Virus record (IMG/VR): IMGVR_UViG_3300042517_000577
Span: 1-64,000 of that record
Source: a virus
Reading direction: 5' to 3' (one strand)
DNA length: 64,000 nucleotides
The position numbers and the translations under genes are program-made. Position 1 is the first letter of the stretch. Every line of letters begins with the position of its first letter. The notes below the pieces were generated by a model. That model saw nothing but the letters and a program-made list of their open reading frames with translations. It had not been told where the DNA came from and searched no databases. This document shows, in pieces, positions 1 through 64,000 of this stretch.

Positions 1-1
1 T

Positions 2-139
2 ATGGTGGACGCTCTTATTTGTGAGAATATGAATGTAGAATATAATGTGATTGCAATTGATGATATCAAGGATTTGATTGCACGATTGTATCAACAGAGT
101 GATGAGTTTCTTGCAAGAGTGAGGAAGAATAATGAGTAG
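2..139 (+). CDS. Hypothetical protein, C-terminal part (partial at window edge)
   Basis: An open frame enters the window and ends at TAG 137-139. A possible in-frame ATG sits at position 2, so the visible 45 residues could be a whole small protein, but more likely they are the tail of a longer one. The sequence is acidic with a helical pattern (DDIKDLIARLYQQSDEFLARV). The next gene overlaps its end by 8 nt, as in the rest of this region. No family recognised. Confidence 0.45.
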   Translation: MVDALICENMNVEYNVIAIDDIKDLIARLYQQSDEFLARVRKNNE

Positions 140-317
140 ATTTACTGAAAATCCTGATGAGATTGTACTACAAGACATTCAAATGTTTCATCTTGAAAGT
201 ATGAATGAAAGAACTCTATGGGTGGGAGTTTATACACAAAACAATAAAACATATCACTTGAATATTCATGCAGATGGTGATAAACTTAAATACTATTGGA
301 GTAATGAAACAATCTAA
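132..317 (+). CDS. Small hypothetical protein
   Basis: A 61-residue protein whose ATG lies inside the end of the preceding frame, which suggests translational coupling. It has alternating hydrophobic and polar residues around LWVGVYTQNNKTYHL that look like a small beta-sheet protein. No signal peptide or membrane segment is visible and no family is recognised. Confidence 0.55.
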   Translation: MSRFTENPDEIVLQDIQMFHLESMNERTLWVGVYTQNNKTYHLNIHADGDKLKYYWSNETI

Positions 318-338
318 AACTCAAAGGAGAACACTAAA

Positions 339-506
339 ATGAAACTTTGCAATCTTATCTTTTTCTCACTTATTGGTGTTTGTGTTGCTGGTATGGTGTA
401 TGCTAATACTACCTCAGAAAAGACATCACAACATACATCTACCGTTTCTGGAACTTCTGGTGATTTGAATTGTTCTGGAACATCCTGTGTTGTAAAAGAA
501 AAATGA
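339..506 (+). CDS. Small secreted or periplasmic protein with signal peptide
   Basis: A 55-residue protein preceded by a good ribosome binding site (AAGGAGA at 324-330, 8 nt before the ATG). It starts with a typical signal peptide: K2, a hydrophobic stretch from about residue 5 to 19, and a likely signal peptidase I site after VYA (about residue 22). The predicted mature part is only about 33 residues, rich in Ser and Thr, with two Cys near the C-terminus (LNCSGTSCVV) that could form a disulfide. Its stop overlaps the next start (ATGA). Export of a phage protein this small suggests an envelope role, but that is inference and no family is recognised. Confidence 0.6.
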   Translation: MKLCNLIFFSLIGVCVAGMVYANTTSEKTSQHTSTVSGTSGDLNCSGTSCVVKEK

Positions 507-856
507 GATTTGAAAACCCAACAAAATGGGAACTCTTCCTTGATGGTTTCCACAACATCTTGTATATTCTTGACTGTTATGATGATGGTGATGAATGGGG
601 ATATGGTGAGTTCTGGGAGAGTTTGAGTATTGGTTGGTATAGAGAGTATATCTATCCTTATGATGACCCTTACAATCTAACTATCAGTCCAGAACGTAAG
701 TTGAGATTAGCACAAGAACTACCAAAGATTACTCTATCAGTAGAGGATTATAATGAACTTGTAGAAAGATTAAATCGACCACAAGATCCTGCTGTGGTAG
801 AAAGAATTAAAGAACTGATGAACCGTAAAGCACCTTGGGATGATAATGATGATTAA
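503..856 (+). CDS. Hypothetical protein with TacA/DUF1778-like C-terminal tail
   Basis: A 117-residue protein. I start it at ATG 503, which overlaps the previous stop as ATGA; an upstream non-canonical start at 470 would lie inside the neighbouring gene. The N-terminal 70 residues are rich in Trp, Tyr and Asp and unrecognised. The C-terminal 40 residues (ITLSVEDYNELVERL, then ELMNRKAPWD) resemble the toxin-binding tail of TacA-type antitoxins (DUF1778), where a [LF]SxED[WY] helix precedes a proline turn and an RK-P-W end. The ribbon-helix-helix DNA-binding part of those antitoxins is absent. A role in neutralising a host TacT-like acetyltransferase toxin is only a hypothesis. Confidence 0.6.
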   Translation: MRFENPTKWELFLDGFHNILYILDCYDDGDEWGYGEFWESLSIGWYREYIYPYDDPYNLTISPERKLRLAQELPKITLSVEDYNELVERLNRPQDPAVVERIKELMNRKAPWDDNDD

Positions 857-1043
857 AGGAGTTAGCATCTTTGTTATAGGAATTTCTGTAGTTTTATATG
901 CTATTAATTGGATGTATTCTCAACCAACATTAGAGGATAAGAAGTTTGTAATAATTGATAAGTATAAAGAATGTGATGTAATACAGTATTCTCCTACAAA
1001 TGCAGCAAGATATGAATACTTTTTGTATTGTGGGGACAGTTGA
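849..1043 (+). CDS. Small membrane-anchored hypothetical protein
   Basis: A 64-residue protein with one N-terminal membrane segment (about residues 4-21, GVSIFVIGISVVLYAINW) followed by a polar tail with two Cys. In-frame ATGs exist at 840, 846 and 849. I chose 849 because it lies nearest the end of the preceding gene, which it overlaps by 8 nt; no strong ribosome binding site separates the three. Function unknown. Confidence 0.5.
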   Translation: MIKGVSIFVIGISVVLYAINWMYSQPTLEDKKFVIIDKYKECDVIQYSPTNAARYEYFLYCGDS

Positions 1044-1047
1044 GGAA

Positions 1048-1091
1048 GTGGCACACTCCACCCCCATCTGGGGTGGTTTCACCCCTATAAT
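1048..1091 (+). promoter_or_regulatory. Early stem-loop promoter cassette (PeSL-like) 1
   Basis: A perfect 7-bp hairpin (CCACCCC 1058-1064 with GGGGTGG 1070-1076, loop CATCT) is followed 9 bp later by a consensus -10 box TATAAT at 1086-1091. No -35 match is visible. A GTGGCAC arm at 1048-1054 matches the arm seen in other cassettes of this region. It precedes the gene at 1113. Confidence 0.6.
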
Positions 1092-1112
1092 GAGTACATC
1101 CTCAAAAGGGCA

Positions 1113-1373
1113 ATGACTTCCAACCTTTCTAAAATCAAACCTAAACTTCGCACTGAAGGTGTTGTTTCTGGTAACTTCGGCAAGGCAAAAGTAAAGGCAG
1201 GATCTCCTTTGCGTGATATTGGTATGACAAATGCCAAGATAGTTAAAATTAACACGCAGGACGATTACCTTGATAGATTGCATCGTGCATATGTGGCAAC
1301 TGATGATGCTAAACTGAAGAAGTTTATCTTCAATGAAATCAAAAAGATTATGATCCAACGAGGGACTTGGTGA
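1113..1373 (+). CDS. Hypothetical protein, basic
   Basis: An 86-residue lysine-rich protein (N-terminal half KIKPKLRTEGVVSGNFGKAK) first in a small operon after an early-type -10 box. The C-terminal half is helical (DYLDRLHRAYVATDDAKLKKFIF). The basic N-terminus suggests nucleic-acid binding, but no domain is recognised. Its stop TGA shares one base with the next ATG. Confidence 0.6.
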   Translation: MTSNLSKIKPKLRTEGVVSGNFGKAKVKAGSPLRDIGMTNAKIVKINTQDDYLDRLHRAYVATDDAKLKKFIFNEIKKIMIQRGTW

Positions 1374-1549
1374 TGACAGGAATACAAATTGAATGTGAAA
1401 TTCAAAAATCAGTTAAGCAACATTTACTTAACTGTATGAAACGTCCTGAATATATTAACTATCCTCACTACGATCTAGTAGCAGACTATACTAAAAAGAT
1501 TGCAAGGATAGATGAATTTCTGGAAAAGTTCGATAAGTCTAATACATAA
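1373..1549 (+). CDS. Small hypothetical protein
   Basis: A 58-residue protein. TTG 1367 and GTG 1370 are also in frame, but ATG 1373 overlaps the upstream stop by one base (TGATG), the arrangement typical here. Two short helices with mixed charge and three Tyr; no recognised family. Confidence 0.5.
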   Translation: MTGIQIECEIQKSVKQHLLNCMKRPEYINYPHYDLVADYTKKIARIDEFLEKFDKSNT

Positions 1550-1559
1550 GTATAACGAT

Positions 1560-1616
1560 GGACGGTTTTTGAACTGTCCGTCATCACTTGCTAAGGCACT
1601 CTAAAGGTGCTATACT
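1560..1616 (+). promoter_or_regulatory. Early stem-loop promoter cassette (PeSL-like) 2
   Basis: A 7-bp hairpin (GGACGGT 1560-1566 with ACTGTCC 1573-1579, one G-U pair) is followed by a short GCAC/GTGC hairpin (1596-1610) that abuts a -10 box TATACT at 1611-1616. It precedes the 41-residue gene at 1640. Confidence 0.55.
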
Positions 1617-1639
1617 TACAAAGTAAATCAATCGAGGTT

Positions 1640-1765
1640 ATGCCCGAAACCTATCAATTCACAGGTGATGCCACTACCGTTTTTGGTCTGGTCGGTGTTA
1701 TCAGCACTGCTGTTATTATTTTTTCTGTTTTTCGTTCTTACTGGTCTAGTCCTTACCGCAAATGA
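1640..1765 (+). CDS. 41-residue single-pass membrane protein
   Basis: Ribosome binding site GAGG (1634-1637) precedes an ATG. The protein has a polar N-terminus (MPETYQFTGDATTVF), one clear membrane helix (about residues 14-29, LVGVISTAVIIFSVF) and a short C-terminal tail ending RSYWSSPYRK. Its size and layout recall the small single-helix subunits of photosystems and cytochrome complexes, but I cannot match it to a named one (it is not recognisably PsbN, PetG, PetN or PsaI). Its stop overlaps the next start (ATGA). Confidence 0.55.
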   Translation: MPETYQFTGDATTVFGLVGVISTAVIIFSVFRSYWSSPYRK

Positions 1766-1980
1766 ATTATACAAAACCTCTTTTCGAGTACGAAAAGGAA
1801 CTCAAGGAAGCAAAGAAAAGGTTTGATAAACTCTCTAAGCAATATAAAAAATGTAGGAGTGCTTATCAAGCAGAAATGATGTATGATGATCTCACAATCC
1901 TAAATGAGGACATTGCTGAACTTCAGATGATTGTGAAGGAATTGCGACAGCAGAAAAAACTAGCAGAACTCGAAGTCTGA
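1762..1980 (+). CDS. Coiled-coil hypothetical protein
   Basis: A 72-residue protein that is almost all charged heptads (EKELKEAKKRFDKLSKQYKK and later AELQMIVKELRQQKKLAELEV), so a two-helix coiled coil is likely. Translationally coupled to the small membrane protein upstream. No enzymatic motif is visible. Confidence 0.6.
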   Translation: MNYTKPLFEYEKELKEAKKRFDKLSKQYKKCRSAYQAEMMYDDLTILNEDIAELQMIVKELRQQKKLAELEV

Positions 1981-1983
1981 CAA

Positions 1984-2148
1984 ATGCTAACTTACCAACA
2001 AATTTCTTTAGACTTTGATATGATTGAAATGATTTGCAAATCCTGGATGGAACATTACAACTTCCTGCTTGGTCTTCCAGGTAATACTGAAGTTGACAAT
2101 TTCTTTTATCAGGAACAATTCGATCAATTCAAGTGGTATGATGTTTGA
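1984..2148 (+). CDS. Small hypothetical protein
   Basis: A 54-residue aromatic-rich acidic protein three bases after the previous stop. It ends FYQEQFDQFKWYDV. The open frame is supported mainly by its position in the operon; no family recognised. Confidence 0.5.
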   Translation: MLTYQQISLDFDMIEMICKSWMEHYNFLLGLPGNTEVDNFFYQEQFDQFKWYDV

Positions 2149-2156
2149 TACCACTT

Positions 2157-2214
2157 GTGCCACTAATCCTTCTGGCACATAACACTTTACAGACCCTACC
2201 ACATCTGCTATGAT
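2157..2214 (+). promoter_or_regulatory. Early stem-loop promoter cassette (PeSL-like) 3
   Basis: Perfect inverted repeat GTGCCA (2157-2162) and TGGCAC (2173-2178) with a 10-nt loop, then a -10-like box TATGAT at 2209-2214. It sits just after the stop of one operon and 28 bp before the next ATG. Confidence 0.6.
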
Positions 2215-2242
2215 GTATTCATCAAGTCAAGGAGGTTTCAAG

Positions 2243-2386
2243 ATGATTGATACTTGTGTTCTTCACGATGATTACGAGGACTTTGCTAATAAGTATCTCG
2301 GTATTGATTATGATGATTTTGTGACTTTTCAACTTGGTCTTCCTGATGAAGATGAAATTGAAATTGAGTATCCTGTGATTGCTTGA
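2243..2386 (+). CDS. Small acidic hypothetical protein
   Basis: A 47-residue protein with a very strong ribosome binding site (AAGGAGG 2229-2235). Highly acidic (about one third Asp and Glu), with VLHDDYEDFANKYLG then DEDEIEIEY. Such acidic phage early proteins often act by mimicking DNA or by binding a host protein, but nothing here fixes a target. Confidence 0.6.
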   Translation: MIDTCVLHDDYEDFANKYLGIDYDDFVTFQLGLPDEDEIEIEYPVIA

Positions 2387-2446
2387 TTTCTGGGAATGGA
2401 TTTGCCCTAAAGTTATCCACCTTTTGTTCACTTGACTTTTTCTTGA

Positions 2447-2671
2447 ATGTCTGCTAAACTGATTGCTATTGCTTCTGAAATTGTTGATACCAACCCTGCT
2501 GGTGCTCAACTCATTGTTAATCTGACTAAAGCAGAAACTGGTGCTGAATTGATTGAAGCACTGGATAATTATGACTCCACTGTGCTTGAGAATTATACTC
2601 AACCTGTGGACCTTGAAGATGATGGTTATGTTTCCCTCACCGATGCTGATGGTACTGTAACTTACGTCTGA
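2447..2671 (+). CDS. Acidic hypothetical protein
   Basis: A 74-residue protein starting MSAKLIAIASEIVDTNPAGA and ending with an acidic strand-rich tail (LEDDGYVSLTDADGTVTYV). It seems to have an alpha-helical N-terminal half and a beta C-terminal half. The -10 box at 2209 is the nearest promoter. No family recognised; the small protein at 11567 has a similar general layout (short helical start, acidic end). Confidence 0.55.
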   Translation: MSAKLIAIASEIVDTNPAGAQLIVNLTKAETGAELIEALDNYDSTVLENYTQPVDLEDDGYVSLTDADGTVTYV

Positions 2672-2760
2672 TAGATAATCAGGGGCATTAAAGGTCCAAA
2701 CTTTAAGTAAGTCCCACACCCTCCATGCCTCTTAATAATGCACAAACAGGAGGGTCTCTT

Positions 2761-2834
<74 letters not shown>

Positions 2835-2855
2835 TTGTTCACTCTTATCTTTATT

Positions 2856-3023
2856 ATGAACACCGAAACTTCCTTTAATCTTTCTTACGATTGCCGTCAT
2901 TCTGAAACAAGGGATGTTGTTATGAGTTTGAATGTTTCATTTGAAAATGCTTCAGAAGAAGTAATCAAACAAAGAATCAATACCTGGTTGAAAGCAATAG
3001 GATTTGATTTTGAGGTAAAATAA
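2856..3023 (+). CDS. Small hypothetical protein
   Basis: A 55-residue protein. The open frame extends upstream into the tRNA, so ATG 2856 is the sensible start, 22 nt after the tRNA. It may be translated from the same transcript that carries the tRNA. Contains a beta stretch (DVVMSLNVSFENAS) then a helix (EEVIKQRINTWLKAIGF). Unrecognised. Confidence 0.5.
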   Translation: MNTETSFNLSYDCRHSETRDVVMSLNVSFENASEEVIKQRINTWLKAIGFDFEVK

Positions 3024-3049
3024 AATTAAAGTCTAGATACTAATGGAAG

Positions 3050-3055
3050 TATAAT
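3050..3055 (+). promoter_or_regulatory. Possible -10 box before the HNH gene
   Basis: TATAAT lies 21 bp before the ATG of the HNH gene. No flanking hairpin of the type seen in the other cassettes and no good -35 box. Confidence 0.35.
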
Positions 3056-3075
3056 CTCTCCACTGACAAATTCGT

Positions 3076-3552
3076 ATGGATTACTTAAACATTGAACCAA
3101 ACCAAACAATACTTGTTCTAAATGCATCCTACGAACCAATTAACTTTACTAATTGGAAAAGAGCAATCGTATTGCTTATGAAGAATAAAGCACAAGCACT
3201 CGGCAAGAGAGTTATTCGTTTGGTAAATTATATTAAGTTACCATATGAGAAATTGGCACAAAACAAACCATCACGGTCTATGATTTACAAACGTGATGGG
3301 CATAAGTGTCAGTATTGTGGTTCTACTAAAGAACTTACAATCGACCACATCATTCCTCGTTCCCGTGGGGGTGAGGATACTTGGGAAAATCTAGTTGTTG
3401 CTTGTATGCCTTGTAATACTAGAAAAGGTGATAAGTTTCTTGAAGAAACTAATATGTCTCTTCGCACTATTCCAAGAAAACCAATAAATAAAATGTTATT
3501 TGCTTTAGATAGAGCAAATGATCCAGAATGGAATGAGTATTCATATAATTGA
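3076..3552 (+). CDS. HNH endonuclease
   Basis: A 158-residue HNH-family nuclease, which would nick or cut DNA with a single metal ion at a beta-beta-alpha fold. Visible motifs: structural zinc ligands C78-x2-C81 and C110-x2-C113, the catalytic D90-H91 pair in TIDHIIPRSRGG, and N105 in the W-x-N-L-V segment. The N-terminal 70 residues (LVLNASYEPINFTNWKRA) match the layout of the stand-alone HNH proteins common in cyanobacteria and their phages. It is not inside another gene and no intron is visible, so it may be a free-standing homing-type or host-degrading nuclease. All key residues are present. Confidence 0.88.
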   Translation: MDYLNIEPNQTILVLNASYEPINFTNWKRAIVLLMKNKAQALGKRVIRLVNYIKLPYEKLAQNKPSRSMIYKRDGHKCQYCGSTKELTIDHIIPRSRGGEDTWENLVVACMPCNTRKGDKFLEETNMSLRTIPRKPINKMLFALDRANDPEWNEYSYN

Positions 3553-3574
3553 TGTGACACTCGTACAACCGTCC

Positions 3575-3611
3575 ATAACACCTCTCCAAGCAACTGGAGA
3601 GGTGTTATACT
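3575..3611 (+). promoter_or_regulatory. Early stem-loop promoter cassette (PeSL-like) 4, 14-bp stem
   Basis: The strongest hairpin of the set: 3575-3588 pairs perfectly with 3595-3608 (14 bp, 6-nt loop). The -10 box TATACT (3606-3611) overlaps the last three bases of the 3' arm, so stem formation on one strand and promoter opening compete for the same bases. The segment GTCCATAACA just upstream recurs at 6036. Confidence 0.65.
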
Positions 3612-3634
3612 AAGTTCATCAACAAAGAGGGAGG

Positions 3635-3760
3635 ATGACTACCCCAAACTGGCAACACAATTCAGGAAAAGATAAGAATAGTAAAGGGACTTGTAAGGGG
3701 AAACTCAAAGCAAGAAAGCAAGCACTTCAACACATCAAACGCAAACTGAAAGTAATCTAA
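3635..3760 (+). CDS. Small basic hypothetical protein
   Basis: A 41-residue Lys/Arg-rich protein after a ribosome binding site (GGGAGG just before the ATG). Basic throughout (GKLKARKQALQHIKRKLKV), so nucleic-acid or ribosome binding is possible. Its TAA shares a base with the next ATG. Confidence 0.5.
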   Translation: MTTPNWQHNSGKDKNSKGTCKGKLKARKQALQHIKRKLKVI

Positions 3761-3909
3761 TGAAAGAAGTCACTATTACTGTCAAACTTCTTCTTGAAGA
3801 TGATCAACCATCTTGTGATTGGGTTTATGAAAGTATCTACGAACAACTCAATCACGATGCTGGTGAAGCAATTCTTGAATATAATGATGATGAACCCAAC
3901 GTAAAATGA
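3760..3909 (+). CDS. Small acidic hypothetical protein
   Basis: A 49-residue protein, start overlapping the previous stop (TAATG). It begins with a beta strand (KEVTITVKLLL) and continues acidic. The strand plus helix layout resembles small phage proteins of unknown role. No family recognised. Confidence 0.5.
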   Translation: MKEVTITVKLLLEDDQPSCDWVYESIYEQLNHDAGEAILEYNDDEPNVK

Positions 3910-4049
3910 AAATGAACTCTAAAACTATTGCTTACATTCTTCTTGGGGTTGTTGCGATTGTCAGTTGGAATGTATTTCTTATTCAACGTGACAATAAAAT
4001 GTTTGATAGATATGAAAAGATGACAATATCAGAATCAATAAATGTTTAA
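3906..4049 (+). CDS. Small single-pass membrane protein
   Basis: A 47-residue protein coupled to the gene before it by an ATGA overlap. Residues about 7-26 (TIAYILLGVVAIVSWNVFLI) form one membrane helix, followed by a charged cytosolic-type tail. Function unknown. Confidence 0.5.
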   Translation: MKMNSKTIAYILLGVVAIVSWNVFLIQRDNKMFDRYEKMTISESINV

Positions 4050-4236
4050 CGGATTATTTTCAGAAGGTCTAGAGGTTTATTACAAACAGCAGTATGGAAT
4101 CATCAGGTTTGTCTGTGATGAATACATTACTGTGTGTGTTCGCACTTTTCCAAGGGAAAGAGTTAAAGACGTTTGTATTGTAGTTCATCCAGAAAATTAC
4201 AAGTATGTTGAACTAATCAAGGAATCTACAAAGTGA
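4042..4236 (+). CDS. Small hypothetical protein
   Basis: A 64-residue protein starting inside the end of the previous gene. Compact beta-rich sequence (GLEVYYKQQYGIIRFVCDEYITVCVRT) reminiscent of a small SH3-like barrel, but no firm match. Confidence 0.55.
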   Translation: MFNGLFSEGLEVYYKQQYGIIRFVCDEYITVCVRTFPRERVKDVCIVVHPENYKYVELIKESTK

Positions 4237-4243
4237 TGCTGGT

Positions 4244-4301
4244 GTGCCACTTGTAGCACTGGCACTGTAAAGTCCCGCAGACCCCCCTGATGCCCTATAA
4301 T
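4244..4301 (+). promoter_or_regulatory. Early stem-loop promoter cassette (PeSL-like) 5
   Basis: Perfect GTGCCA (4244-4249) / TGGCAC (4260-4265) hairpin with loop CTTGTAGCAC, then -10 box TATAAT (4296-4301) set inside a CCCT/AGGG minihairpin. It separates two operons. Confidence 0.65.
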
Positions 4302-4327
4302 ACAGGGACACAAGCAAAGGAAACCAC

Positions 4328-4573
4328 TTGGTAGACCTCAACACTGTTTTTAACTACACTGCTTCTCGTTGGGATTGGCAAGATGGCAATGTAAATCAAA
4401 TGTGGATTCAAGAGATTGAAGAATCTCCTGATTGCTACCGTTATGTTGCTGTTGCTTACAATCCTCGTAAGAATACGAGTATGGTGATGAGTGAACCTCG
4501 TTGCTATGCTGATACCCTGAACTGGGTTCGTAGTTTCTGTGCTTCTTTCTGTATTCTTCCTGAGTATTGCTAA
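4328..4573 (+). CDS. Hypothetical protein
   Basis: An 81-residue protein that seems to use a TTG start: AAAGGA lies 6-8 nt upstream and no ATG is in frame before it. Contains beta strands (CYRYVAVAYNPRKNTSMVM) and four Cys. No family recognised; it is the first gene after an early-type promoter. Confidence 0.5.
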   Translation: MVDLNTVFNYTASRWDWQDGNVNQMWIQEIEESPDCYRYVAVAYNPRKNTSMVMSEPRCYADTLNWVRSFCASFCILPEYC

Positions 4574-4737
4574 TGGAAAACATCAAGGCATTTATTGTTC
4601 CTAATACTCACTATACTGTGATAGTTCAGGAATACAAACAAAACACACTACGAGATGATGCTTATTGGGTAACTAAACAAGTTAAAACATACAAAAAGGA
4701 AAAGGACGCACTTAAGTTTCTTTCCCGTTTTTCTTGA
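4573..4737 (+). CDS. Small basic hypothetical protein
   Basis: A 54-residue protein starting at the last base of the previous stop codon (TAATG). Two strands (AFIVPNTHYTVIVQEY) and a basic helical tail (YKKEKDALKFLSRFS). No family recognised. Confidence 0.5.
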   Translation: MENIKAFIVPNTHYTVIVQEYKQNTLRDDAYWVTKQVKTYKKEKDALKFLSRFS

Positions 4738-4771
4738 CTCATTGCATCAATCTCAACATCCTTAACTTATT

Positions 4772-5152
4772 ATGACTTTCACCTTCCCTCGTCTGTCTTC
4801 TGGCATCTACGAAGTCCAGAAGGATTCTAATACTGTTGGATTCATTCGTAAAGCATCTGCATCAAAGTGGATTGTTGTTGATGTTGTAGACACTCCTCAA
4901 CACGTTACAAAGACCCTCAAAGATGCTAAAGATGCTTGTATCAACCTCATCATCTTTGATACAGTTGACAACACTGTAGAAACTGAGTATAATGAGTCTG
5001 TCCAAGATGAAAAGGTGAATGAGAACCTTAATAATACTCTAGAGGGTTCTTTGCACTGCTATAAGCAAATACCTGGAACTGATGAGTTTGAGGAAGTATG
5101 TCCTACTACTTTTGGGTTCTCTGTTCCTACTCTTGAACCGATTGAGTTCTAA
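4772..5152 (+). CDS. Hypothetical protein
   Basis: A 126-residue protein. The first 70 residues (GIYEVQKDSNTVGFIRKASASKWIVVDVVDTPQHVTKTLKDAKD, given in part: GFIRKASASKWIVVD) form a strand-rich domain with a helix, and the rest is an acidic linker and tail. The layout is like small single-domain phage modulators, but no named family fits. Its TAA overlaps the next ATG. Confidence 0.55.
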   Translation: MTFTFPRLSSGIYEVQKDSNTVGFIRKASASKWIVVDVVDTPQHVTKTLKDAKDACINLIIFDTVDNTVETEYNESVQDEKVNENLNNTLEGSLHCYKQIPGTDEFEEVCPTTFGFSVPTLEPIEF

Positions 5153-5328
5153 TGCTTAAGTTCATTCTTCATACTATTTTTCAACAAAACAAAATGCACG
5201 ATTCAACTTTAGATCTTTTCTGTGATCACGATGATGATAGTATTGCTGATGAGTATGCAATGGAAATTGAAATGAAAGCAGCAATGCTTGAAGTGACCGT
5301 TGATTATTATATGATGGAGTTTATGTGA
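5152..5328 (+). CDS. Small acidic hypothetical protein
   Basis: A 58-residue protein, ATG overlapping the previous stop (TAATG). A later in-frame ATG at 5194 would give 44 residues. The C-terminal part is acidic and helical (DHDDDSIADEYAMEIEMKAA) and rich in Met. Unrecognised. Confidence 0.5.
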   Translation: MLKFILHTIFQQNKMHDSTLDLFCDHDDDSIADEYAMEIEMKAAMLEVTVDYYMMEFM

Positions 5329-5636
5329 TGCAGGAATGGGATTGTACTGTTCGTATGCCTTCCAATTATCTTCAACATATGATTGTGGAGGCATATAATT
5401 ACAATGATGCCAGAAGTATTGCAGAATCAAGCACTGGAGGTAAGTTAATCAATGCAACTCCAAAGTATGGTGCAGAAATATCTGATGACAACAGTTCTAA
5501 TTCTTCATCATCATTAGATGGAGCAGGAATACTATTTTTTCTTGTCATTGCATTTTGTATTGCTGCCTGGAAGTATATTCTACTCATTGGTGGTCTAGCA
5601 CTTCTTCTATGGATTCTATGGAAGAACTGGAACTAA
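5328..5636 (+). CDS. Membrane protein with C-terminal helices
   Basis: A 102-residue protein; I prefer ATG 5328, which overlaps the previous stop (TGATG), over GTG 5325. The N-terminal 60 residues are soluble and end in a serine/asparagine linker; the C-terminal 40 residues hold two membrane helices in a hairpin (GILFFLVIAFCIAAW, then YILLIGGLALLLWILW). This layout puts the N-terminal domain on one side of the inner membrane. Role unknown. Confidence 0.6.
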   Translation: MQEWDCTVRMPSNYLQHMIVEAYNYNDARSIAESSTGGKLINATPKYGAEISDDNSSNSSSSLDGAGILFFLVIAFCIAAWKYILLIGGLALLLWILWKNWN

Positions 5637-5639
5637 ATA
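5633..5639 (+). promoter_or_regulatory. Late-type promoter box CTAAATA
   Basis: CTAAATA 19 bp before the ATG of the 5659 gene. The same box precedes several capsid genes in this window, but one copy in AT-rich DNA is weak evidence. Confidence 0.3.
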
Positions 5640-5658
5640 ACTAGAGGCAATTCTACTT

Positions 5659-5928
5659 ATGAAGTACAGAATTGATGCCAGATATGTCTGGTATAATAAA
5701 GGAACAATGATTGTTCTGATGTATTTCATAAATCAAATTCCATTTACATTTGATGAACTTCCAGCAGATTCAATTTCCGATTTAGAGTTAATTGCTCTTG
5801 CTGACAAAGAACGTCGATTTGATCCAGAGGATTTATATAAAACTTCCTTTTATCTTATTGATGAAGAATGTCATCCAATGTTATTTGAATTAGATTTAGA
5901 AAACCCTGAATTATTACCACCATCTTAA
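5659..5928 (+). CDS. Hypothetical protein
   Basis: An 89-residue acidic protein just upstream of tRNA-Thr. N-terminal strand/helix part (YRIDARYVWYNKGTMIVLMY) then an acidic helix (ISDLELIALADKERRFDPED). No family recognised. Confidence 0.55.
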   Translation: MKYRIDARYVWYNKGTMIVLMYFINQIPFTFDELPADSISDLELIALADKERRFDPEDLYKTSFYLIDEECHPMLFELDLENPELLPPS

Positions 5929-5929
5929 T

Positions 5930-6003
5930 GCCTGTGTAGCTCAGTTGGATAGAGCAACGGTTTTGTAAACCGTAGGTCGTCGGTTCAAGTCCGACCGTGG
6001 GCT
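5930..6003 (+). tRNA. tRNA-Thr (anticodon UGU)
   Basis: Acceptor GCCTGTG (5930-5936) pairs with CGTGGGC (5996-6002) using three G-U pairs; anticodon stem ACGGT/ACCGT closes loop TTTGTAA, anticodon TGT; the T arm has GGTTCAAGTCC. No encoded CCA. It reads ACA, a common Thr codon in the structural genes. It begins 2 nt after the previous stop codon, so it must be cut from an mRNA. Confidence 0.93.
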
Positions 6004-6018
6004 TATAATTTATACTAT

Positions 6019-6075
6019 GTGCCACTTGTAGCACTGTCCATAACATTCCCATTTGCACCCTGTGGGTGCTATAAT
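6019..6075 (+). promoter_or_regulatory. Early stem-loop promoter cassette (PeSL-like) 6
   Basis: The GTGCCA left arm is present (6019-6024) but its usual right arm has decayed to TGTCCA. A perfect GCACCC/GGGTGC hairpin (6055-6069) abuts the -10 box TATAAT (6070-6075). It follows tRNA-Thr and drives the helicase gene. Confidence 0.6.
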
Positions 6076-6093
6076 ACTTGTATTGATTTGATT

Positions 6094-7332
6094 ATGATGC
6101 TGAACCTTCTTCCTTATCAACAACGTGCTCTCAAGGCAGTTCAAAATGCTATCAGGGGTTCTGTTTATATTCCTACTGGTGGTGGTAAGACTGTTGTGAT
6201 GATGGAAGATGCACGTCAACGTGTTCTAAATGCACTAGAACCGATGACGTTTGTTGTTGTCGCACCTCGTATTCTGCTTGCAAATCAACTCTGTTCGGAG
6301 TTCGAAGAATATCTCAAAGACCAGAATGTTTCTTATCTGCACGTTCACAGTGGAGAAACTCATCATCAATCCTCTACACGTCCATCAGTCATTGCAGAAT
6401 ACAATGACACTGCAATCGGAAGTGGTAAACATCAATTTATCTTCACCACATACAATTCGATAGGTCGTGTGAATGAAGCAGATATTAACATTGATGTTGT
6501 GTATTTCGATGAGGCACATCACTGTGTGAAACCATCTAATTTTGTGGGTATTGCTCACACTTCAGCAGTTGCAGATAATGCTTATTTCTTCACTGCAACT
6601 CCAAAGTTCAATAACAGCAAGGAGTCGATGAACAATACTGATGTTTATGGTAATAACATCATCAGTATTCCTGCACAAGAACTCATTGAGGCAGGTAGTA
6701 TCATTCCTCCCAAAGTTGTGCCTTATGAAGCACAAACTATTCGTACCAAAGAAAATGCACCTTTTGTCGATGCTGAAAACATCATCGGTATTCTTTCGGA
6801 AATTGAAGAAGAAACCACTGCTAAAGTTCTTGTTGCTGCTCCTAGTACTAAAGTAATCTGGGCAATGTTTACTGAGAGTGATTTGCTTCAACAACTCAAT
6901 GATATGGGTTATACTATTATGCACATCACTTCCAAGCATGGTGCTTATATCGACAAACAGAAAGTGTCCCGTGAAGTATTCTTCCAGAAGATGAATGAGT
7001 TTGGTGCTGACCCAGACAAGAAGTTCATTGTATTTCACTATAGCATCTTGTCTGAAGGTATGAATGTTCACGGTCTGACCCATTGCATTATGCTTCGCAA
7101 TCTTCCTCTGATTGAAATGGCACAGACTGTTGGACGTGTTATCCGTATGCACCGTGATGATCGACAAGCAATCGCAGATGGTAAGATGAAAGCAGGTGAG
7201 TTTGCTTTCTATAAGAAACCCTTTGGCACTATCACTATTCCTGTGAACAACAACTATGGTGATAAGATTGCTCGTCAACTTCAAACTGTCGTTGATACTA
7301 TCTTTGTGAAGGGTGAAGTTCTTGTTGCCTAG
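6094..7332 (+). CDS. SF2 DEAD/DEAH-box helicase (not UvsW)
   Basis: A 412-residue superfamily 2 helicase with all core motifs: Walker A PTGGGKT (27-33), DEAH (139-142), TAT (167-169) and motif VI QTVGRVIR (344-351). It would use ATP to unwind or move along DNA or RNA. I start it at ATG 6094 (or 6097) because the longer frame runs back through the upstream stem-loop and -10 box. It resembles the helicase part of restriction-type (ResIII) proteins but lacks any nuclease or extra domain. UvsW is a separate gene at 59097, so this is a second SF2 helicase, placed in the early region beside a nuclease/methylase pair. It has its own early-type promoter. Confidence 0.88.
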   Translation: MMLNLLPYQQRALKAVQNAIRGSVYIPTGGGKTVVMMEDARQRVLNALEPMTFVVVAPRILLANQLCSEFEEYLKDQNVSYLHVHSGETHHQSSTRPSVIAEYNDTAIGSGKHQFIFTTYNSIGRVNEADINIDVVYFDEAHHCVKPSNFVGIAHTSAVADNAYFFTATPKFNNSKESMNNTDVYGNNIISIPAQELIEAGSIIPPKVVPYEAQTIRTKENAPFVDAENIIGILSEIEEETTAKVLVAAPSTKVIWAMFTESDLLQQLNDMGYTIMHITSKHGAYIDKQKVSREVFFQKMNEFGADPDKKFIVFHYSILSEGMNVHGLTHCIMLRNLPLIEMAQTVGRVIRMHRDDRQAIADGKMKAGEFAFYKKPFGTITIPVNNNYGDKIARQLQTVVDTIFVKGEVLVA

Positions 7333-7389
7333 TGCCACTTGTAGTACTGGCACATACATTTACCGCAGGGGCATCAAATGCCCTATAAT
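7332..7389 (+). promoter_or_regulatory. Early stem-loop promoter cassette (PeSL-like) 7
   Basis: GTGCCA (7332-7337) / TGGCAC (7348-7353) hairpin starting right at the helicase stop, then GGGCAT/ATGCCC hairpin (7369-7383) directly followed by TATAAT (7384-7389). Confidence 0.65.
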
Positions 7390-7413
7390 ACAGAGATACA
7401 AAACAAACCAAAA

Positions 7414-7983
7414 ATGATTTCGTACCTGGAAGGAAAATTACTTCCCCTCATGCTTTCCATTAAACCGAAGAAAACAGAATCTTATATTCTTCGAGCACTT
7501 GGTAAAAATAGTTTTGTTTCCCAGCAATCTATTTTGATTGCATTTGGAGATAGGATTGAAAAGTTTTGGAATATGGTAATTAGTGATAGTGCTATTGCCA
7601 ATAACTTAATTGAAGATAATAATATGATTAACGTAAACGGTAGAATGAGGCAGATCGACATTCTATTCAATTTGTATGAATTTCATTGTTATTATCTTGA
7701 ATGTAAGTGTAATTTGAATTTTGATAGTGAGAAGATTATAGCATCAAATGAAAAAGTTATTGATGTTGCAAATTCTATTGGAAAGGATGTGAAATTTGGA
7801 TATTTTGTTCCTGTTGTACCTGAAATTAGCAAAGTTGAACTGGCAAAATATAATAATAAAGGTATAAATGTATACGGAGTTAATTGGATGATTGAGACTA
7901 TTCAAGCACCGTTCACTTCAGATGAATACTTCACATTTCTTCGTGAAGTAGTTTCTCCTATCCTTGAGGAAATGGGTCTTTGA
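7414..7983 (+). CDS. Putative PD-(D/E)xK nuclease, candidate restriction enzyme
   Basis: A 189-residue protein. ATG 7414 is preferred, since the upstream ATG at 7378 would place the -10 box inside the gene. The centre carries a PD-(D/E)xK-like signature: D82 in RQIDILF, a strand, then E96-C-K98 in YYLECKCN; E49 in the preceding helix (GDRIEKFW) could be the extra acidic residue. This fold is used by most type II restriction enzymes. The next gene, 34 bp downstream, is a Dam-type adenine methyltransferase, so the pair may be a restriction-modification system. I cannot name a restriction family. The alternative is a host-DNA degrading nuclease with an unrelated methylase beside it. Confidence 0.55.
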   Translation: MISYLEGKLLPLMLSIKPKKTESYILRALGKNSFVSQQSILIAFGDRIEKFWNMVISDSAIANNLIEDNNMINVNGRMRQIDILFNLYEFHCYYLECKCNLNFDSEKIIASNEKVIDVANSIGKDVKFGYFVPVVPEISKVELAKYNNKGINVYGVNWMIETIQAPFTSDEYFTFLREVVSPILEEMGL

Positions 7984-8017
7984 TGCTAGAATTAGATTTT
8001 AATTTGATTGTGTACCT

Positions 8018-8818
8018 ATGAAACCAATCGTAAAATATCAAGGTGGAAAATCAAAAGAACTTCCACTCATCAAACAACTTTTACCATCTCAATTCTCAAG
8101 AATTATTGAACCATTTTGTGGTGGTTGTGCTGTATCATTTGGATTAGGATACAATTCAATACTAAATGATATTAACCGAGATTTGATTAACTTATACTCT
8201 GTTGTATCTGATGATAAGTTATATCCACAACTTCAGAATAGAATTAACCTAATCAAGGAATTAGAGCACGATTCCTTAGAGGTAGAGTATTATGGAGCAA
8301 GAGAGGTAATTAACCAATCTTGGGATTGTGTAGATAATTATCAGAGAGCATTATCTTATATTATTGTAAGACAGTTGTGTTTTTCTGGAATGGAAAGATA
8401 TAATTCCAAAGGAGATTTCAATGTACCATTCGGACATTATAAAAAGTTCTCTTGCAATCTTTCTCCAGATCATCATAATTTCTTGAAAAAGAAATGTAAG
8501 ATACGATATGGGTCATTTGAAGATTTGTTTGATAATCTAAATGAAGATGACTTTGTATTTGTAGATCCTCCATACTTAGAAAGACTTGGATATACTCAAG
8601 GTGATGGAGGTATAAATTTACATAAAACTCTTTTTGAATGTATTCAATCAACAAAGGCAAAGTGGATGATTATTCACAGTGATAATGAATTTTATAGAAC
8701 TTATTATCAAGATTATGATATTATAGAGAAAGACTTTTTATATTCTCAACGATTTGGTAAAGATAAAGATCATACTGGTGCGAGTGTAAAACATCTTTAC
8801 ATCAAAAATTATAAGTGA
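8018..8818 (+). CDS. D12-class (Dam-type) DNA adenine-N6 methyltransferase
   Basis: A 266-residue enzyme that would transfer a methyl group from S-adenosylmethionine to N6 of adenine in DNA. Motif X K6-x2-G9-G10-K11 (VKYQGGKSKEL), motif I IIEPFCGGCAVSF (29-41) and catalytic motif IV D183-P-P-Y186 are all present in the order alpha-class D12 enzymes show. Length is near that of Dam (278) and M.DpnII. The target is not readable from the sequence; GATC is the common one for the class. It follows the putative nuclease with a 34-bp gap, probably on one transcript. It could protect phage DNA from that nuclease or from a host enzyme. Confidence 0.88.
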   Translation: MKPIVKYQGGKSKELPLIKQLLPSQFSRIIEPFCGGCAVSFGLGYNSILNDINRDLINLYSVVSDDKLYPQLQNRINLIKELEHDSLEVEYYGAREVINQSWDCVDNYQRALSYIIVRQLCFSGMERYNSKGDFNVPFGHYKKFSCNLSPDHHNFLKKKCKIRYGSFEDLFDNLNEDDFVFVDPPYLERLGYTQGDGGINLHKTLFECIQSTKAKWMIIHSDNEFYRTYYQDYDIIEKDFLYSQRFGKDKDHTGASVKHLYIKNYK

Positions 8819-8819
8819 G

Positions 8820-8878
8820 GTGCCACTTGTAGCACTGGCACTATACCCCTTGCAGTGCAGGGGGTTTTTTGGTATCAT
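8820..8878 (+). promoter_or_regulatory. Early stem-loop promoter cassette (PeSL-like) 8
   Basis: GTGCCA (8820-8825) / TGGCAC (8836-8841) hairpin beginning 2 bp after the methylase stop, then an intrinsic terminator, then -10-like TATCAT (8873-8878). This copy shows that the cassettes can both end one transcript and start the next. Confidence 0.6.
8846..8870 (+). terminator. Intrinsic terminator after the methylase gene
   Basis: CCCCTTG pairs with CAGGGGG (one G-U) around a short loop, followed by six T (8865-8870). Good rho-independent terminator form, just before a -10 box. Confidence 0.7.
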
Positions 8879-8901
8879 ACTTGTATGGATGAGGAACTCC
8901 A

Positions 8902-9066
8902 ATGACTTACACCCCAATTCAATCGAGTATTCCTTACTTGAAAGTTCCAGAAAACCGATTAAATCTTGCTGCTAATTGGTATAACAGGCAGGAAGGTCAT
9001 CCATTGAACTTCCCCTGCTATTCTTATTGGATTCAACAATGTGAAAATGATGGCACTGACTATTGA
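8902..9066 (+). CDS. Small hypothetical protein
   Basis: A 54-residue protein first in its operon after the TATCAT box, with GAGGAAC upstream as a possible ribosome binding site. Contains LAANWYNRQEGHPLNFP and two Cys. Unrecognised. The next gene starts inside its end. Confidence 0.5.
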   Translation: MTYTPIQSSIPYLKVPENRLNLAANWYNRQEGHPLNFPCYSYWIQQCENDGTDY

Positions 9067-9247
9067 AACTATGATTGATACTGTTTTGATGACTGAAGAA
9101 TTGCTGAATGAAAAGCAATTAACTGCTCTTCGAGATATGCTTTATCACTACAAAGAGTTTCAAATGGAACTCTACAATTATCCTGAAGAGAATACACTCT
9201 TCACTCAATCACAACGAGAAATCTTCGACATTTTCGACATCAAATGA
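9047..9247 (+). CDS. Small helical hypothetical protein
   Basis: A 66-residue protein beginning at ATG 9047 (ATG 9050 and GTG 9041 are also possible), overlapping the previous gene by 20 nt. Fully helical in pattern (MIDTVLMTEELLNEKQLTAL). Its stop overlaps the next start (ATGA). Confidence 0.5.
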   Translation: MMALTIETMIDTVLMTEELLNEKQLTALRDMLYHYKEFQMELYNYPEENTLFTQSQREIFDIFDIK

Positions 9248-9453
9248 CTTCAATTTCATTTACTTCTGGTGAGTTGCTTGATATTATCAAGGCACTTGAT
9301 TACTATGAGAATGATGCTTATTATAATCAAAAGGATGCACAACTTGCTGCTTATTATATGAGGATGGAAAATCAATTCCAATTAGTATTAGATAAACTCA
9401 AACAGTTTACTCCTGAAAATCGTGTTGCTCATCTTGTTCTTGCTGTAAATTGA
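9244..9453 (+). CDS. Small helical hypothetical protein
   Basis: A 69-residue protein coupled by ATGA overlap. Helical (GELLDIIKALDYYENDAYYN, then MENQFQLVLDKLKQF) and similar in style to its upstream neighbour, so the two may act as a pair. No family recognised. Confidence 0.5.
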   Translation: MTSISFTSGELLDIIKALDYYENDAYYNQKDAQLAAYYMRMENQFQLVLDKLKQFTPENRVAHLVLAVN

Positions 9454-9510
9454 GGTAAGATTGCCAATCTGAATGATTCAGGTTATACTTTCAAAGAACT
9501 TTCTAATTTG

Positions 9511-9675
9511 ATGGAACAACAAACTATGACTCAATATAAATCTGTGAACCTCACAATTTATTTCAATGCTGATTTGGATGATGGTGAGGTGCAAGATTTT
9601 ATTGACCGTATGACTGAAAAGTATAATCATCCAGATGATATTATCAGCAGTTATGAATACTGGTATGATGAGTGA
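9511..9675 (+). CDS. Small acidic hypothetical protein
   Basis: A 54-residue protein; ATG 9526 is a second possible start. One strand (YKSVNLTIYFNADL) then a helix and acidic aromatic end (SSYEYWYDE). The strand-helix layout matches the 3760 protein (KEVTITVKLLLEDD), so the two may be distant relatives. Unknown role. Confidence 0.5.
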   Translation: MEQQTMTQYKSVNLTIYFNADLDDGEVQDFIDRMTEKYNHPDDIISSYEYWYDE

Positions 9676-9690
9676 GTCTAGTATGAGACT

Positions 9691-9752
9691 GTGCCACCTG
9701 TAGAAGTGTCACACTAAATGAGCACAGACCCCAAAGTGTGGTATTGTATAAG
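9691..9752 (+). promoter_or_regulatory. Early stem-loop promoter cassette (PeSL-like) 9
   Basis: GTGCCAC (9691-9697) pairs with GTGTCAC (9706-9712). A 26-bp segment (9710-9735) that follows is identical to 11474-11499 in cassette 11. The -10 box is less clear: TATTGT (9742) or TATAAG (9747-9752). Confidence 0.55.
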
Positions 9753-9791
9753 GGTGGTTGAGAGACCACCTGTTCTTTATTCTCTACAACA

Positions 9792-10133
9792 ATGGAACTG
9801 ACTAATTCTTTTCCTCCTGTCGATGCTTTTTTTGAGTTTAGCAACAAGAAACTCAAAGAGTTTAATTATGTGAAGTTTGGTGAGAATGTGATTAAGTTTT
9901 CTGCTACTTCATATGCTGTTCTTGTTGGTGTAGTTTCATATGTTTGGACTGCATTTCAACTGTGGTGGGATGATAATGGTGAAACAGTGCAAGTGAATAC
10001 TATTCGATTTGTTGTGAATGTAATTGACTTCATTGCTGCTGTTGTAATTACTATTCCCAAACTTTATCGTTGGACACAACTGAATATCAACCGTCTGGTT
10101 GATTCTATGTTTTTTCAGGTTGCCCTTGCCTGA
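9792..10133 (+). CDS. Small membrane protein
   Basis: A 113-residue protein with a soluble N-terminal 35 residues and two hydrophobic segments (about residues 37-55, SATSYAVLVGVVSYVWTAF, and about 73-90, FVVNVIDFIAAVVITIP) separated by an acidic loop. A hairpin in the inner membrane is likely. It stands alone between two promoter cassettes. Holin function cannot be ruled out but nothing specific supports it. Confidence 0.55.
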   Translation: MELTNSFPPVDAFFEFSNKKLKEFNYVKFGENVIKFSATSYAVLVGVVSYVWTAFQLWWDDNGETVQVNTIRFVVNVIDFIAAVVITIPKLYRWTQLNINRLVDSMFFQVALA

Positions 10134-10139
10134 TGCGAT

Positions 10140-10198
10140 GTGCCACCAATCCTAGTGGCACAATACACCCCCCAAACCACCTCTGGTGGTGCTATAAT
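10140..10198 (+). promoter_or_regulatory. Early stem-loop promoter cassette (PeSL-like) 10
   Basis: Perfect 7-bp GTGCCAC (10140-10146) / GTGGCAC (10155-10161) hairpin, then ACCACC/GGTGGT hairpin (10176-10190) and TATAAT (10193-10198). The 16-bp sequence at 10131-10146 is identical to 11446-11461. Confidence 0.65.
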
Positions 10199-10221
10199 TA
10201 CGAAGTAATCAAGGTTAAGCA

Positions 10222-10629
10222 ATGACTGCCACTCAAGTTCAACTCAAAGAATCAACTCAAGATTTTATCAATGAACTGACTGAAAATAACTATGCTGTCG
10301 ATGACATCTACGAGTTCATCGAACAGTATGGTGAAGATAATTTCGTACAATTCTATGAGGAATATGTACAGTGCGGTGAAGATTATTGTTATGAAGCAGT
10401 AGATGCTTTCATTGATACTTTCGACATTGATTGTATTCAATACTTCACTGATGCTTATTATGGTCAGTATGACAGTGAGGAACAGTTTGCAGAGCAATTT
10501 GTTGATGATTGCTATTCCAATCAACTGCAAGATCTTCCTATCGTGATTGATTGGTCTCAAACCTGGGAGTGCAATCTCCGATATGATTTTGATTTCACTG
10601 ATGGTTTTGTATTTCACAAGAACTTCTGA
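10222..10629 (+). CDS. ArdA-like antirestriction protein
   Basis: A 135-residue, very acidic protein. Residues 77-94 (DAYYGQYDSEEQFAEQF) match the most conserved ArdA segment (DAY-x-G-x-[YF]-D-S-x-E-x-FA-E), and the C-terminal DGFVF (128-131 region) matches the ArdA end (...DGHVF). ArdA proteins are DNA mimics that bind and block type I restriction enzymes, and some also block modification. Compared with full ArdA (about 165-170 residues, three domains) this protein is shorter and seems to lack or diverge in the N-terminal domain. An early promoter cassette lies immediately upstream, which suits a protein needed at once after DNA entry. The assignment rests on these motifs and the acidic composition. 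Confidence 0.65.
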   Translation: MTATQVQLKESTQDFINELTENNYAVDDIYEFIEQYGEDNFVQFYEEYVQCGEDYCYEAVDAFIDTFDIDCIQYFTDAYYGQYDSEEQFAEQFVDDCYSNQLQDLPIVIDWSQTWECNLRYDFDFTDGFVFHKNF

Positions 10630-10778
10630 TGCGACTTTATCTTAACGACAATCAAATTAAATTGATTCTCTATTGCTTGGAACAACAAGCATATGAGTTC
10701 AATGAAAAGGAAAAGGAGGATTATACTGGAATCCTCCACTCTGTTGAAATTGCTCACGCATACGATTACGATTCCTGA
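10629..10778 (+). CDS. Small hypothetical protein
   Basis: A 49-residue protein whose ATG overlaps the ArdA-like stop (TGATG). Helical (DNQIKLILYCLEQQAYEF) with an acidic end. Probably co-translated with the ArdA-like protein. The start LYLNDNQIKLILYCLE is the kind of short leader seen in many tiny phage proteins; no family. Confidence 0.5.
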   Translation: MRLYLNDNQIKLILYCLEQQAYEFNEKEKEDYTGILHSVEIAHAYDYDS

Positions 10779-11026
10779 TGAAACTTCAATCTAAAGATGG
10801 CAACATGGTGGTAGATTTCTATCCCATCAAAACACCATTTGGTAATGTATCTGATGAGTGGTTTATTAAAATCCTCACCTTTATGGGTAAAACTCAATCC
10901 AAGAAGTTTCTCAATCGAGTTGAGATGAATCTTGAGATTGATGAATATATCAATCATACTATTCCTTATGAGGTTGTAGATTTCAATACTATTCCTCAAC
11001 TTGCTAATCCATTTGCTACTGTCTGA
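10778..11026 (+). CDS. Hypothetical protein
   Basis: An 82-residue protein coupled to the previous gene (TGATG). Strand-rich N-terminus (MVVDFYPIKTPFGNV) then helix. No family recognised. Part of the ArdA-like operon. Confidence 0.5.
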   Translation: MKLQSKDGNMVVDFYPIKTPFGNVSDEWFIKILTFMGKTQSKKFLNRVEMNLEIDEYINHTIPYEVVDFNTIPQLANPFATV

Positions 11027-11028
11027 CA

Positions 11029-11235
11029 ATGCTACTTCAACTCACTGATATTGAATTTGATTTTGTTGATTCATCTGGAGAACTTCCTTATGATGAACAG
11101 GTTGCAGTTTCTAAATCTGTGATTGGAGAAGTATTTGAGGTTGATAGTGAGGATGAACTAGCAGATGTAATATCTGATGAAACTGGGTGGTGTATTAAAT
11201 CACTCGATTATGTTGTAATTGCCGAATCTAACTGA
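11029..11235 (+). CDS. Small acidic hypothetical protein
   Basis: A 68-residue acidic protein (DSEDELADVISDE) two bases after the previous stop, within TGACAATG. The same TGACAATG stop/start junction precedes the next gene, hinting that both arose by local copying of the junction. Its acidity (about 25 percent Asp and Glu) fits DNA mimicry, as with the ArdA-like protein, but no motif is present. Confidence 0.5.
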   Translation: MLLQLTDIEFDFVDSSGELPYDEQVAVSKSVIGEVFEVDSEDELADVISDETGWCIKSLDYVVIAESN

Positions 11236-11237
11236 CA

Positions 11238-11420
11238 ATGGAAACTCAAACTCGCAACGAACTGGTTGAAGCATATGTGGATCGTGTGCTTGATAATATG
11301 TCAACCAAAGATTTGATTCGAATTGTAGGAGATCAACTAGAAGAAAATCTTTCTGCATATACTGATGCGGAACTCATTGCGGAAATTGATGAGTATTATC
11401 CTGATCTGTTGGAAACATGA
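11238..11420 (+). CDS. Small acidic helical protein
   Basis: A 60-residue protein, helical and acidic (DRVLDNMSTKDLIRIVGDQ, then DAELIAEIDEYYPDLLE). Short phage proteins of this form occur widely in cyanophages as hypothetical proteins. Last gene of the ArdA-like operon. Confidence 0.5.
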   Translation: METQTRNELVEAYVDRVLDNMSTKDLIRIVGDQLEENLSAYTDAELIAEIDEYYPDLLET

Positions 11421-11454
11421 TCTAACACGATCTCATTGAGACCAATGATGCGAT

Positions 11455-11511
11455 GTGCCACTTGTTTTTGTGGCACACTAAATGAGCACAGACCCCAAAA
11501 GGTGCTATATT
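11455..11511 (+). promoter_or_regulatory. Early stem-loop promoter cassette (PeSL-like) 11
   Basis: Perfect 7-bp GTGCCAC (11455-11461) / GTGGCAC (11470-11476) hairpin with loop TTGTTTTT, then a 26-bp block shared with cassette 9 and a -10 box TATATT (11506-11511). Confidence 0.6.
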
Positions 11512-11566
11512 AAGAGGGTGGAAGGGGTCAGACCCACCCACAAACGTTCAACTTACTCAATTTACG

Positions 11567-11713
11567 ATGACTGTTTCTTTCTCTAAGGATGTGATGATTG
11601 GTATGCTCCGCAAGGGTGAGACTGGAAATCAAATTCTGGACATTCTTGATGTGATTGCACCTGATCAAACTGAAGTTGAAGATAATTCTGTTACTGATGT
11701 TCCTACAGTCTGA
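11567..11713 (+). CDS. Small acidic hypothetical protein
   Basis: A 48-residue protein: helix (KDVMIGMLRKGETGNQILDI) followed by an acidic tail (DQTEVEDNSVTDVPTV). First gene after cassette 11. The helical half with G-E-T-G-N could be a small helix-turn-helix fragment, but no family is clear. Confidence 0.45.
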   Translation: MTVSFSKDVMIGMLRKGETGNQILDILDVIAPDQTEVEDNSVTDVPTV

Positions 11714-11731
11714 TTAAATAGAAACGATAGA

Positions 11732-11776
11732 GGGCAAGTCCCTGTTATGTCCTGATGAGGCATATCACACTTGCTC
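11732..11776 (+). other. Nested hairpins in intergenic leader
   Basis: GGGCAAG (11732-11738) pairs with CTTGCTC (11770-11776), enclosing TATG-T-CCT (11746-11753) paired with AGGCATA (11758-11764) around a GATG tetraloop. It lies between two genes and could be a structured leader of the 11802 gene. No -10 box is clear in it. Confidence 0.3.
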
Positions 11777-11801
11777 CATCAAACTAATTCTTTTTTTCGC
11801 A

Positions 11802-11987
11802 ATGTTTGTTTCTTGTCCTGTTTCATTTGATTTGATTGATGCGGAATGGTACGATGATATTGATGAAGCAAAAGAAGATGCACTTGATTGGAGTGTAGAA
11901 TTGTCTGGTGAGAATGTGATTGTTTATGAGGCAATCAACAATGAAGGAGATTATTCCTTCAACAAACTTTATTCCATCTGTGCCTGA
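11802..11987 (+). CDS. Small acidic hypothetical protein
   Basis: A 61-residue acidic protein (DLIDAEWYDDIDEAKEDALDW, cut here to its first part EWYDDIDEAKEDALDW) with mixed helix and strand. The pattern W-x-D-I-D-E-A-x-x-D-A resembles small proteins that combine a strand, a long helix and a second strand. Unrecognised. Confidence 0.5.
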   Translation: MFVSCPVSFDLIDAEWYDDIDEAKEDALDWSVELSGENVIVYEAINNEGDYSFNKLYSICA

Positions 11988-11994
11988 TACTGAA

Positions 11995-12240
11995 ATGTTT
12001 GATCAACTTCAATTCCAACCGCATCTGAATGGTATTCCTGGTGCGATTGCCGCACGACATAAGTTTGAGAATGATTGGGAGATTTCTGTAGTTGCTGGTC
12101 CTGGATTGTACGGGAAAGTTGAAGATGAGACATTTGAAGTTGGTATCTTCCGACCGAATGGAAATATGACTGAAGATGTATGTGGATGGAATACGAAACA
12201 GGAAGTTTCTGCAATGATGTGGGTGCTATCTCAACTGTAG
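11995..12240 (+). CDS. Hypothetical protein
   Basis: An 81-residue protein. The frame opens at 11920 inside the preceding gene; ATG 11995, 8 nt after that gene ends, is preferred. Strand-rich (HKFENDWEISVVAGPGLYG, then EVGIFRPNG) and ending in a helix (KQEVSAMMWVLSQL). No family recognised. Confidence 0.55.
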   Translation: MFDQLQFQPHLNGIPGAIAARHKFENDWEISVVAGPGLYGKVEDETFEVGIFRPNGNMTEDVCGWNTKQEVSAMMWVLSQL

Positions 12241-12242
12241 TC

Positions 12243-12329
12243 CAGCATACCCATCAGGGATGCTGATAGGTAGAAGAACTCAAAGTGTAGCAGGGCGAAC
12301 TACGGGACACCCTGCCCCCGTGCTATGAT
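12243..12329 (+). promoter_or_regulatory. Early stem-loop promoter cassette (PeSL-like) 12
   Basis: A CAGCAT/ATGCTG hairpin (12243-12265) right after a stop, then GCAGGG (12290-12295) / CCCTGC (12310-12315), then -10-like TATGAT (12324-12329). The arm sequences differ from the GTGCCA type but the layout is the same. Confidence 0.5.
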
Positions 12330-12353
12330 GAACGAAGTTCAGAGGATGAGACC

Positions 12354-12527
12354 TTGACCACACAGCAACGAATGGAAAAGCAATTCTTTATCAAGTTCAT
12401 TTCTTTGATTGATGAAGTGCAAGGTAAATCTAAACTTCCTTCACAAATCAATTCAACTCGTAAGTCTGCCTGGGTTAAACAAACTCAAAATCCCAGACAA
12501 AAGAAAGATGCACTGTCCCGAGTTTGA
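12354..12527 (+). CDS. Small basic hypothetical protein
   Basis: A 57-residue protein that may start at TTG 12354 (GAGGA lies upstream) or at ATG 12372. Basic C-terminal half (TRKSAWVKQTQNPRQKKDAL). Possibly nucleic-acid binding; no family. Confidence 0.45.
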   Translation: MTTQQRMEKQFFIKFISLIDEVQGKSKLPSQINSTRKSAWVKQTQNPRQKKDALSRV

Positions 12528-12565
12528 TCTTTAGTTTTTTTACTCTTCATACAAACAATCAACTG

Positions 12566-12727
12566 ATGCTCATCAAAACCACTTTCGACATTCAAACAAA
12601 ACAACCTGTGTATGCTGTTTGTAATGCACAACATCAATGTGGTATGATTACAACTAACATTCTCAATGCAATTAAAGCAGGACAATGTAAAGACTTCAAT
12701 CAAGTTCAAACTCTAATCAATTCCTGA
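12566..12727 (+). CDS. Small hypothetical protein
   Basis: A 53-residue protein; the frame extends upstream to TTG 12524, but ATG 12566 is the sensible start. Contains three Cys and a helix (GMITTNILNAIKAGQCKDF). Its TGA shares a base with the next ATG. Confidence 0.45.
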   Translation: MLIKTTFDIQTKQPVYAVCNAQHQCGMITTNILNAIKAGQCKDFNQVQTLINS

Positions 12728-12810
12728 TGAAAAGAAAAGAAAAACTCCAACTGCTATCTAAAGCAATTAACGGTAAAGAACTACTCATTATTCTCTCTGC
12801 ATTTAATTGA
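12727..12810 (+). CDS. Very short hypothetical peptide
   Basis: A 27-residue frame (begins MKRKEKLQLLSKAINGKELL) in a TGATG overlap with the gene before. Its reality rests only on the coupled start and on filling the gap to the next gene. Confidence 0.3.
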   Translation: MKRKEKLQLLSKAINGKELLIILSAFN

Positions 12811-12815
12811 TACTC

Positions 12816-13079
12816 ATGGCAACTCAATTTTACTCTCTTAAGCAACTCAAAGAAAGAGTTAATTCTTTAATTGAACAGCAAGGAGAAGATGCTCCTGTTT
12901 CTTGGTGGATTTATACTAATGAAGATGTATTCACATTTGATGAAAATGGTAATGAACAATATCAACCATTAGATGTATGTCAACAAGTGTTATCTAATTT
13001 GCAGGATTATGATTATATTCATTCTACAATCTTTGATGCAATTGAAGAAGAACTTACTCAAGTGATTAAATCAAAATGA
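12816..13079 (+). CDS. Acidic hypothetical protein
   Basis: An 87-residue protein; ATG 12816 is preferred over TTG 12807. The sequence (FYSLKQLKERVNSLIEQQGE, then PVSWWIYTNEDVFTFDENG) resembles small phage proteins with a helix followed by a WW-x-Y strand, common in cyanophages as hypothetical proteins. Coupled to the next gene (ATGA). Confidence 0.55.
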   Translation: MATQFYSLKQLKERVNSLIEQQGEDAPVSWWIYTNEDVFTFDENGNEQYQPLDVCQQVLSNLQDYDYIHSTIFDAIEEELTQVIKSK

Positions 13080-13288
13080 AATCAAACAAAGTATTTCAAA
13101 TTGAATTGTGTAAAGAGGATGCACAAAGAATACTTAATTCACTTGAATTACTGAAACGACAGACTAAACAACAAATCAATGATTGTAAGGATGATGAAAC
13201 AAAGACGATTGCATGGTTAGAATGGTCTTACATCAGTGAGTTACATTATGATCTTGATTGTAAGTTTAGATTAGATACCTGGAATTGA
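13076..13288 (+). CDS. Small helical hypothetical protein
   Basis: A 70-residue protein with a long charged helical stretch (ILNSLELLKRQTKQQINDCK). Last gene before the 712-bp gene-free region. It has the pattern of a small coiled coil. Confidence 0.5.
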   Translation: MKSNKVFQIELCKEDAQRILNSLELLKRQTKQQINDCKDDETKTIAWLEWSYISELHYDLDCKFRLDTWN

Positions 13289-13290
13289 TA

Positions 13291-13308
13291 CCCCTATATC
13301 GTCCATTT
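13291..13308 (+). repeat. 18-bp direct repeat, copy 1
   Basis: CCCCTATATCGTCCATTT, identical to 13504-13521. It lies 2 bp after the last stop codon of the early region. The CTATAT core resembles the CTATAA of the early -10 boxes. Confidence 0.6.
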
Positions 13309-13327
13309 CAGTCTTGATTGATTATAG

Positions 13328-13349
13328 TTTTCCACAGGGTTGCGGAAAA
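13328..13349 (+). repeat. DnaA-box palindrome, isolated copy
   Basis: TTTTCCACA (13328-13336), GGGT spacer, then TGCGGAAAA (13341-13349), one base off the inverted box. It stands about 375 bp upstream of the main array. Confidence 0.7.
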
Positions 13350-13503
13350 GATTGTTTTGATTTCCACATTTTTTTATTGTTAAATTTATTATGATGCGTG
13401 AATTGTATGTTTGTGTTGTTTGATTGTTAATGTGTTCTCTTATTGTTATCTTGGCGAACACAATAACATATAAACAGTGATTTGTCAAGGGTTTACAGGA
13501 CAC

Positions 13504-13521
13504 CCCCTATATCGTCCATTT
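13504..13521 (+). repeat. 18-bp direct repeat, copy 2
   Basis: Exact second copy of 13291-13308, again preceded by AC. A partial third (TTCGTCCATC) lies at about 13856. Their spacing from the DnaA boxes differs, so they may be a separate binding site. Confidence 0.6.
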
Positions 13522-13720
13522 TCACGTTTACAATACAACAGTCGTTTCGTGATACTGTAAATCACTGAGAGGCATCTACAATCGTCTACAATCGTGTTTA
13601 ATTTCGTATTAGGTATATCTGATCGTTTCGTTGTATTCTCGTGCCTTCCAGGGGATTTTTAATCGTTCGGTGTTAATCAATTCGTTATATGTGCCACTAT
13701 GTGATACTAACAGTCACTCA

Positions 13721-13798
13721 TAGTTTTCCACAGGGTTGTGGAAAAAGTACAATAGTTTTCCACAGGGTTGTGGAAAAAGTCTAATAGTTTTCCACAGG
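13721..13798 (+). repeat. 32-bp-period array of cyanobacterial-type DnaA boxes
   Basis: Two full 32-bp units (13721-13752, 13753-13784) and a third partial unit (13785-13798). Each full unit is TTTTCCACA, GGGT, TGTGGAAAA: two DnaA boxes face to face (13724-13745, 13756-13777), and a single box follows at 13788-13796. TTTTCCACA is the box form reported for cyanobacteria (E. coli uses TTATCCACA). The period is about three helical turns, so boxes lie on one face. Neither strand places a T-run after the stem, so terminators are unlikely. Confidence 0.75.
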
Positions 13799-13807
13799 TT
13801 ATTATAC

Positions 13808-13836
13808 TTGACAGTCTTTGATTGTTCGTGTATAAT
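13808..13836 (+). promoter_or_regulatory. Consensus sigma70 promoter
   Basis: TTGACA (13808-13813), 17-bp spacer, TATAAT (13831-13836): a perfect match to the housekeeping promoter, 10 bp after the last DnaA box. Transcription would start near 13843, giving a leader of about 158 nt before the 14001 gene, or a short RNA that could prime replication. It is the only promoter in the window with a perfect -35. Confidence 0.8.
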
Positions 13837-14000
13837 TATAGGCAGTAATTCCGATTCGTCCATCGACAGTTATATCGGGGGTTGTTGTATTATATTATAT
13901 TGTAATGCGGTTATAAGAAAAAGGGTCCTATCCAACCTACAGAGGTGACAAATCGAGTGAGTGATATCAAGTGTTAAAAAAAATTTTTTGGGGTCAAAAA

Positions 14001-14147
14001 ATGCCTGTAAGGTTGCTCTATGAGAGGGGGTGGGGAACAAGTATAAGTCCTTTAGATGAGATCGAATATATTGTAAGTTGTCTGAGAGAAACCTTAAATA
14101 TACTTAAATCCCATATTCGTAAAAAAATTTCCCAGGGTAAAAAATGA
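14001..14147 (+). CDS. Small basic hypothetical protein
   Basis: A 48-residue frame starting after an A-rich stretch (GGGGTCAAAAAATG), with an ATGA overlap to the next gene. Begins MPVRLLYERGW, ends in a basic helix (LKSHIRKKISQGKK). The upstream bases and the first residues resemble those of the next gene (GGGTAAAAAATG; MTYRLIARDR), so the two may be diverged copies. Confidence 0.4.
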   Translation: MPVRLLYERGWGTSISPLDEIEYIVSCLRETLNILKSHIRKKISQGKK

Positions 14148-14314
14148 CATATAGGTTAATTGCAAGGGACAGGGTATTTTGTGAGGGAACTTTGAATGAA
14201 TGTCAAAAGACACTCACAGACATTTCCCAGATGATTAGTGCAGGATTATCTACGGATTTCCAAGTAGAAGAGTTTGTGATACTAAAAAATAAATATCTAA
14301 AAAACGAACAATGA
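14144..14314 (+). CDS. Small hypothetical protein
   Basis: A 56-residue protein, ATGA-coupled on both sides, so it sits in one operon with 14001 and 14311. N-terminal strand (YRLIARDRVFCEG) and a central helix (LNECQKTLTDISQMI). No family recognised. Confidence 0.5.
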   Translation: MTYRLIARDRVFCEGTLNECQKTLTDISQMISAGLSTDFQVEEFVILKNKYLKNEQ

Positions 14315-14526
14315 AGACTTTCCAAGAATTTTTAGATGAGGCAGGGGATTGGTGGCATCCAGATCCTAAGAAGGATCGTAGGATCAGTGGACCTGCGAAT
14401 AAGATGAGAGCAAAAGAAGATCGTGGAGAGGATACATCAGTACAGAAGAAACCAGATTATAGTAAAAGATTAATGCCAGGTGAGACATATCTACAATTTG
14501 CCAATCGTAAGAAGGCAGGAAAATGA
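14311..14526 (+). CDS. Capsid-targeted internal-protein-like protein
   Basis: A 71-residue protein starting MKTFQEFLDE|AGDWW. T4 internal proteins IPI-IPIII start with the capsid-targeting sequence MKTYQEFIAE|A, which the prohead protease gp21 cuts after the Glu; the match is 7 of 10 residues with conservative changes, and L-x-E fits the gp21 site. The predicted mature protein is 61 residues and basic (GPANKMRAKEDRGEDTSVQK, then SKRLMPGETYLQFANRKKAG). By analogy it would be packed in the head and injected with the DNA; T4 IPI blocks a host restriction enzyme this way. What this one does inside the host is unknown. It could instead be a structural protein that only shares the targeting tag. 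Confidence 0.65.
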   Translation: MKTFQEFLDEAGDWWHPDPKKDRRISGPANKMRAKEDRGEDTSVQKKPDYSKRLMPGETYLQFANRKKAGK

Positions 14527-14831
14527 ATTGGTTTGAGTATTGGATTGGTCATTGTTGGATGAGTGGGTGGCAATCTATCAGAGGGGCATATAGAATATGG
14601 TCTGATTTAATGACAGACAATTATAAGGATTATGCACTCCTTCCTAGTGATGACCCTTACACAGAATGTCTAGAATGGTTCTGGGTGTCACTTGGTGAGG
14701 ACAATACTTATCCCAGGGAGTTTCTGGAATATCTGATACAACTGGCAAAAGATGTGGAAAGTGGTAAGGAAAAAACTATTCCTGTGGATGAGGATTTCTT
14801 TGATAGACTGAAAGAATCTCTTGAATTGTGA
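14523..14831 (+). CDS. Hypothetical protein, possible paralogue of the 503 gene product
   Basis: A 102-residue protein, ATGA-coupled to the capsid-targeted gene. The N-terminus is very Trp-rich (NWFEYWIGHCWMSGWQS). The middle and end (CLEWFWVSLGEDNTYP, LIQLAKDV, then TIPVDEDFFDRLKESLEL) line up with the 503-856 protein (GEFWESLS, LRLAQEL, ITLSVEDYNELVERL), which suggests a shared origin. It lacks the RK-P-W end. Function unknown. Confidence 0.55.
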   Translation: MNWFEYWIGHCWMSGWQSIRGAYRIWSDLMTDNYKDYALLPSDDPYTECLEWFWVSLGEDNTYPREFLEYLIQLAKDVESGKEKTIPVDEDFFDRLKESLEL

Positions 14832-14900
14832 GTGTCTTTGTGCCGGTTTCTCTAGCATCTTTATGGCGCTCGTAATCTCTAGCAATGGTGATTGACGTGG

Positions 14901-14908
14901 GATAAATA
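14901..14908 (+). promoter_or_regulatory. Late-type promoter box GATAAATA
   Basis: One base off the T4 late consensus TATAAATA, 51 bp before the glycosyltransferase ATG. First of the late-type boxes in the virion gene half. Confidence 0.45.
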
Positions 14909-14959
14909 ATGGAGTATCATATGAAGTGGTACTACGTAGTTACTCATTGAAGTATTAAC

Positions 14960-15718
14960 ATGGCAAAAGGATTTACTGTAAAGGCAAAACCTCCAGAGCA
15001 AGAAGAAGAATCCCTTTTTAATCTAGAGGAATGTAAAGAAAGAATTAAGGGTAAAACAATTGTATTTTGTTTACCCGGAAGAGGAGTTTCATATCGATTT
15101 TTGAAGAGTTTTGTTCAACTTTGTTTTGATTTAGTACAATCAGGTGCGAGCATTCAAATTAGTCAAGACTATAGTTCAATGGTGAACTTTGCTCGTTGTA
15201 AGTGTCTTGGGGCAAATGTTCTTGCAGGACCAGATCAACTTCCTTGGCAAGGTAAACTTCAGTATGATTATCAACTCTGGATTGATAGTGATATTGTATT
15301 CAATACTGATGCCTTCTGGGCACTGGTACAGATGGATAAGGACATTGCTTGTGGTTGGTATGCAACAGAAGATGGAAGAACCACTTCAGTTGCTCATTGG
15401 TTGGATGAAGACGACTTCAAGAACAATGGTGGTGTCATGAATCATGAGATGGTTGATACGATCTCAAATCGTAAAAAACCATTCACTGTTGATTATACTG
15501 GATTTGGTTGGGTACTAATTAAGAAAGGTGTATTTGAACATCCTGAAATGAAGTATCCTTGGTTTGCTCCTCAGATGCAAGTCTTTGATTCTGGTGAGGT
15601 TCAAGATATGTGTGGTGAAGATGTATCATTCTGTCTTGATGCAATTCGTAAATGTGACTTTGAAATTTGGTGTCATCCAAAAATTAGAGTAGGACATGAA
15701 AAAACAAGAATTATTTGA
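14960..15718 (+). CDS. GT-A type glycosyltransferase
   Basis: A 252-residue protein with the features of a nucleotide-diphospho-sugar transferase: an N-terminal Rossmann-like part (KTIVFCLPGRGVSYRFLKSF), a metal-binding DxD motif D109-S-D111 in LWIDSDIVF, and acceptor-side segments including DYTGFGWVLIKKG and CGEDVSFCLDA. Such enzymes recur in cyanophages near tail genes; possible acceptors are a virion protein, the phage DNA, or the host surface. The sequence does not decide between these. It follows a late-type box, so a role in virion assembly is more likely than an early one. The next gene starts inside its end. Confidence 0.78.
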   Translation: MAKGFTVKAKPPEQEEESLFNLEECKERIKGKTIVFCLPGRGVSYRFLKSFVQLCFDLVQSGASIQISQDYSSMVNFARCKCLGANVLAGPDQLPWQGKLQYDYQLWIDSDIVFNTDAFWALVQMDKDIACGWYATEDGRTTSVAHWLDEDDFKNNGGVMNHEMVDTISNRKKPFTVDYTGFGWVLIKKGVFEHPEMKYPWFAPQMQVFDSGEVQDMCGEDVSFCLDAIRKCDFEIWCHPKIRVGHEKTRII

Positions 15719-15869
15719 TATTCTTTGTAATGGTAGAGTGATCTATAAAGATCTCTCTGAAGAGGATCTAATGGATGCAATGGATGACCTGTCTCAACAA
15801 TTTTATGAGACAGGGGTTCCCAAACCAGAGGATCTTATGGTAGAATGTAAAAGTATTGAGGTAGAATGA
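15696..15869 (+). CDS. Small acidic hypothetical protein
   Basis: A 57-residue protein overlapping the end of the glycosyltransferase by 23 nt. Acidic helices (DLSEEDLMDAMDDLSQQFYE). Probably translated with the glycosyltransferase. It has no catalytic motif. Confidence 0.5.
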   Translation: MKKQELFDILCNGRVIYKDLSEEDLMDAMDDLSQQFYETGVPKPEDLMVECKSIEVE

Positions 15870-15872
15870 ATT

Positions 15873-16016
15873 ATGGCAAAACGTCCTTCATTGAATGGTA
15901 AAGTAATCATTGAGAGCAAACCCAAAAAAACTCGTCAAGGTTGTTCTCAAAATACAAAACTTTCTGCTTCATCTCGTAATGGAGCAAAGAAACGTTATCG
16001 AGGTCAAGGCAACTAA
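15873..16016 (+). CDS. Small basic hypothetical protein
   Basis: A 47-residue Lys/Arg/Ser-rich protein (VIIESKPKKTRQGCSQNTK, then SRNGAKKRYRGQGN). The composition suggests DNA or RNA binding, for example as a head-internal or packaging-associated peptide. It ends with TAATG overlap to the next gene. Confidence 0.5.
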   Translation: MAKRPSLNGKVIIESKPKKTRQGCSQNTKLSASSRNGAKKRYRGQGN

Positions 16017-16234
16017 TGCTTCAACTTGATCCACAAATCCCAGTCCTGACCCCAAAAGGTCCAGGCTGGGCATTTTTTTTAATTGATCGTTCTCAAGAAC
16101 ACGACCTTGAATGGGTTGTCTTCCTAGATAATGGTGGATACTGTTGGACTTTTAAAAATTCAGATATTAGAATTCAAAAAAACTTAACTCTTCACAGGAA
16201 AGATATTTCTGATTTCGGGATAGCAACCCCGTAA
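16016..16234 (+). CDS. Hypothetical protein of the cyanophage virion region
   Basis: A 72-residue strand-rich protein (PGWAFFLIDRSQEHDLEWVVF, given as PGWAFFLIDRSQEHDLEW; DNGGYCWTFKNSDIRI). The position just before gp25 and its compact beta form suit a small structural or assembly protein. From memory, similar frames occur at this place in other T4-type cyanophages, but I cannot verify that here. Confidence 0.6.
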   Translation: MLQLDPQIPVLTPKGPGWAFFLIDRSQEHDLEWVVFLDNGGYCWTFKNSDIRIQKNLTLHRKDISDFGIATP

Positions 16235-16267
16235 AAAGTTCTAATTCACATCGAATTAGGAAGCAAA

Positions 16268-16510
16268 ATGTCTAACTTACCAGTAGATCGAAACGAAGAT
16301 TATATGTACCAAATGTGGGGTACAACAAAACTGACTACAGATTATAATGCACTCAATGAAAAAAGAGTTCTTCAAGAAATTGTAAATGATGACATTGGGA
16401 AGAAGCATCATTTGAAAGAACAAACTGATCTTCACCAGAGAATTCGTAATGATGAAGATTACGATGATTGGGAGTATGGAACTGAACCTTCTTATGGTAA
16501 ACCACAATAA
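16268..16510 (+). CDS. Hypothetical protein upstream of gp25
   Basis: An 80-residue charged protein with a ribosome binding site (AGGA about 8 nt upstream). Begins MSNLPVDRNEDYMYQMWGT and ends acidic (NDEDYDDWEYGTEPSYGKP). It looks unstructured at both ends. Location suggests a link to baseplate assembly. Confidence 0.55.
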   Translation: MSNLPVDRNEDYMYQMWGTTKLTTDYNALNEKRVLQEIVNDDIGKKHHLKEQTDLHQRIRNDEDYDDWEYGTEPSYGKPQ

Positions 16511-16514
16511 ATAT
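16507..16514 (+). promoter_or_regulatory. Late-type promoter box ATAAATAT before gp25
   Basis: Close to the T4 late consensus, 24 bp before the gp25 start. Confidence 0.45.
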
Positions 16515-16537
16515 AAGTATTATATTCCTAATATAAA

Positions 16538-16945
16538 GTGCCAGTAGAATCTGCAGTATCAAGATATTTTAAAGATATCAGTTTGTCTTTTAAAAGACAT
16601 CCTGTAACCAATGATATTGCTGTGATTACAAATGAAGATGCAATTAAAAGATCTGTCATCAATCTAGTTCGTACTAGAATTGGTGAGAGATTTTTTAATT
16701 CTCTTCTGGGATCAAATGTGGAATCAATGTTATTTGAACTTGCAGATTCTGGAATTGTCGATCCAATCACAGAAGAGATTAGTACTACAATTAATAACTT
16801 CGAACCACGAGTTAATTTAAGGCAAGTAAATGTTGATTTAAGGGCAGACCAAAATGAGATGGAGGTTTTCATCATTTATGACATTGTTGGACTTGCTGTT
16901 CCTACACAAAATATAACCTTCGTATTACAACCAACAAGATACTAA
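16538..16945 (+). CDS. 25: gp25 baseplate wedge subunit
   Basis: A 135-residue protein with a GTG start. Matches T4 gp25 (132 residues) in length and in the lysozyme-like fold motifs: N-terminal YFKDISLSFKRHPVTNDIAV, then AIKRSVINLVRTRIGERFFN and SNVESMLFE. gp25 ties baseplate wedges to the first sheath ring and nucleates sheath contraction. It is followed by gp6 with a one-base overlap, the usual T4-type cyanophage order. Confidence 0.93.
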   Translation: MPVESAVSRYFKDISLSFKRHPVTNDIAVITNEDAIKRSVINLVRTRIGERFFNSLLGSNVESMLFELADSGIVDPITEEISTTINNFEPRVNLRQVNVDLRADQNEMEVFIIYDIVGLAVPTQNITFVLQPTRY

Positions 16946-18819
16946 TGGCATTTACTCAATTTACAAATCTAGACTTTGATCTAGTCAAAACATCCATTAA
17001 AGATTATCTTAGGTCAAATAGCACCTTTACAGATTTTGACTTTGAAGGTTCTAATTTATCTGTCCTGATTGATATTCTTGCCTACAACACTTATATTACT
17101 GCATATAACAGTAATATGGTGGCAAATGAATCCTTCTTGGATAGTGCCACACTTCGAGAGAATGTAGTTTCTTTGGCAAGAAACATTGGATTTGTGCCTT
17201 TATCTAGAAGAGCAGCAAAGGCAAATGTCTCAATGTTAGCATCTGGACTAGAAAATACTGATTTAAAGACTGCTACACTCAAGGCAGGGATTGTTTGTAC
17301 TGGAAATCAGAGAAATACTTCATACATTTTCTCAATTCCTGAAGATATTACAGTTGGTATTGATGATGGGGAAGCATTCTTAAGTGAAATTGACATCTAT
17401 CAGGGCACATTTTTAACAAAAACCTTCACAGTTGATAATTCTCAACCAAATCAGAAGTATATTTTACCAAATCCATACATTGATACCTCAACAATTCGTG
17501 TAAAAGTTGCGGTAAATGGTACAACAGAGCAATATTCTTACGTAGATAACATAATTGGCATCAATTCTCAATCACAAATCTTCTTGGTTCAGGAAATTTC
17601 TGACGAAAAGTATGAAATTTTCTTTGGAGATGGTATTTTTGGTAAAAAACCTGAGAATGGAAGTGTCATTACAGTAAGTTATATCACTACAGATGGAAAA
17701 GATGGCAATGGTGCCTCAAATTTCACATTTTCAGGCACACTAGTTGGGGAAGATTCATCAAATTTAAGTGGAAGTGTTGGTTCAGTCATCACAAATTCGG
17801 CAGCAGAGAACGGAGATAGCATTCAACCTACCGAATCTGTACGTTATTATGCTCCAAGACTGTATGCATCGCAGTATAGAGCAGTAACAGCAAATGATTA
17901 TGAGGCACTTTTACCTTCTATATTCCCAAATGTAGAATCTGTGACTGCTTATGGGGGTGAAGAACTCACTCCACCAGAATATGGAACAGTATATTTGGCA
18001 GTTAAACCAAAAAATTCTGATTATTTGTCAGAATTTACAAAACAATCAATCTTAAATTCATTAAAACAATATAGTGTAGCAGGAATTAAAGTCAGATTTA
18101 CTGATATTAATGTACTATACGTAGAATTGGATTCTACAGTTTATTATAATTCAAATTTAGTGAATTCTGTTAGTGATCTGGAATCGCAAGTTTATACATC
18201 ACTAGATTCTTACTCAAATTCTTCAGATTTGAATAGATTTGGTGGAAGATTTAAGTATAGTAAGGCATTGAGATCAATAGATGCTACAAATGATGCTATT
18301 ACGTCAAACATTACTAGAGTTATAATTAGAAGGAATATTGGTATTATCAAGAATCCAACTAATTATGAAATTTGCTTTGAAAATAGATTTAATGTTTCGC
18401 CAAGTGGATACAATATAAGATCTACTGGGTTTAAAATTCAAGGAAATTCTAAGACACTTTATATTTCAGACACTCCAAAGTCCGATTTAAAAACTGGAAC
18501 CTTATTCCTATTCTCTATTGAAAATAATAAGGTTGTTATTGAGACAACTTCTGTTGGTACAGTAGATTATATCACTGGTGAAATACGTATAGATAATATA
18601 AATGTAAGTTCTACATCTGTTGAAAATGACATTATTCAAATTGAGGCAACCCCTTACTCCAACGATATTATTGCTAGAAAATCAGTATATTTAAAACTTG
18701 ATGTTGGAAGTAGCAAAATTTCACTTGTGAAGGACATCATTTCATCTGGTGAGAATTCGTCTGGAAGTAGATTTAACCCCGAATCAAGTTATACAACAGA
18801 GTCAAAAATAAGAAACTAA
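16945..18819 (+). CDS. 6: gp6 baseplate wedge subunit
   Basis: A 624-residue protein (T4 gp6 has 660). The N-terminus (LDFDLVKTSIKDYLRSN, then FEGSNLSVLIDILAYNTYI) and the long middle part (NDYEALLPSIFPNVESVTAYGG) are typical of the gp6/gpJ baseplate family, whose dimers form the ring that holds the wedges together. Overlaps gp25 by one base, and the next gene starts 1 bp after its stop. No signs of damage. Confidence 0.92.
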   Translation: MAFTQFTNLDFDLVKTSIKDYLRSNSTFTDFDFEGSNLSVLIDILAYNTYITAYNSNMVANESFLDSATLRENVVSLARNIGFVPLSRRAAKANVSMLASGLENTDLKTATLKAGIVCTGNQRNTSYIFSIPEDITVGIDDGEAFLSEIDIYQGTFLTKTFTVDNSQPNQKYILPNPYIDTSTIRVKVAVNGTTEQYSYVDNIIGINSQSQIFLVQEISDEKYEIFFGDGIFGKKPENGSVITVSYITTDGKDGNGASNFTFSGTLVGEDSSNLSGSVGSVITNSAAENGDSIQPTESVRYYAPRLYASQYRAVTANDYEALLPSIFPNVESVTAYGGEELTPPEYGTVYLAVKPKNSDYLSEFTKQSILNSLKQYSVAGIKVRFTDINVLYVELDSTVYYNSNLVNSVSDLESQVYTSLDSYSNSSDLNRFGGRFKYSKALRSIDATNDAITSNITRVIIRRNIGIIKNPTNYEICFENRFNVSPSGYNIRSTGFKIQGNSKTLYISDTPKSDLKTGTLFLFSIENNKVVIETTSVGTVDYITGEIRIDNINVSSTSVENDIIQIEATPYSNDIIARKSVYLKLDVGSSKISLVKDIISSGENSSGSRFNPESSYTTESKIRN

Positions 18820-18820
18820 A

Positions 18821-21800
18821 ATGAATCAAGATAAAAAAGTAGTCAAAATTAGTGATGTAGTTGAGAATCAAATTCCAGAATTTATTCTTACCGAAAATCC
18901 AAATTTAGTCGAGTTCTTACAACAATATTATATTTCTCAGGAATATCAAGGTGCTACTATAGACCTTGTTGAGAATTTAGTAGACTATAAAAATTTTGAC
19001 AGTTTTGATTCTACAAACTTAATTAAATCAACTGTAACAACTCAAGAAGTTTCTTATTTTGATGATGTCATCAATGTAGATTCCACACACGGTTGGCCTA
19101 GTCAATATGGTCTTCTCAAGATTGACGATGAGATCATTACCTATACTGGAATTGAGGAGAATTATTTAACTGGAATTTGTACGATATCAGTTGGATCTAA
19201 CGTTGCCTATGTGTCTGGAATAGATACCAGTTTATACATTGGAAGACCTTTTAATATACCATCCATAAACAAAACTCTAATTATAGAATCAGTAGATTCT
19301 ACGTCTGTTACTTTATTAAACACTGTTTTAGACAGCACCTCTGATTTTGGGTATTCTGATACCAATAATTATGCATTTTATATCAATAGTCCCAAATTTA
19401 CTGGGTGTATCCGAGGATTTAGTGGAGTAGAATCTCTTTCTGATCCAACATCACCAGAATATCTGAAGTTCTCTTCTTCCGAAGTAGACGAGCACGAAAA
19501 TACTTCAACAGTTTATAATCTAAGTAACTTATTCTTATTAGAATTCTTCAGAAAAATTAAGTATCAATTTTCTCCTGGGTTCGAGGAGTTTGATTTCGAC
19601 CCCAGAATTGATGCTCCCAATTTTATTAGTAAGGTAAAAAACTTCTATCAGACCAAAGGAACAGACGAAGCATTTAGAATTCTGTTTAAGGTTCTGTACG
19701 GTGAAGAGATTGATATCATCAAACCAAAAGACTTCCTATTCACTCCATCAGATGATCAGTGGATCGTAGTAGAGAGATTTATTGGAGAAGCAGTTAATGG
19801 TGATCCTTTAAAACTAAACGGACAGACTTTATATCAGGATCAGTATGCTTTCACAGGTGGTTTGTCTGCAAATGGTTCAATCTATAAAGTAAGTTCAGCA
19901 TCACTAGATGGAAATCAATATTATAATATTGATATTTTCTCTGGTTATTCAAATAACTTAAATCCAAAAGGATCTATTTTTGGAGAGTTTAAAATTACTC
20001 CAAAAACATATTGTACCGAAAATGTATTGGCAGGTAGTACAACTATTCCTGTAGTTTCTACAATAGGATTTCCAAAATCAGGATTTTTAGTTTTTGGAGA
20101 TCTAATTATTGATTATCAAGATAAGACAAATACTGAATTTTTAAATTGTTATAATATCACGGAAGACATTAGTTCTTCTTCTGCGATATATGCCGAAAAT
20201 TTTGCATATTCTTATGAAAATGGTGATTCTGATAAGTTGGTAAAGATTAGATTATTAAATACTATTTCTCAAATTGACACTTCTAATACTATTCTTGCGA
20301 CTAAAAATGATTTATTAAAAATTGATAATATTGGCGAAATTAAAGAAAATAAATTTACCAAGTCATTAGTTTATAATATCCCATCAATTATTACTGTAGG
20401 TAAAGTATATTCATCCATTCCTTCTGGTAAATTTGGAATTAATAAAAATTCAGGTCAAGTAAAGACTCAATATAAACATTATTTGAGAAATGGAGATATT
20501 GTAGAAGTTTATAGTAAAACTTTAAACCAAAAATTATATGATGCTGAAGTCAGTAATGTCACCGAAAAGGGATTTACTCTTAATGGCACTTCGCAATTGT
20601 CTATCGGACACAGCATTAAGTTGTTTAGGAAGGTATTCAAATCATTTTCTTCCAACTATCCGGAAGTAAATCAAAAGTTTTCTATCAACATTCAAAATTC
20701 TTATGAAGACTCTGATAACTATTATTTGACCTCTAACGGGTTCAATTTAGGAAATATTAATTCTTACAAGAGAGAGTACACTCTTGCTCTAGAAACCCCT
20801 TCTGCTGGCATCTCCACATCAATTTTAGGAAGTCATCAACTCTATGATGGAGAACTAGTCACTGTTTCAAATTATACCATTCAAGTGGTTCCAGGAACAG
20901 TTGGTTTTAGAAACAATGTTGGGATCTACACAGGTCTGTCTTTATATGCTAAAAGGATTGATTCCGACGAAATTAAATTAGCATTTACAAAACAAGATTT
21001 GTATGATGGAAATTATATCAATTTTGCAGAAACTATCTCAGAATACAGTACAGATTTAACTGGATATGTAAAAACTATTAAATTGACACTATCCAAGTTA
21101 TATGGAAATCAATTTACTAGTTCTAAATTATTCAAGAAAATTCCAAAGGATTTAACCTATTCTCAAGAAAAAACTTCTACTCCATCTGGTTCAATTGGAG
21201 TTTTTGTGAATGGGATTGAAATACAAAACTATAAATCATTTGATAAAGTTTATAGTGGAGAAATAAAATCTATTGATATTTTAGATGGTGGAGATAACTA
21301 TAGTTTATCAAATCCCCCACAATTTGATATAGATTATGGTAATGATACCACTACTATCTTAACTCCAAATTTAATTGGAAATATCAAATCCGTCTCTGTT
21401 CTCGATCCTGGGTTTGATTATCTAGAGACCCCAATAGTAAAAATAAAGGGTGGTGGGAACGATTCAGTTAGAACTGAGGTAAAGTTAAAGAAAATACAAA
21501 AAGAAATTTCATTCAACTCCCAAGATCCGAATGTTGTTATTACAACTGACCCAATCAATAAATTCGTATTTGAAGATCCTCATAGATTAGTTGTGGGAGA
21601 TGCAGTAATTTATGAATCATTTGAAAATACTCCCATTGCCAACTTACAAAATAATGGAATTTATTATATCTTCGACGTTGGAGCAGGAACTTCATTTAAA
21701 CTAGCAGCAAATAAGTTAGATGCATTTGCTGGGATTGGGACAATTAATATCGGTTCTGGAGGTAAGGGTCTTCAGAGATTTACTTCGGTGAAAACTGTTA

Positions 21801-24800
21801 GTGTTATTGATTCGGTAAATGTAATAGATTTGGAGACTGAATTCAAATACAAAAAACTTCCACTAATTAAAGAAAATGTCAATCATTATGATGATATACT
21901 TGAGTTTGAAAATCACGGATTTTTAGATGGTGACGAAGTTGAATATTCATATACTGGAACTTCAATATTAAGTACAGCAAGTTACTATTATGTCATTAAG
22001 ATTGATGATAATAAATTTAAGTTATCTTCAACTAAAGACTTATCAACCCCAGTAAATATCAGTTCATCAAACACATCTAGCGTACATTATTTCTCATATT
22101 CTCCTATTAGAGCACAAATTAAAGGCAGAATTACTAAAGTTGGGGTCTCTGAAATAGGGTATTCAGCAGACCTTTTACCAATTGTCACTGGATCCATAGA
22201 GAATGTTAATGTTTGTAATTCGAAGACATATAGCAGCACTATATTAAATTTTGAGAAACCACCAAGAATTCAAGTTAAAAAGGGAAGATATGCCTCAATA
22301 AAACCAATCATAATCAATGGAAAGATTGTGAAGGTCTTAATTCAAAATCCAGGTGAAAACTACTTCAATAATATCAGCATTCAAGTTATTGGATCTGGAA
22401 CTGGAGCAGAATTGCAACCCATTATAACAAACGGTCAAATTACAGACGTTAAAATTTTAAGTCCTGGAATTGGATACGATCAATATACAAGACTTTTAAT
22501 TAAGTCAGATGGGTCTGGAGCATCATTGAAGGCAAATATAACTCAATTAAATCTAAATGAAGTTTCAAAATACTCAAGTTCTATTTTAAATAGAGGACTT
22601 TTAGTAGGTCAAAAGCAAAATGCCAATAGAAATACTATAGGAGTATATTACTTAACTCCAACTCTTACTACAGAATTCGGAATTTCAAGTGATGCTCATT
22701 CAAAGATTATTGGTTGGGCCTATGATGGATGTCCAATCTATGGTCCATATGCATATGAAAATGTGGATGGCACTGGAAATATTATCAGAATGACTAGTAG
22801 TTATAGAAAAGTTAAGATTTCTCCATCAATCTCAAATTCAAGCACTTTAGATTGTGCTGAAGACTATGTTTATAGAGGAGGAAGGGGAACACTTGATGAA
22901 TTTAATGGAAGATATTGTGTAACCCCAGAATATCCAAATGGGGTATATGCATATTTTGCAACATCAACATTCCCCTATTTTATTGGACCAAACTATAGAT
23001 ACTCACCTGTTATTGATAACTTTGACCCACAACACACTCAAGACCTCAATATAGGAGATTTGGGCATCTTCAAACATACTTTCCCATATTATGTTGAGGA
23101 TAAAGATAATTACTATGATTATTTCGACTTCTATCCAAATATTTACAGTGAAGATATTTCTGTTATAGATGTATCGGAAGGAACTGTTGACGATATTGAG
23201 ATTATTGCTGGTGGAAGAGGATATTCTATCGGAGATAAAATTGTCTTCAATAATGAAGGAACTGAAGGATTTGGTGCAAGTGCAGAAGTTTCGGAGTTGA
23301 GGGGAGTAGGAATAAGCAGTGTATCATCAGAAACAATAACATCTTCTGACGCGACATTTATCCAGAACGGGGACACTGTGACTGTAATTTGCAATGCCCC
23401 TATAGATCTTCAAGATGAATTCTATGTTAATATAGATGGAATTTCAAATTCTCTCTATTCCACTTTAGAGGGAAATAAGAAAATAACATTTACTGAATTT
23501 ACAACAAAATTAAGTTCAAATCTTTCTTCAGGAACTGGTGCAGTAACTGAAATTAAAGTTACTGATTCGATTTCTATCTTTGATATAGATTCTCAAATTA
23601 AAATTGGAACAGAAACTCTTACTGTAATTGGATTTGATTATATTAATAACTCAATAGTAGTATCTAGGGGAAATGATTCCCTCTCTGCATCTGCTCAAAC
23701 AGAAGTTACTTTACTTCAGAATAAGTTCCAATTTAAAGAAAGTAAGGATTTAAATATTGCCACAAAGAATGAGACTTATTACTTTGATTCGGAACTAATT
23801 TCAATTGGTACTGACCTTGAACCAGCAGGTGGAAATACTATTACAAAAACTCCTCTAATAGATGGAAAGTCCGAAACTAGATTTGTTAGAAATGGTGCCA
23901 TTTGGATGCCAAATCACAAGTTCAAACACGGAGAAGAGGTAACTTATACTAGAGATCCTGACTCCGATTTCATTAGAATTGATGATTCACCTAGCACACT
24001 ACTACTCGATCAAATTTCTCCTTTATATGTTGTAGATTTAGGGAATGATTTAATTGGATTTGTTGATGATAAGACAAAGATTAATTCTACAGATGATTTA
24101 TTATTATTCGTATTTGCAGGAACTGGTAAGCAACATAAGTTAGTTACTAACAGATCTGTTGTTACAGGTGATGTTCTATTCAACCAAACTACAGTTTATA
24201 CTAATTCACGTCATAATTTACTTGTTGGGGATGTAGTGAATATTGACTTAACGTCAAAAGAAACCATTCTGTATACTGTTACCAGAAATTCATCAACTGC
24301 AAAATTACGTATAAATTCTCAAAATAATCCAGAATTAGTTACATATCGAAATCAAACTTTGGAATTTGATACCTCTGGACTAGGTTCTTCAGAATTCAAA
24401 TTATATCTTGATGAAAATTTTGAAAATGAATATCTTGGAAATAGTGATACTGGTCTTGAAGTTATAAAGACCTCTGATAAACTAACACTTACTATATCAG
24501 ATAACACACCATCAAAACTATATTATAACCTAGAAACTACCAATGATCTATATCAAGATCTTTCTGTGAGAAATGGAAACAGTATCCAAATAATTCCAAG
24601 TAAATACTCTTCAATATCAACTATTGTTGATAAGACAAATAGAACGTACACAATTAACTTACCAGTAGAACCTGAAGTTTCTGAATACTTAAGTGGTGAT
24701 TTTTCGGCAACTTATTCAGTATTAAAGTCTAATGCAACTGGTTCAATAAAAGATGTTAGAATTACTTCAAAAGGAGTAAATTATAAGAAAATTCCAACGA

Positions 24801-27259
24801 TCTCTGAAATAGAATCTACTGGAAAAAATGCAATATTAATTCCAATTACTAACAGTATAGGAAAAATTAATAAGATTGAGAGTATTTCTAATTTTATATG
24901 CCCCTCTGATAAAACTTTAAAACCATCATCAAACTTATATTCGTTAGTATATTTAAAAAATCACTATAAAGTATCTAATATAAACCTAACTTATGGAGGT
25001 TCAAATTACTTGTCTCCGCCAACAATAAAAATTTACAATGAAGACACTAACAAGATTTATGATCAAGTTGGTGCTTATTGTGAATTATCTGGTGGATCAG
25101 TAAGCAATATCGTACTTTATAATGAAGGTTCGGGACTTCCAAAGAATGGAAATAAGGCAATATTTACTGATAATTCAAATGGATTGAAGATATTAGATGC
25201 TACTTCTACTTTATCTGGAGAAAATTATCTAGTATCACTGACTGTAGAAACACCAATTTCTGGGTTCACTACATCTAGTCCAATTCCTTTTGAAGTTGGT
25301 GATGAAATTTTTGTTGAAGGGATCGTTTCGTTAGGTTATGGATTTAACTCTTCAAAATATGAGTATGAAACATTCACTGTAGTTGGAATAGTCACAAATT
25401 ATTCCAGTCCAGATCAATCTATTATTAGATATGAACTTCCAAATAGTCCAGGTACACCAGTATCTTACGATCTTGCATATGTAATCAATGCGAAAGATAT
25501 TCCAACTTGTGAGTTGACAATATCAGAAAGTGAATTTTATGCAAATGAAATAGTTGATAAAACAAAATTAATTAACAATAAAGTTGATACTACCAGCAAA
25601 TCAACAATAAAAGTTTATGATTCTTCCAATATATCAATTGGAGAAGTTTTAGAAGGTTCAAATAGTAAATCTAAAGGAACCGTTATAAAGATTGACAGTG
25701 TTATTGCAGATTTTGATGTTTCTAGCAGTAAATCAAAATCAATTGGATGGATTACTCAAAGAGGAAATCTATCGGAAATAACACAAAAATTACCAGATAA
25801 TGATTATTATCAAAACTTCTCATATTCATTGAAGAGCAAACAAGAGATATCAAAGTGGGAATCTCCAGTTTCAGACCTTACTCACGTTGCAGGTCTAAAG
25901 AAATTTGGTGATCTTCAAGTAGAATCTAAAGATTCCAATCCATATCAAATAACTACAAATGATGTTTCTGATATAAACATTTCGTTAACTTCATATGTAA
26001 ATATCAATACTATTAATGATATTGATTTAGTATTAGAAGATGTTGACGATCATCAAAATTTATATTCAGAAATTCTTAAGTTTAGAAGTCTGAAATTATC
26101 TGATTATCTATTATGCCTTAATAATAGAGTTCTCTCCATAGATGATATTTCAAATAACTTTAATACTGACGAATCATTTGTATCAATAATAATTGATACA
26201 ACTCCTACTTATGGAGATGGTTCTCTTATTGCAAAATATCTCGTATTTTTAGAGTCTACAAAATCATTCTATACCGACTTTGAGTTGCCATCACTTTCTG
26301 AAATATATTTGGCTAGAAATAATTCCGATGTTAATTTTGTTGCATACTCATATTTTGAAGATATAGAATTAGGTGCCTTCAATGCTAGAATAAGAACCAC
26401 CCTTAATAATAAATCAGAAATTGTATTGGAACTTATTCCATACAGCATATTCAACATTTTAAGTGCAAAAACTATTAAAGAACTTGTCCCATTAGACAAT
26501 GGAATAGTCATTAATGATTATGGAAATACTAGCAACGTTGCAATAACAACTTCCTTATCCTCACAGGCAATTCCATCTGAAAGGACAATTAATCTTTGTG
26601 ATATATCAGAATGCAAATCTGGAAATGTTTATGTGGGAATTTCTACAGGTCCTAACAGCATAGAAGAGTTTATTGAATTTACTTTCTTATATAATGGAAC
26701 TTCAGTGATACAATCTGTATATGCCGAGAACGAAATTAGAAACTTAGGAGAAGTTGGAATTAAAACTGGACCTTCGAGCAATATTCAGATTACATATACT
26801 GGAATTCCCAATACTGCGGTAAAACTATACATCAATGCCAATCTGTTAGTTGAAACTTCAACTAATCCAAAAGAGCAAACACTTGCTTATGGGAGATTAA
26901 ATAGTGATAGAGTTCAGTTTACTGCTTCTACATTAGACCCAGTTGGCATTACAACTATAACAAAAGATTATGCAGCATCTAAATATGTAATTGAAGTTGA
27001 AAAGACAATAGGTGCCACTGTAACTAGAAATATTATTCAAATAAACTCGGTTCATTACGATATAGTTACTGAGATTGAAAAGTACTTAAATAATGTAAAT
27101 TATGGAATTATTGGAAATTTTGATGATCTAGAATTTTCTACTATCTTTGATCCAAATCAGGGAACATATACGTTAGCATATTATCCAAGTGATTTGGCAG
27201 ATTATGACATCAAGTTTTATGAGAAAAATATTGAAAGAGCAACTAATCCACTATTATAA
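18821..27259 (+). CDS. Giant baseplate/virion protein with YHYH domain (gp7 position)
   Basis: One uninterrupted frame of 2812 residues, the largest in the window. The N-terminal 320 residues (IPEFILTENPNLVEFLQQYY, then NFYQTKGTDEAFRILFKVLY and a DDQW segment) look like a baseplate-wedge anchor. A YHYH-type domain spans about 1298-1394 (GWAYDGCPIYGPYAYEN to PYFIGPNYRY). At least seven short beta repeats of the form GG/PG-x-x-Y-x-x-x-P occur (GGDNYS, PGFDYLETP, PGENYF, PGIGYDQY, GGRGYS, KGVNYKKIP, GGSNYLSPP). It lies between gp6 and gp8, where T4 has gp7 (1032 residues), and may be its functional counterpart, but I see no direct gp7 similarity. The length and repeats suggest growth by module duplication. 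Confidence 0.75.
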   Translation: MNQDKKVVKISDVVENQIPEFILTENPNLVEFLQQYYISQEYQGATIDLVENLVDYKNFDSFDSTNLIKSTVTTQEVSYFDDVINVDSTHGWPSQYGLLKIDDEIITYTGIEENYLTGICTISVGSNVAYVSGIDTSLYIGRPFNIPSINKTLIIESVDSTSVTLLNTVLDSTSDFGYSDTNNYAFYINSPKFTGCIRGFSGVESLSDPTSPEYLKFSSSEVDEHENTSTVYNLSNLFLLEFFRKIKYQFSPGFEEFDFDPRIDAPNFISKVKNFYQTKGTDEAFRILFKVLYGEEIDIIKPKDFLFTPSDDQWIVVERFIGEAVNGDPLKLNGQTLYQDQYAFTGGLSANGSIYKVSSASLDGNQYYNIDIFSGYSNNLNPKGSIFGEFKITPKTYCTENVLAGSTTIPVVSTIGFPKSGFLVFGDLIIDYQDKTNTEFLNCYNITEDISSSSAIYAENFAYSYENGDSDKLVKIRLLNTISQIDTSNTILATKNDLLKIDNIGEIKENKFTKSLVYNIPSIITVGKVYSSIPSGKFGINKNSGQVKTQYKHYLRNGDIVEVYSKTLNQKLYDAEVSNVTEKGFTLNGTSQLSIGHSIKLFRKVFKSFSSNYPEVNQKFSINIQNSYEDSDNYYLTSNGFNLGNINSYKREYTLALETPSAGISTSILGSHQLYDGELVTVSNYTIQVVPGTVGFRNNVGIYTGLSLYAKRIDSDEIKLAFTKQDLYDGNYINFAETISEYSTDLTGYVKTIKLTLSKLYGNQFTSSKLFKKIPKDLTYSQEKTSTPSGSIGVFVNGIEIQNYKSFDKVYSGEIKSIDILDGGDNYSLSNPPQFDIDYGNDTTTILTPNLIGNIKSVSVLDPGFDYLETPIVKIKGGGNDSVRTEVKLKKIQKEISFNSQDPNVVITTDPINKFVFEDPHRLVVGDAVIYESFENTPIANLQNNGIYYIFDVGAGTSFKLAANKLDAFAGIGTINIGSGGKGLQRFTSVKTVSVIDSVNVIDLETEFKYKKLPLIKENVNHYDDILEFENHGFLDGDEVEYSYTGTSILSTASYYYVIKIDDNKFKLSSTKDLSTPVNISSSNTSSVHYFSYSPIRAQIKGRITKVGVSEIGYSADLLPIVTGSIENVNVCNSKTYSSTILNFEKPPRIQVKKGRYASIKPIIINGKIVKVLIQNPGENYFNNISIQVIGSGTGAELQPIITNGQITDVKILSPGIGYDQYTRLLIKSDGSGASLKANITQLNLNEVSKYSSSILNRGLLVGQKQNANRNTIGVYYLTPTLTTEFGISSDAHSKIIGWAYDGCPIYGPYAYENVDGTGNIIRMTSSYRKVKISPSISNSSTLDCAEDYVYRGGRGTLDEFNGRYCVTPEYPNGVYAYFATSTFPYFIGPNYRYSPVIDNFDPQHTQDLNIGDLGIFKHTFPYYVEDKDNYYDYFDFYPNIYSEDISVIDVSEGTVDDIEIIAGGRGYSIGDKIVFNNEGTEGFGASAEVSELRGVGISSVSSETITSSDATFIQNGDTVTVICNAPIDLQDEFYVNIDGISNSLYSTLEGNKKITFTEFTTKLSSNLSSGTGAVTEIKVTDSISIFDIDSQIKIGTETLTVIGFDYINNSIVVSRGNDSLSASAQTEVTLLQNKFQFKESKDLNIATKNETYYFDSELISIGTDLEPAGGNTITKTPLIDGKSETRFVRNGAIWMPNHKFKHGEEVTYTRDPDSDFIRIDDSPSTLLLDQISPLYVVDLGNDLIGFVDDKTKINSTDDLLLFVFAGTGKQHKLVTNRSVVTGDVLFNQTTVYTNSRHNLLVGDVVNIDLTSKETILYTVTRNSSTAKLRINSQNNPELVTYRNQTLEFDTSGLGSSEFKLYLDENFENEYLGNSDTGLEVIKTSDKLTLTISDNTPSKLYYNLETTNDLYQDLSVRNGNSIQIIPSKYSSISTIVDKTNRTYTINLPVEPEVSEYLSGDFSATYSVLKSNATGSIKDVRITSKGVNYKKIPTISEIESTGKNAILIPITNSIGKINKIESISNFICPSDKTLKPSSNLYSLVYLKNHYKVSNINLTYGGSNYLSPPTIKIYNEDTNKIYDQVGAYCELSGGSVSNIVLYNEGSGLPKNGNKAIFTDNSNGLKILDATSTLSGENYLVSLTVETPISGFTTSSPIPFEVGDEIFVEGIVSLGYGFNSSKYEYETFTVVGIVTNYSSPDQSIIRYELPNSPGTPVSYDLAYVINAKDIPTCELTISESEFYANEIVDKTKLINNKVDTTSKSTIKVYDSSNISIGEVLEGSNSKSKGTVIKIDSVIADFDVSSSKSKSIGWITQRGNLSEITQKLPDNDYYQNFSYSLKSKQEISKWESPVSDLTHVAGLKKFGDLQVESKDSNPYQITTNDVSDINISLTSYVNINTINDIDLVLEDVDDHQNLYSEILKFRSLKLSDYLLCLNNRVLSIDDISNNFNTDESFVSIIIDTTPTYGDGSLIAKYLVFLESTKSFYTDFELPSLSEIYLARNNSDVNFVAYSYFEDIELGAFNARIRTTLNNKSEIVLELIPYSIFNILSAKTIKELVPLDNGIVINDYGNTSNVAITTSLSSQAIPSERTINLCDISECKSGNVYVGISTGPNSIEEFIEFTFLYNGTSVIQSVYAENEIRNLGEVGIKTGPSSNIQITYTGIPNTAVKLYINANLLVETSTNPKEQTLAYGRLNSDRVQFTASTLDPVGITTITKDYAASKYVIEVEKTIGATVTRNIIQINSVHYDIVTEIEKYLNNVNYGIIGNFDDLEFSTIFDPNQGTYTLAYYPSDLADYDIKFYEKNIERATNPLL

Positions 27260-27264
27260 TAAAA

Positions 27265-29976
27265 ATGTCAGACAATTCTTCAAGTTCAATTTACGTTCCT
27301 TCAGTTTTTGGAACCAATTCATTTACATTAAAACACAAAAATGAACCTATTTTTTATAAAGAATTTGATGGAGAAGATTCTGAAGTCGTAGATTCTGGCA
27401 ATGACATTATATCAATTAAAGATCACTTCTTTGTTACTGGGGAAAAATTAACTTACATTCCACCTGCACTTGGATATAGAATAAGAATATCACCATCTAG
27501 TCCAGGAAATACATTAAGCACCTCATTTTTGCCAGATGAGGTGTATCCAATTGTAGTGGATTCCGGAAAAATCAGATTGGCATTTACTGAAGAATTGGCA
27601 GTTCAGAATGACTATATTGATATAGTAGGTGTAGGAACTGGAAACCCACATGCATTTGAATGTGAGAAGCAGAACACAAAATGTTTGATATCTATTGACA
27701 ATATTATTCAATCTCCAATATCAGTTGCTTCCACTGTAGCAATTTTAGATATTGTTGATAATACAACTTTAGAATTGGCATCATTGGAAGGAATAACTCC
27801 AGGCACAATATTAAAAGTTAATGATGAATATGCAAAGGTCATATCAGTTAAATATGGAGCAAGTAATACTGGCATTGGAACAGTTGTACTATTTCGTGGA
27901 GAAGCAATATTGGGAACCCCAGAAATAGAATGGGATGCTTCACTTGATTATGTCAGTGTAATGTCAGGTCAATATAATATTGTAGAAGATAGAATTTATT
28001 TTACAGACGCACCATTTGAAGGGAGAAAATTTAATTACACACTAACACCAAATGATTTCATAGAATCTAGTTTCTCATTTAATATTTTTAATACGAATAT
28101 TAAAACTGGATCTTTAGTTGGAATTACTACACAAAACCCTCCACAGGGATTAGATTCTGGTAGAATATATTTTGCAATCAAGAATTATGAAAATAATTTT
28201 AGTTTTGCTGATACCTATCAAGATGCTATTTCAAAGGTAAAGGTTGAATTTGATATTGATAAAGGTCAATATGATAAACTTAAACCAATAGGAGATGTTG
28301 TTATTAATCATATTGATTTACTTGGAAATTCCTCCTTTTCGGGAAGAGCATTTTTAAGATCTGATTATGATGGTAACGCAGTATTTGATGACATATCTCA
28401 AGGATTTAATGGAATTAGCACCTCATTTGAATTAAAGACATCTGGCATTTCTACTGTAGGAATTGCATCAGATAATGGAATTGTATTAATTAATAATGTA
28501 TTCCAATATCCAGAATTTGAGGAGTCCTTTGTCTATGAAGAAGTTGGGGGAACTCAAACAAATATTAACTTCATAGGAATAGGAACAGACTTTTATACCA
28601 CCAAAGATTATGATGTTAATGTTAAAGGATTTCCTCGTGGTGGAATTATTGCTGGATATGGATTGAGTGGTGGGTATAACTATCAACCATTAAGAGAAGC
28701 AAAACTAGTAGAAACCTCCAAAATAGAAGAAGATGGAAATTATATTATTAGTAATGACAATATTGGAATAGCATATTCTGGTTCTGGATATAGAAATGAG
28801 GTTGGTTATGCAGTTTCAGTAATGTTTGAGCAAAATGGAGAGAGAATAGTTGGATATGGAACTGGAATCATCCAAGATGGTTATATTGTTTCGATTAATA
28901 TTTTAGAAAATTGTGAATATCCAATTGGAACTGGAACACCAGCAATTGTAATCGAACCTCCATTTGAATATGAAAATCTAGAGTTAACTGGTTCCACTAA
29001 TGGAATTGGCGCCAGAGTGTCATTTAGTGTTTCAGATTCTGGAAATATAGAGGAGTTCAAAATTACCAACCCTGGATATGGATATACAGTTGGTGAAACT
29101 TTGTCGATTCCGAATGTTGTCGGAAAATCAACTCAAATTTCAGGAGATGAACTTAAAGTAATTGTTCTATATGTTGAGAAAGATAAGTTCTCTGCTTGGA
29201 ATCTAGGTAACTTGAGAAAATTAGATGATCTTTCTAGTTATGTAAATGGTGTTAGAAGGACATTCAATTTAATGGAAAATGGTCAATTAGTCAGTATAGA
29301 AGCACTTCCAGGATCTCCAATAGAAATATCACAAACACTTCTAGTATTTGTAAATGATGTTCTACAAATACCAGACGAATCTTATTTCTTTAATGGAGGT
29401 ACTCAACTTATATTTGATGAGGCACCCCCATCAGGAAGCACTCTAAAAGTATATTTCTATACTGGAAGTGAAGGAGATACTATTTTCAATGATATCGATC
29501 CTAGAATTAAGGTTGGCGATAAAGTTGTTGTGAAGAAAAATATAGAATTAAATCCAAAGACACAGTTTAGTAGAACAGTTAAGAGAATACTGAGTTCTGA
29601 CCGTTTGAAAACAGAAATCTACAATAAAGTTGGTCTTTCGTATGATTCAATTACATATCGTCCAGTTGATCTAACTCCACAATCAACAGATTTAATTATT
29701 GGAGGAGAAATTGTAAGCAAGGCAAGAGATTATTTAAGTTCTACTGGAATTGCATTCACATCTGTTACTACGGTTACTGGAACATTTGCAGCAGCATATG
29801 CTTCTACTGTAGGAATTAACACAGTTGGAATTCAAACTGGAGATTATATAGAATCTGAATATACAGATTCATATCAGGTCATTTCAATTTCCAGTGGAGT
29901 TATAGGAATTTCAACTTCTGCTACTAATACTGGAGCAACAACATCTACAATAACTGTTTGGAGAAAACAAGAATAA
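27265..29976 (+). CDS. Virion structural protein
   Basis: A 903-residue protein between the giant protein and gp8. Beta-rich throughout with many GT, GIGT and TAGI/SGI segments typical of cyanophage tail proteins. It has G-x-G-Y repeats (YSGSGYRNEVGY; ITNPGYGYTVGE) and an LRKLDDLSSYVNGVRRTFNL segment, followed by LLVFVNDVLQIPDESYFFNGG, a motif seen in many phage tail or adhesin proteins. It starts 5 nt after the previous stop, so it is in one operon with gp6. Function inferred from position only. Confidence 0.7.
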   Translation: MSDNSSSSIYVPSVFGTNSFTLKHKNEPIFYKEFDGEDSEVVDSGNDIISIKDHFFVTGEKLTYIPPALGYRIRISPSSPGNTLSTSFLPDEVYPIVVDSGKIRLAFTEELAVQNDYIDIVGVGTGNPHAFECEKQNTKCLISIDNIIQSPISVASTVAILDIVDNTTLELASLEGITPGTILKVNDEYAKVISVKYGASNTGIGTVVLFRGEAILGTPEIEWDASLDYVSVMSGQYNIVEDRIYFTDAPFEGRKFNYTLTPNDFIESSFSFNIFNTNIKTGSLVGITTQNPPQGLDSGRIYFAIKNYENNFSFADTYQDAISKVKVEFDIDKGQYDKLKPIGDVVINHIDLLGNSSFSGRAFLRSDYDGNAVFDDISQGFNGISTSFELKTSGISTVGIASDNGIVLINNVFQYPEFEESFVYEEVGGTQTNINFIGIGTDFYTTKDYDVNVKGFPRGGIIAGYGLSGGYNYQPLREAKLVETSKIEEDGNYIISNDNIGIAYSGSGYRNEVGYAVSVMFEQNGERIVGYGTGIIQDGYIVSINILENCEYPIGTGTPAIVIEPPFEYENLELTGSTNGIGARVSFSVSDSGNIEEFKITNPGYGYTVGETLSIPNVVGKSTQISGDELKVIVLYVEKDKFSAWNLGNLRKLDDLSSYVNGVRRTFNLMENGQLVSIEALPGSPIEISQTLLVFVNDVLQIPDESYFFNGGTQLIFDEAPPSGSTLKVYFYTGSEGDTIFNDIDPRIKVGDKVVVKKNIELNPKTQFSRTVKRILSSDRLKTEIYNKVGLSYDSITYRPVDLTPQSTDLIIGGEIVSKARDYLSSTGIAFTSVTTVTGTFAAAYASTVGINTVGIQTGDYIESEYTDSYQVISISSGVIGISTSATNTGATTSTITVWRKQE

Positions 29977-29979
29977 ATA
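29972..29979 (+). promoter_or_regulatory. Late-type promoter box AATAAATA before gp8
   Basis: One base off TATAAATA, 20 bp before the gp8 ATG; overlaps the previous stop codon. Confidence 0.45.
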
Positions 29980-29998
29980 AGGTAAAAACACCACAAAA

Positions 29999-31570
29999 AT
30001 GCCAGCAATTATAACTGATAATTTAAAAATACAAAATTGCACCAATTTTGTAGATTCAATTAAGAATGTTGAGGATAATCCTTCACAAGGAAATTATTAT
30101 GTTTTTATTGGTTATCCAAATCCTGATGAATATTGGAATTCTTGGAATACAAATACACAAAGTCCAATAGATAATTTCAATTATCATAATTCATATAAAG
30201 AATCCATTCTCGGAGTGAAGAAAATTACATCATCTGATGTAATTAGAGCAATCCCTAAAATTGTTTGGACTTCTGGGACCAGATATGATATGTATAGGCA
30301 CGATTATAGTGCTTATAATTTATCTGGCAACTCACAATTCCCTAGACTTTATGATAGTCAGTACTATGTAATGAATAGTGAATTTAATGTTTATATGTGT
30401 TTGAATAATGGAACTAATCCAGGAAACTTAAAGGGAGTTCCATCTACGATTGAACCAACACATACAGATACTAATGAGTACGTAGATAGAGGTGATGGTT
30501 ATGTGTGGAAATTTATGTATAGCATTAGTCCAGCAGATTATTTGAAGTTTGATTCTACAGACTATATACCAGTTCCAAATAATTGGAAGACAAGCACTAA
30601 TACATTAATATCAGAAGTAAGATCTAGTGCAATACCAGGTGCTATCAGAACCATTTTAATTGAAAGATCAACTCAATATTTAATTGGAACTGATCCAGAG
30701 TTGGGTGTAGTATGCCCTATACTGGGTGATGGAACTGGAGGCACTGCTTTAGTCACATTCAATGCTGAAGGATACCCAGAGACCGTAGAAGTAGTCAATC
30801 CCGGTTCTGGATACACTTATGCCACATTAGATTTGGATTCAGTCGTCCCTAGAGATATATCTATTGAAAAAAGTATTTTCAATGTAATCATTCCACCACC
30901 AGGTGGATATGGAGCAGATATTTACAAAGATCTTGGAGCATTTAGATGCTTGGTGTATAGCAGAATTGAAAACTCCATAACAAATCCAGACTTTATTGTG
31001 GGAAATGAATTTGCTAGAGTTGGAATTATAAAAGATGTTTTAAGTAATGGTTCTGGGTCATATTTTAGTGGATCCACTGGATCAGGAGTTTATGGAATAG
31101 CATTAAATGATACTGGATTAACTATTAACGTAGATGATCCAATTACTCAATCTTCCACTGGGGCAAAGGGATACATTGTAACCTCTGAAGAAATAGGATC
31201 TGCGACATTTGTTAAGTATATTCAATCTAGAGAACTTTATGTAGATACTTATTCTTCTAATGATTATATTGTAAAAACTTTTGATCCATATATTACTAAT
31301 CCAGACTTTTCTGGTATCACCACTTCATCATCGTACACATATTCTACATTTAATACATCATCAGTAGCAATAGGTTCAAGTACTTACTCTGTTGCTGATA
31401 TTGATGGTTCTGAATATTCAGGTGATTATTTGGGACAAACTTATACAAACGGACTATCAAATCCAGATATAAATACAAAGAGTGGTGATATTCTATACGT
31501 AGATAATAGATCTACTATCACTAGAGCATCAAATCAAAGAGAAGACATTAAAATTATTATAGAGTTCTAA
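29999..31570 (+). CDS. 8: gp8 baseplate wedge subunit, enlarged
   Basis: A 523-residue protein recognisable as gp8 from the segments KIVWTSGTRYDMY, DRGDGYVWKFMYSISP (T4 has GDGYVWEYLFEIPP) and the C-terminal end RASNQREDIKIIIEF (T4 ends ...QTEEINILFTF). T4 gp8 has 334 residues; the extra length here is a central insert that includes a G-x-G-Y repeat (EVVNPGSGYTYATLDLD). gp8 dimers form part of the wedge with gp7 and gp10. Three bases separate it from the next gene. Confidence 0.85.
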   Translation: MPAIITDNLKIQNCTNFVDSIKNVEDNPSQGNYYVFIGYPNPDEYWNSWNTNTQSPIDNFNYHNSYKESILGVKKITSSDVIRAIPKIVWTSGTRYDMYRHDYSAYNLSGNSQFPRLYDSQYYVMNSEFNVYMCLNNGTNPGNLKGVPSTIEPTHTDTNEYVDRGDGYVWKFMYSISPADYLKFDSTDYIPVPNNWKTSTNTLISEVRSSAIPGAIRTILIERSTQYLIGTDPELGVVCPILGDGTGGTALVTFNAEGYPETVEVVNPGSGYTYATLDLDSVVPRDISIEKSIFNVIIPPPGGYGADIYKDLGAFRCLVYSRIENSITNPDFIVGNEFARVGIIKDVLSNGSGSYFSGSTGSGVYGIALNDTGLTINVDDPITQSSTGAKGYIVTSEEIGSATFVKYIQSRELYVDTYSSNDYIVKTFDPYITNPDFSGITTSSSYTYSTFNTSSVAIGSSTYSVADIDGSEYSGDYLGQTYTNGLSNPDINTKSGDILYVDNRSTITRASNQREDIKIIIEF

Positions 31571-31572
31571 AA

Positions 31573-34500
31573 ATGCCACAAAGCACTAACTTAAATGTAA
31601 GTCCTTACTATGATGATTTTAGTGAGGACAAAAACTACTATAAAGTTCTTTTCAAGCCTGGTGTAACAGTTCAGACTAGAGAATTAAATAATTTACAGTC
31701 AATTTTACAAAGTCAAATTGAAAAATTTGGTAGTAAGTTCTTCTCTAATGGTGGAATTGTTATCCCAGGAAACTTTGCTTATGATGGCAATTTTAGTTGT
31801 ATTGAAATTGAATCTACTTACAAAGGTGTTTTAGTAGAGACATATTTTGAAAATTTTGTTGGAAAGAAAATAAGAGGAAGAAATACAGGAGTTACTGCTA
31901 AAGTTGAATATGTATTATCTAAAGATAGTGCAGATTCAACTAGAAAAACCACAGCACTTTATGTTAAGTATTTGAAGTCTTCATCCCAAGATTTTGATGC
32001 TGAAGTTTTTGAAGATGGGGAAGAGTTAGTTTCAGAGCAAGACGTTACCGCAGGAACTACATTATTCGCACAAGATTCTGCAGTATTCAGAGTTTTATCT
32101 CCAGTTGATAGAACTGCTTCTTCTGTTGGATCTTCTGCAAAAATCGAAGATGGAATTTATTTCATAAGAGGTTATTTTGTTGATATAGAAAAAAATACTG
32201 TTATATTAGATCCTTATACAAATACCCCTTCATATAGAGTTGGATTGCAGATAACAGAATCTATCATAGATTCTAATGAAGATACCGATTTGGTTGATAA
32301 TGCCAGAGGATTTTCGAACTATGCTGCTCCAGGAGCAGACAGACTTAAAATTAGTGCAACATTAATTAAGAAGGATATAGAAGATTATAATGATGATGAT
32401 TTCATTGAACTGTTTAGAGTTGAAAACGGAATCGTAAGAAAGATAGATCAAAATGATCCATATGCTTTTATAACTGATGTTTTGGCAAGAAGAACTTACG
32501 ATGAATCTGGAAACTACTACGTCAGACCATATAAAGTTACTGCTCGTGAATCCCTGAATGATGATTTTGGGAACAAAGGTCAATATACCAGTGATGAAAA
32601 GACATCAGGTGGTTTAGTACCATCTGATGATTTAGCAGTCATTAAAGTATCCCCAGGTAAAGCATATGTGAAGGGATATGAAGTTCCTACAACTACCACT
32701 TTAATTGACTATCCAAAACCAAGAACTACAAAAACTGTAGATTCATCTTCTTCAAATTTCAGAACAGGAAATATATTAAAAGTTAATAATATAGAAGGAA
32801 TTCCAAAAATTGGAATTACCACTGATTCTTCTGTATTACTTCATAAGGTAAGGTTGGATGATAATCATGAAGTAGTAGCAGATAATCAAATCGGAATTGC
32901 GAGAGTATATGATTATGAGTATGATAATAATAGTTTTTCAGATGAGTCCAGTGAGGCAAATCTATACCTATTTGATATCCAAACATATACCGAAATAAAC
33001 ACAAGCGCCACAATTAGTGGTATTACTAATGGAGATTATATACAGGGTCAATATAGTAACGCATCTGGATACGTTAAATCAAACTCAGGGCAAGACATTA
33101 CTCTTTATCAAGTTTCTGGAACTTTTATAATAAACGAACCATTAGTTGTATGCGGAATTAGTACTATAACTACCATTGATACAGTAGTAGATTATTCAAT
33201 TAAGGACATTAAATCAGTATCTTCTGAAGATGGAACTTCATTTACGGCAGATTCAGTTTTATCAAAGAAAAAAAATATAGACGGTCCCTTTAATATCGTC
33301 GTCAGTTCAGGAATAGCAACAATTACCAGTCAAGATGGTTCTTCATTTGCTTCCGGATTTAAAGTAAGCGATATTATTTCATATACGATACCAAGTTCAA
33401 CTTTACCAACATATTCAGGGATTTCTACTGTTGGTGCAGGAGGAACTTCTATAACAATAGATAATACCTTAGTTGCATCAGTTTCTAATGTGTGTTCCAA
33501 TAGTTTAGGATCTACTGGCACTTTAAATAAAATTAAATTGGTTAGACCTAGAATTAAGAATTATAATGATTCTGAATTCTATGCCCCATTAGAAAATCCA
33601 AATGTTTCTGAAGTAAGTTTCTTAAACTCTAGTATTTTCGTTAAAAAATATTATACAGGACTAACAATATCTTCAGGAACATTAGACCTCCCAACATTAG
33701 AGAATACAAACTTTGTATATGCTGATTTTGATGAGGAAAGATATTGCGTTGTATTAAATGATGGAACTAACATTTCATTGTCGGGTGATGATTTTGAGAT
33801 TACTGCAGGAGGAAAGGAAGCATCATTTGATGGTTTATCTCCAGATGGAACTGCTAATGTCATCGTTACTCAAATTAAATCAGATATTTCATCCAAATTT
33901 AAAAAGTTGGATAGATGCCAATCAGTATCAATAACTAGATCTAAATACAATCCAGCATCAAATGGATTGACTTACTCTAGAGTATATGGAAGACGTGTAG
34001 AAGATGAAGAAATTAGTTTAAATTATCCTGATATCTTCGAAGTTCACGGAGTATTTCAATCCACAAATTCAGATGATCCTCAACTTCCAGAATTAACAAT
34101 TTCTGGATTAAACACTAACAGTTTAATTATAGGTGAAAAGATTGTAGGTCAGACTTCTGGTGCTGTTGCAATTTGTGTAGCAACTCCATCAAGTTCTAGA
34201 GTATCATTTATATACAAGTCCAAAAATACATTCAATTTCAATGAAATAGTTACCTTTGAGGAGTCTGAAACTCAAGCAACAGTTACTAATATTACATTTG
34301 GTTGTGATAACATATTATCAGAGTTTATAGTTGATAACGGTCAGAGAAAACATTTCTATGACATTGGGAGATTAATTAGAAAGGCTTCTTCTAGAGAACC
34401 TTCTAAAAAATTAACTATTATATTTGATTACTTCAAGTTTAAGACAACTGATTCCGGAGATATTATCTCAGTAAATAGTTATCCATCAGAACTGTATGGG

Positions 34501-37500
34501 GATAAAATTCCAGTATTTAAGGGAGTAAGAAACACTGACACTATTGATACTCGTCCCAGAGTTGCTGATTATACATCAAGTTCACGTAGTCCATTTGATT
34601 ATATTTCCAGAAAATTCACTTCAGCATCAAATAATTCGGCAAATATTTTAAAATCTAATGAGTCTGTAGTTTTTGATTATAAGTTCTATCTCCCAAGAAG
34701 TGATAAACTGACTTTAGATAAAGATGGAAACTTTAACATCGTACTAGGAGAACCCAGTGAGTTCCCAATAGTTCCAAAAGTATCTAAAGAAGTTCTCGAT
34801 GTAGCTACGATTAGATCATCTGCCTATGTTTTCGATGTCAATAAGGACATTGAAATTGAATTAGTGGATCACAAACGTTACACTATGTCTGATATTAGAG
34901 ATCTTGAAACTAGAATAGAAAATCTGGAGTATTATACTTCACTATCACTTCTAGAAGTAGCAACTCAAAATCTTTTAATTGAAGATGCTGATGGATTTAA
35001 TAGATTTAAGTGTGGATTTTTCGTTGATAACTTCAAATCTTACGATGGAGCAGATCAAAATAATAGCATCTTTAGAGCAGAAATTTCTAACGATTCCTTA
35101 AAAGCAGAAACTGTTAGAACAGAAATTGATTTAGTTCAAACCTCAGCAACAAATTTACAAGTTACTGGCAATAGTTTAACCTTAAAATATTCCGAAAAAG
35201 AATATCAAAAGCAACCATTTGCTAGCAAATTAGTCAATATAAATCCATTTAATATTGTAACTTGGTCTGGTAGAATGGAGTTGCTCCCAGATAGTGATAG
35301 ATGGGAGGTTAGAGTTGATGTTGATGATAGATCTCCAGTACAAGGATCTTTTTGGCAAGCATTTACTGCAGAAAGAACAAGAACAGAAAGATCAAATATT
35401 AGATATATTAGATCTAGAAATATTGGATTTGTTGCCACAAGAATAAAACCAATTAATAAGTTTGATTTCTTATTTGATTCCAGAAACTTATCTAACAACA
35501 GTTTAGAATCTACTTATGCTTTCCCCAAACTGGTTCAAGTATCAGGTGTAACTGGAAGTTTTGAAGTTGGTGAAACTGTAAGTGGTTCAGATTCGAATGG
35601 AAATACTGCTAGTTTTAGATTATGTACTCCAAATCATAAGTCTGGCACGTATAATAATCCATCATCAATTTATAATGTAAACCCATATAGTCCAAATACA
35701 TCAATTCCAGAATTATATGGTCCAGAATCAACAATATTAAATGTTGATGTAGATTCATTAAGTGATATTAGTGCTTCACAATTCTTTGGAAATATCACAG
35801 AAGGAATGAGTTTGGTAGGACAATCCTCTGGTGCATTAGCAACTGTTTCTTCCGTGGAATTGGTAAGTGATGACAACGGAGCATTAATTGGGGCATTCTT
35901 CATACCAAATCCAGAAGAAAGTGATGTTACTTTTGAAACTGGAAACACAACTGCAAAAGTCGTTTCTTCTCAAGGTTCAAGTGCTGCAGAAGCAAACTTT
36001 ATATCTGAAGGAGAAAGAATTACTACAACTAGAATAACCTACGCAGATCCTCTAGCACAAACATTCAATGTACCAGAGGAGCAAGGAGTATTTGTAACAT
36101 CTGTTGATATCTTCTTTGGTTCTAAGGATGATACGATTCCAGTCGAACTTCAAATTAGAGAAGTATCTTCAGGAATTCCAGGAGGTCCAGATAAAATTGT
36201 TGGATCTCTTTCGAAAGTGTTGAACCCAAGTGAGATTGGTATAAGTGCTGATGGATCTGTTGCCACTAACTTCAAGTTTGATAATTTGACTAGATTAGAG
36301 GGTGGAAGAGAATATGCAGTTGTTCTCATCTCAGATTGCGATTCCTATAATGTTTGGGTATCTAGAGTAGGACAGGTTGAAATTTCAACTGCCTCATTAC
36401 CAGAGATACAAAAAATTATTATTGGTAAGCAACCTTCTCTCGGTTCAATATTTAAATCTCAAAATGGTTCTACTTGGACTCCAACTCAAGAGGAAGATTT
36501 GAAATTTACATTAAACCGTGCAGAATTCTCTAACACTGGTGGAACTGCATTCCTTACAAATGCAGTATTATCCGCAAAATCATTACAAAATAAACTTCCC
36601 ACAAATCCACTTGCAGCATTATCATCATCTGCAGATTCTCCATATAATGATGGTCGTCATATCTTGGTCTATCATCCAAACCACGGAATGTATTCTGAAA
36701 ATAATAAAGTAACTATTTCTGGCATTGATCCCGATGGACTGCCAGTGAAATTGACATCTCAACTTGATAAAGACTCAAGTGGTCCAATTGATCTCTCTTC
36801 AATTTCTGGATTTAATGTTTTTGGCGATATTCCAGTTGAAGCAGCTAACCCAGGATATATTAAAATTAATGATGAGATTATTTCTTATGAGGAAGCAACA
36901 GGAGGACAATTAATTAACATTACTAGAGGACTATTAGGAACAGTAGCAGCAAATCATCCTTTAAATTCAAAAGTCTATAAGTATGAGTTTAATGGAATTG
37001 ATTTGAGAGAAATTAATACTACATTTGATAGCATTATTGATCCAACTATTGACAGTTACTACGTTCAAATTTCGAATTCTGGACCAGTTTTTGAATCTAC
37101 TAAATTTGGTGGAGGAAGCAATGCTTATGCCACAAAGAATATCCAATTTAGTATGCTTGAGTTTTCAGAAGATTTTGTCATTAAGTATGAGGCAACATCA
37201 GTATCTTCTTCAGTAAGAACAGTATCTTCAACCAGTGTGTCTAGTTTGCCTGGAACAGAAGTTTCATTTGCCGATCAAGGATTTGATGCAGTTTCTATCA
37301 CTGGAGTGAATGAATTCAAAACACCTAGAATGGTTTGCTCTAGAGTAAATGAATTGGAATATCTACCATCATCACAATTTACTGATAGAAAATCTTTCAC
37401 AGTTCAATTGAATTTAGATACTTCAAACACATACCTATCACCAATTATTAATCTAGATTCTGCTTCGGCATTTGCTGAAAATTATAGAATTAATAAAGGG

Positions 37501-37944
37501 GTTGCAGATTATAAAATTGATTCTAGAATCAATTCAAATGTAAATGATCCAAATGCATTTATTTACATTTCCAAGAGAATTAATCTCACAGAGTCTGCTA
37601 CATCATTGAAAGTTCTCCACTCTGCCTATAGAAATGTTGATTCTGATATTAGAATTCTTTATAAGATTTTTGATGATAAGTCACCAGATAACGATCAAAT
37701 TTGGAGATTGTTCCCAGGATATAATAATCTAGATATTAATGGAAATATAATTAATTTTGAAGATAATAATGGAAGACCTGATGAATTTGTTCCCGAAAGT
37801 TTAAAGGATGAGTATCGTGATTATACATATAGTATTGATAACTTGCCAGAATTTACTTCATTCTCAATTAAAATAGTTGGAACATCAAGAAATCAATCCT
37901 ATTCACCAATATTAAAAGACTTGAGAGTGATAGCACTTAAATGA
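31573..37944 (+). CDS. Large virion protein with DUF4815-like N-terminus
   Basis: A 2123-residue protein. The N-terminus (NVSPYYDDFSEDKNYYKVLF, then TVQTRELNNLQSILQSQIEKFG) has the DUF4815 pattern found in large tail proteins of cyanophages. The middle is beta-rich, with a helical segment near residue 1120 (ETRIENLEYYTSLSLLEVA). Around residue 1789 it carries a module (INDEIISYEEATGG to TRGLLGTVAANH) that also occurs in the tail sheath. It follows gp8 and overlaps the next gene by 4 nt. Position suits a baseplate or tail-fibre-network protein (gp10-like role), but no T4 homologue is clear. Confidence 0.7.
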   Translation: MPQSTNLNVSPYYDDFSEDKNYYKVLFKPGVTVQTRELNNLQSILQSQIEKFGSKFFSNGGIVIPGNFAYDGNFSCIEIESTYKGVLVETYFENFVGKKIRGRNTGVTAKVEYVLSKDSADSTRKTTALYVKYLKSSSQDFDAEVFEDGEELVSEQDVTAGTTLFAQDSAVFRVLSPVDRTASSVGSSAKIEDGIYFIRGYFVDIEKNTVILDPYTNTPSYRVGLQITESIIDSNEDTDLVDNARGFSNYAAPGADRLKISATLIKKDIEDYNDDDFIELFRVENGIVRKIDQNDPYAFITDVLARRTYDESGNYYVRPYKVTARESLNDDFGNKGQYTSDEKTSGGLVPSDDLAVIKVSPGKAYVKGYEVPTTTTLIDYPKPRTTKTVDSSSSNFRTGNILKVNNIEGIPKIGITTDSSVLLHKVRLDDNHEVVADNQIGIARVYDYEYDNNSFSDESSEANLYLFDIQTYTEINTSATISGITNGDYIQGQYSNASGYVKSNSGQDITLYQVSGTFIINEPLVVCGISTITTIDTVVDYSIKDIKSVSSEDGTSFTADSVLSKKKNIDGPFNIVVSSGIATITSQDGSSFASGFKVSDIISYTIPSSTLPTYSGISTVGAGGTSITIDNTLVASVSNVCSNSLGSTGTLNKIKLVRPRIKNYNDSEFYAPLENPNVSEVSFLNSSIFVKKYYTGLTISSGTLDLPTLENTNFVYADFDEERYCVVLNDGTNISLSGDDFEITAGGKEASFDGLSPDGTANVIVTQIKSDISSKFKKLDRCQSVSITRSKYNPASNGLTYSRVYGRRVEDEEISLNYPDIFEVHGVFQSTNSDDPQLPELTISGLNTNSLIIGEKIVGQTSGAVAICVATPSSSRVSFIYKSKNTFNFNEIVTFEESETQATVTNITFGCDNILSEFIVDNGQRKHFYDIGRLIRKASSREPSKKLTIIFDYFKFKTTDSGDIISVNSYPSELYGDKIPVFKGVRNTDTIDTRPRVADYTSSSRSPFDYISRKFTSASNNSANILKSNESVVFDYKFYLPRSDKLTLDKDGNFNIVLGEPSEFPIVPKVSKEVLDVATIRSSAYVFDVNKDIEIELVDHKRYTMSDIRDLETRIENLEYYTSLSLLEVATQNLLIEDADGFNRFKCGFFVDNFKSYDGADQNNSIFRAEISNDSLKAETVRTEIDLVQTSATNLQVTGNSLTLKYSEKEYQKQPFASKLVNINPFNIVTWSGRMELLPDSDRWEVRVDVDDRSPVQGSFWQAFTAERTRTERSNIRYIRSRNIGFVATRIKPINKFDFLFDSRNLSNNSLESTYAFPKLVQVSGVTGSFEVGETVSGSDSNGNTASFRLCTPNHKSGTYNNPSSIYNVNPYSPNTSIPELYGPESTILNVDVDSLSDISASQFFGNITEGMSLVGQSSGALATVSSVELVSDDNGALIGAFFIPNPEESDVTFETGNTTAKVVSSQGSSAAEANFISEGERITTTRITYADPLAQTFNVPEEQGVFVTSVDIFFGSKDDTIPVELQIREVSSGIPGGPDKIVGSLSKVLNPSEIGISADGSVATNFKFDNLTRLEGGREYAVVLISDCDSYNVWVSRVGQVEISTASLPEIQKIIIGKQPSLGSIFKSQNGSTWTPTQEEDLKFTLNRAEFSNTGGTAFLTNAVLSAKSLQNKLPTNPLAALSSSADSPYNDGRHILVYHPNHGMYSENNKVTISGIDPDGLPVKLTSQLDKDSSGPIDLSSISGFNVFGDIPVEAANPGYIKINDEIISYEEATGGQLINITRGLLGTVAANHPLNSKVYKYEFNGIDLREINTTFDSIIDPTIDSYYVQISNSGPVFESTKFGGGSNAYATKNIQFSMLEFSEDFVIKYEATSVSSSVRTVSSTSVSSLPGTEVSFADQGFDAVSITGVNEFKTPRMVCSRVNELEYLPSSQFTDRKSFTVQLNLDTSNTYLSPIINLDSASAFAENYRINKGVADYKIDSRINSNVNDPNAFIYISKRINLTESATSLKVLHSAYRNVDSDIRILYKIFDDKSPDNDQIWRLFPGYNNLDINGNIINFEDNNGRPDEFVPESLKDEYRDYTYSIDNLPEFTSFSIKIVGTSRNQSYSPILKDLRVIALK
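36937..36957 (+). repeat. 21-bp exact match to 47586-47606
   Basis: Within the 2123-residue tail protein gene, encoding GTVAANH in the same frame as the copy in the sheath gene. Confidence 0.75.
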
Positions 37945-38171
37945 TAAAAAAATATGCTAAAGTTGATGGGTATCCAAATCTAATCAGAGATTTGGATACT
38001 AATGCAATAATTAATACAGATTCTGTAGAATCTGTCAATTATGATCGAAATAGAAGACTAAGGCAAAAAAAGGATAGTGAATTCAATAAGATCAAATCCG
38101 ACATAGTCGAATTGAAGTCTTCAGTTGAAGAGATTAAAAATTTACTTAAGGAGATTATTGATGGAAAGTGA
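37941..38171 (+). CDS. Small coiled-coil virion-operon protein
   Basis: A 76-residue protein coupled by ATGA overlap to the 2123-residue gene. N-terminal half (YAKVDGYPNLIRDLDTNAII) is a short strand domain; C-terminal half is a coiled coil (KIKSDIVELKSSVEEIKNLL). Probably a small virion or chaperone protein for its large neighbour. No T4 match known to me. Confidence 0.6.
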   Translation: MIKKYAKVDGYPNLIRDLDTNAIINTDSVESVNYDRNRRLRQKKDSEFNKIKSDIVELKSSVEEIKNLLKEIIDGK

Positions 38172-38343
38172 TTCCGTACAATTAACTAGTATTTCAAAGT
38201 TATTTGAATATGAAAAAATATCTAGGGAAATTGAAAATTGTAATGATATAAATGAATTGAAAAATATCTCCAAGTGTTATGTTAAATTATATTTTGCATT
38301 AGAAGAGATGATTCAGAATTTAAATCTAATGCCAACGGAATAA
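38161..38343 (+). CDS. Small helical hypothetical protein
   Basis: A 60-residue protein; the frame extends to TTG 38125 but ATG 38161, overlapping the previous gene by 11 nt, is preferred. All helical (ISKLFEYEKISREIENCNDI). The stop codon overlaps the late-type box of gp13. Confidence 0.5.
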   Translation: MESDSVQLTSISKLFEYEKISREIENCNDINELKNISKCYVKLYFALEEMIQNLNLMPTE

Positions 38344-38346
38344 ATA
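38339..38346 (+). promoter_or_regulatory. Late-type promoter box AATAAATA before gp13
   Basis: 20 bp before the gp13 ATG, the same distance as at gp8. Confidence 0.45.
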
Positions 38347-38365
38347 ACTAAAAAGTGTTTGAATA

Positions 38366-39196
38366 ATGGCAAAACCTGCATCAAGACAAGGATTAATCGA
38401 TTATTGCTTAAGAAAACTTGGTGCTCCTGTATTGGAAATTAATATTGCAGAAGAGCAACTTGATGATTTAGTTGATGATGCTCTGCAATATTTCCAGGAG
38501 AGGCATTTTGATGGTGTTGAAAAAATGTTTCTCAAGTATAAATTAACTCAAGAAGATAAGGATAGAGGTCGTGCTAGAGGTGGAGAAACATCTGCTGGTA
38601 TAGTTACTACATTCGGGACTTCTGGAATTGGCACATTTGGTTGGGAAGAAAATAGTAATTATATTCCAGTTCCAGAAACTATAATCGGAGTGGAGAGGGT
38701 ATTTAAACTTGACAATAGAACAATTTCATCAAACCTTTTTAATGTAAATTATCAATTGTTCTTAAACGATATTTACTGGTTTAGTTCAACAGAACTGTTA
38801 AACTATTATGTCACAAAAAGATATCTTGAAGATATTGATTGGATAGTCAATCCAGAAAGAAGAATTAGATTTAATAAAAGGCAAGATAGGTTATATTTGG
38901 ATACAAGTTGGGATACTCTACAAGTAGATGATTATCTACTGATAGAATGTTATAGAATTTTAGACCCAAATGATTACACTAAAGTGTGGAATGATTCATT
39001 CCTTAAGTTATATCTCACAGCATTAATTAAGAGGCAGTGGGGACAAAATCTAATTAAATTCCAAGGAGTAAAACTTCCTGGTGGAGTTGAGTTGAATGGA
39101 AGACAAATTTATGATGACGCATTGAAGGATCTTCAGGATATCCAAGATCGTATGATGCTAGAATTTGAATTACCTCCTATGGATTTAATCGGATAA
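38366..39196 (+). CDS. 13: gp13 neck protein
   Basis: A 276-residue protein with the gp13 N-terminus ASRQGLIDYCLRKLGAPVLE followed by EEQLDDLVDDALQYFQERH, and the later RLYLDTSWDTLQVDDYLLIE and KRQWGQNLIKFQGV segments. T4 gp13 has 309 residues. gp13 and gp14 form the neck that closes the filled head and allows tail joining. Followed by gp14 after 1 bp. Confidence 0.92.
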   Translation: MAKPASRQGLIDYCLRKLGAPVLEINIAEEQLDDLVDDALQYFQERHFDGVEKMFLKYKLTQEDKDRGRARGGETSAGIVTTFGTSGIGTFGWEENSNYIPVPETIIGVERVFKLDNRTISSNLFNVNYQLFLNDIYWFSSTELLNYYVTKRYLEDIDWIVNPERRIRFNKRQDRLYLDTSWDTLQVDDYLLIECYRILDPNDYTKVWNDSFLKLYLTALIKRQWGQNLIKFQGVKLPGGVELNGRQIYDDALKDLQDIQDRMMLEFELPPMDLIG

Positions 39197-39197
39197 T

Positions 39198-40280
39198 ATG
39201 TTAAATTCATTTTTCCTACAAGGATCCAACTCCGAGCAAGATCTCGTTCAGGATCTAATTAACGAGCAATTAAAAATTTATGGGGTAGATGTTTATTATC
39301 TGCCCCGACAAATTTTTTCGGAAGGAAAAGTAATCAGAGATGTAATTTATTCCAAATTCAAAAATGCCTTTCCAATAGAGGCATACGTTATGAATTATGA
39401 AGGATTTGATGCAAATAGTGTTTTGATGAGTAAATTTGGAGTTAAAGTTACTGATGAAATGTCTCTGATAATTTCCAAAGAAAGATTTGAACTTTATATA
39501 TCAGAGTTGATGAAGAATATAGAAAATGTAAAGAGTTCTTTAAGACCAAATGAAGGAGACTTAATTTATGTTCCATTAAGTGATAGTTTAATGGAAATTA
39601 AGTATGTCGAAAATAGAAAACCATTCTACCAACTTCAAAAGAACTATGTTTATGAATTGAGGTGTGAAGTTTATGAAATTGAAGACGATGAAATAGATAC
39701 TGGTCTTAATGACATAGATTTAAAATTGAAGGATCTTGGATATACTTCAGTATTAACTTTATCTGCAATTGGATCTACTGCTACAGCATATACTTCCGTT
39801 TTAAATGGAGGAATTCGAAAAATAGATGTTATTGAGGGTGGATATGGATATACTTCATCCCCAACTATCATAATTGAGGAACCAGAAACTGGAATTCAAG
39901 CACAAGTAGTTGGAATAGTAACAGAAAAGAGAAGTTTCTTAACAAAGAAAAGTTTAGATAAAATTTATATCACAAATCCTGGATCTGGATATACATCAAC
40001 TGACTTGCCATCAATATCTTTCTTTGGGGGAAGTGGAACTGGAATAAAAGTAGTACCTACAATATCCGATTATGGTAATATTGGAATAGTTACGATTACT
40101 TATCCAGGTTCAGGATATACTTCAGCACCTACAGTTACATTTTCACCTCCACCAGCAGCTGCCTCTGCTACTGCCACAGTAGATACGTTAGTTGAAGATA
40201 ACTTTTCATATCCAATGAGTTTTGATTCAATAGAAGTCAAATTTGATTCCACCGAAATTACTTTTGATACTGAATTATAA
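39198..40280 (+). CDS. 14: gp14 neck protein with repeat-bearing C-terminal extension
   Basis: A 360-residue protein. The N-terminal 190 residues (DLVQDLINEQLKIYGVDVYY and DEMSLIISKERFELYISELM) match gp14, the neck partner of gp13; T4 gp14 has 256 residues. The C-terminal part holds three G-x-G-Y beta repeats (EGGYGYTSSPTIIIEEP, NPGSGYTSTDLPSISFF, YPGSGYTSAPTVTFSPP) not expected in T4 gp14. The protein 42072-42728 is made of the same repeats, so this extension may have been copied between neighbours. Confidence 0.88.
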   Translation: MLNSFFLQGSNSEQDLVQDLINEQLKIYGVDVYYLPRQIFSEGKVIRDVIYSKFKNAFPIEAYVMNYEGFDANSVLMSKFGVKVTDEMSLIISKERFELYISELMKNIENVKSSLRPNEGDLIYVPLSDSLMEIKYVENRKPFYQLQKNYVYELRCEVYEIEDDEIDTGLNDIDLKLKDLGYTSVLTLSAIGSTATAYTSVLNGGIRKIDVIEGGYGYTSSPTIIIEEPETGIQAQVVGIVTEKRSFLTKKSLDKIYITNPGSGYTSTDLPSISFFGGSGTGIKVVPTISDYGNIGIVTITYPGSGYTSAPTVTFSPPPAAASATATVDTLVEDNFSYPMSFDSIEVKFDSTEITFDTEL

Positions 40281-40283
40281 ATA
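40276..40283 (+). promoter_or_regulatory. Late promoter box TATAAATA
   Basis: Exact T4 late consensus, 24 bp before the collagen-like/LamG gene. Confidence 0.6.
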
Positions 40284-40306
40284 TTTTTAAAGGTATCCTC
40301 AAATAG

Positions 40307-42025
40307 ATGGCAAAGCAAAATATAAACATAGGATCATCTGCAAATGATAGAAGTGGAGATTCTCTTAGATCTGGTGCATCTAAGATTAATCAAAATTTCA
40401 ATGAGATTTATTCAACTTTTGGGGATGGCAATAGTCTAAACCAAGTATCTATACAAGGAGTTCAGGGAACTAGAGGTTCTCAAGGAATTCAAGGAACAAT
40501 CGGTCAAGGAGTTCAAGGAATTCAAGGTCCTGCTGGATCTGGTGAAGGTGGAGGTTCTCAAGGAGTTCAGGGAATTCAAGGTCCTGCTGGATCTGGTGGT
40601 GGAGGGGGAGGAGGAGAATCATACTGGCAACAAACAGCAGCGGGTATTCATACACTTTCTAATGTTGGTATTGGAACTACAAATCCAACAAGTGCTCTTA
40701 CAGTTAGTGGGAGTTTAAGTGTTTCTGGCATTTCCACATTAAGTTCAAATGTATCAATAGGTGGAACTGTCTCTGTTAATGGTGGAGTAAAACTTGTAAC
40801 AAATAATGCGACAATTGTAGGAACATCAGGAACAGTAGGAGAAATTAAGAGAATTGGTGGAGCACCATTCTTCTATGATGGAAGTGCTTGGAGAGAATTT
40901 GTTCTTTCTTCAGGTACTCCAGTTTCTGTTCCTGCAGATACTGAATGGGATAGTGTTGTTTTCAGAGCAACTTTTGATGATAATTATACTGATGCAAAGT
41001 TTGGAGCAACTCCAGTTTATGTAAGTGCTGGTTCTAGTATTGTAGGTGCTGCAGTTACAATTGGAACTGGTGCTTATAGAAATGATGGTTCTATTGGTGC
41101 TGGTATTTCTTATGCTTATAGGTCAGAATATGATTTTACAGGTTCTTGGACTATTGAGTTTTGGATATATGTGGATTCTGGTCCTGTTTATTATAATCCA
41201 ACATCTCCAGTATCTTTAGTTTCTATGCATTCAACTACTGGTATTGGTACTAGTGGAAATTGGTCTCTTGCTATGTGGAGGGATTTATCTAGTAATACAC
41301 GAATTAATTGGTTTAACCAAAATGGTGTTGGAGCTGAATTATATATTCAAGCAGGTTCTGTTTGGGACAATTCATTTGTAGATAAATGGAATCATTTTGC
41401 ACTTGTTAGGCAAGGTAATAATGGATCTCTACATTTTTATATTAATGGTACTGAAACTTCTAGTACTATAGGTAATACTACAATTGATAATGATATACTC
41501 AATATAAGTACTAATGGATTAAATGTTGGAGGTGCTACTACTTTTACAGTTGGAAATTTAACTTTTAATTCAAATTCATCTGCTGATGTAATAATTGATG
41601 ATATGAGAATTTCCTGTGGTGTTGGAACTGCAGGTCAAAGATATACATCTATTGGAATTAGTACTTATGCAACATTCACTCCTCCAACTACTGCACTTCC
41701 AACTACTGGAACACTTTCATCTTATGTTCAACCACCAGGAGACAAGTATGGTGAGATTACTTTAGGTGGTTCACCAACCTGGAGAGGAACTTCTGGAGTT
41801 ACTGTTTCTCAACAATCTAGTGGAAACTATCGTGTAAGTTTTGCAAGTACTTATACTAATAAAAATGATTATTATGTCCTATCTCAAGGTATGGATCAAG
41901 GATTTGCTTCTTATGTTGGTATTGCTAGATCTACAACTCACGTAGATTTATCAGTCAATAGACAGAGTAATGATGCTGCAGTTGATACTGGATCCCTTGC
42001 AGTTCAGATTAAAAATCATATTTGA
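40307..42025 (+). CDS. Collagen-like, LamG-like fibre or adhesin
   Basis: A 572-residue protein with three parts. Residues 1-49 (ASKINQNFNEIYSTFGDGNS) resemble the N-terminal anchor of phage fibre proteins. Residues 50-103 are collagen-like G-x-x repeats (GVQGIQGPAGSG) ending in a Gly run. About 275-450 is a concanavalin A/LamG-like domain (SWTIEFWIYVDSG; DKWNHFALVRQGNNGSLHFY; INGTETSS), which often binds sugars. The C-terminal 120 residues are another beta domain. A 40-bp DNA repeat (40505-40544 and 40559-40598, one mismatch) underlies the collagen part. It probably contacts the host surface or decorates the virion. It has its own late promoter and sits between neck genes. Confidence 0.7.
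   Translation: MAKQNINIGSSANDRSGDSLRSGASKINQNFNEIYSTFGDGNSLNQVSIQGVQGTRGSQGIQGTIGQGVQGIQGPAGSGEGGGSQGVQGIQGPAGSGGGGGGGESYWQQTAAGIHTLSNVGIGTTNPTSALTVSGSLSVSGISTLSSNVSIGGTVSVNGGVKLVTNNATIVGTSGTVGEIKRIGGAPFFYDGSAWREFVLSSGTPVSVPADTEWDSVVFRATFDDNYTDAKFGATPVYVSAGSSIVGAAVTIGTGAYRNDGSIGAGISYAYRSEYDFTGSWTIEFWIYVDSGPVYYNPTSPVSLVSMHSTTGIGTSGNWSLAMWRDLSSNTRINWFNQNGVGAELYIQAGSVWDNSFVDKWNHFALVRQGNNGSLHFYINGTETSSTIGNTTIDNDILNISTNGLNVGGATTFTVGNLTFNSNSSADVIIDDMRISCGVGTAGQRYTSIGISTYATFTPPTTALPTTGTLSSYVQPPGDKYGEITLGGSPTWRGTSGVTVSQQSSGNYRVSFASTYTNKNDYYVLSQGMDQGFASYVGIARSTTHVDLSVNRQSNDAAVDTGSLAVQIKNHI
40505..40598 (+). repeat. 40-bp near-identical repeat in collagen-like coding part
   Basis: Two 40-bp copies at 40505-40544 and 40559-40598, one mismatch, 54 bp apart. 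Both encode QGVQGIQGPAGSG. Copy number could vary by slippage or recombination. Confidence 0.7.
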
Positions 42026-42042
42026 TGATTGTATTAGTGAGT

Positions 42043-42050
42043 AATAAATA
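42043..42050 (+). promoter_or_regulatory. Late-type promoter box AATAAATA
   Basis: 22 bp before the ATG at 42072. Confidence 0.45.
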
Positions 42051-42071
42051 AAATATAAACACATTAACACT

Positions 42072-42728
42072 ATGAGGACAGTTCCTGGATCAGGTGCCAT
42101 ATTGTCACCAACATTTAATAGTGAATATGGAGTATCCTCAATAGATGTTATTGATGGGGGATCTGGATATGCAACTACAGATCCTCCAAAAATAACAATA
42201 AACAATACTCAATCTCCAATAGAAGGGGGAATATTTTATCCAATTATTGAAAGTGGAGAAATAAGTTCTATTGTTATAATTGACCCAGGGGTAGGTTATT
42301 ATCCAATATCCTCAAGTGTAACTGCCACTGGAATTGCATTTTTAAATTCATCTGGATCAGTTTCGGATATTAAAATTACCAATGCAGGTTACGGTTACAC
42401 ACAACCTCCGACAATTACAATTTCTGGAGGTTCCACAGTTTCTAGTGGAAACTTTATCTTTGGTGAGAATGTAACATCTTCAATTACTAACATAACTGGA
42501 ATAGTTCAAAATTGGGATCCGACTACAAGAGAATTAAAAATATCAGGAATTGGATCAGATTTTGTAGTTGGTGAAATTATTACAGGAGAAACATCAAATT
42601 CCACATATATTATTTCTAATTATCAATCTCCAACATCTTCTACTAAATATGATGATAATGAAAATATAGAGAACGAAGCAGACCAAATCATAGATTTCAG
42701 TGAATCCAATCCATTTGGAGACGTGTAA
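42072..42728 (+). CDS. G-x-G-Y repeat virion protein
   Basis: A 218-residue protein made largely of three beta repeats (DGGSGYATTDPPKITI, DPGVGYYPISSSV, NAGYGYTQPPTITISGG) followed by GENVTSSITNITG and an acidic end (NENIENEADQIIDF). The repeats match those in the C-terminal part of gp14. No full-length family recognised. It stands between the adhesin and gp15, so a small neck or collar decoration protein is possible. Confidence 0.6.
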   Translation: MRTVPGSGAILSPTFNSEYGVSSIDVIDGGSGYATTDPPKITINNTQSPIEGGIFYPIIESGEISSIVIIDPGVGYYPISSSVTATGIAFLNSSGSVSDIKITNAGYGYTQPPTITISGGSTVSSGNFIFGENVTSSITNITGIVQNWDPTTRELKISGIGSDFVVGEIITGETSNSTYIISNYQSPTSSTKYDDNENIENEADQIIDFSESNPFGDV

Positions 42729-42732
42729 TTTA

Positions 42733-42739
42733 TTAAATA
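42733..42739 (+). promoter_or_regulatory. Possible late-type box TTAAATA before gp15
   Basis: Weak match (TTAAATA) 22 bp before the gp15 ATG. Listed because every other virion operon here has such a box at this distance. Confidence 0.3.
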
Positions 42740-42761
42740 GTATAGTTAAGGGAATTTTAAA

Positions 42762-43616
42762 ATGCTTGGAGATTATTTTTATAATAAATGTATCCACAAA
42801 ACAGTAGTTGCTTTTGGAACTTTATTTAATAATATAAAGATACAGCATAACGATGCTAATGATAATTCTTTATCAACTTTTAAAGTTCCATTAGCATATG
42901 GACCAATACAAAAGTTTTTAGCTAGAGTAGAACAATCTCCAGATGGGAATAGGAGAGTTGCAACTACTCTTCCTAGAATGTCATTTGAAATGATTTCCCT
43001 TGAATATGCCTCTGCAAGAAAATCATCAACAATTCAAACTTTCAAAGGAACTAGTTCTGTAGATGGAAAGGAAATAAAAAATATTTACGTTCCAGTTCCT
43101 TATGATATTGGGTTTGAATTGACTATCGTTTCAAAAATACAAGATGATTGCCTTCAGATTATAGAACAAATTATACCATTCTTCCAACCATCATTTAATT
43201 TGAGTGTTAATTTGATCTCCGAAATAAACGAAGTCAAGGATATTCCTGTTATATTAAATAGAATTAATTTTAGAGATACTTATGAAGAAGATTTTAATCA
43301 GAGAAGACTAATTTATTATACATTAAGTTTCACAGCAAAAACTTATATCTTCAATCAAATACCAGATGATTCTACTGGATTAATTAAGAAAGTTCAAGTT
43401 GATTATGCTACAGATGCAATAAAGAATGCCAAGAGAGAGATGAGATATACCGTAACTCCAAAGGCACTTCAAGATTATAATGATGATGGAGTTATTAACT
43501 CACTCGATGATCCTCTAATTGAATATGGAGACGATTTTGGTTTCAATAGTCAATTAGAAAATTTTGGAGACTTCAAAGAATTTAGTACTTCACTAGGAAC
43601 TGATGTTGATGCGTAA
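42762..43616 (+). CDS. 15: gp15 tail terminator/sheath stabiliser
   Basis: A 284-residue protein (T4 gp15 has 272). Typical segments: MLGDYFYNKCIHKTVVAFGT, LARVEQSPDGNRRVATTLPR, YVPVPYDIGFELTIV and the FRDTYEEDFNQRRLIYYTLS stretch. gp15 caps the tail tube and sheath and docks to the neck. Two bases separate it from gp16. Confidence 0.9.
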   Translation: MLGDYFYNKCIHKTVVAFGTLFNNIKIQHNDANDNSLSTFKVPLAYGPIQKFLARVEQSPDGNRRVATTLPRMSFEMISLEYASARKSSTIQTFKGTSSVDGKEIKNIYVPVPYDIGFELTIVSKIQDDCLQIIEQIIPFFQPSFNLSVNLISEINEVKDIPVILNRINFRDTYEEDFNQRRLIYYTLSFTAKTYIFNQIPDDSTGLIKKVQVDYATDAIKNAKREMRYTVTPKALQDYNDDGVINSLDDPLIEYGDDFGFNSQLENFGDFKEFSTSLGTDVDA

Positions 43617-43618
43617 TT

Positions 43619-44035
43619 ATGAAAGAAAATAAATTCAATTCTATAGAACAATCACTTAATATCGAAACTAGTTTGGCTCCCGTCGAACCAGTTGAGGTAT
43701 CTTCTGTAGAAGTTCCAGATGATCCAAGAAAAGATTATGAATATACTAGAGCAAATTTATATAATTTGATAGAAAAGGGTCAGGAAGCAATTAATGGTAT
43801 TTTGGAGGTAGCACAAAGTTCAGATCATCCTAGAGCATATGAAGTTGCTGGACAACTAATTAAGTCTGTTGGAGATGTGAGTGACAAATTGTTAGATCTT
43901 CAGAAGAAAATGAAAGATCTTGATGCGCCAGTGAAGGGAAGTCCAACTACAGTAAATAATGCTTTGTTCGTAGGATCGACAGCAGAGTTATCAAAACTTA
44001 TAAAACAAGGACTTCTAAATAATATCGAAGAGTAG
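43619..44035 (+). CDS. 16: gp16 terminase small subunit
   Basis: A 138-residue protein with the gp16 middle motif (DYEYTRANLYNLIEKGQEAI, then SDHPRAYEVAGQLIKSV and DVSDKLLDLQKKM). T4 gp16 has 164 residues. It forms rings that regulate the large terminase and recognise DNA for packaging. Lies two genes before gp17, with one inserted gene between. Confidence 0.87.
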   Translation: MKENKFNSIEQSLNIETSLAPVEPVEVSSVEVPDDPRKDYEYTRANLYNLIEKGQEAINGILEVAQSSDHPRAYEVAGQLIKSVGDVSDKLLDLQKKMKDLDAPVKGSPTTVNNALFVGSTAELSKLIKQGLLNNIEE

Positions 44036-44043
44036 TATTTACT

Positions 44044-44928
44044 ATGAAAGATCCCAAGGGTCCAACCAGACCATATAAAACTGCAGAAGAAATTGCCAAG
44101 AAGCATAATGTTTCATTGGATTATATCAATAAGCAAGTTGAACTTGGAACTGAAGTTGAGTTCGAGCATACTACTAGTAAGAAAAATGCAGAAATAACTG
44201 CTCTACAGCATTTAGAGGAACTTCCAGATTATTACAGTAGATTAAAAAAGATGGAAAAAAAGAAATCTTCAGTCAAAGAATCTTTAGATAATAATAGAGA
44301 ACTTCTTGCTGGAAAAAGATATTGCTTATTATGCAACAAGCACGAGACAGAATCAGAGTGCTCTTGGGGTCCTAATATGTGGAAAAAGTATAGCATTGCT
44401 TCCATTCATCCAACAAATGAATCTGCAATTTATGAAGATCATAAAGAGATTGCAAGTGGAAAGAAGAAAGATGAAGAAGGATATATGGCAAGAATTGAAT
44501 TTGATCAAATTGAAAGGTCAATTAATATTTTAAGAAAATTAGTTAAGAAGGGAGATCAGCAATTACCTGCTTGGGTACAATCAAAAATCACTAGAGCAGC
44601 AGACTTTATTGATACTGCAGCAGAATATATTTCTAGTGACGAAGATGTATCTGAAGGAAAAACATATTCTCAATTTATGACTGAAGTTGCTGCTTGGCAG
44701 AGAAAGGAAGGAAAAAATCCTGAGGGTGGACTTAATGAAAAGGGGAGAAGATCTTATGAAGATGAAAATCCTGGAAGTGATCTCAAACCACCTCAACCCG
44801 AAGGTGGACCACGTAAAAGATCTTTCTGTGCTCGTATGGGAGGAATGCCTGGTCCTATGAAAGATGAAAAAGGTAGACCTACTAGAAAAGCACTAGCACT
44901 TAGAAAATGGCACTGTGGAAAAAAATAA
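44044..44928 (+). CDS. Multi-domain protein between gp16 and gp17, with internal capsid-targeting-like site
   Basis: A 294-residue protein in four parts. (a) 12-75: DUF5661-like helices (AEEIAKKHNVSLDYINKQVE). (b) 94-106: C-x2-C-x8-C cluster (CLLCNKHETESEC), possibly metal-binding. (c) 150-198: a helical repeat common in cyanophage proteins (LPAWVQSKITRAADFIDTAA). (d) 206-294: KTYSQFMTE|VAAW followed by a basic Cys-containing domain of the DUF6321 type (FCARMGGMPG, ALALRKWHCGKK). Part (d) starts like a T4 capsid-targeting tag and has an M-T-E site that gp21 could cut, which would free an 80-residue basic piece. In related proteins that I recall, DUF6321 occurs alone with this tag at its N-terminus, so this looks like a fusion. 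Cutting is inferred. Confidence 0.7.
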   Translation: MKDPKGPTRPYKTAEEIAKKHNVSLDYINKQVELGTEVEFEHTTSKKNAEITALQHLEELPDYYSRLKKMEKKKSSVKESLDNNRELLAGKRYCLLCNKHETESECSWGPNMWKKYSIASIHPTNESAIYEDHKEIASGKKKDEEGYMARIEFDQIERSINILRKLVKKGDQQLPAWVQSKITRAADFIDTAAEYISSDEDVSEGKTYSQFMTEVAAWQRKEGKNPEGGLNEKGRRSYEDENPGSDLKPPQPEGGPRKRSFCARMGGMPGPMKDEKGRPTRKALALRKWHCGKK

Positions 44929-44931
44929 ATT

Positions 44932-46584
44932 ATGTCTAGTCAGAATGTATATCTTGGAAACCCTTTACTAAAAAAGGCAAATACTCCAATTGAATTTAGT
45001 GAAGATCAGATTTTAGAATTTGTTAAGTGTAAGAATGATCCCGTATATTTTGCCAAAAACTATATTAAAATTGTTACCCTAGACCACGGATTACAACAGT
45101 TTAAACCATATAATTTTCAGGAAAATTTAATCAATAATTTCCATAATAATAGATTTAACATTTGTAAGATGCCTAGACAGACAGGCAAATCTACAACTGT
45201 TGTGTCATACTTACTTCATTATGCTCTTTTTAATGACAACGTAAACATTGCTATCCTAGCAAACAAGGCATCTACTGCTAGAGATTTGCTATCTAGGTTA
45301 CAGACTGCCTATGAGAACCTTCCAAAGTGGTTACAGCAAGGAATTCTTGCCTGGAACAGGGGTTCTATGGAACTAGAGAATGGTTCTAAAATTCTTGCAG
45401 CATCAACATCAGCGTCTGCTGTTCGAGGTGGTTCTTATAATATCATTTTCTTGGACGAATTTGCGTTCGTTCAAAATCACTTAGCAGATGATTTCTTTGC
45501 GTCTGTTTATCCTACAATTTCTTCAGGTCAATCTACCAAAGTTATAATTGTTTCTACCCCCCACGGTATGAATCACTTTTATAGACTTTGGCACGATGCT
45601 GAACGTGGTAAGAATGAGTACGTTCCAACTGAAGTTCATTGGTCGGAGGTTCCTGGACGAGATTCAAATTGGAAAGCACAAACAATTGCGAACACATCAG
45701 AACAGCAATTTAAAATTGAGTTTGAGTGCGAATTTTTAGGATCGGTAGATACTTTGATTGCCCCAAGCAAATTGAAGAGTTTGGTATATGATTCTCCAAT
45801 TAAAAGAAATAAGGGATTAGATATATATTTTGAATCGGAAAAAACTAGAGATTATGTAATTACGGTAGACGTTGCCAGAGGTGTTGGTAATGATTATTCT
45901 GCCTTCGTTGTGTTTGATATAACATCGTTTCCGCATAAAATAGTAGCAAAATACAGGAACAATGAAATCAAACCAATGCTATTCCCAAGCATCATTCACG
46001 AGGTTGCTAAAGCGTACAATAGTGCTTTTGTCCTTTGCGAGGTCAATGATGTCGGAGACCAAGTAGCTTCTATTTTAAATTATGATCTAGAATATCAAAA
46101 TGTTTTGATGTGCTCGATGAGAGGTAGAGCAGGTCAAATAGTAGGACAAGGTTTTTCTGGAAAGAAAACTCAATTAGGTCTTAAGATGTCTAAGACTGTG
46201 AAGAAGGTCGGTTGTATGAACCTCAAGACTATGATTGAGGAAGACAAACTAATCTTCAATGACTATGAGATCATCAGTGAACTAACTACATTCATTCAGA
46301 AACACAACTCATTTGAGGCAGAAGACGGTTGTAATGATGATTTGGCAATGTGCCTAGTGATCTATGCTTGGTTGGTCGCACAGGACTATTTCAAAGAACT
46401 TACCGATCAAGATGTTAGGAAGAGATTATACGAAGAACAGAAGGAGCAAATAGATCAGGATATGGCACCGTTTGGATTTATCTTGACTGGAATTGATGAT
46501 GATAATCAATTTACAGATGCTGATGGGGATTTGTGGAAGGTTGATGAGTATGGAGACAGATCGTTTATGTGGGAATATAGGTAA
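44932..46584 (+). CDS. 17: gp17 terminase large subunit
   Basis: A 550-residue packaging motor and nuclease (T4 gp17 has 610). ATPase domain: Walker A PRQTGKST (81-88), Walker B IIFLDEF with D175-E176. Nuclease domain, RNase H-like: D313 in VITVDVARGVG, with D321 nearby and later D-D-L-A-M. The protein packs DNA into proheads and cuts the concatemer. It starts 3 bp after the fused protein above. All catalytic residues are present. Confidence 0.95.
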   Translation: MSSQNVYLGNPLLKKANTPIEFSEDQILEFVKCKNDPVYFAKNYIKIVTLDHGLQQFKPYNFQENLINNFHNNRFNICKMPRQTGKSTTVVSYLLHYALFNDNVNIAILANKASTARDLLSRLQTAYENLPKWLQQGILAWNRGSMELENGSKILAASTSASAVRGGSYNIIFLDEFAFVQNHLADDFFASVYPTISSGQSTKVIIVSTPHGMNHFYRLWHDAERGKNEYVPTEVHWSEVPGRDSNWKAQTIANTSEQQFKIEFECEFLGSVDTLIAPSKLKSLVYDSPIKRNKGLDIYFESEKTRDYVITVDVARGVGNDYSAFVVFDITSFPHKIVAKYRNNEIKPMLFPSIIHEVAKAYNSAFVLCEVNDVGDQVASILNYDLEYQNVLMCSMRGRAGQIVGQGFSGKKTQLGLKMSKTVKKVGCMNLKTMIEEDKLIFNDYEIISELTTFIQKHNSFEAEDGCNDDLAMCLVIYAWLVAQDYFKELTDQDVRKRLYEEQKEQIDQDMAPFGFILTGIDDDNQFTDADGDLWKVDEYGDRSFMWEYR

Positions 46585-46595
46585 AAGGGGAAATT

Positions 46596-46603
46596 TATAA
46601 ATA
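46596..46603 (+). promoter_or_regulatory. Late promoter box TATAAATA before gp18
   Basis: Exact consensus, 37 bp before the sheath gene ATG, which has GAGG as its ribosome binding site. Confidence 0.6.
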
Positions 46604-46640
46604 CTTTTAGATAAAAAATGAAGCAGTTAGAGGAGTCAAA

Positions 46641-49220
46641 ATGGCTTTAAGCTTATCATCTCCAGGTATTACAATTAGAGAAGTAGATTTAACTAGAGGT
46701 TCAGTTAATGCAACTTCTCCTTTAGCAGCTGGAATTGCAGCACCTTTTGAAAGAGGTCCAGTAGAAGAAGTTGTAACAATTAGATCTGAGAACGATTTAG
46801 TAAATGTCTTTGGATCACCATCAAAGAACGATTATCATTACGAATATTGGTACTCAGCATCAAATTTCCTTTCATACGGTGGAAGTCTAAAGGTAGTTAG
46901 AGCAGATTCTGACAACCTTAAGAACTCTAATGCCGCAGTTGGTGCTGCTTCAACTAGCACAAAGATCAAAAACTTCGAAGATTATCAGAACGCAATTTCA
47001 TTCAATTCATATTGGATTTCAAAAAACCCAGGATATTGGGCTGATGGGATCAAAGTATGTGTAATTGATAATTTTGCCGATCAAACTTTCTCTGGAATTA
47101 GCACTGCATCAATTACAGTTGGTGCTGGAATTACACAAGCAATTACTGGAGGACACCTGAAGGGTATCGTTTCTGGAATTGGAAACTCTGAGTTCTACGT
47201 TAAAGTAACAAATAAAGTTATTGGTGGAGTTGAGACCGATCAGGAATATACTGAAAGGGGAACTTATGCCTTCGGCACTACAAATCCAATCTATATCAAT
47301 GGATCAATTGGAGTTGGAATTACTGCTGTAACACTCACTCGTGCAGGTTTAAGTACATTCTCTGCTGCATCTGTTGGATCAGGTCAAACTTTAACTACAT
47401 TAAACGTAGTAGGAACAACAACTGTCGATATGGCAGGATCTGAAGTTTTTGCTTCTGGTAATAGCATACTATACGTCCAGAGCAGCACTGGAATTACTGC
47501 TTCCAGCTTCTTATTAATTGATAATGAGATAGTTGATGTAACTAATGTTTCTGGTACTGAACTTACTGTAACAAGAGGTTCATTTGGAACAGTAGCAGCA
47601 AATCATAATGACGGATCTACCATCAAGATTTTAACATCTCTACCCGCAAACGTAACTGCTTCTGCAGGCATTTCTAGCACTGCGACAAGTTTACAGTTAA
47701 ACTCACTTGGCAGTGTAAGTGCTGGAGATTATTTAATCAACCCAGCAAGTAATGAGATAATGTCTGTCACTGGAGTTTCTAACTCCGGAACAATTCAACC
47801 ATCTACAGTGTCTGATTGGTACAATCAGCAGTATGTTTTAAATACTGCAAATGGTGATAGACAGACAATTCTCTGGAAGTCAATTGCTTCTAAGCCAAGG
47901 ACAAATCAATATGTAACCTCTAGGGGAGGAAGCAACGATGCTATGCACGTTGCCATTATTGATAACACAAGAGCATCTAACTTTGCAGGAAATCCACAGC
48001 AAATTTTAGAAATCTTCAGAAACTTATCAAAAGCAACTGATGCTGAAGTTAGTCCCTCAGAAAAGATTTACTATAAGGATTACCTTGCACTGAACTCCAG
48101 ATATGTTTATGCAGGTTCTGTAATGGGAACTGATGCTTATTGGGGAGTTTCTGAAGTTGCTTCCAATTTCTCTTCAGGATTTACTCCAGTTTCCACAGGA
48201 GTAAATGGATGGGGACAAGAATCTAATGAGGTTCATTTCAACTCTGTCGGAAATGTTTCCTTCACCATAACAGGTGGTAAAGATTATAGTGGTGAATCAA
48301 ACATTGGAGGTTTCTCTGCTTCATTAAGTGACATCACAGATGCCCTAGATAAACTCTCCAACCCAACTGAAGTAGAACTAAACTTCCTCCTCCAGGGAAG
48401 TGCTTCAGGTTCTGTAGAAACAGAACAAGCAAAGGCAAATTATTTAATCTCACTTGCAGAAAATAGAAAGGATTGCCTGGCATTTATTTCTCCCTACAGA
48501 TCAGCAACTGTAAATGTTGCGATTGAATCCAATAAACTGAATAATGTTCTTTCGTTCTTCACTCCATTATCATCATCCTCATACGCAGTATTTGATTCTG
48601 GATATCAATACATCTATGACAGATTTAACAAGCAATATGTTTATATTCCTTGTTCTGCAGATGTTGCTGGACTTTGTGTAAGAACTGATATTAATCAGTT
48701 CCCTTGGTACTCACCAGCAGGAAAGGTTAGAGGAACCTTCAAGAACACTATTAAACTTTCCTACAACCCAGATCAAGATGATCGTGATGAACTCTATTCA
48801 AACAGAGTAAATCCAGTAATCACCTATCCTGGTTCGGGAACAATTCTCTTCGGAGATAAAACTGCCCTTGGATACCCTTCAGCATTCGATAGAATTAACG
48901 TTCGTAGATTATTCATCACAATCGAACAAGCAATTAGAGGTGCCGCAGACGATCAACTGTTCGAATTCAACGATGCCTCAACGAGAGCAAACTTCATCAA
49001 TATCGTTGAACCATATTTGAGAGACGTTCAAGCAAAGCGTGGAATTACTGATTTCTTACTTGTTTGTGACGAAACTAACAATACCCCTGCAGTAATTGAC
49101 AGAAATGAGTTTATTGCAGATATATATGTAAAACCTGCCCGTTCTATCAACTTTATTGGTCTGACATTTGTTGCGACTAGAACTGGTGTTTCGTTTGAAA
49201 CTGTCGTCGGAACCGTTTAA
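46641..49220 (+). CDS. 18: gp18 tail sheath protein with large insert
   Basis: An 859-residue sheath protein (T4 gp18 has 659). N-terminus SSPGITIREVDLTRGSVNAT and C-terminal parts (NPVITYPGSGTILFGDKTAL, FNDASTRANFINIVEPYL) are typical. The extra 200 residues fall roughly between 170 and 400. They include a module (LLIDNEIVDVTNVSGTELTV, TRGSFGTVAANH) that matches one in the 2123-residue tail protein, with 21 bp of identical DNA. Sheath inserts lie on the outside of the tail, so this part is probably surface exposed. Confidence 0.93.
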   Translation: MALSLSSPGITIREVDLTRGSVNATSPLAAGIAAPFERGPVEEVVTIRSENDLVNVFGSPSKNDYHYEYWYSASNFLSYGGSLKVVRADSDNLKNSNAAVGAASTSTKIKNFEDYQNAISFNSYWISKNPGYWADGIKVCVIDNFADQTFSGISTASITVGAGITQAITGGHLKGIVSGIGNSEFYVKVTNKVIGGVETDQEYTERGTYAFGTTNPIYINGSIGVGITAVTLTRAGLSTFSAASVGSGQTLTTLNVVGTTTVDMAGSEVFASGNSILYVQSSTGITASSFLLIDNEIVDVTNVSGTELTVTRGSFGTVAANHNDGSTIKILTSLPANVTASAGISSTATSLQLNSLGSVSAGDYLINPASNEIMSVTGVSNSGTIQPSTVSDWYNQQYVLNTANGDRQTILWKSIASKPRTNQYVTSRGGSNDAMHVAIIDNTRASNFAGNPQQILEIFRNLSKATDAEVSPSEKIYYKDYLALNSRYVYAGSVMGTDAYWGVSEVASNFSSGFTPVSTGVNGWGQESNEVHFNSVGNVSFTITGGKDYSGESNIGGFSASLSDITDALDKLSNPTEVELNFLLQGSASGSVETEQAKANYLISLAENRKDCLAFISPYRSATVNVAIESNKLNNVLSFFTPLSSSSYAVFDSGYQYIYDRFNKQYVYIPCSADVAGLCVRTDINQFPWYSPAGKVRGTFKNTIKLSYNPDQDDRDELYSNRVNPVITYPGSGTILFGDKTALGYPSAFDRINVRRLFITIEQAIRGAADDQLFEFNDASTRANFINIVEPYLRDVQAKRGITDFLLVCDETNNTPAVIDRNEFIADIYVKPARSINFIGLTFVATRTGVSFETVVGTV
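47586..47606 (+). repeat. 21-bp exact match to 36937-36957
   Basis: Within the inserted module of the sheath gene; the same 21 bases are found in the 2123-residue tail protein gene, in the same reading frame (encoding GTVAANH). Confidence 0.75.
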
Positions 49221-49237
49221 TTTAAAGGAGAAGAACA

Positions 49238-49864
49238 ATGCCATCATTTTCAGATAGAACTATTGATAGATTTAAAAAACAATTAACTGGTGGAGGTGCT
49301 CGCAGTAACTTATTTGAGGTAAGTTTTGGTGATTCATTTGATTCTGGAAAATTTGATTTTCCAGGAGATATTGGATCTGTAGAGGCATCTCACAACATGT
49401 TAATTAAAACTGCGGGACTTCCAGCCTCTACTATCTCAGAAATTCCAGTTCCATTTAGAGGAAGAACTCTAAAAATTGCTGGAGACAGAACATTTGACGT
49501 TTGGTCAATTACAGTTATCAATGATACTGATTTCAAATGGAGAAATATTTTTGAAAGATGGATGAATTATATTGTTAAAGTTTCTGATGGAAGTGGTTCC
49601 ATTAATCCTAATGACTATCAAGTAAATGCAATAGTATCTCAACTTTCTAGAGGTCCAGGTTCTGCATTATCTACAGCAGGAAATACTAATAGCACTAAAA
49701 TTGAATCTTTAAGATCATATAAACTGTGTGGATTATTCCCAACTAATGTATCTCAAATTGAGCTTTCTTACAATAATGAAAATGAAATTGAAGAATTCAC
49801 CGTAGATCTTCAAGTTCAGTGGTGGGAAGCATATGATGGAACTAACTCCGGACAAGTAATCTAA
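49238..49864 (+). CDS. 19: gp19 tail tube protein
   Basis: A 208-residue tube protein (T4 gp19 has 163). Features: DRFKKQLTGGGARSNLFEVS, PFRGRTLKIAGDRTFDVWSI and IFERWMNYIVKVSDGSGSIN; the end is QVQWWEAYDG. It polymerises into the inner tube. A strong ribosome binding site (AAAGGAGAAG) precedes it, fitting high expression. Confidence 0.92.
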   Translation: MPSFSDRTIDRFKKQLTGGGARSNLFEVSFGDSFDSGKFDFPGDIGSVEASHNMLIKTAGLPASTISEIPVPFRGRTLKIAGDRTFDVWSITVINDTDFKWRNIFERWMNYIVKVSDGSGSINPNDYQVNAIVSQLSRGPGSALSTAGNTNSTKIESLRSYKLCGLFPTNVSQIELSYNNENEIEEFTVDLQVQWWEAYDGTNSGQVI

Positions 49865-49867
49865 ATA
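49861..49867 (+). promoter_or_regulatory. Late-type promoter box CTAAATA before gp20
   Basis: 24 bp before the portal ATG; overlaps the gp19 stop. Confidence 0.4.
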
Positions 49868-49890
49868 GTAGTAAGATTTAATTTTATAAT

Positions 49891-51555
49891 ATGACAAGAT
49901 TATTTGGATTCTCGATAGAGGACGATAATAAATTACCAAAGAATGCAGTCTCCCCCGTCCCCAAAAATAATGAGGACGGGGCAGATTATTATTTGACTAG
50001 TGGTTTTTATGGTCAATATGTAGATATTGAAGGTGTATTCAGAAATGAATACGATTTAATTAAGAGATACCGTGAGATGGCACTTCACCCAGAGTGTGAT
50101 AGTGCTATCGAGAACGTTGTGAATGAAGCAATTGTAAGTGATCTAAATGATTCCCCTGTTGAAATTGAGCTCAGCAATCTAAATGCTAGTGATGGCCTCA
50201 AAAAAATTATTAGAGAAGAGTTTAAGTATATTAAGGATTTACTAGACTTTGATAAGAAGTCTCACGAAATATTCAAGAATTGGTACGTTGACGGAAGATT
50301 ATTATATCACAAAGTAATTGATCTGCAGAAACCTCACGAAGGAATTCAAGATTTACGATACATTGATGCACTTAAAACAAGATTTATCAGGCAGCAAAAG
50401 AAAGATAAATCTCAAATGAATTTGGGTGGGAATTACCTCAATAATATTGATCCGAGCAATCCCAAATCATTCCAAGAACCAGAAATCGACGAGTATTTTA
50501 TATACTATCCACAGGGAACTATTCAGAAAGTAGGTTCTACTAATAGAGGTATTAAGATCGCAAAGGATTCGATTACCTATGTAACATCTGGTCTTGTTGA
50601 TAGGAACAGGCAACTTACTCTATCCTATCTTCATAAAGCAATTAAGTCACTCAATCAATTACGAATGATTGAGGATGCTCTTGTAATCTATAGACTATCT
50701 CGTGCTCCAGAACGTAGAATTTTCTACATTGATGTGGGCAATCTTCCTAAGGTAAAGGCAGAGCAATATCTTCGTGATGTTATGAACAGGTATAGAAATA
50801 AACTTGTTTATGATGCTAACACTGGTGAAATGCGTGATGACAAGAAGTTTATGTCTATGATGGAAGACTTCTGGTTGCCTCGTAGAGAAGGTGGAAGAGG
50901 AACTGAAATCACCACACTTCCTGGAGGTCAAAACCTAGGGGAACTCACAGATGTTCAATATTTCCAAAAGAAACTCTTCAGAGCATTAAATGTTCCGGAA
51001 TCAAGAACTGCCTCTGATGGTGGGTTCAATTTAGGTAGATCTTCAGAGATCCTACGTGATGAATTAATGTTTGGTAAGTTTGTAGGAAGATTGAGAAAGA
51101 GATTTAGTAATCTGTTTCACGATCTCCTTAAGACACAATTAATTCTAAAGAATATCGTAACTCCAGAAGATTGGGAGTTGATGAGTGATCATATTCAATA
51201 TGATTACTTATATGACGGACATTTTTCTGAATTGAAAGATACAGAATTGATGAACGAAAGATTGAACTTGATGGTAGCAATTCAACCATATATCGGAACA
51301 TATTACTCCCAAGATTATGTCAGACGTAAGATACTTCGTCAAACCGACCAAGAGATCGTAGATGAAAATGAACTGATGAAGAAGGAAATTGACGAAGGAT
51401 TGTACCCAGATCCAAAACTTGCTCCTCCTATTGGTCCAGATGGGCAACCAATGATCCCTGGTTCAGATGGGCAAATGCTGGGACAAGTTCCTATGGAACC
51501 TCAAGTATCTGCAGACAAGGATATGAAGATAAATGCCAAGGCAGCAGAGATATAA
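49891..51555 (+). CDS. 20: gp20 portal vertex protein
   Basis: A 554-residue portal (T4 524). Recognised by YREMALHPECDSAIENVVNE, KVIDLQKPHEGIQDLRYIDA and the FYIDVGNLPKVKAEQYLRDV to FWLPRREGGRGTEITTLPGG stretch that is the standard cyanophage marker. Forms the dodecameric ring that starts head assembly and through which DNA enters. Confidence 0.95.
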   Translation: MTRLFGFSIEDDNKLPKNAVSPVPKNNEDGADYYLTSGFYGQYVDIEGVFRNEYDLIKRYREMALHPECDSAIENVVNEAIVSDLNDSPVEIELSNLNASDGLKKIIREEFKYIKDLLDFDKKSHEIFKNWYVDGRLLYHKVIDLQKPHEGIQDLRYIDALKTRFIRQQKKDKSQMNLGGNYLNNIDPSNPKSFQEPEIDEYFIYYPQGTIQKVGSTNRGIKIAKDSITYVTSGLVDRNRQLTLSYLHKAIKSLNQLRMIEDALVIYRLSRAPERRIFYIDVGNLPKVKAEQYLRDVMNRYRNKLVYDANTGEMRDDKKFMSMMEDFWLPRREGGRGTEITTLPGGQNLGELTDVQYFQKKLFRALNVPESRTASDGGFNLGRSSEILRDELMFGKFVGRLRKRFSNLFHDLLKTQLILKNIVTPEDWELMSDHIQYDYLYDGHFSELKDTELMNERLNLMVAIQPYIGTYYSQDYVRRKILRQTDQEIVDENELMKKEIDEGLYPDPKLAPPIGPDGQPMIPGSDGQMLGQVPMEPQVSADKDMKINAKAAEI

Positions 51556-51558
51556 ATA
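51551..51558 (+). promoter_or_regulatory. Late promoter box TATAAATA
   Basis: Exact consensus at the portal stop codon, 23 bp before the ATG at 51581. Confidence 0.55.
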
Positions 51559-51580
51559 AATTATACATTTGAGGTCATTT

Positions 51581-51748
51581 ATGGAATCTAGTCAGGAATT
51601 GATGGATATTATTTTATCCGATAATTCGTCAGAAGAAATTTCAGATAAGATAAAAGAAATTCTATTCACGAAATCTAGTGAGAATATTGATAGTGTAACC
51701 CCATACATTGCTCAATCATTATTCGGAACACAAGTAGAAGAGGAGTGA
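51581..51748 (+). CDS. Small acidic protein after portal, gp67-like prohead core candidate
   Basis: A 55-residue acidic helical protein (SQELMDIILSDNSSEEISDK, ending QSLFGTQVEEE). In T4 the small acidic prohead core protein gp67 lies just after gp20, so position, size and charge fit. Sequence similarity cannot be judged by eye. GAGG upstream is a good ribosome binding site. Confidence 0.55.
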   Translation: MESSQELMDIILSDNSSEEISDKIKEILFTKSSENIDSVTPYIAQSLFGTQVEEE

Positions 51749-51751
51749 TAA

Positions 51752-52555
51752 GTGGAAGAAATCAATGTCGAACTACTTGATTTTTTCAAAGCAGTAAAAT
51801 CGGAAAAAAAGGAAAAGAAAGATAAGATAGATTCTATCATCGGGAATTCCTTTTTTGAAGATTTTGTAAAGCCATTATCGGAAGAAGTTAAAGCAAAAGA
51901 AACTAAAATTGCTCCAAAAAAATCCAAAAAACCAATTCAAGTAAAGGAAGAAGTTAAAGAGGATTTAATTGAAAAGTCTTTAGGACTTCTTTCAGAACCT
52001 TCAAATACTAAACAACAAAAAGATCCACTTACTCCATTAGACCAAAAGTTCGCAACACTTGATGATTTACAAAAACATTACAGTACTTTCCTTTCTCGTA
52101 TTCAACAACAACTCTCCACATTAGGTGGAGGTGGAGAAACCAGATTAAGATACTTAGATGATATTGTAGGTATTGCAACTAATTCTGGTGCTTATAATAA
52201 TAAATTTTTACAGTGGAATTCTATAACAAATAAAGCAGAGTTTGTTGACCCAAATGATGTTGGTGGAACAACAATAGTCAATATTAGTGGAACTACTAAC
52301 TACTATCAGGCATCAAATGTTGATGATTATATTGGAGTGAGTGCTGATGTTCCAGTAACAATTGTATTGCCACAAATTCCTTCCTATGGTAAGAAGTTAA
52401 TTGTAAAAGACGAAGGTAATAAAATTGCTACATACAATATAACAGTCCAGGCAGGTGCTGGAACAAGTGTAGAGAATGATAGTTCAGTTATTATGACTAC
52501 CAATCATCAAAGTTTTACTTATTTTTACAATGGAAACAATTGGTTCTTAATCTAA
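51752..52555 (+). CDS. Head-region structural protein
   Basis: A 267-residue protein with a GTG start 3 bp after the previous stop (ribosome binding site GAGG). The N-terminal 110 residues are Lys/Glu-rich and probably flexible (KSEKKEKKDKIDSIIGNSFF); the C-terminal 150 residues form a beta domain (VDDYIGVSADVPVTIVLPQI, then QSFTYFYNGNNWFLI). The YNG-x-x-W-F-L-I end is common in fibre-type domains of phage proteins. Position inside the head cluster suggests a capsid-associated protein, perhaps with a gp68-like N-terminal part. Confidence 0.6.
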   Translation: MEEINVELLDFFKAVKSEKKEKKDKIDSIIGNSFFEDFVKPLSEEVKAKETKIAPKKSKKPIQVKEEVKEDLIEKSLGLLSEPSNTKQQKDPLTPLDQKFATLDDLQKHYSTFLSRIQQQLSTLGGGGETRLRYLDDIVGIATNSGAYNNKFLQWNSITNKAEFVDPNDVGGTTIVNISGTTNYYQASNVDDYIGVSADVPVTIVLPQIPSYGKKLIVKDEGNKIATYNITVQAGAGTSVENDSSVIMTTNHQSFTYFYNGNNWFLI

Positions 52556-52556
52556 T

Positions 52557-54131
52557 ATGTCTTATAATCCCCTTCCACAACCAGCAACTTCTGTAGTTCT
52601 TACAGGTGCAGGAACATCAGTAGTAACATTTGATAATCCATTTCCAGTATCTCTTGGAAGTTCTAGTATTACTATTAATGGTGATATTACTATTCCAGGT
52701 ATTGTAACAGTTACAAGTACACCAGAAAATCCAATCCATTCTCATTTAGTTGAAGTTGGAACTAGTGGAACATTAACAACACCATATCTTCCAGTTGGTA
52801 TTTCAACATTACTGAATACTGTAGGTATTGGAACCACAGGGCAAGTATCAATCAACCTCAATAATTCACCAGTTAGCACTACAAATCCATTTCCTGTTAC
52901 TGGATCAGTTGATATTGAATTACCACCAACAGCAACTGATGCATTTGGTAGACAAAGAATGTCTACCCCACTCACACTTTTTGATAGTTCTCACAGATAT
53001 AGAGACAATAATCTTTGGAGTGGTTTAGTTGTTGGTACTGGTTCAACAGTTGGATTTTCGACAGCACAAGGTTTGATTAATATGACTGTTGGTGTTGGAA
53101 GCACCGCATCAATCATCAGAGAAACTACAAAAGTATTCTCTTATCAACCAGGAAAATCATTACAGGTATTGAATACATTTGTAATGAACCCAGCAAAAGC
53201 AAATCTTCGTCAAAGAGTAGGATACTTTGGTGCAGATAATGGAATGTATCTAGAACTTGATGGAAGTAATTTATATTTTGTAGAAAGAACATATGTTCCA
53301 GGAATTACAACAGAAACAAGAGTATCACAAGCAAGTTGGAATGTTGATACGATGCTTGGTCCTGGGCATCTCAATCCATCTGGTGTCACATTAGATATTT
53401 CCAAAGCACAAATTATGTGGATGGATATTGAATGGTTGGGACTTGGAACGGTAAGACTAGGATTTGTAGTTGATGGTAAGTTTATTCACTGCCACTCATT
53501 CCATCACGCAAATCTTATCAATACAACTTATATCACAACAGCATCATTACCTTTGAGATATGAGATTGCAAATACTGGAATTACAACGAGTGCGAGCACA
53601 TTAAAACAAGTTTGTTCCACTGTAATTTCAGAGGGTGGTTATGAACTTCGTGGATTGCAACAAGCAATAGGAACACCAGTTCAAACACCAGTTGATTTAA
53701 CAACGGCAGGAACATATTATACAGTCGCATCAATTCGTCTTAAAGCAATACCAAATAGATTAGATGCAATCGTAATTCTAACTGCACTTTCTATTTTAGG
53801 TATTACAAACAATGCAACTTATAATTGGCAAGTAAGAGCAAGTGGAACATCTAATGGTGGAACTTGGTCTGATGCTGGTCTCGATAGTGCTGTTGAATAT
53901 AAGATTGGTGGAGGAACTTATACTGGTGGAAGAATACTAGCATCTGGATATACATATGGTTCCAATCAAGGTTCAACATCAGTAGATATTCTCAAGGAGG
54001 CATTATTTAAGTTCCAGTTGGAAAGAGATGCACTAACTGGGACACCCTATGAACTTTCTATCGTATGTGCCTCTGATGCTAATGGTGCAGATATTCACGC
54101 ATCTATGGACTGGGAAGAAATTAGTAGGTAA
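52557..54131 (+). CDS. Head-region structural protein
   Basis: A 524-residue beta-rich protein one base after the previous stop. Two short pseudo-repeats in the first 110 residues (TTPYLPVGISTLLNTVGIGT; NPFPVTGSVDIELPP) lead into a compact domain beginning DAFGRQRMSTPLTLFDSSHR. The order gp20, this group, gp21 suggests head decoration or a head fibre. No T4 counterpart. Confidence 0.6.
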   Translation: MSYNPLPQPATSVVLTGAGTSVVTFDNPFPVSLGSSSITINGDITIPGIVTVTSTPENPIHSHLVEVGTSGTLTTPYLPVGISTLLNTVGIGTTGQVSINLNNSPVSTTNPFPVTGSVDIELPPTATDAFGRQRMSTPLTLFDSSHRYRDNNLWSGLVVGTGSTVGFSTAQGLINMTVGVGSTASIIRETTKVFSYQPGKSLQVLNTFVMNPAKANLRQRVGYFGADNGMYLELDGSNLYFVERTYVPGITTETRVSQASWNVDTMLGPGHLNPSGVTLDISKAQIMWMDIEWLGLGTVRLGFVVDGKFIHCHSFHHANLINTTYITTASLPLRYEIANTGITTSASTLKQVCSTVISEGGYELRGLQQAIGTPVQTPVDLTTAGTYYTVASIRLKAIPNRLDAIVILTALSILGITNNATYNWQVRASGTSNGGTWSDAGLDSAVEYKIGGGTYTGGRILASGYTYGSNQGSTSVDILKEALFKFQLERDALTGTPYELSIVCASDANGADIHASMDWEEISR

Positions 54132-54142
54132 TTTAGGATTTA

Positions 54143-54149
54143 CTAAATA
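54143..54149 (+). promoter_or_regulatory. Late-type promoter box CTAAATA
   Basis: 24 bp before the ATG at 54173. Confidence 0.4.
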
Positions 54150-54172
54150 CTTAATATTGTCAAATTATAAGA

Positions 54173-54703
54173 ATGTCATACAAAATAGTGCAAACAATTG
54201 CACCATTAACTGGTGTCACAACTGGATCAGCATCAACTAGTGATGCCATTTCACTGAAAAGTGGTGTTTTGAGAATTTCAACTTCTGCAGCAAATGCAAA
54301 TGTTGCTATTGGAACTGCGCCAACTGCAACCTCATCAGATTTTCATATTGTAACTTCTCAACCAGAAGTCCTGAAGGAAAGAGTTGCTAGACAGCAAATT
54401 TCAGGTATTACAACTGGAGCAACCACTATAGTTCTATTCGGAGAAAACTACGGAAATCCATTTGTAGTTGGGGATTATGTATCGATAGAAGGTGCAACTA
54501 CATCTGGTATCAACACCTCGCACGTAGCAGTAACTGCAAAGACTGATGGGTCAATTACCATTAATCACGACTCATCTTCAGTAGTTGGAGTAATTACAGT
54601 AACAGGTGCGGTAGTTGCAAGAAGTGTAAAAGTTTCTGCCTTGGGTCAAGGTGGAACTGCGAATGTCTTTATTTCAGAAGTACAAATCTCATCCCAGGCA
54701 TAA
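54173..54703 (+). CDS. Head-region structural protein
   Basis: A 176-residue beta-rich protein (IVQTIAPLTGVTTGSASTSD, then TGATTIVLFGENYGNPFVVG and SVKVSALGQGGTANVFISEV). It has no T4 match. The location directly before gp21 and the Ig-like look suggest an outer capsid protein; this is inference. Confidence 0.6.
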   Translation: MSYKIVQTIAPLTGVTTGSASTSDAISLKSGVLRISTSAANANVAIGTAPTATSSDFHIVTSQPEVLKERVARQQISGITTGATTIVLFGENYGNPFVVGDYVSIEGATTSGINTSHVAVTAKTDGSITINHDSSSVVGVITVTGAVVARSVKVSALGQGGTANVFISEVQISSQA

Positions 54704-54705
54704 AA

Positions 54706-55356
54706 ATGAAACTCATCACAGAAGAAATCGAATCAGTAGAAATTATTACTGAAGAAAAGAATGGTATAAAGACCCTGTATATTCAAGGTCCTTTCCTTCA
54801 AGCAGAAGTTACTAACAGAAATGGTAGAAACTATCCTCTTTCTATTATGGAGAGAGAAGTAAAAAGATATAACGATAGTTTTATTTGCAAAGGAAGAGCA
54901 CTTGGTGAACTCGGTCATCCAGATGGTCCAACTGTAAATTTAGATAGAGTTTCTCATATGATTACTTCTCTTCATAGAGAGGGTAATAATTTCATTGGAA
55001 AGGCAAAACTTCTTGATACTCCAATGGGAAACATTGCAAAGTCACTTTTGGGTGAGGGAGTAACTCTTGGAGTTTCATCTAGAGGAATTGGTTCTTTAGT
55101 TGAGAAGAATGGTATTAAGTATGTGGGTGAAGATTTTATGTTGGCAACTGCTGCTGACATTGTTGCTGATCCATCTGCACCTGATGCCTTCGTTCAAGGA
55201 ATTATGGAAGGAAAGGAATGGGTATGGGATGGTGGAATCCTAAAGGAAATGAATGCGGCAGAAACAAGACAGAAAATTGAAAGACTTACCAAAGCAAGAA
55301 AGTTGAGTGAGCATAATAAACTCAAACTATTAAACGACTATCTTTCAAATCTATAA
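54706..55356 (+). CDS. 21: gp21 prohead core protease
   Basis: A 216-residue serine protease (T4 gp21 has 212). Catalytic residues visible in the family context: H71 in LGELGHPDG, S124/S125 in LGVSSRG and D155 in IVADPSAPDAFV. It degrades the scaffold and trims gp23 and tagged internal proteins after [LI]-x-E. It starts 2 bp after the previous gene. Confidence 0.93.
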   Translation: MKLITEEIESVEIITEEKNGIKTLYIQGPFLQAEVTNRNGRNYPLSIMEREVKRYNDSFICKGRALGELGHPDGPTVNLDRVSHMITSLHREGNNFIGKAKLLDTPMGNIAKSLLGEGVTLGVSSRGIGSLVEKNGIKYVGEDFMLATAADIVADPSAPDAFVQGIMEGKEWVWDGGILKEMNAAETRQKIERLTKARKLSEHNKLKLLNDYLSNL

Positions 55357-55358
55357 TT

Positions 55359-55366
55359 TATAAATA
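55359..55366 (+). promoter_or_regulatory. Late promoter box TATAAATA before gp22
   Basis: Exact consensus right after the gp21 stop, 43 bp before the scaffold ATG. Confidence 0.55.
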
Positions 55367-55409
55367 AATATAGAATAAATTAATTAAAGATTTTATTCGG
55401 AGAATAAAA

Positions 55410-56546
55410 ATGAGTGTCGGTAACGATTTACAAGAAATGGAAGTATCTACTAAAAAATCTACTACTGCAGTAAACAAAGGTGCTAAGCCTGCTGAAGGAA
55501 TGCCAAAAGGCACAGTTCCAGGTGAAGGTCTTAATAATTCTGTAGAAGATCTCGGAGGTCCCACTCCTCAAAATTCAAGACCAGAAGATGAGTCGAACAA
55601 ACTCAAGACTCCTGCAAGAACTCTTTCCAGAGTTAGCAACGTCGTAAATAAGGGTGCCAAGGCTCCCGATCCTATGCCCGTTGCTAACAAAGGTGCTATG
55701 AGTTATGAGGAGACTGAACTTGAGGATGAAGAGTACATCTCTGAAGAAGAAGAGATTGAGACTGAAGAAGTAGAAGAGATTGCTGAAGATATTCTTTCAT
55801 TAGAAGAGAAACTCGATGAGATTGTATCTGAAAGAGTAGATTACTCTGACGATATCAATGCTCTGATGGAAGGAGAGGATCTTTCCCCTGAGTTTATGAA
55901 TAAGGCAGCAATCATTTTTGAAGCTGCGATTAAGCAAAAGTTAATCGCAATCGTTGAAGCATACGAAGAAGAGTATGCTCAAAGACTTGTAGAAGAAGTT
56001 ACCGAAATCAGAAACGAATTGACTGAAAGAGTTGATTCTTATCTGGAATACGTTTCCGAAGAGTGGATGGTCGAGAACTCACTGCAGATTGAGACTGGTA
56101 TCAGATCACAATTAGCAGAATCGTTCTTAACCAACCTCAAAGGACTTTTTGAAGATCATTATGTAGAAATCCCTGAAGAGAAATATGATGTCCTAGAAGG
56201 AATGGTCGAAAGACTAGATGAAATGGAAGAAAAACTCAACGAACAGATCGAAAGAAATGTTCAGTTAAATAGAAGACTTAGTGAGGCAGTTAGTGACACC
56301 ATTTTAAATGATGTTGCTGAAGGATTAGCTTTAACTCAAAAGGAAAAGCTTGCAAGTCTTGCTGAAAGTGTTGAGTTTGAAAGTGAAGAAGACTATCGTG
56401 AGAGACTGGAGACCCTAAAGGAGTCATACTTCACAAAAATTCCAGTATCTTCATCAAAAGGAGAAATTCTTTTGGAGCAAGCAGATGAGGATTACGGTCC
56501 CCAAATGAATGCTTATTTGAAAGCACTTGGTAAATATGCCAAGTGA
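55410..56546 (+). CDS. 22: gp22 prohead scaffolding protein
   Basis: A 378-residue, strongly acidic protein with long helices (EEEIETEEVEEIAEDILSLE; RVDSYLEYVSEEWMVENSLQ; LEGMVERLDEMEEKLNEQIE). The N-terminal 100 residues carry a repeated NKGAK-P-x-P motif (VNKGAKPAEG, VNKGAKAPDP, ANKGAM). T4 gp22 has 269 residues, so this scaffold is longer at the N-terminus. It is removed by gp21 after head assembly. Ribosome binding site GGAG lies upstream. Confidence 0.88.
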   Translation: MSVGNDLQEMEVSTKKSTTAVNKGAKPAEGMPKGTVPGEGLNNSVEDLGGPTPQNSRPEDESNKLKTPARTLSRVSNVVNKGAKAPDPMPVANKGAMSYEETELEDEEYISEEEEIETEEVEEIAEDILSLEEKLDEIVSERVDYSDDINALMEGEDLSPEFMNKAAIIFEAAIKQKLIAIVEAYEEEYAQRLVEEVTEIRNELTERVDSYLEYVSEEWMVENSLQIETGIRSQLAESFLTNLKGLFEDHYVEIPEEKYDVLEGMVERLDEMEEKLNEQIERNVQLNRRLSEAVSDTILNDVAEGLALTQKEKLASLAESVEFESEEDYRERLETLKESYFTKIPVSSSKGEILLEQADEDYGPQMNAYLKALGKYAK

Positions 56547-56559
56547 AATCTACATTATA

Positions 56560-56566
56560 CTAAATA
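56560..56566 (+). promoter_or_regulatory. Late-type promoter box CTAAATA before gp23
   Basis: 47 bp before the major capsid ATG, which has AAGGAG as ribosome binding site. Confidence 0.45.
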
Positions 56567-56613
56567 TTTGTAGTTAAAAACACTTTAACAAGACTAAACA
56601 AGGAGAAAAGCAA

Positions 56614-58038
56614 ATGTTCCTTTCAGAACAATTGCAGAATAAGTGGAAACCACTTCTTGAGGCAAACGGCCTTGATGACATCAAGGATCCTTATAGAAAA
56701 GCGGTTACTGCAGTTCTGCTCGAAAACCAAGAAAGATTTTTAAAAGAAGAGAGAGGTTTCCTCACCGAGGCTGCCCCTAACATCAACACTGACCCAGGTG
56801 CTACTGGTGCCGCCGGTTTCTCTGGTGGTGCATCTGCTCCAGTTGCAGGTTTCGATCCAGTTCTGATCTCACTGATCAGACGTTCAATGCCTAACCTGGT
56901 TGCTTATGATCTTGCTGGCGTTCAGCCAATGAATGGTCCTACTGGACTGATCTTCGCAATGAGAAGCAAGTATGTAAATCAGGACGGTACTGAAGCTCTG
57001 TACAACGAGCCTGATACTGCTTACTCAGGTCAGGACGACGGTTACAACCTGGCTCAAGGCGACTACACCGGAGGAAGTGACGGTGGTGCTTCCGTTGGTT
57101 TCGGAACCACTGGTTTCGTTGGTGGTGGTACTGCTGCTGGTACTAACCCTGCTCTTCTGAACAGTGCAGGTGCTGTTGGAACTGACTACAGAGTTGGTCA
57201 GGGTATGAGCACTCAAGCTGCTGAAGCACTTGGTGGTGCTGCTGGAGATCAGTTCAACCAGATGGCATTCAGCATCGAAAAGATTGCTGTTACTGCCAAG
57301 TCAAGAGCACTCAAGGCAGAGTACACTCTGGAACTGGCACAAGACCTTAAGGCAATCCACGGTCTGGATGCTGAGGCTGAATTAGCAAACATTCTCTCAA
57401 CTGAGATTCTTGCTGAAATCAACCGTGAAGTTATCCGTACTATCTACAAGATTGCTGAAGCTGGTGCTCAAACCAACGTAGCAACTGCTGGTATCTTCGA
57501 CCTCGATGTTGACTCAAACGGTCGTTGGTCCGTTGAGAAGTTCAAGGGTCTTCTTTTCCAACTGGAAAGAGATGCCAACGCAATCGCACAAAGAACTCGT
57601 AGAGGAAAGGGTAACGTTATCCTTTGTTCTGCTGACGTTGCTTCTGCTCTGACCATGGCTGGTCTGCTGGATTATACTCCTGCTCTCAATGCCAACCTGA
57701 ACGTTGATGATACTGGCAATACTTTTGCTGGTGTTCTCAACGGTAAGTTCAGAGTTTATATTGACCCATTTGCTGCCAACCTTGCTGCTGAGCAGTATTA
57801 CGTTGTTGGTTACAAGGGAACTAATCCTTATGATGCTGGTCTGTTCTATTGCCCTTACGTTCCTCTCCAGATGGTTCGTGCTGTTGGTCAGGACACCTTC
57901 CAGCCCAAGATTGGATTCAAGACCAGATACGGTATGGTTGCCAACCCATTCGCAGAAGGCACCAGTGCTGGTCTGGGAAGAATTCAACAGAACACAAACC
58001 GTTACTACAGAAGAGTTCAAATCAAGAACCTTATGTGA
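56614..58038 (+). CDS. 23: gp23 major capsid protein
   Basis: A 474-residue HK97-fold capsid protein (T4 521). Typical: LISLIRRSMPNLVAYDLAGV, MNGPTGLIFAMRSKYVNQDG, IAVTAKSRALKAEYTLELAQ and the C-terminal GYKGTNPYDAGLFYCPYVPL. The gp21 cut site is probably after E52 in RGFLTE|AAP, giving a mature chain of 422 residues. The gene is richer in GC and C-ending codons than its neighbours, as expected for the most highly translated gene. A strong terminator follows. Confidence 0.97.
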   Translation: MFLSEQLQNKWKPLLEANGLDDIKDPYRKAVTAVLLENQERFLKEERGFLTEAAPNINTDPGATGAAGFSGGASAPVAGFDPVLISLIRRSMPNLVAYDLAGVQPMNGPTGLIFAMRSKYVNQDGTEALYNEPDTAYSGQDDGYNLAQGDYTGGSDGGASVGFGTTGFVGGGTAAGTNPALLNSAGAVGTDYRVGQGMSTQAAEALGGAAGDQFNQMAFSIEKIAVTAKSRALKAEYTLELAQDLKAIHGLDAEAELANILSTEILAEINREVIRTIYKIAEAGAQTNVATAGIFDLDVDSNGRWSVEKFKGLLFQLERDANAIAQRTRRGKGNVILCSADVASALTMAGLLDYTPALNANLNVDDTGNTFAGVLNGKFRVYIDPFAANLAAEQYYVVGYKGTNPYDAGLFYCPYVPLQMVRAVGQDTFQPKIGFKTRYGMVANPFAEGTSAGLGRIQQNTNRYYRRVQIKNLM

Positions 58039-58057
58039 GCCATTCACAAGTTTCGGG

Positions 58058-58082
58058 GAGGGTCTTCGGACCCTCTTTTTTT
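58058..58082 (+). terminator. Intrinsic terminator after gp23
   Basis: GAGGGTC (58058-58064), TTCG tetraloop, GACCCTC (58069-58075), then seven T. The UUCG loop makes an unusually stable hairpin. Confidence 0.92.
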
Positions 58083-58087
58083 ATGCA

Positions 58088-58095
58088 AATAAATA
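58088..58095 (+). promoter_or_regulatory. Late-type promoter box AATAAATA
   Basis: 18 bp before the gp3-like gene and just after the gp23 terminator, so this gene needs its own promoter. Confidence 0.45.
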
Positions 58096-58112
58096 GTTAA
58101 AAACACAAAATT

Positions 58113-58667
58113 ATGACGAATAGTACTTGGAGTGGGCAACCATCAAATAAAAATTTCCTATCACCAACTGGGTTTAAGTTTAACCTGAATAAGGCACCTA
58201 AGGTTGATTTCTATTCCAATGCTGCGAACATACCAGCAATATCTTTAGGATCTGCAATCCAAACAAGGTATGGAAAAAATATTGATATCCCTGGAGATAA
58301 GATGACCTTTGGGGATTTCAATCTAAGATTTTTAGTTGATGAAAATCTAGAGAACTATTTGGAAATATGGAATTGGATGACTGGTTTAGGATTTCCTTAT
58401 AGTTTAGAACAGTATGATGACCTGATGAAATCTACTAAGATTTCTAATCCAGAATCAAATAATTCAACTGAATTTTACGAACAATCAGATGCTACATTGC
58501 AAATTTTAAATAGTAATTTCAATCCAACATTTTCAGTTAAATTTACAGGGATGTATCCTACTTCATTATCATCTTTGGAATTTGACGCAACAGAAGAAAA
58601 TATTAATTATTTTACAGCACAAGTTAATTTCAAATATACTTATTATAAAATTATTCCGAATTTATGA
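58113..58667 (+). CDS. gp3-like tail completion protein (tail-tube related)
   Basis: A 184-residue protein. The position between gp23 and UvsY is that of gp3 in T4-type cyanophages; T4 gp3 (176 residues) closes the tail tube. The sequence (LSPTGFKFNLNKAPKVDFYS, then GDKMTFGDFNLRFLVDENLE and NYLEIWNWMTGLGFP) has a tail-tube-like look, which fits a tube-terminating role. I do not see a direct T4 gp3 match, so the symbol is left empty. Overlaps UvsY by 4 nt. Confidence 0.65.
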   Translation: MTNSTWSGQPSNKNFLSPTGFKFNLNKAPKVDFYSNAANIPAISLGSAIQTRYGKNIDIPGDKMTFGDFNLRFLVDENLENYLEIWNWMTGLGFPYSLEQYDDLMKSTKISNPESNNSTEFYEQSDATLQILNSNFNPTFSVKFTGMYPTSLSSLEFDATEENINYFTAQVNFKYTYYKIIPNL

Positions 58668-59095
58668 TTGACCTTGAAAAAATTCAAGAGATGTGGAAAG
58701 AAGATTCTCAAATCAACATTGATGATCTTCACAACGAATCCTTAAAGGTAGCATCTCTACACTCAAAATATTATGAAATTTACAATAATGTTTCCTTATT
58801 AAGAAAAAGATCAGAACTTCAGTACAAGCAGAAGAAGTTAGAACGATACAATTACTACAACGGCAAATCTGCTCCAGAAGTTTATAAAGAAGAACCATTC
58901 CCTTACAAAGTAAGAGATAAAGAAGGTATGAATAGATATCTGGAAGCAGATCAGAAACTATCAGATATTTTTATGAAAATTGAATATTATGATATAATAT
59001 TAAAATATTTGGAGGAAATTATAAAAATGATTTCCAACAGAACTTATCAAATTAAAAATTCAATTGACTTCTTAAGATTCCAATCGGGAATGTAA
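58664..59095 (+). CDS. uvsY: UvsY recombination mediator
   Basis: A 143-residue, mostly helical basic protein (T4 UvsY 137). The N-terminal MIDLEKIQEMWKEDSQINID and the middle HSKYYEIYNNVSLLRKRSEL are typical. UvsY loads UvsX recombinase onto gp32-covered single-stranded DNA. Coupled by ATGA to the gene before and one base from uvsW after. Confidence 0.92.
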   Translation: MIDLEKIQEMWKEDSQINIDDLHNESLKVASLHSKYYEIYNNVSLLRKRSELQYKQKKLERYNYYNGKSAPEVYKEEPFPYKVRDKEGMNRYLEADQKLSDIFMKIEYYDIILKYLEEIIKMISNRTYQIKNSIDFLRFQSGM

Positions 59096-59096
59096 T

Positions 59097-60587
59097 ATGG
59101 CAGATCTTATTATATCCAAGAAAAATGAAATATATTTAAAAGTAGAATGCGAACCTCATATCAAATACGAACTGAGTGATCAATTTACTTTTGATGTTCC
59201 TGGGGCAAAGTTTATGCCTCAATTCAGGAGCAAGCATTGGGATGGAAAAATTAGATTATTCAACGTTCAAACTGGAGAGATCTATGTTGGTCTATTGGAT
59301 AAACTAATTACTTTTTGCGATAATCATAACTATAAGTTTGAGTTCAAAGAAAACAAATATTATGGATTTCCTGGAGAAGTAGATTCTACTATTTCTATGG
59401 AGGGAGTGAAAGATTATATGAAAAGTATATGCTCTCACGAACCAAGAGATTATCAAATACAAGGAGTTTATGATGCATTAAAATATAAAAGAAAGTTAAT
59501 TCTTTCTCCAACTGCATCTGGAAAATCTTTAATGATTTACTCTGTGGTTAGATATTTTGTCGAGAAAGGAAAGAACATACTCCTCATAGTCCCTACCACA
59601 TCACTCGTAGAACAGATGTATAAGGACTTTGAAGACTATGGATGGAACTCTGAGGCATATTGCCACAAAATCTATGGTGGAATGTCTAGAGAGGCAGAAA
59701 AACCAGTTACAATATCCACTTGGCAATCAATATACAAATTAGATAAATCTTATTTCCAAAACTATGATGTAGTCATTGGAGATGAGGCACATCAATTCAA
59801 ATCTAAATCTTTAATCAGCATTATGGATAAACTTCACGATGCAAAATATAGATTTGGATTTACTGGTACTTTAGATGGATCTCAAACTCACAAACTAGTT
59901 TTAGAAGGATTGTTTGGTCCAACATATAAACTTATCAAGACTGATGACCTCATTAAAAAGGGTTATCTATCTCAATTAAAAATTAAAGTTCTTCTTCTAT
60001 CTCATGACGATAATGAATTTAATGATTATGAAGAAGAAGTTCAATATTTAATTGGAAACGGTAAAAGAAATAATTTTATAAAAAATTTAGTTTTGGATTT
60101 AAAGGGAAATACTCTTGTATTGTTTAATCGTGTTGCAACTCATGGTCAACCATTATATGAACTCATAAATAAGAGTGCCAGTGAAAATAGAAAAATATTT
60201 TTTATTCATGGTGGAGTGGATACTGAAGAGAGAGAATTGGTAAGAAAAATTACCGAGGAAGAATCCAATGCGATTATTGTTGCTTCTTATGGCACTTTTA
60301 GTACAGGTATCAATATTAGAAACTTACACAATATTGTCTTCGCATCACCTTCAAAATCTAGAATAAGAAATCTCCAATCAATTGGAAGAGTTCTCCGAAA
60401 GGGAAAAGAAAAAGTATCAGCAACCTTATATGATATTGCTGATGAAGTTAAATACAAATCAAAAAGAAATTATACTTTAAATCATTTGATTGAAAGAATT
60501 AAAATTTACAATGAAGAAAACTTTGATTATGAAATTATCACCATCAACTTCAAAACAAATGGAAGAAGACTTTTATGCAACAATTAA
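59097..60587 (+). CDS. uvsW: UvsW helicase
   Basis: A 496-residue SF2 helicase (T4 UvsW 503). The N-terminal 110 residues form the double-stranded DNA binding domain (PQFRSKHWDGKIRLFNVQTG). Core motifs: Walker A PTASGKS (138-144), DEAH (229-232), GFTGT, and QSIGRVLRKG. UvsW unwinds R-loops and branched DNA and moves T4 from origin-based to recombination-based replication. Its last 29 nt overlap the next gene. Confidence 0.94.
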   Translation: MADLIISKKNEIYLKVECEPHIKYELSDQFTFDVPGAKFMPQFRSKHWDGKIRLFNVQTGEIYVGLLDKLITFCDNHNYKFEFKENKYYGFPGEVDSTISMEGVKDYMKSICSHEPRDYQIQGVYDALKYKRKLILSPTASGKSLMIYSVVRYFVEKGKNILLIVPTTSLVEQMYKDFEDYGWNSEAYCHKIYGGMSREAEKPVTISTWQSIYKLDKSYFQNYDVVIGDEAHQFKSKSLISIMDKLHDAKYRFGFTGTLDGSQTHKLVLEGLFGPTYKLIKTDDLIKKGYLSQLKIKVLLLSHDDNEFNDYEEEVQYLIGNGKRNNFIKNLVLDLKGNTLVLFNRVATHGQPLYELINKSASENRKIFFIHGGVDTEERELVRKITEEESNAIIVASYGTFSTGINIRNLHNIVFASPSKSRIRNLQSIGRVLRKGKEKVSATLYDIADEVKYKSKRNYTLNHLIERIKIYNEENFDYEIITINFKTNGRRLLCNN

Positions 60588-60936
60588 ATTAGTATCAGGA
60601 GAAGAGATATTTTCCTTGGTATGCATTAGTGAGGAAGATGATAGAAGATTTTTGATACTGGATAATCCAGTTATTATTACTCCTATTCAATCTAAATCCA
60701 GTCGTACTATGGGATACAAAGTTGTTCCCTGGGTTAATATCTCTGATGATGAAATGTTTATTCTTAACTTCGATAAAGTACTTACTATGACTGAAATTAA
60801 GGATGCAAACATAATATCAATCTATAAAAGATTTAATCGTCCAAGTGCTCAAGTACAAGTAACCAAGCAAATGGGTCTCATCTCTAAAGTTGATTCTGCG
60901 AGAGAAACCTTAGAAAGACTATATAAAAGTAATTAA
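60559..60936 (+). CDS. LSm-like hypothetical protein after uvsW
   Basis: A 125-residue protein. The frame opens at 60490 inside uvsW; ATG 60559 gives the compact MEEDFYATIKLVSGEEIFSL start. The strand pattern (ATIKLVSGEEIFSLVCI, LILDNPVIITP, later DEMFILNFDKVLTM) is what an Sm/LSm fold shows, with a helical C-terminal tail. Such a fold could bind RNA. I recall conserved hypothetical genes at this place in cyanophages but cannot confirm the family. Confidence 0.6.
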   Translation: MEEDFYATIKLVSGEEIFSLVCISEEDDRRFLILDNPVIITPIQSKSSRTMGYKVVPWVNISDDEMFILNFDKVLTMTEIKDANIISIYKRFNRPSAQVQVTKQMGLISKVDSARETLERLYKSN

Positions 60937-61001
60937 AGATATAACTAATCTTGAAACCCAACAGAGTGATCCTACTCAAGGTTTCGTTTCCTGTCAAGCA
61001 C

Positions 61002-61030
61002 TTGTCAAAGGACTAATTTTAGAGTAGAGT
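61002..61030 (+). promoter_or_regulatory. Possible sigma70 promoter before gp55
   Basis: TTGTCA (61002-61007), 17 bp, TAGAGT (61025-61030); 4-5 of 6 matches in each box. It lies 31 bp before the gp55 start. No late-type box is present here, which suits a late sigma factor that must be made before late genes are read. Confidence 0.35.
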
Positions 61031-61060
61031 ATCAGCAATGTTAGGATTAAAAAATTTAAT

Positions 61061-61552
61061 ATGTTTTTAAAAGTTATGGTTAAGGAAAGAAAAAGATCAG
61101 AACATTATGTAAGCAATAAAGACTTTCATCAAGCTTTGGTTGATTATAAAAAACTTGTAGATGAAGCAAAAGATAAAAATCTACCAAAACCAAAAATTCC
61201 AAATTATATTGGAGAATGCTTTTTGAAGATTGCCACTCACTTATCATATAAACCGAACTTTGTGAATTATATGTTTAAGGATGATATGATATGTGATGGA
61301 ATTGAAAATTGTGTGTTATACATCCATAACTTTGATGTGACTAAAAAGAATCCTTTTGCCTATTTCACTCAAGTAATTTACTATGCCTTCTTGAGAAGGA
61401 TTGCAAAAGAAAAGAAACAACTGGAAATTAAAACAAAAATTATAGAAAAGTCAGGATTTGAAGAAGTTTTTAGTGCAGATAGTTCTGATGTTGGATATGA
61501 TCATGGCAATATGAATAGCATTAAGGATGGTATCAATTATAGATTTACATGA
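61061..61552 (+). CDS. 55: gp55 late sigma factor
   Basis: A 163-residue sigma-like protein (T4 gp55 185). The core sequence (YVSNKDFHQALVDYKKLVDE; PNYIGECFLKIATHLSYKPN; NPFAYFTQVIYYAFLRRIAK) is the region 2 remnant that reads TATAAATA promoters with the sliding clamp. A second ATG at 61076 gives a version 5 residues shorter. The late boxes listed in this window are its presumed targets. Confidence 0.92.
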   Translation: MFLKVMVKERKRSEHYVSNKDFHQALVDYKKLVDEAKDKNLPKPKIPNYIGECFLKIATHLSYKPNFVNYMFKDDMICDGIENCVLYIHNFDVTKKNPFAYFTQVIYYAFLRRIAKEKKQLEIKTKIIEKSGFEEVFSADSSDVGYDHGNMNSIKDGINYRFT

Positions 61553-61567
61553 TTTTGGAGATTGCAA

Positions 61568-62608
61568 GTGAAGGTTTGTCTAATTACTGATACCCATTTT
61601 GGATTTAAGAAAGGGAATAAAATATTTCATGATTATTTTCAAAAGTTTTATGAGAATGTTTTTCATCCATACCTAATTAAGAATAATATTAATACGGTTA
61701 TTCATTTGGGAGATTCCTTTGATAATCGTAAAGGTATTGATTATTGGTCCCTGAAGTGGGCACAGGATATATTTTATGATACCCTAGAGACATTAGGAAT
61801 TACTGTTTATAATATTGTTGGTAATCACGATATCTATTATAAAAATACAAACTCTTTAAATTCATTAGAATATCTTCTACAAGATTACGATAACGTAATC
61901 AAAATATCTTCACCGACAGAAGTTAATATTGACGGACTTGACATTTTATTTTTACCCTGGATCAATCAAGAGAATGAAAAAACTACTTTCAACCTTATTC
62001 AAAACACAACTTGCCCGTGTGCGATGGGGCACCTTGAGTTCCAAGGATTTAGAGTTAATAAACAAATCATCATGGAGCACGGTCTGGAGAGCAAACTATT
62101 TGACAAGTTCCAACGTGTCTTCTCGGGACACTTTCACACTAGATCGAACAACGGAAGGATATTCTACGTAGGAAACCCTTATCACCTCTTCTGGAGTGAT
62201 TTAGGAGACCCTAGAGGGTTTACTGTGTTCGATACTGATACTATGGAACACGAGCATATCAATAATCCATATGATATTTTTAAAGTTATTGAATATGATG
62301 AAGATAACCTAAATGAAGATCTTAATGAATACGAAAATTGCATCGTAAAGGTTGTTGTAAAAAATAAAAACGATCAAAAGAAGTATGAGAAATATCTTGA
62401 TAAATTAGTTAAATGTAATCCATATGAATTGAAACTGATAGAATCTTGTATAATTAATACTAATATAGAACTACCAGAATCTAATGCCGAATCCGAGGAT
62501 ACTTTATCTTTACTAAAACGGTATGTAGATGAATCTGAAGTTAGTTTAAATAAGAATGAGATTAAGAGATTAATCAATTCAATATATCAAGAGTCTTATC
62601 AGATATAA
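61568..62608 (+). CDS. 47: gp47 recombination endonuclease (Mre11-like)
   Basis: A 346-residue calcineurin-type phosphoesterase (T4 gp47 339). Metal ligands D8-T-H10, D49 in HLGDSFDNR, N86-H87-D88, H155, and H188-F-H190. I start it at GTG 61568 because GGAG lies 7 nt before it; TTG 61562 is possible. With gp46 it resects double-strand ends for recombination-dependent replication and degrades host DNA. Confidence 0.93.
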   Translation: MKVCLITDTHFGFKKGNKIFHDYFQKFYENVFHPYLIKNNINTVIHLGDSFDNRKGIDYWSLKWAQDIFYDTLETLGITVYNIVGNHDIYYKNTNSLNSLEYLLQDYDNVIKISSPTEVNIDGLDILFLPWINQENEKTTFNLIQNTTCPCAMGHLEFQGFRVNKQIIMEHGLESKLFDKFQRVFSGHFHTRSNNGRIFYVGNPYHLFWSDLGDPRGFTVFDTDTMEHEHINNPYDIFKVIEYDEDNLNEDLNEYENCIVKVVVKNKNDQKKYEKYLDKLVKCNPYELKLIESCIINTNIELPESNAESEDTLSLLKRYVDESEVSLNKNEIKRLINSIYQESYQI

Positions 62609-62610
62609 TA

Positions 62611-62892
62611 ATGTATATTCTTACTCTGGCATCAAATCAAAATGAAGGAGCATTTGCCATCGAAGATGAGTATGGTGATAATGTCCTGATGATTTTTGAA
62701 GAATATGATGATGCTGAAAGATATATTTCAATGTTGGATGAATTGGATTATCCCGAAATGGAAATCACAGAAGTAGAAAGGGAAACTGTAATAATTGCTT
62801 GTGAAACATTCAACTATGAATATGTTATAATTACTCCAAATGATCTAGTTGTTCCTCCAAATTATGATAAAATTTCAAAAAATTCGTTATAA
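62611..62892 (+). CDS. DUF3110-like protein between gp47 and gp46
   Basis: A 93-residue protein with the DUF3110 pattern known from cyanobacteria: a first strand (YILTLASNQNEGAFAIED), VLMIFEEYDDAERYISMLDE and PEMEITEVER. Role unknown. It starts 2 bp after gp47 and its last 29 nt overlap gp46, so the three are co-translated. The gene is probably host-derived. Confidence 0.72.
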   Translation: MYILTLASNQNEGAFAIEDEYGDNVLMIFEEYDDAERYISMLDELDYPEMEITEVERETVIIACETFNYEYVIITPNDLVVPPNYDKISKNSL

Positions 62893-64000
62893 AAATTTAT
62901 TATCTTCTGGTAATTATTGGACTACTATAGATTTACTGAAGAACAATTCCACATTAATTATTGGACAAAATGGAGCAGGAAAAAGTACATTACTGGATGC
63001 CTTAACTTTTGTTTTATTCAATAAACCTTTTCGGAAGATAACCAAAGGTCAACTAGTAAACACTGTAAATGAAAAGGATTGTGTAGTTGAAATTGATTTC
63101 TTGGTAAACGCAGATCAGTATAAAATTATAAGAGGAATAAAACCTAGTATATTCAAAATTGAAAAGAACGGAAAGTTATTGGACGAACTATCGTCTTCTA
63201 CCGATCAGCAAAAATGGTTGGAGCAAAATTTATTAAAACTAAATTATAAATCTTTTACTCAGATTGTAATACTCGGGTCATCAAATTTTGTTCCATTTAT
63301 GCAACTTTCTTCTCAACATCGTAGAGAAGTGGTCGAAGATTTACTAGACATCAAAATATTTTCTTCGATGAATGATGTCACTAAAAATAAAATTAGGAGT
63401 TTAAGAGATGATATCAAAGAAACTGAATACAAAAAAGAAAATATTGAAGATAAAATTGAATCACAAAAGACACTCATTGCTGAACTTGAAAACAGAAACA
63501 AGGAAGATGTTGAGGAAAAGGAAAGAAAGCAATCTGAAATAGAATTAGAAGTATCTCAACTTCAAGATAAAATTACTAAGAATCTTTCTTTTGTATCTGA
63601 TAAGCAGGATGAGTTAAAGGCAGTATCTAAATCACAATCCAAAATTAAAAAGTTAGACATACTAAAAGCAAAATTACTTCAAAAGGTATCTAATTTTACT
63701 GAAGATTGTGACTTCTTCGAGAATAATGATACTTGCCCTACCTGCACTCAATCTATTGAAAATGAATTTAGGTTAAATAAGATTGCTAGTATTAAAGGTA
63801 AGCAAGATGAATTGAAAGTTGCTTGTGAAGAACTTGAAACTAACATTCGTAATGAGAAGAAAAATGAATCTAAATTTCTAAAAATATCAGATGAAATTAC
63901 CAAATCCAATAGTCAAATTAGTTTGGACCAAATTAAAATATCTCAATTGGAGAAACAGAAGAAAGAACTCCAATCTGAAATTCAAAGACTTATCACCAAA
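62864..64000 (+). CDS. 46: gp46 recombination endonuclease (Rad50-like), partial
   Basis: First 379 residues; it runs off the window (T4 gp46 has 560). ATG 62864 lies in the end of the DUF3110-like gene. Walker A GQNGAGKS (34-41) in LIIGQNGAGKSTLLDAL; Q-loop region SSNFVPFMQLSSQHRREVVE; then a long coiled coil with a zinc-hook motif C291-P-T-C294 near its middle. It would use ATP to regulate the gp47 nuclease and bridge DNA ends. Confidence 0.94.
   Translation, partial: MIKFQKIRYKNLLSSGNYWTTIDLLKNNSTLIIGQNGAGKSTLLDALTFVLFNKPFRKITKGQLVNTVNEKDCVVEIDFLVNADQYKIIRGIKPSIFKIEKNGKLLDELSSSTDQQKWLEQNLLKLNYKSFTQIVILGSSNFVPFMQLSSQHRREVVEDLLDIKIFSSMNDVTKNKIRSLRDDIKETEYKKENIEDKIESQKTLIAELENRNKEDVEEKERKQSEIELEVSQLQDKITKNLSFVSDKQDELKAVSKSQSKIKKLDILKAKLLQKVSNFTEDCDFFENNDTCPTCTQSIENEFRLNKIASIKGKQDELKVACEELETNIRNEKKNESKFLKISDEITKSNSQISLDQIKISQLEKQKKELQSEIQRLITK

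What the first reader, a model, noticed from the sequence alone, without database searches (positions are those of the whole stretch)
13721..13836. Array of palindromic cyanobacterial-type DnaA boxes beside a perfect sigma70 promoter
Seen: TTTTCCACA-GGGT-TGTGGAAAA twice at a 32-bp period, a third half unit, an isolated near-copy at 13328, then TTGACA-17-TATAAT starting 10 bp later, all in the only long gene-free stretch, with an A8T6 tract downstream. Known: TTTTCCACA is the DnaA box form reported for cyanobacteria; T4-type phages are not known to use host DnaA. Inference: this phage may recruit host DnaA to start its first replication round (with the promoter giving a primer or opening the duplex), or may use the array to titrate DnaA and stop host initiation, or to control the 14001-14831 operon.
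Basis: partly seen in the sequence, partly recalled or inferred. Interest (0 to 1): 0.82.

Follow-up and report, generated by a model that had tools for sequence, protein, structure and literature searches.

The report
Cyanophage replication-origin module with DnaA boxes
A virus of photosynthetic bacteria carries copies of its host's own 'start DNA copying here' signals, set around a conserved backward-pointing promoter at the spot where the related phage T4 has a replication origin, which suggests that these viruses borrow the host's initiator protein to begin copying their genome.

Summary
TTTTCCACA-GGGT-TGTGGAAAA occurs twice at a 32-bp period, with a third half-site, a near-copy at 13328 and a perfect sigma70 promoter at 13808-13836. 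The array is the visible part of a larger module shared by many T4-type cyanophages. Its core is a previously hidden minus-strand promoter, P_left (13460-13488 here), with a conserved start sequence. P_left fires away from gp25-gp6; about 100 nt downstream there is usually an A+T-rich element. DnaA boxes sit 0-200 nt downstream of P_left and upstream of it, almost nowhere else. A scan blind to boxes and genes found P_left in 92 viral stretches. In all 46 of the 87 new matches that hold gp25/gp6, it is on the opposite strand, 2.8-9.1 kb upstream. That is the place and polarity of T4 oriE (minus-strand primer RNA, 1.7 kb upstream of gene 6). Boxes occur in about a quarter (box-blind) of modules and match host oriC boxes, including the TTATCCACA variant. 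Best reading: an oriE-type, RNA-primed origin that many lineages have coupled to host DnaA. Origin activity and DnaA binding are inferred, not shown; GC skew gives no support. New variant of a known kind, directly testable.

The parts
13291..13308 (+). Left copy of an 18-bp direct repeat CCCCTATATCGTCCATTT that brackets cluster A and P_left; role unknown
   Evidence: D3. Also near the boxes in L006, L018, L028, L045 and L052
13328..13368 (.). DnaA-box cluster A: 13328-13336 (+, exact), 13341-13349 (-, TTTTCCGCA), 13360-13368 (+, ATTTCCACA)
   Evidence: Lies about 85-125 nt downstream of the P_left start, the zone where boxes concentrate in relatives
13369..13395 (.). A+T-rich tract TTTTTTTATTGTTAAATTTATTATGAT, proposed unwinding element
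   Evidence: Least stable 40-mer in the module is in the most unstable 2% of the contig. The family AT-element HMM does NOT detect it, so identification rests on position and composition
13460..13488 (-). P_left: leftward sigma70-type promoter, TTGACA (13488-13483), 17 bp, TATTGT (13465-13460); RNA start about 13453 (inferred)
   Evidence: HMM built without the window and its close relatives finds 13438-13493 at E=2.4e-5, next best 0.88. Promoter anatomy
13438..13459 (-). Conserved discriminator and start of the leftward RNA (GTTCGCCAAGATAACAATAAGA)
   Evidence: Family form GCnCGCYAAGAYnACAA
13504..13521 (+). Right copy of the 18-bp direct repeat
13724..13796 (.). DnaA-box cluster B: two palindromic pairs (13724-13745, 13756-13777) and a half-site (13788-13796), 32-bp period
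   Evidence: Identical boxes in L018 and L028 while one spacer differs
13808..13836 (+). P_right: perfect TTGACA-17-TATAAT promoter
   Evidence: Outward promoters with at most 1 mismatch flank 13/60 box-cluster groups against 1/60 inward
13976..13989 (+). A8T6 tract, not shown to belong to the module
16538..16945 (+). gp25 baseplate wedge, positional anchor
   Evidence: PHROG 261, E=1.3e-50
16945..18819 (+). gp6 baseplate wedge, anchor; module lies 3.5 kb upstream
   Evidence: PHROG 219, E=1.8e-193; distance
59097..60587 (+). UvsW-type helicase (T4 UvsW acts on origin R-loops, from my own knowledge); context only
   Evidence: Pfam UvsW_N, E=4.6e-16

Best explanation
The array belongs to a replication-origin module of T4-type cyanophages, the positional counterpart of T4 oriE. 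Host RNA polymerase starts a short non-coding RNA leftward from P_left (13488 to 13460). The RNA runs through an A+T-rich tract (13369-13395) into DnaA-box cluster A. By analogy with T4 oriE and oriF the RNA stays hybridised (R-loop) and primes leading-strand synthesis by the phage replisome. Host DnaA, bound to clusters A (13328-13368) and B (13724-13796), would help melt or hold open the tract, or stall polymerase to set the primer end. Shown: boxes, promoter, their conservation, fixed geometry and synteny. Inferred: DnaA binding, R-loop, priming, origin activity.
For: (1) A pattern scan for P_left alone, blind to boxes and genes, found 92 viral stretches. In all 46 of the 87 new matches that also hold gp25/gp6, P_left is on the opposite strand, 2.8-9.1 kb upstream. 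T4 oriE is annotated as (-) strand direction with its primer RNA complementary to the gene 5 transcript, 1.7 kb upstream of gene 6. T4 oriE uses an early promoter, and oriF/oriG are a promoter plus a downstream A+T-rich element that forms an R-loop primer (PMC3016281). (2) AT element and P_left pair on the same strand 5-311 bp apart in 78 sequences, against 0 pairs in the reversed decoy. (3) Boxes cluster at 0 to +200 nt (107 boxes in 64 modules), with further groups upstream mainly at -50 to -450 and -800 to -950, and almost none elsewhere. In the box-blind set 12 of 46 modules have boxes, and every box within 2 kb lies between -800 and +400. (4) Box identity: TTATCCACA, the hosts' other oriC box, is the commonest one-mismatch variant (9 seen, 0 expected). 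(5) The RNA has no conserved fold, few ORFs above 30 aa, and in 29 of 36 loci no leftward ORF of 60 aa or more starts before the first convergent ORF. (6) In nine genomes with a significant promoter hit, the best one lies 2.7-10.9 kb upstream of gp6 on its strand.
Against: No GC-skew reversal at the array in 9 genomes; skew is monotone, as expected from one-strand coding and recombination-driven replication. Boxes are missing from many modules, including S-SRM01, Sf-FS3, S-SSM7 and SynMITS9220M01, so DnaA cannot be essential to the family. The window's A+T tract is not recognised by the family HMM. P-SSM2 and S-T4 show no significant module. In some phages (S-BM3, S-8S56, S-CAM9) P_left could simply serve leftward genes. 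There is no sequence similarity to T4 oriE itself. No binding, RNA or replication data were available.
Confidence: 0.6

Rival explanations
1. Transcription control without an origin: the module is an early regulatory region. Host DnaA bound to the boxes activates, represses or road-blocks P_left and P_right, tying early phage transcription (a non-coding antisense RNA on the left, the 14.0-14.8 kb operon on the right) to host DnaA activity.
For: Boxes flank good sigma70 promoters: outward promoter with at most 1 mismatch in 13/60 groups against 1/60 inward and 2.5% at random positions. In some phages P_left precedes leftward genes (S-BM3, S-8S56, S-CAM9). DnaA is a known transcription regulator (own knowledge).
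Against: The distance from boxes to the -35 varies widely (3 to about 90 bp), unlike a fixed activator site. The leftward RNA usually has no gene. It does not explain the paired A+T-rich element or the synteny and polarity shared with T4 oriE.
Confidence: 0.22
2. DnaA titration: the array is a sink (like E. coli datA) that, amplified by phage replication, strips the host of DnaA and stops host initiation.
For: Several high-quality boxes per genome in tight clusters; a multicopy phage could out-titrate a host oriC of about 4-11 boxes.
Against: Only about 3-10 clustered boxes per genome, confined to one promoter module at one position. A sink could sit anywhere and needs neither P_left nor the AT element.
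Confidence: 0.07
3. The boxes are operators for a phage-encoded DNA-binding protein that happens to resemble a DnaA box.
For: Phage half-sites have an extended form, AGTTTTCCACAGG, and a rigid palindrome with a 4-nt spacer that is rare in hosts.
Against: The commonest one-mismatch variant is TTATCCACA, exactly the other host oriC box; host oriC boxes share the following G or GG. No DnaA-like phage gene was identified, but this was not searched for exhaustively.
Confidence: 0.06

Closest known systems
T4 oriE (Escherichia phage T4, upstream of gene 6)
   Same: Same side of gp6-gp7, same polarity (minus-strand primer RNA), early-type promoter, and a cluster of short repeats of unknown role. In a minority of cyanophages small leftward genes follow, as repEA/repEB do in T4.
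   Different: No sequence similarity. The repeats here are host DnaA boxes, not the T4 12-nt iterons. Activity is unproven. Lies in a gene-free region instead of inside gene 5.
T4 oriF / oriG (R-loop origins)
   Same: Promoter followed within about 100 bp by an A+T-rich unwinding element (PMC3016281).
   Different: sigma70 early-type promoter here, not a MotA middle promoter; DnaA boxes added; R-loop not tested.
Cyanobacterial oriC (DnaA boxes TTTTCCACA beside dnaN)
   Same: Same 9-mer and the same second variant TTATCCACA, clustered next to A+T-rich DNA (PMC4674748).
   Different: No dnaN or dnaA alongside, no skew reversal, palindromic pairs with 4-nt spacer, conserved promoter and start sequence; phage-specific.
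Plasmid origins that use host DnaA with their own elements (P1 oriR, pSC101, iteron plasmids; own knowledge)
   Same: A mobile replicon recruiting host DnaA beside its own elements.
   Different: No iteron-binding Rep protein identified; lytic T4-type phage with its own replisome; transcript priming proposed.

Membership tests
Cyanobacterial DnaA-box cluster | 9-mer TTTTCCACA | tested here: met
   Six exact and two one-mismatch copies within 470 bp; the motif matches published cyanobacterial boxes
Cyanobacterial DnaA-box cluster | Same recognition range as host oriC (TTATCCACA as second form) | tested here: met
   Family-wide, TTATCCACA is the commonest one-mismatch variant, 9 seen against 0 expected; none in the window itself
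Cyanobacterial DnaA-box cluster | Bound by DnaA protein | not testable with these tools
   Needs gel shift or footprint
Bacterial oriC | Adjacent dnaA or dnaN and GC-skew reversal | tested here: not met
   Neighbours are small phage ORFs and gp25/gp6; skew monotone in 9 genomes
Bacterial oriC | DnaA-trio repeats next to the boxes | tested here: inconclusive
   Read by eye only; A+T-rich DNA makes degenerate trios uninformative
T4 oriE-type / R-loop origin | Promoter for a primer RNA on the strand opposite gp6, upstream of gp6 | tested here: met
   46 of 46 box- and gene-blind loci that hold gp25/gp6; T4 annotation; window by leave-out HMM, E=2.4e-5
T4 oriE-type / R-loop origin | A+T-rich unwinding element downstream of the promoter | tested here: met
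   Family: pairs in 78 sequences, decoy 0. In the window only weakly, by composition
T4 oriE-type / R-loop origin | Evenly spaced 12-nt iterons (oriE) | tested here: inconclusive
   Window has a 32-bp period of DnaA-box units instead
T4 oriE-type / R-loop origin | Sequence similarity to T4 oriE | tested here: not met
   HMMs of both elements give no credible hit in T4 78-90 kb; positional, not sequence, equivalence
T4 oriE-type / R-loop origin | R-loop, nascent strands or autonomous replication | not testable with these tools
   Needs infection experiments

The most novel reading that the evidence does not exclude
A hybrid origin: T4-type cyanophages keep an oriE-equivalent RNA-primed origin and many lineages have fused it to the host's DnaA initiator system, so that a lytic phage with its own full replisome uses the cell's DnaA to open or license its first origin, possibly tying infection to the host cell cycle.
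Probability: 0.5. Interest if true: 0.9.

Novelty: new variant of a known kind. Interest (0 to 1): 0.82.

Why it matters
No cyanophage paper in the searched library describes a T4-type origin or DnaA boxes there. If right, this locates a candidate early replication origin in many T4-type cyanophages, gives a family-wide counterpart to T4 oriE (whose repeats have had no assigned role), and adds lytic myoviruses to the replicons that recruit host DnaA. The sequence signature (P_left, A+T element, boxes) can be scanned in any cyanophage genome. Cultured phages with boxes (S-PM2, S-RIM32, P-TIM68, DSL-LC02, DSL-LC03) and without boxes (Sf-FS3, SynMITS9220M01, S-SRM01) offer a natural comparison of DnaA-coupled and uncoupled forms.

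Tried and rejected
Terminator: the palindrome has no following U-run and has T4/A4 on the wrong sides. Known RNA family: Rfam gives no match near threshold. Structured leftward RNA: RNAalifold finds no consensus fold. Leftward small protein: no ORF of useful length in most lineages. GC skew as an origin marker: monotone, uninformative. Direct sequence homology to T4 oriE: none. Fixed spacing of boxes to the -35 (class I/II activation): spacing too variable. First attempts at promoter alignment and a transcript script failed on the search pattern and were redone.

Full report
OBSERVATION. The array is in the sequence as described: two perfect palindromic pairs TTTTCCACA-GGGT-TGTGGAAAA at 13724 and 13756, a half-site at 13788, a near-copy at 13328, and TTGACA-17-TATAAT at 13808-13836. 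The record is a 72,165-base IMG/VR contig with T4-type structural genes (gp25, gp6, portal, sheath, terminase, major head protein, UvsW, gp47). It holds 8 exact 9-mers; simulations give about 1, and never a palindromic pair. The exact 22-mer occurs in 71 viral stretches, far beyond chance.

THE BOXES ARE HOST-TYPE DnaA BOXES. Published work gives TTTTCCACA as the box of Synechococcus, Anabaena and most cyanobacteria (PMC4674748). I took dnaN loci from 30 small cyanobacterial genomes and two further oriC-like regions. Clusters of TTTTCCACA and TTATCCACA, usually followed by G or GG, lie there in many of them, though several picocyanobacteria show few. In the phage modules TTTTCCACA is about 167-fold enriched over flanks, and the commonest one-mismatch variant is TTATCCACA (9 against 0 expected). 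A phage-specific binding protein would not be expected to accept exactly the host's second box. Palindromic pairs with a short spacer are rare in hosts (15 of 242 genomes), so this packing is typical of the phages.

THE BOXES MARK A LARGER MODULE. Among 60 non-redundant A+T-rich groups of box clusters, 13 have an outward sigma70 promoter with at most one mismatch within 130 bp; one has an inward one; random positions give 2.5%. Strongly A+T-rich flanks occur in 40% against 12%. Reading these flanks gave a recurrent element, ATGTnTTAAAAAACATAn5GTGTTYTATA, which a profile finds 20-60 bp from boxes in most loci, but also in phages with no boxes at all (Sf-FS3, S-SRM01, L242). Beyond it lies a conserved promoter on the opposite strand, here called P_left: TTGACA-N17-TAnnnT with an extended -10 TG and a conserved start, GCnCGCYAAGAYnACAA. 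The two elements pair on the same strand 5-311 bp apart in 78 sequences and never in the reversed decoy. In the window P_left is at 13460-13488 (minus strand); a profile built without the window and its close relatives finds it at E=2.4e-5, next best 0.88. The window's A+T tract (13369-13395) is in the right place but too diverged for the profile; this is the weakest link for the window itself.

POSITION OF THE BOXES. In 64 non-redundant modules, boxes lie 0 to +200 nt downstream of the P_left start (107 boxes) and upstream, mainly at -50 to -450 and -800 to -950; only 5 fall in the next 1.3 kb downstream. Because many of those loci were found through the boxes, I repeated the test blind. A scan with the P_left pattern alone gave 92 stretches. 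Of 46 non-redundant new modules with enough sequence, 12 carry boxes, and all boxes within 2 kb lie between -800 and +400; the A+T element is found in 25 of 53, always in the same orientation. So P_left is the core, and boxes are a frequent but lineage-specific addition that is always placed at it.

SYNTENY WITH T4 oriE. Of the 87 new blind P_left matches, 46 stretches also contain gp25/gp6; in all 46 the promoter is on the strand opposite gp6 with gp6 2.8-9.1 kb behind it. In nine of the larger genomes checked (DSL-LC03, P-TIM68, S-RIM32, S-PM2, S-SRM01, the window's contig, three IMG/VR contigs), and in the scanned part of S-SKS1, the best promoter hit lies 2.7-10.9 kb upstream of gp6, read on gp6's strand so that P_left itself fires on the other; S-SSM5 has two boxes and a weak A+T hit 5 kb upstream; P-SSM2 and S-T4 have no significant hit. 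The window's contig was part of that profile's training set; its independent test is. In the T4 record oriE is annotated 1.7 kb upstream of gene 6, '(-) strand direction; primer RNA is complement of gene 5 transcript'. [quoted passage not shown] The cyanophage module has this anatomy, place and polarity, but no sequence similarity to T4 oriE.

MECHANISM. Host RNA polymerase makes a short leftward RNA from P_left. It is non-coding in most phages: no conserved fold, and in 29 of 36 loci no leftward ORF of 60 aa or more starts before a convergent gene is met. It crosses the A+T element, among the least stable 40-mers of several genomes (fractions 1e-5 to 2e-4 in four of eight, about 1-7% in the rest including 2% in the window), and ends among DnaA boxes. 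I infer an R-loop primer as in T4, with DnaA assisting opening, holding the strand for helicase loading, or stalling polymerase to set the primer end. DnaA binding, R-loop formation and origin activity are not shown.

AGAINST. GC skew is monotone in 9 genomes. Boxes are absent from many modules. Some phages have genes behind P_left (S-BM3, S-8S56, S-CAM9), so a purely transcriptional role stays possible. Titration fits poorly because boxes are few and confined to one promoter module.

NOVELTY. Searches of the held library for cyanophages with DnaA boxes or a replication origin returned nothing on point; subscription journals are mostly missing, so novelty is provisional. I file it as a new variant of a known kind: a T4 oriE-type origin candidate coupled to host DnaA boxes.

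Noticed in passing
window 13291-13308 and 13504-13521: 18-bp direct repeat CCCCTATATCGTCCATTT brackets cluster A and P_left; the same motif flanks boxes in L006, L028, L045 and L052. Possible lineage-specific binding site.
   Followed up: partly
window 6019-7332: Second DEAD/ResIII-type helicase (PHROG 16) about 6 kb before the module, besides UvsW at 59097-60587. S-SM2 also has a helicase just before this region.
   Followed up: partly
L195 4475-4917; L352 1517-2260; L358 1188-1856: In S-BM3, S-8S56 and S-CAM9, minus-strand genes lie behind P_left, reminiscent of T4 repEA/repEB; not compared with RepEA/RepEB.
   Followed up: no
L005, L011, L025, L051, L331, L342: Palindromic DnaA-box pairs in viral contigs with higher G+C or without the P_left module; possibly other phage groups or cyanobacterial plasmids.
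   Followed up: no
L385, L387, L388: Several picocyanobacterial dnaN loci show no or almost no recognisable DnaA boxes nearby, although related hosts' phages carry perfect ones.
   Followed up: no
L217 120-400: Imperfect tandem repeat (aacctcttataaaccttatggaaacc) between the two box clusters of this phage.
   Followed up: no
window 44378-44386 and 44914-44922: The only two exact boxes outside the module, 536 bp apart on the minus strand; likely chance.
   Followed up: no
window 4965: The only other perfect TTGACA-17-TATAAT promoter in the window.
   Followed up: no
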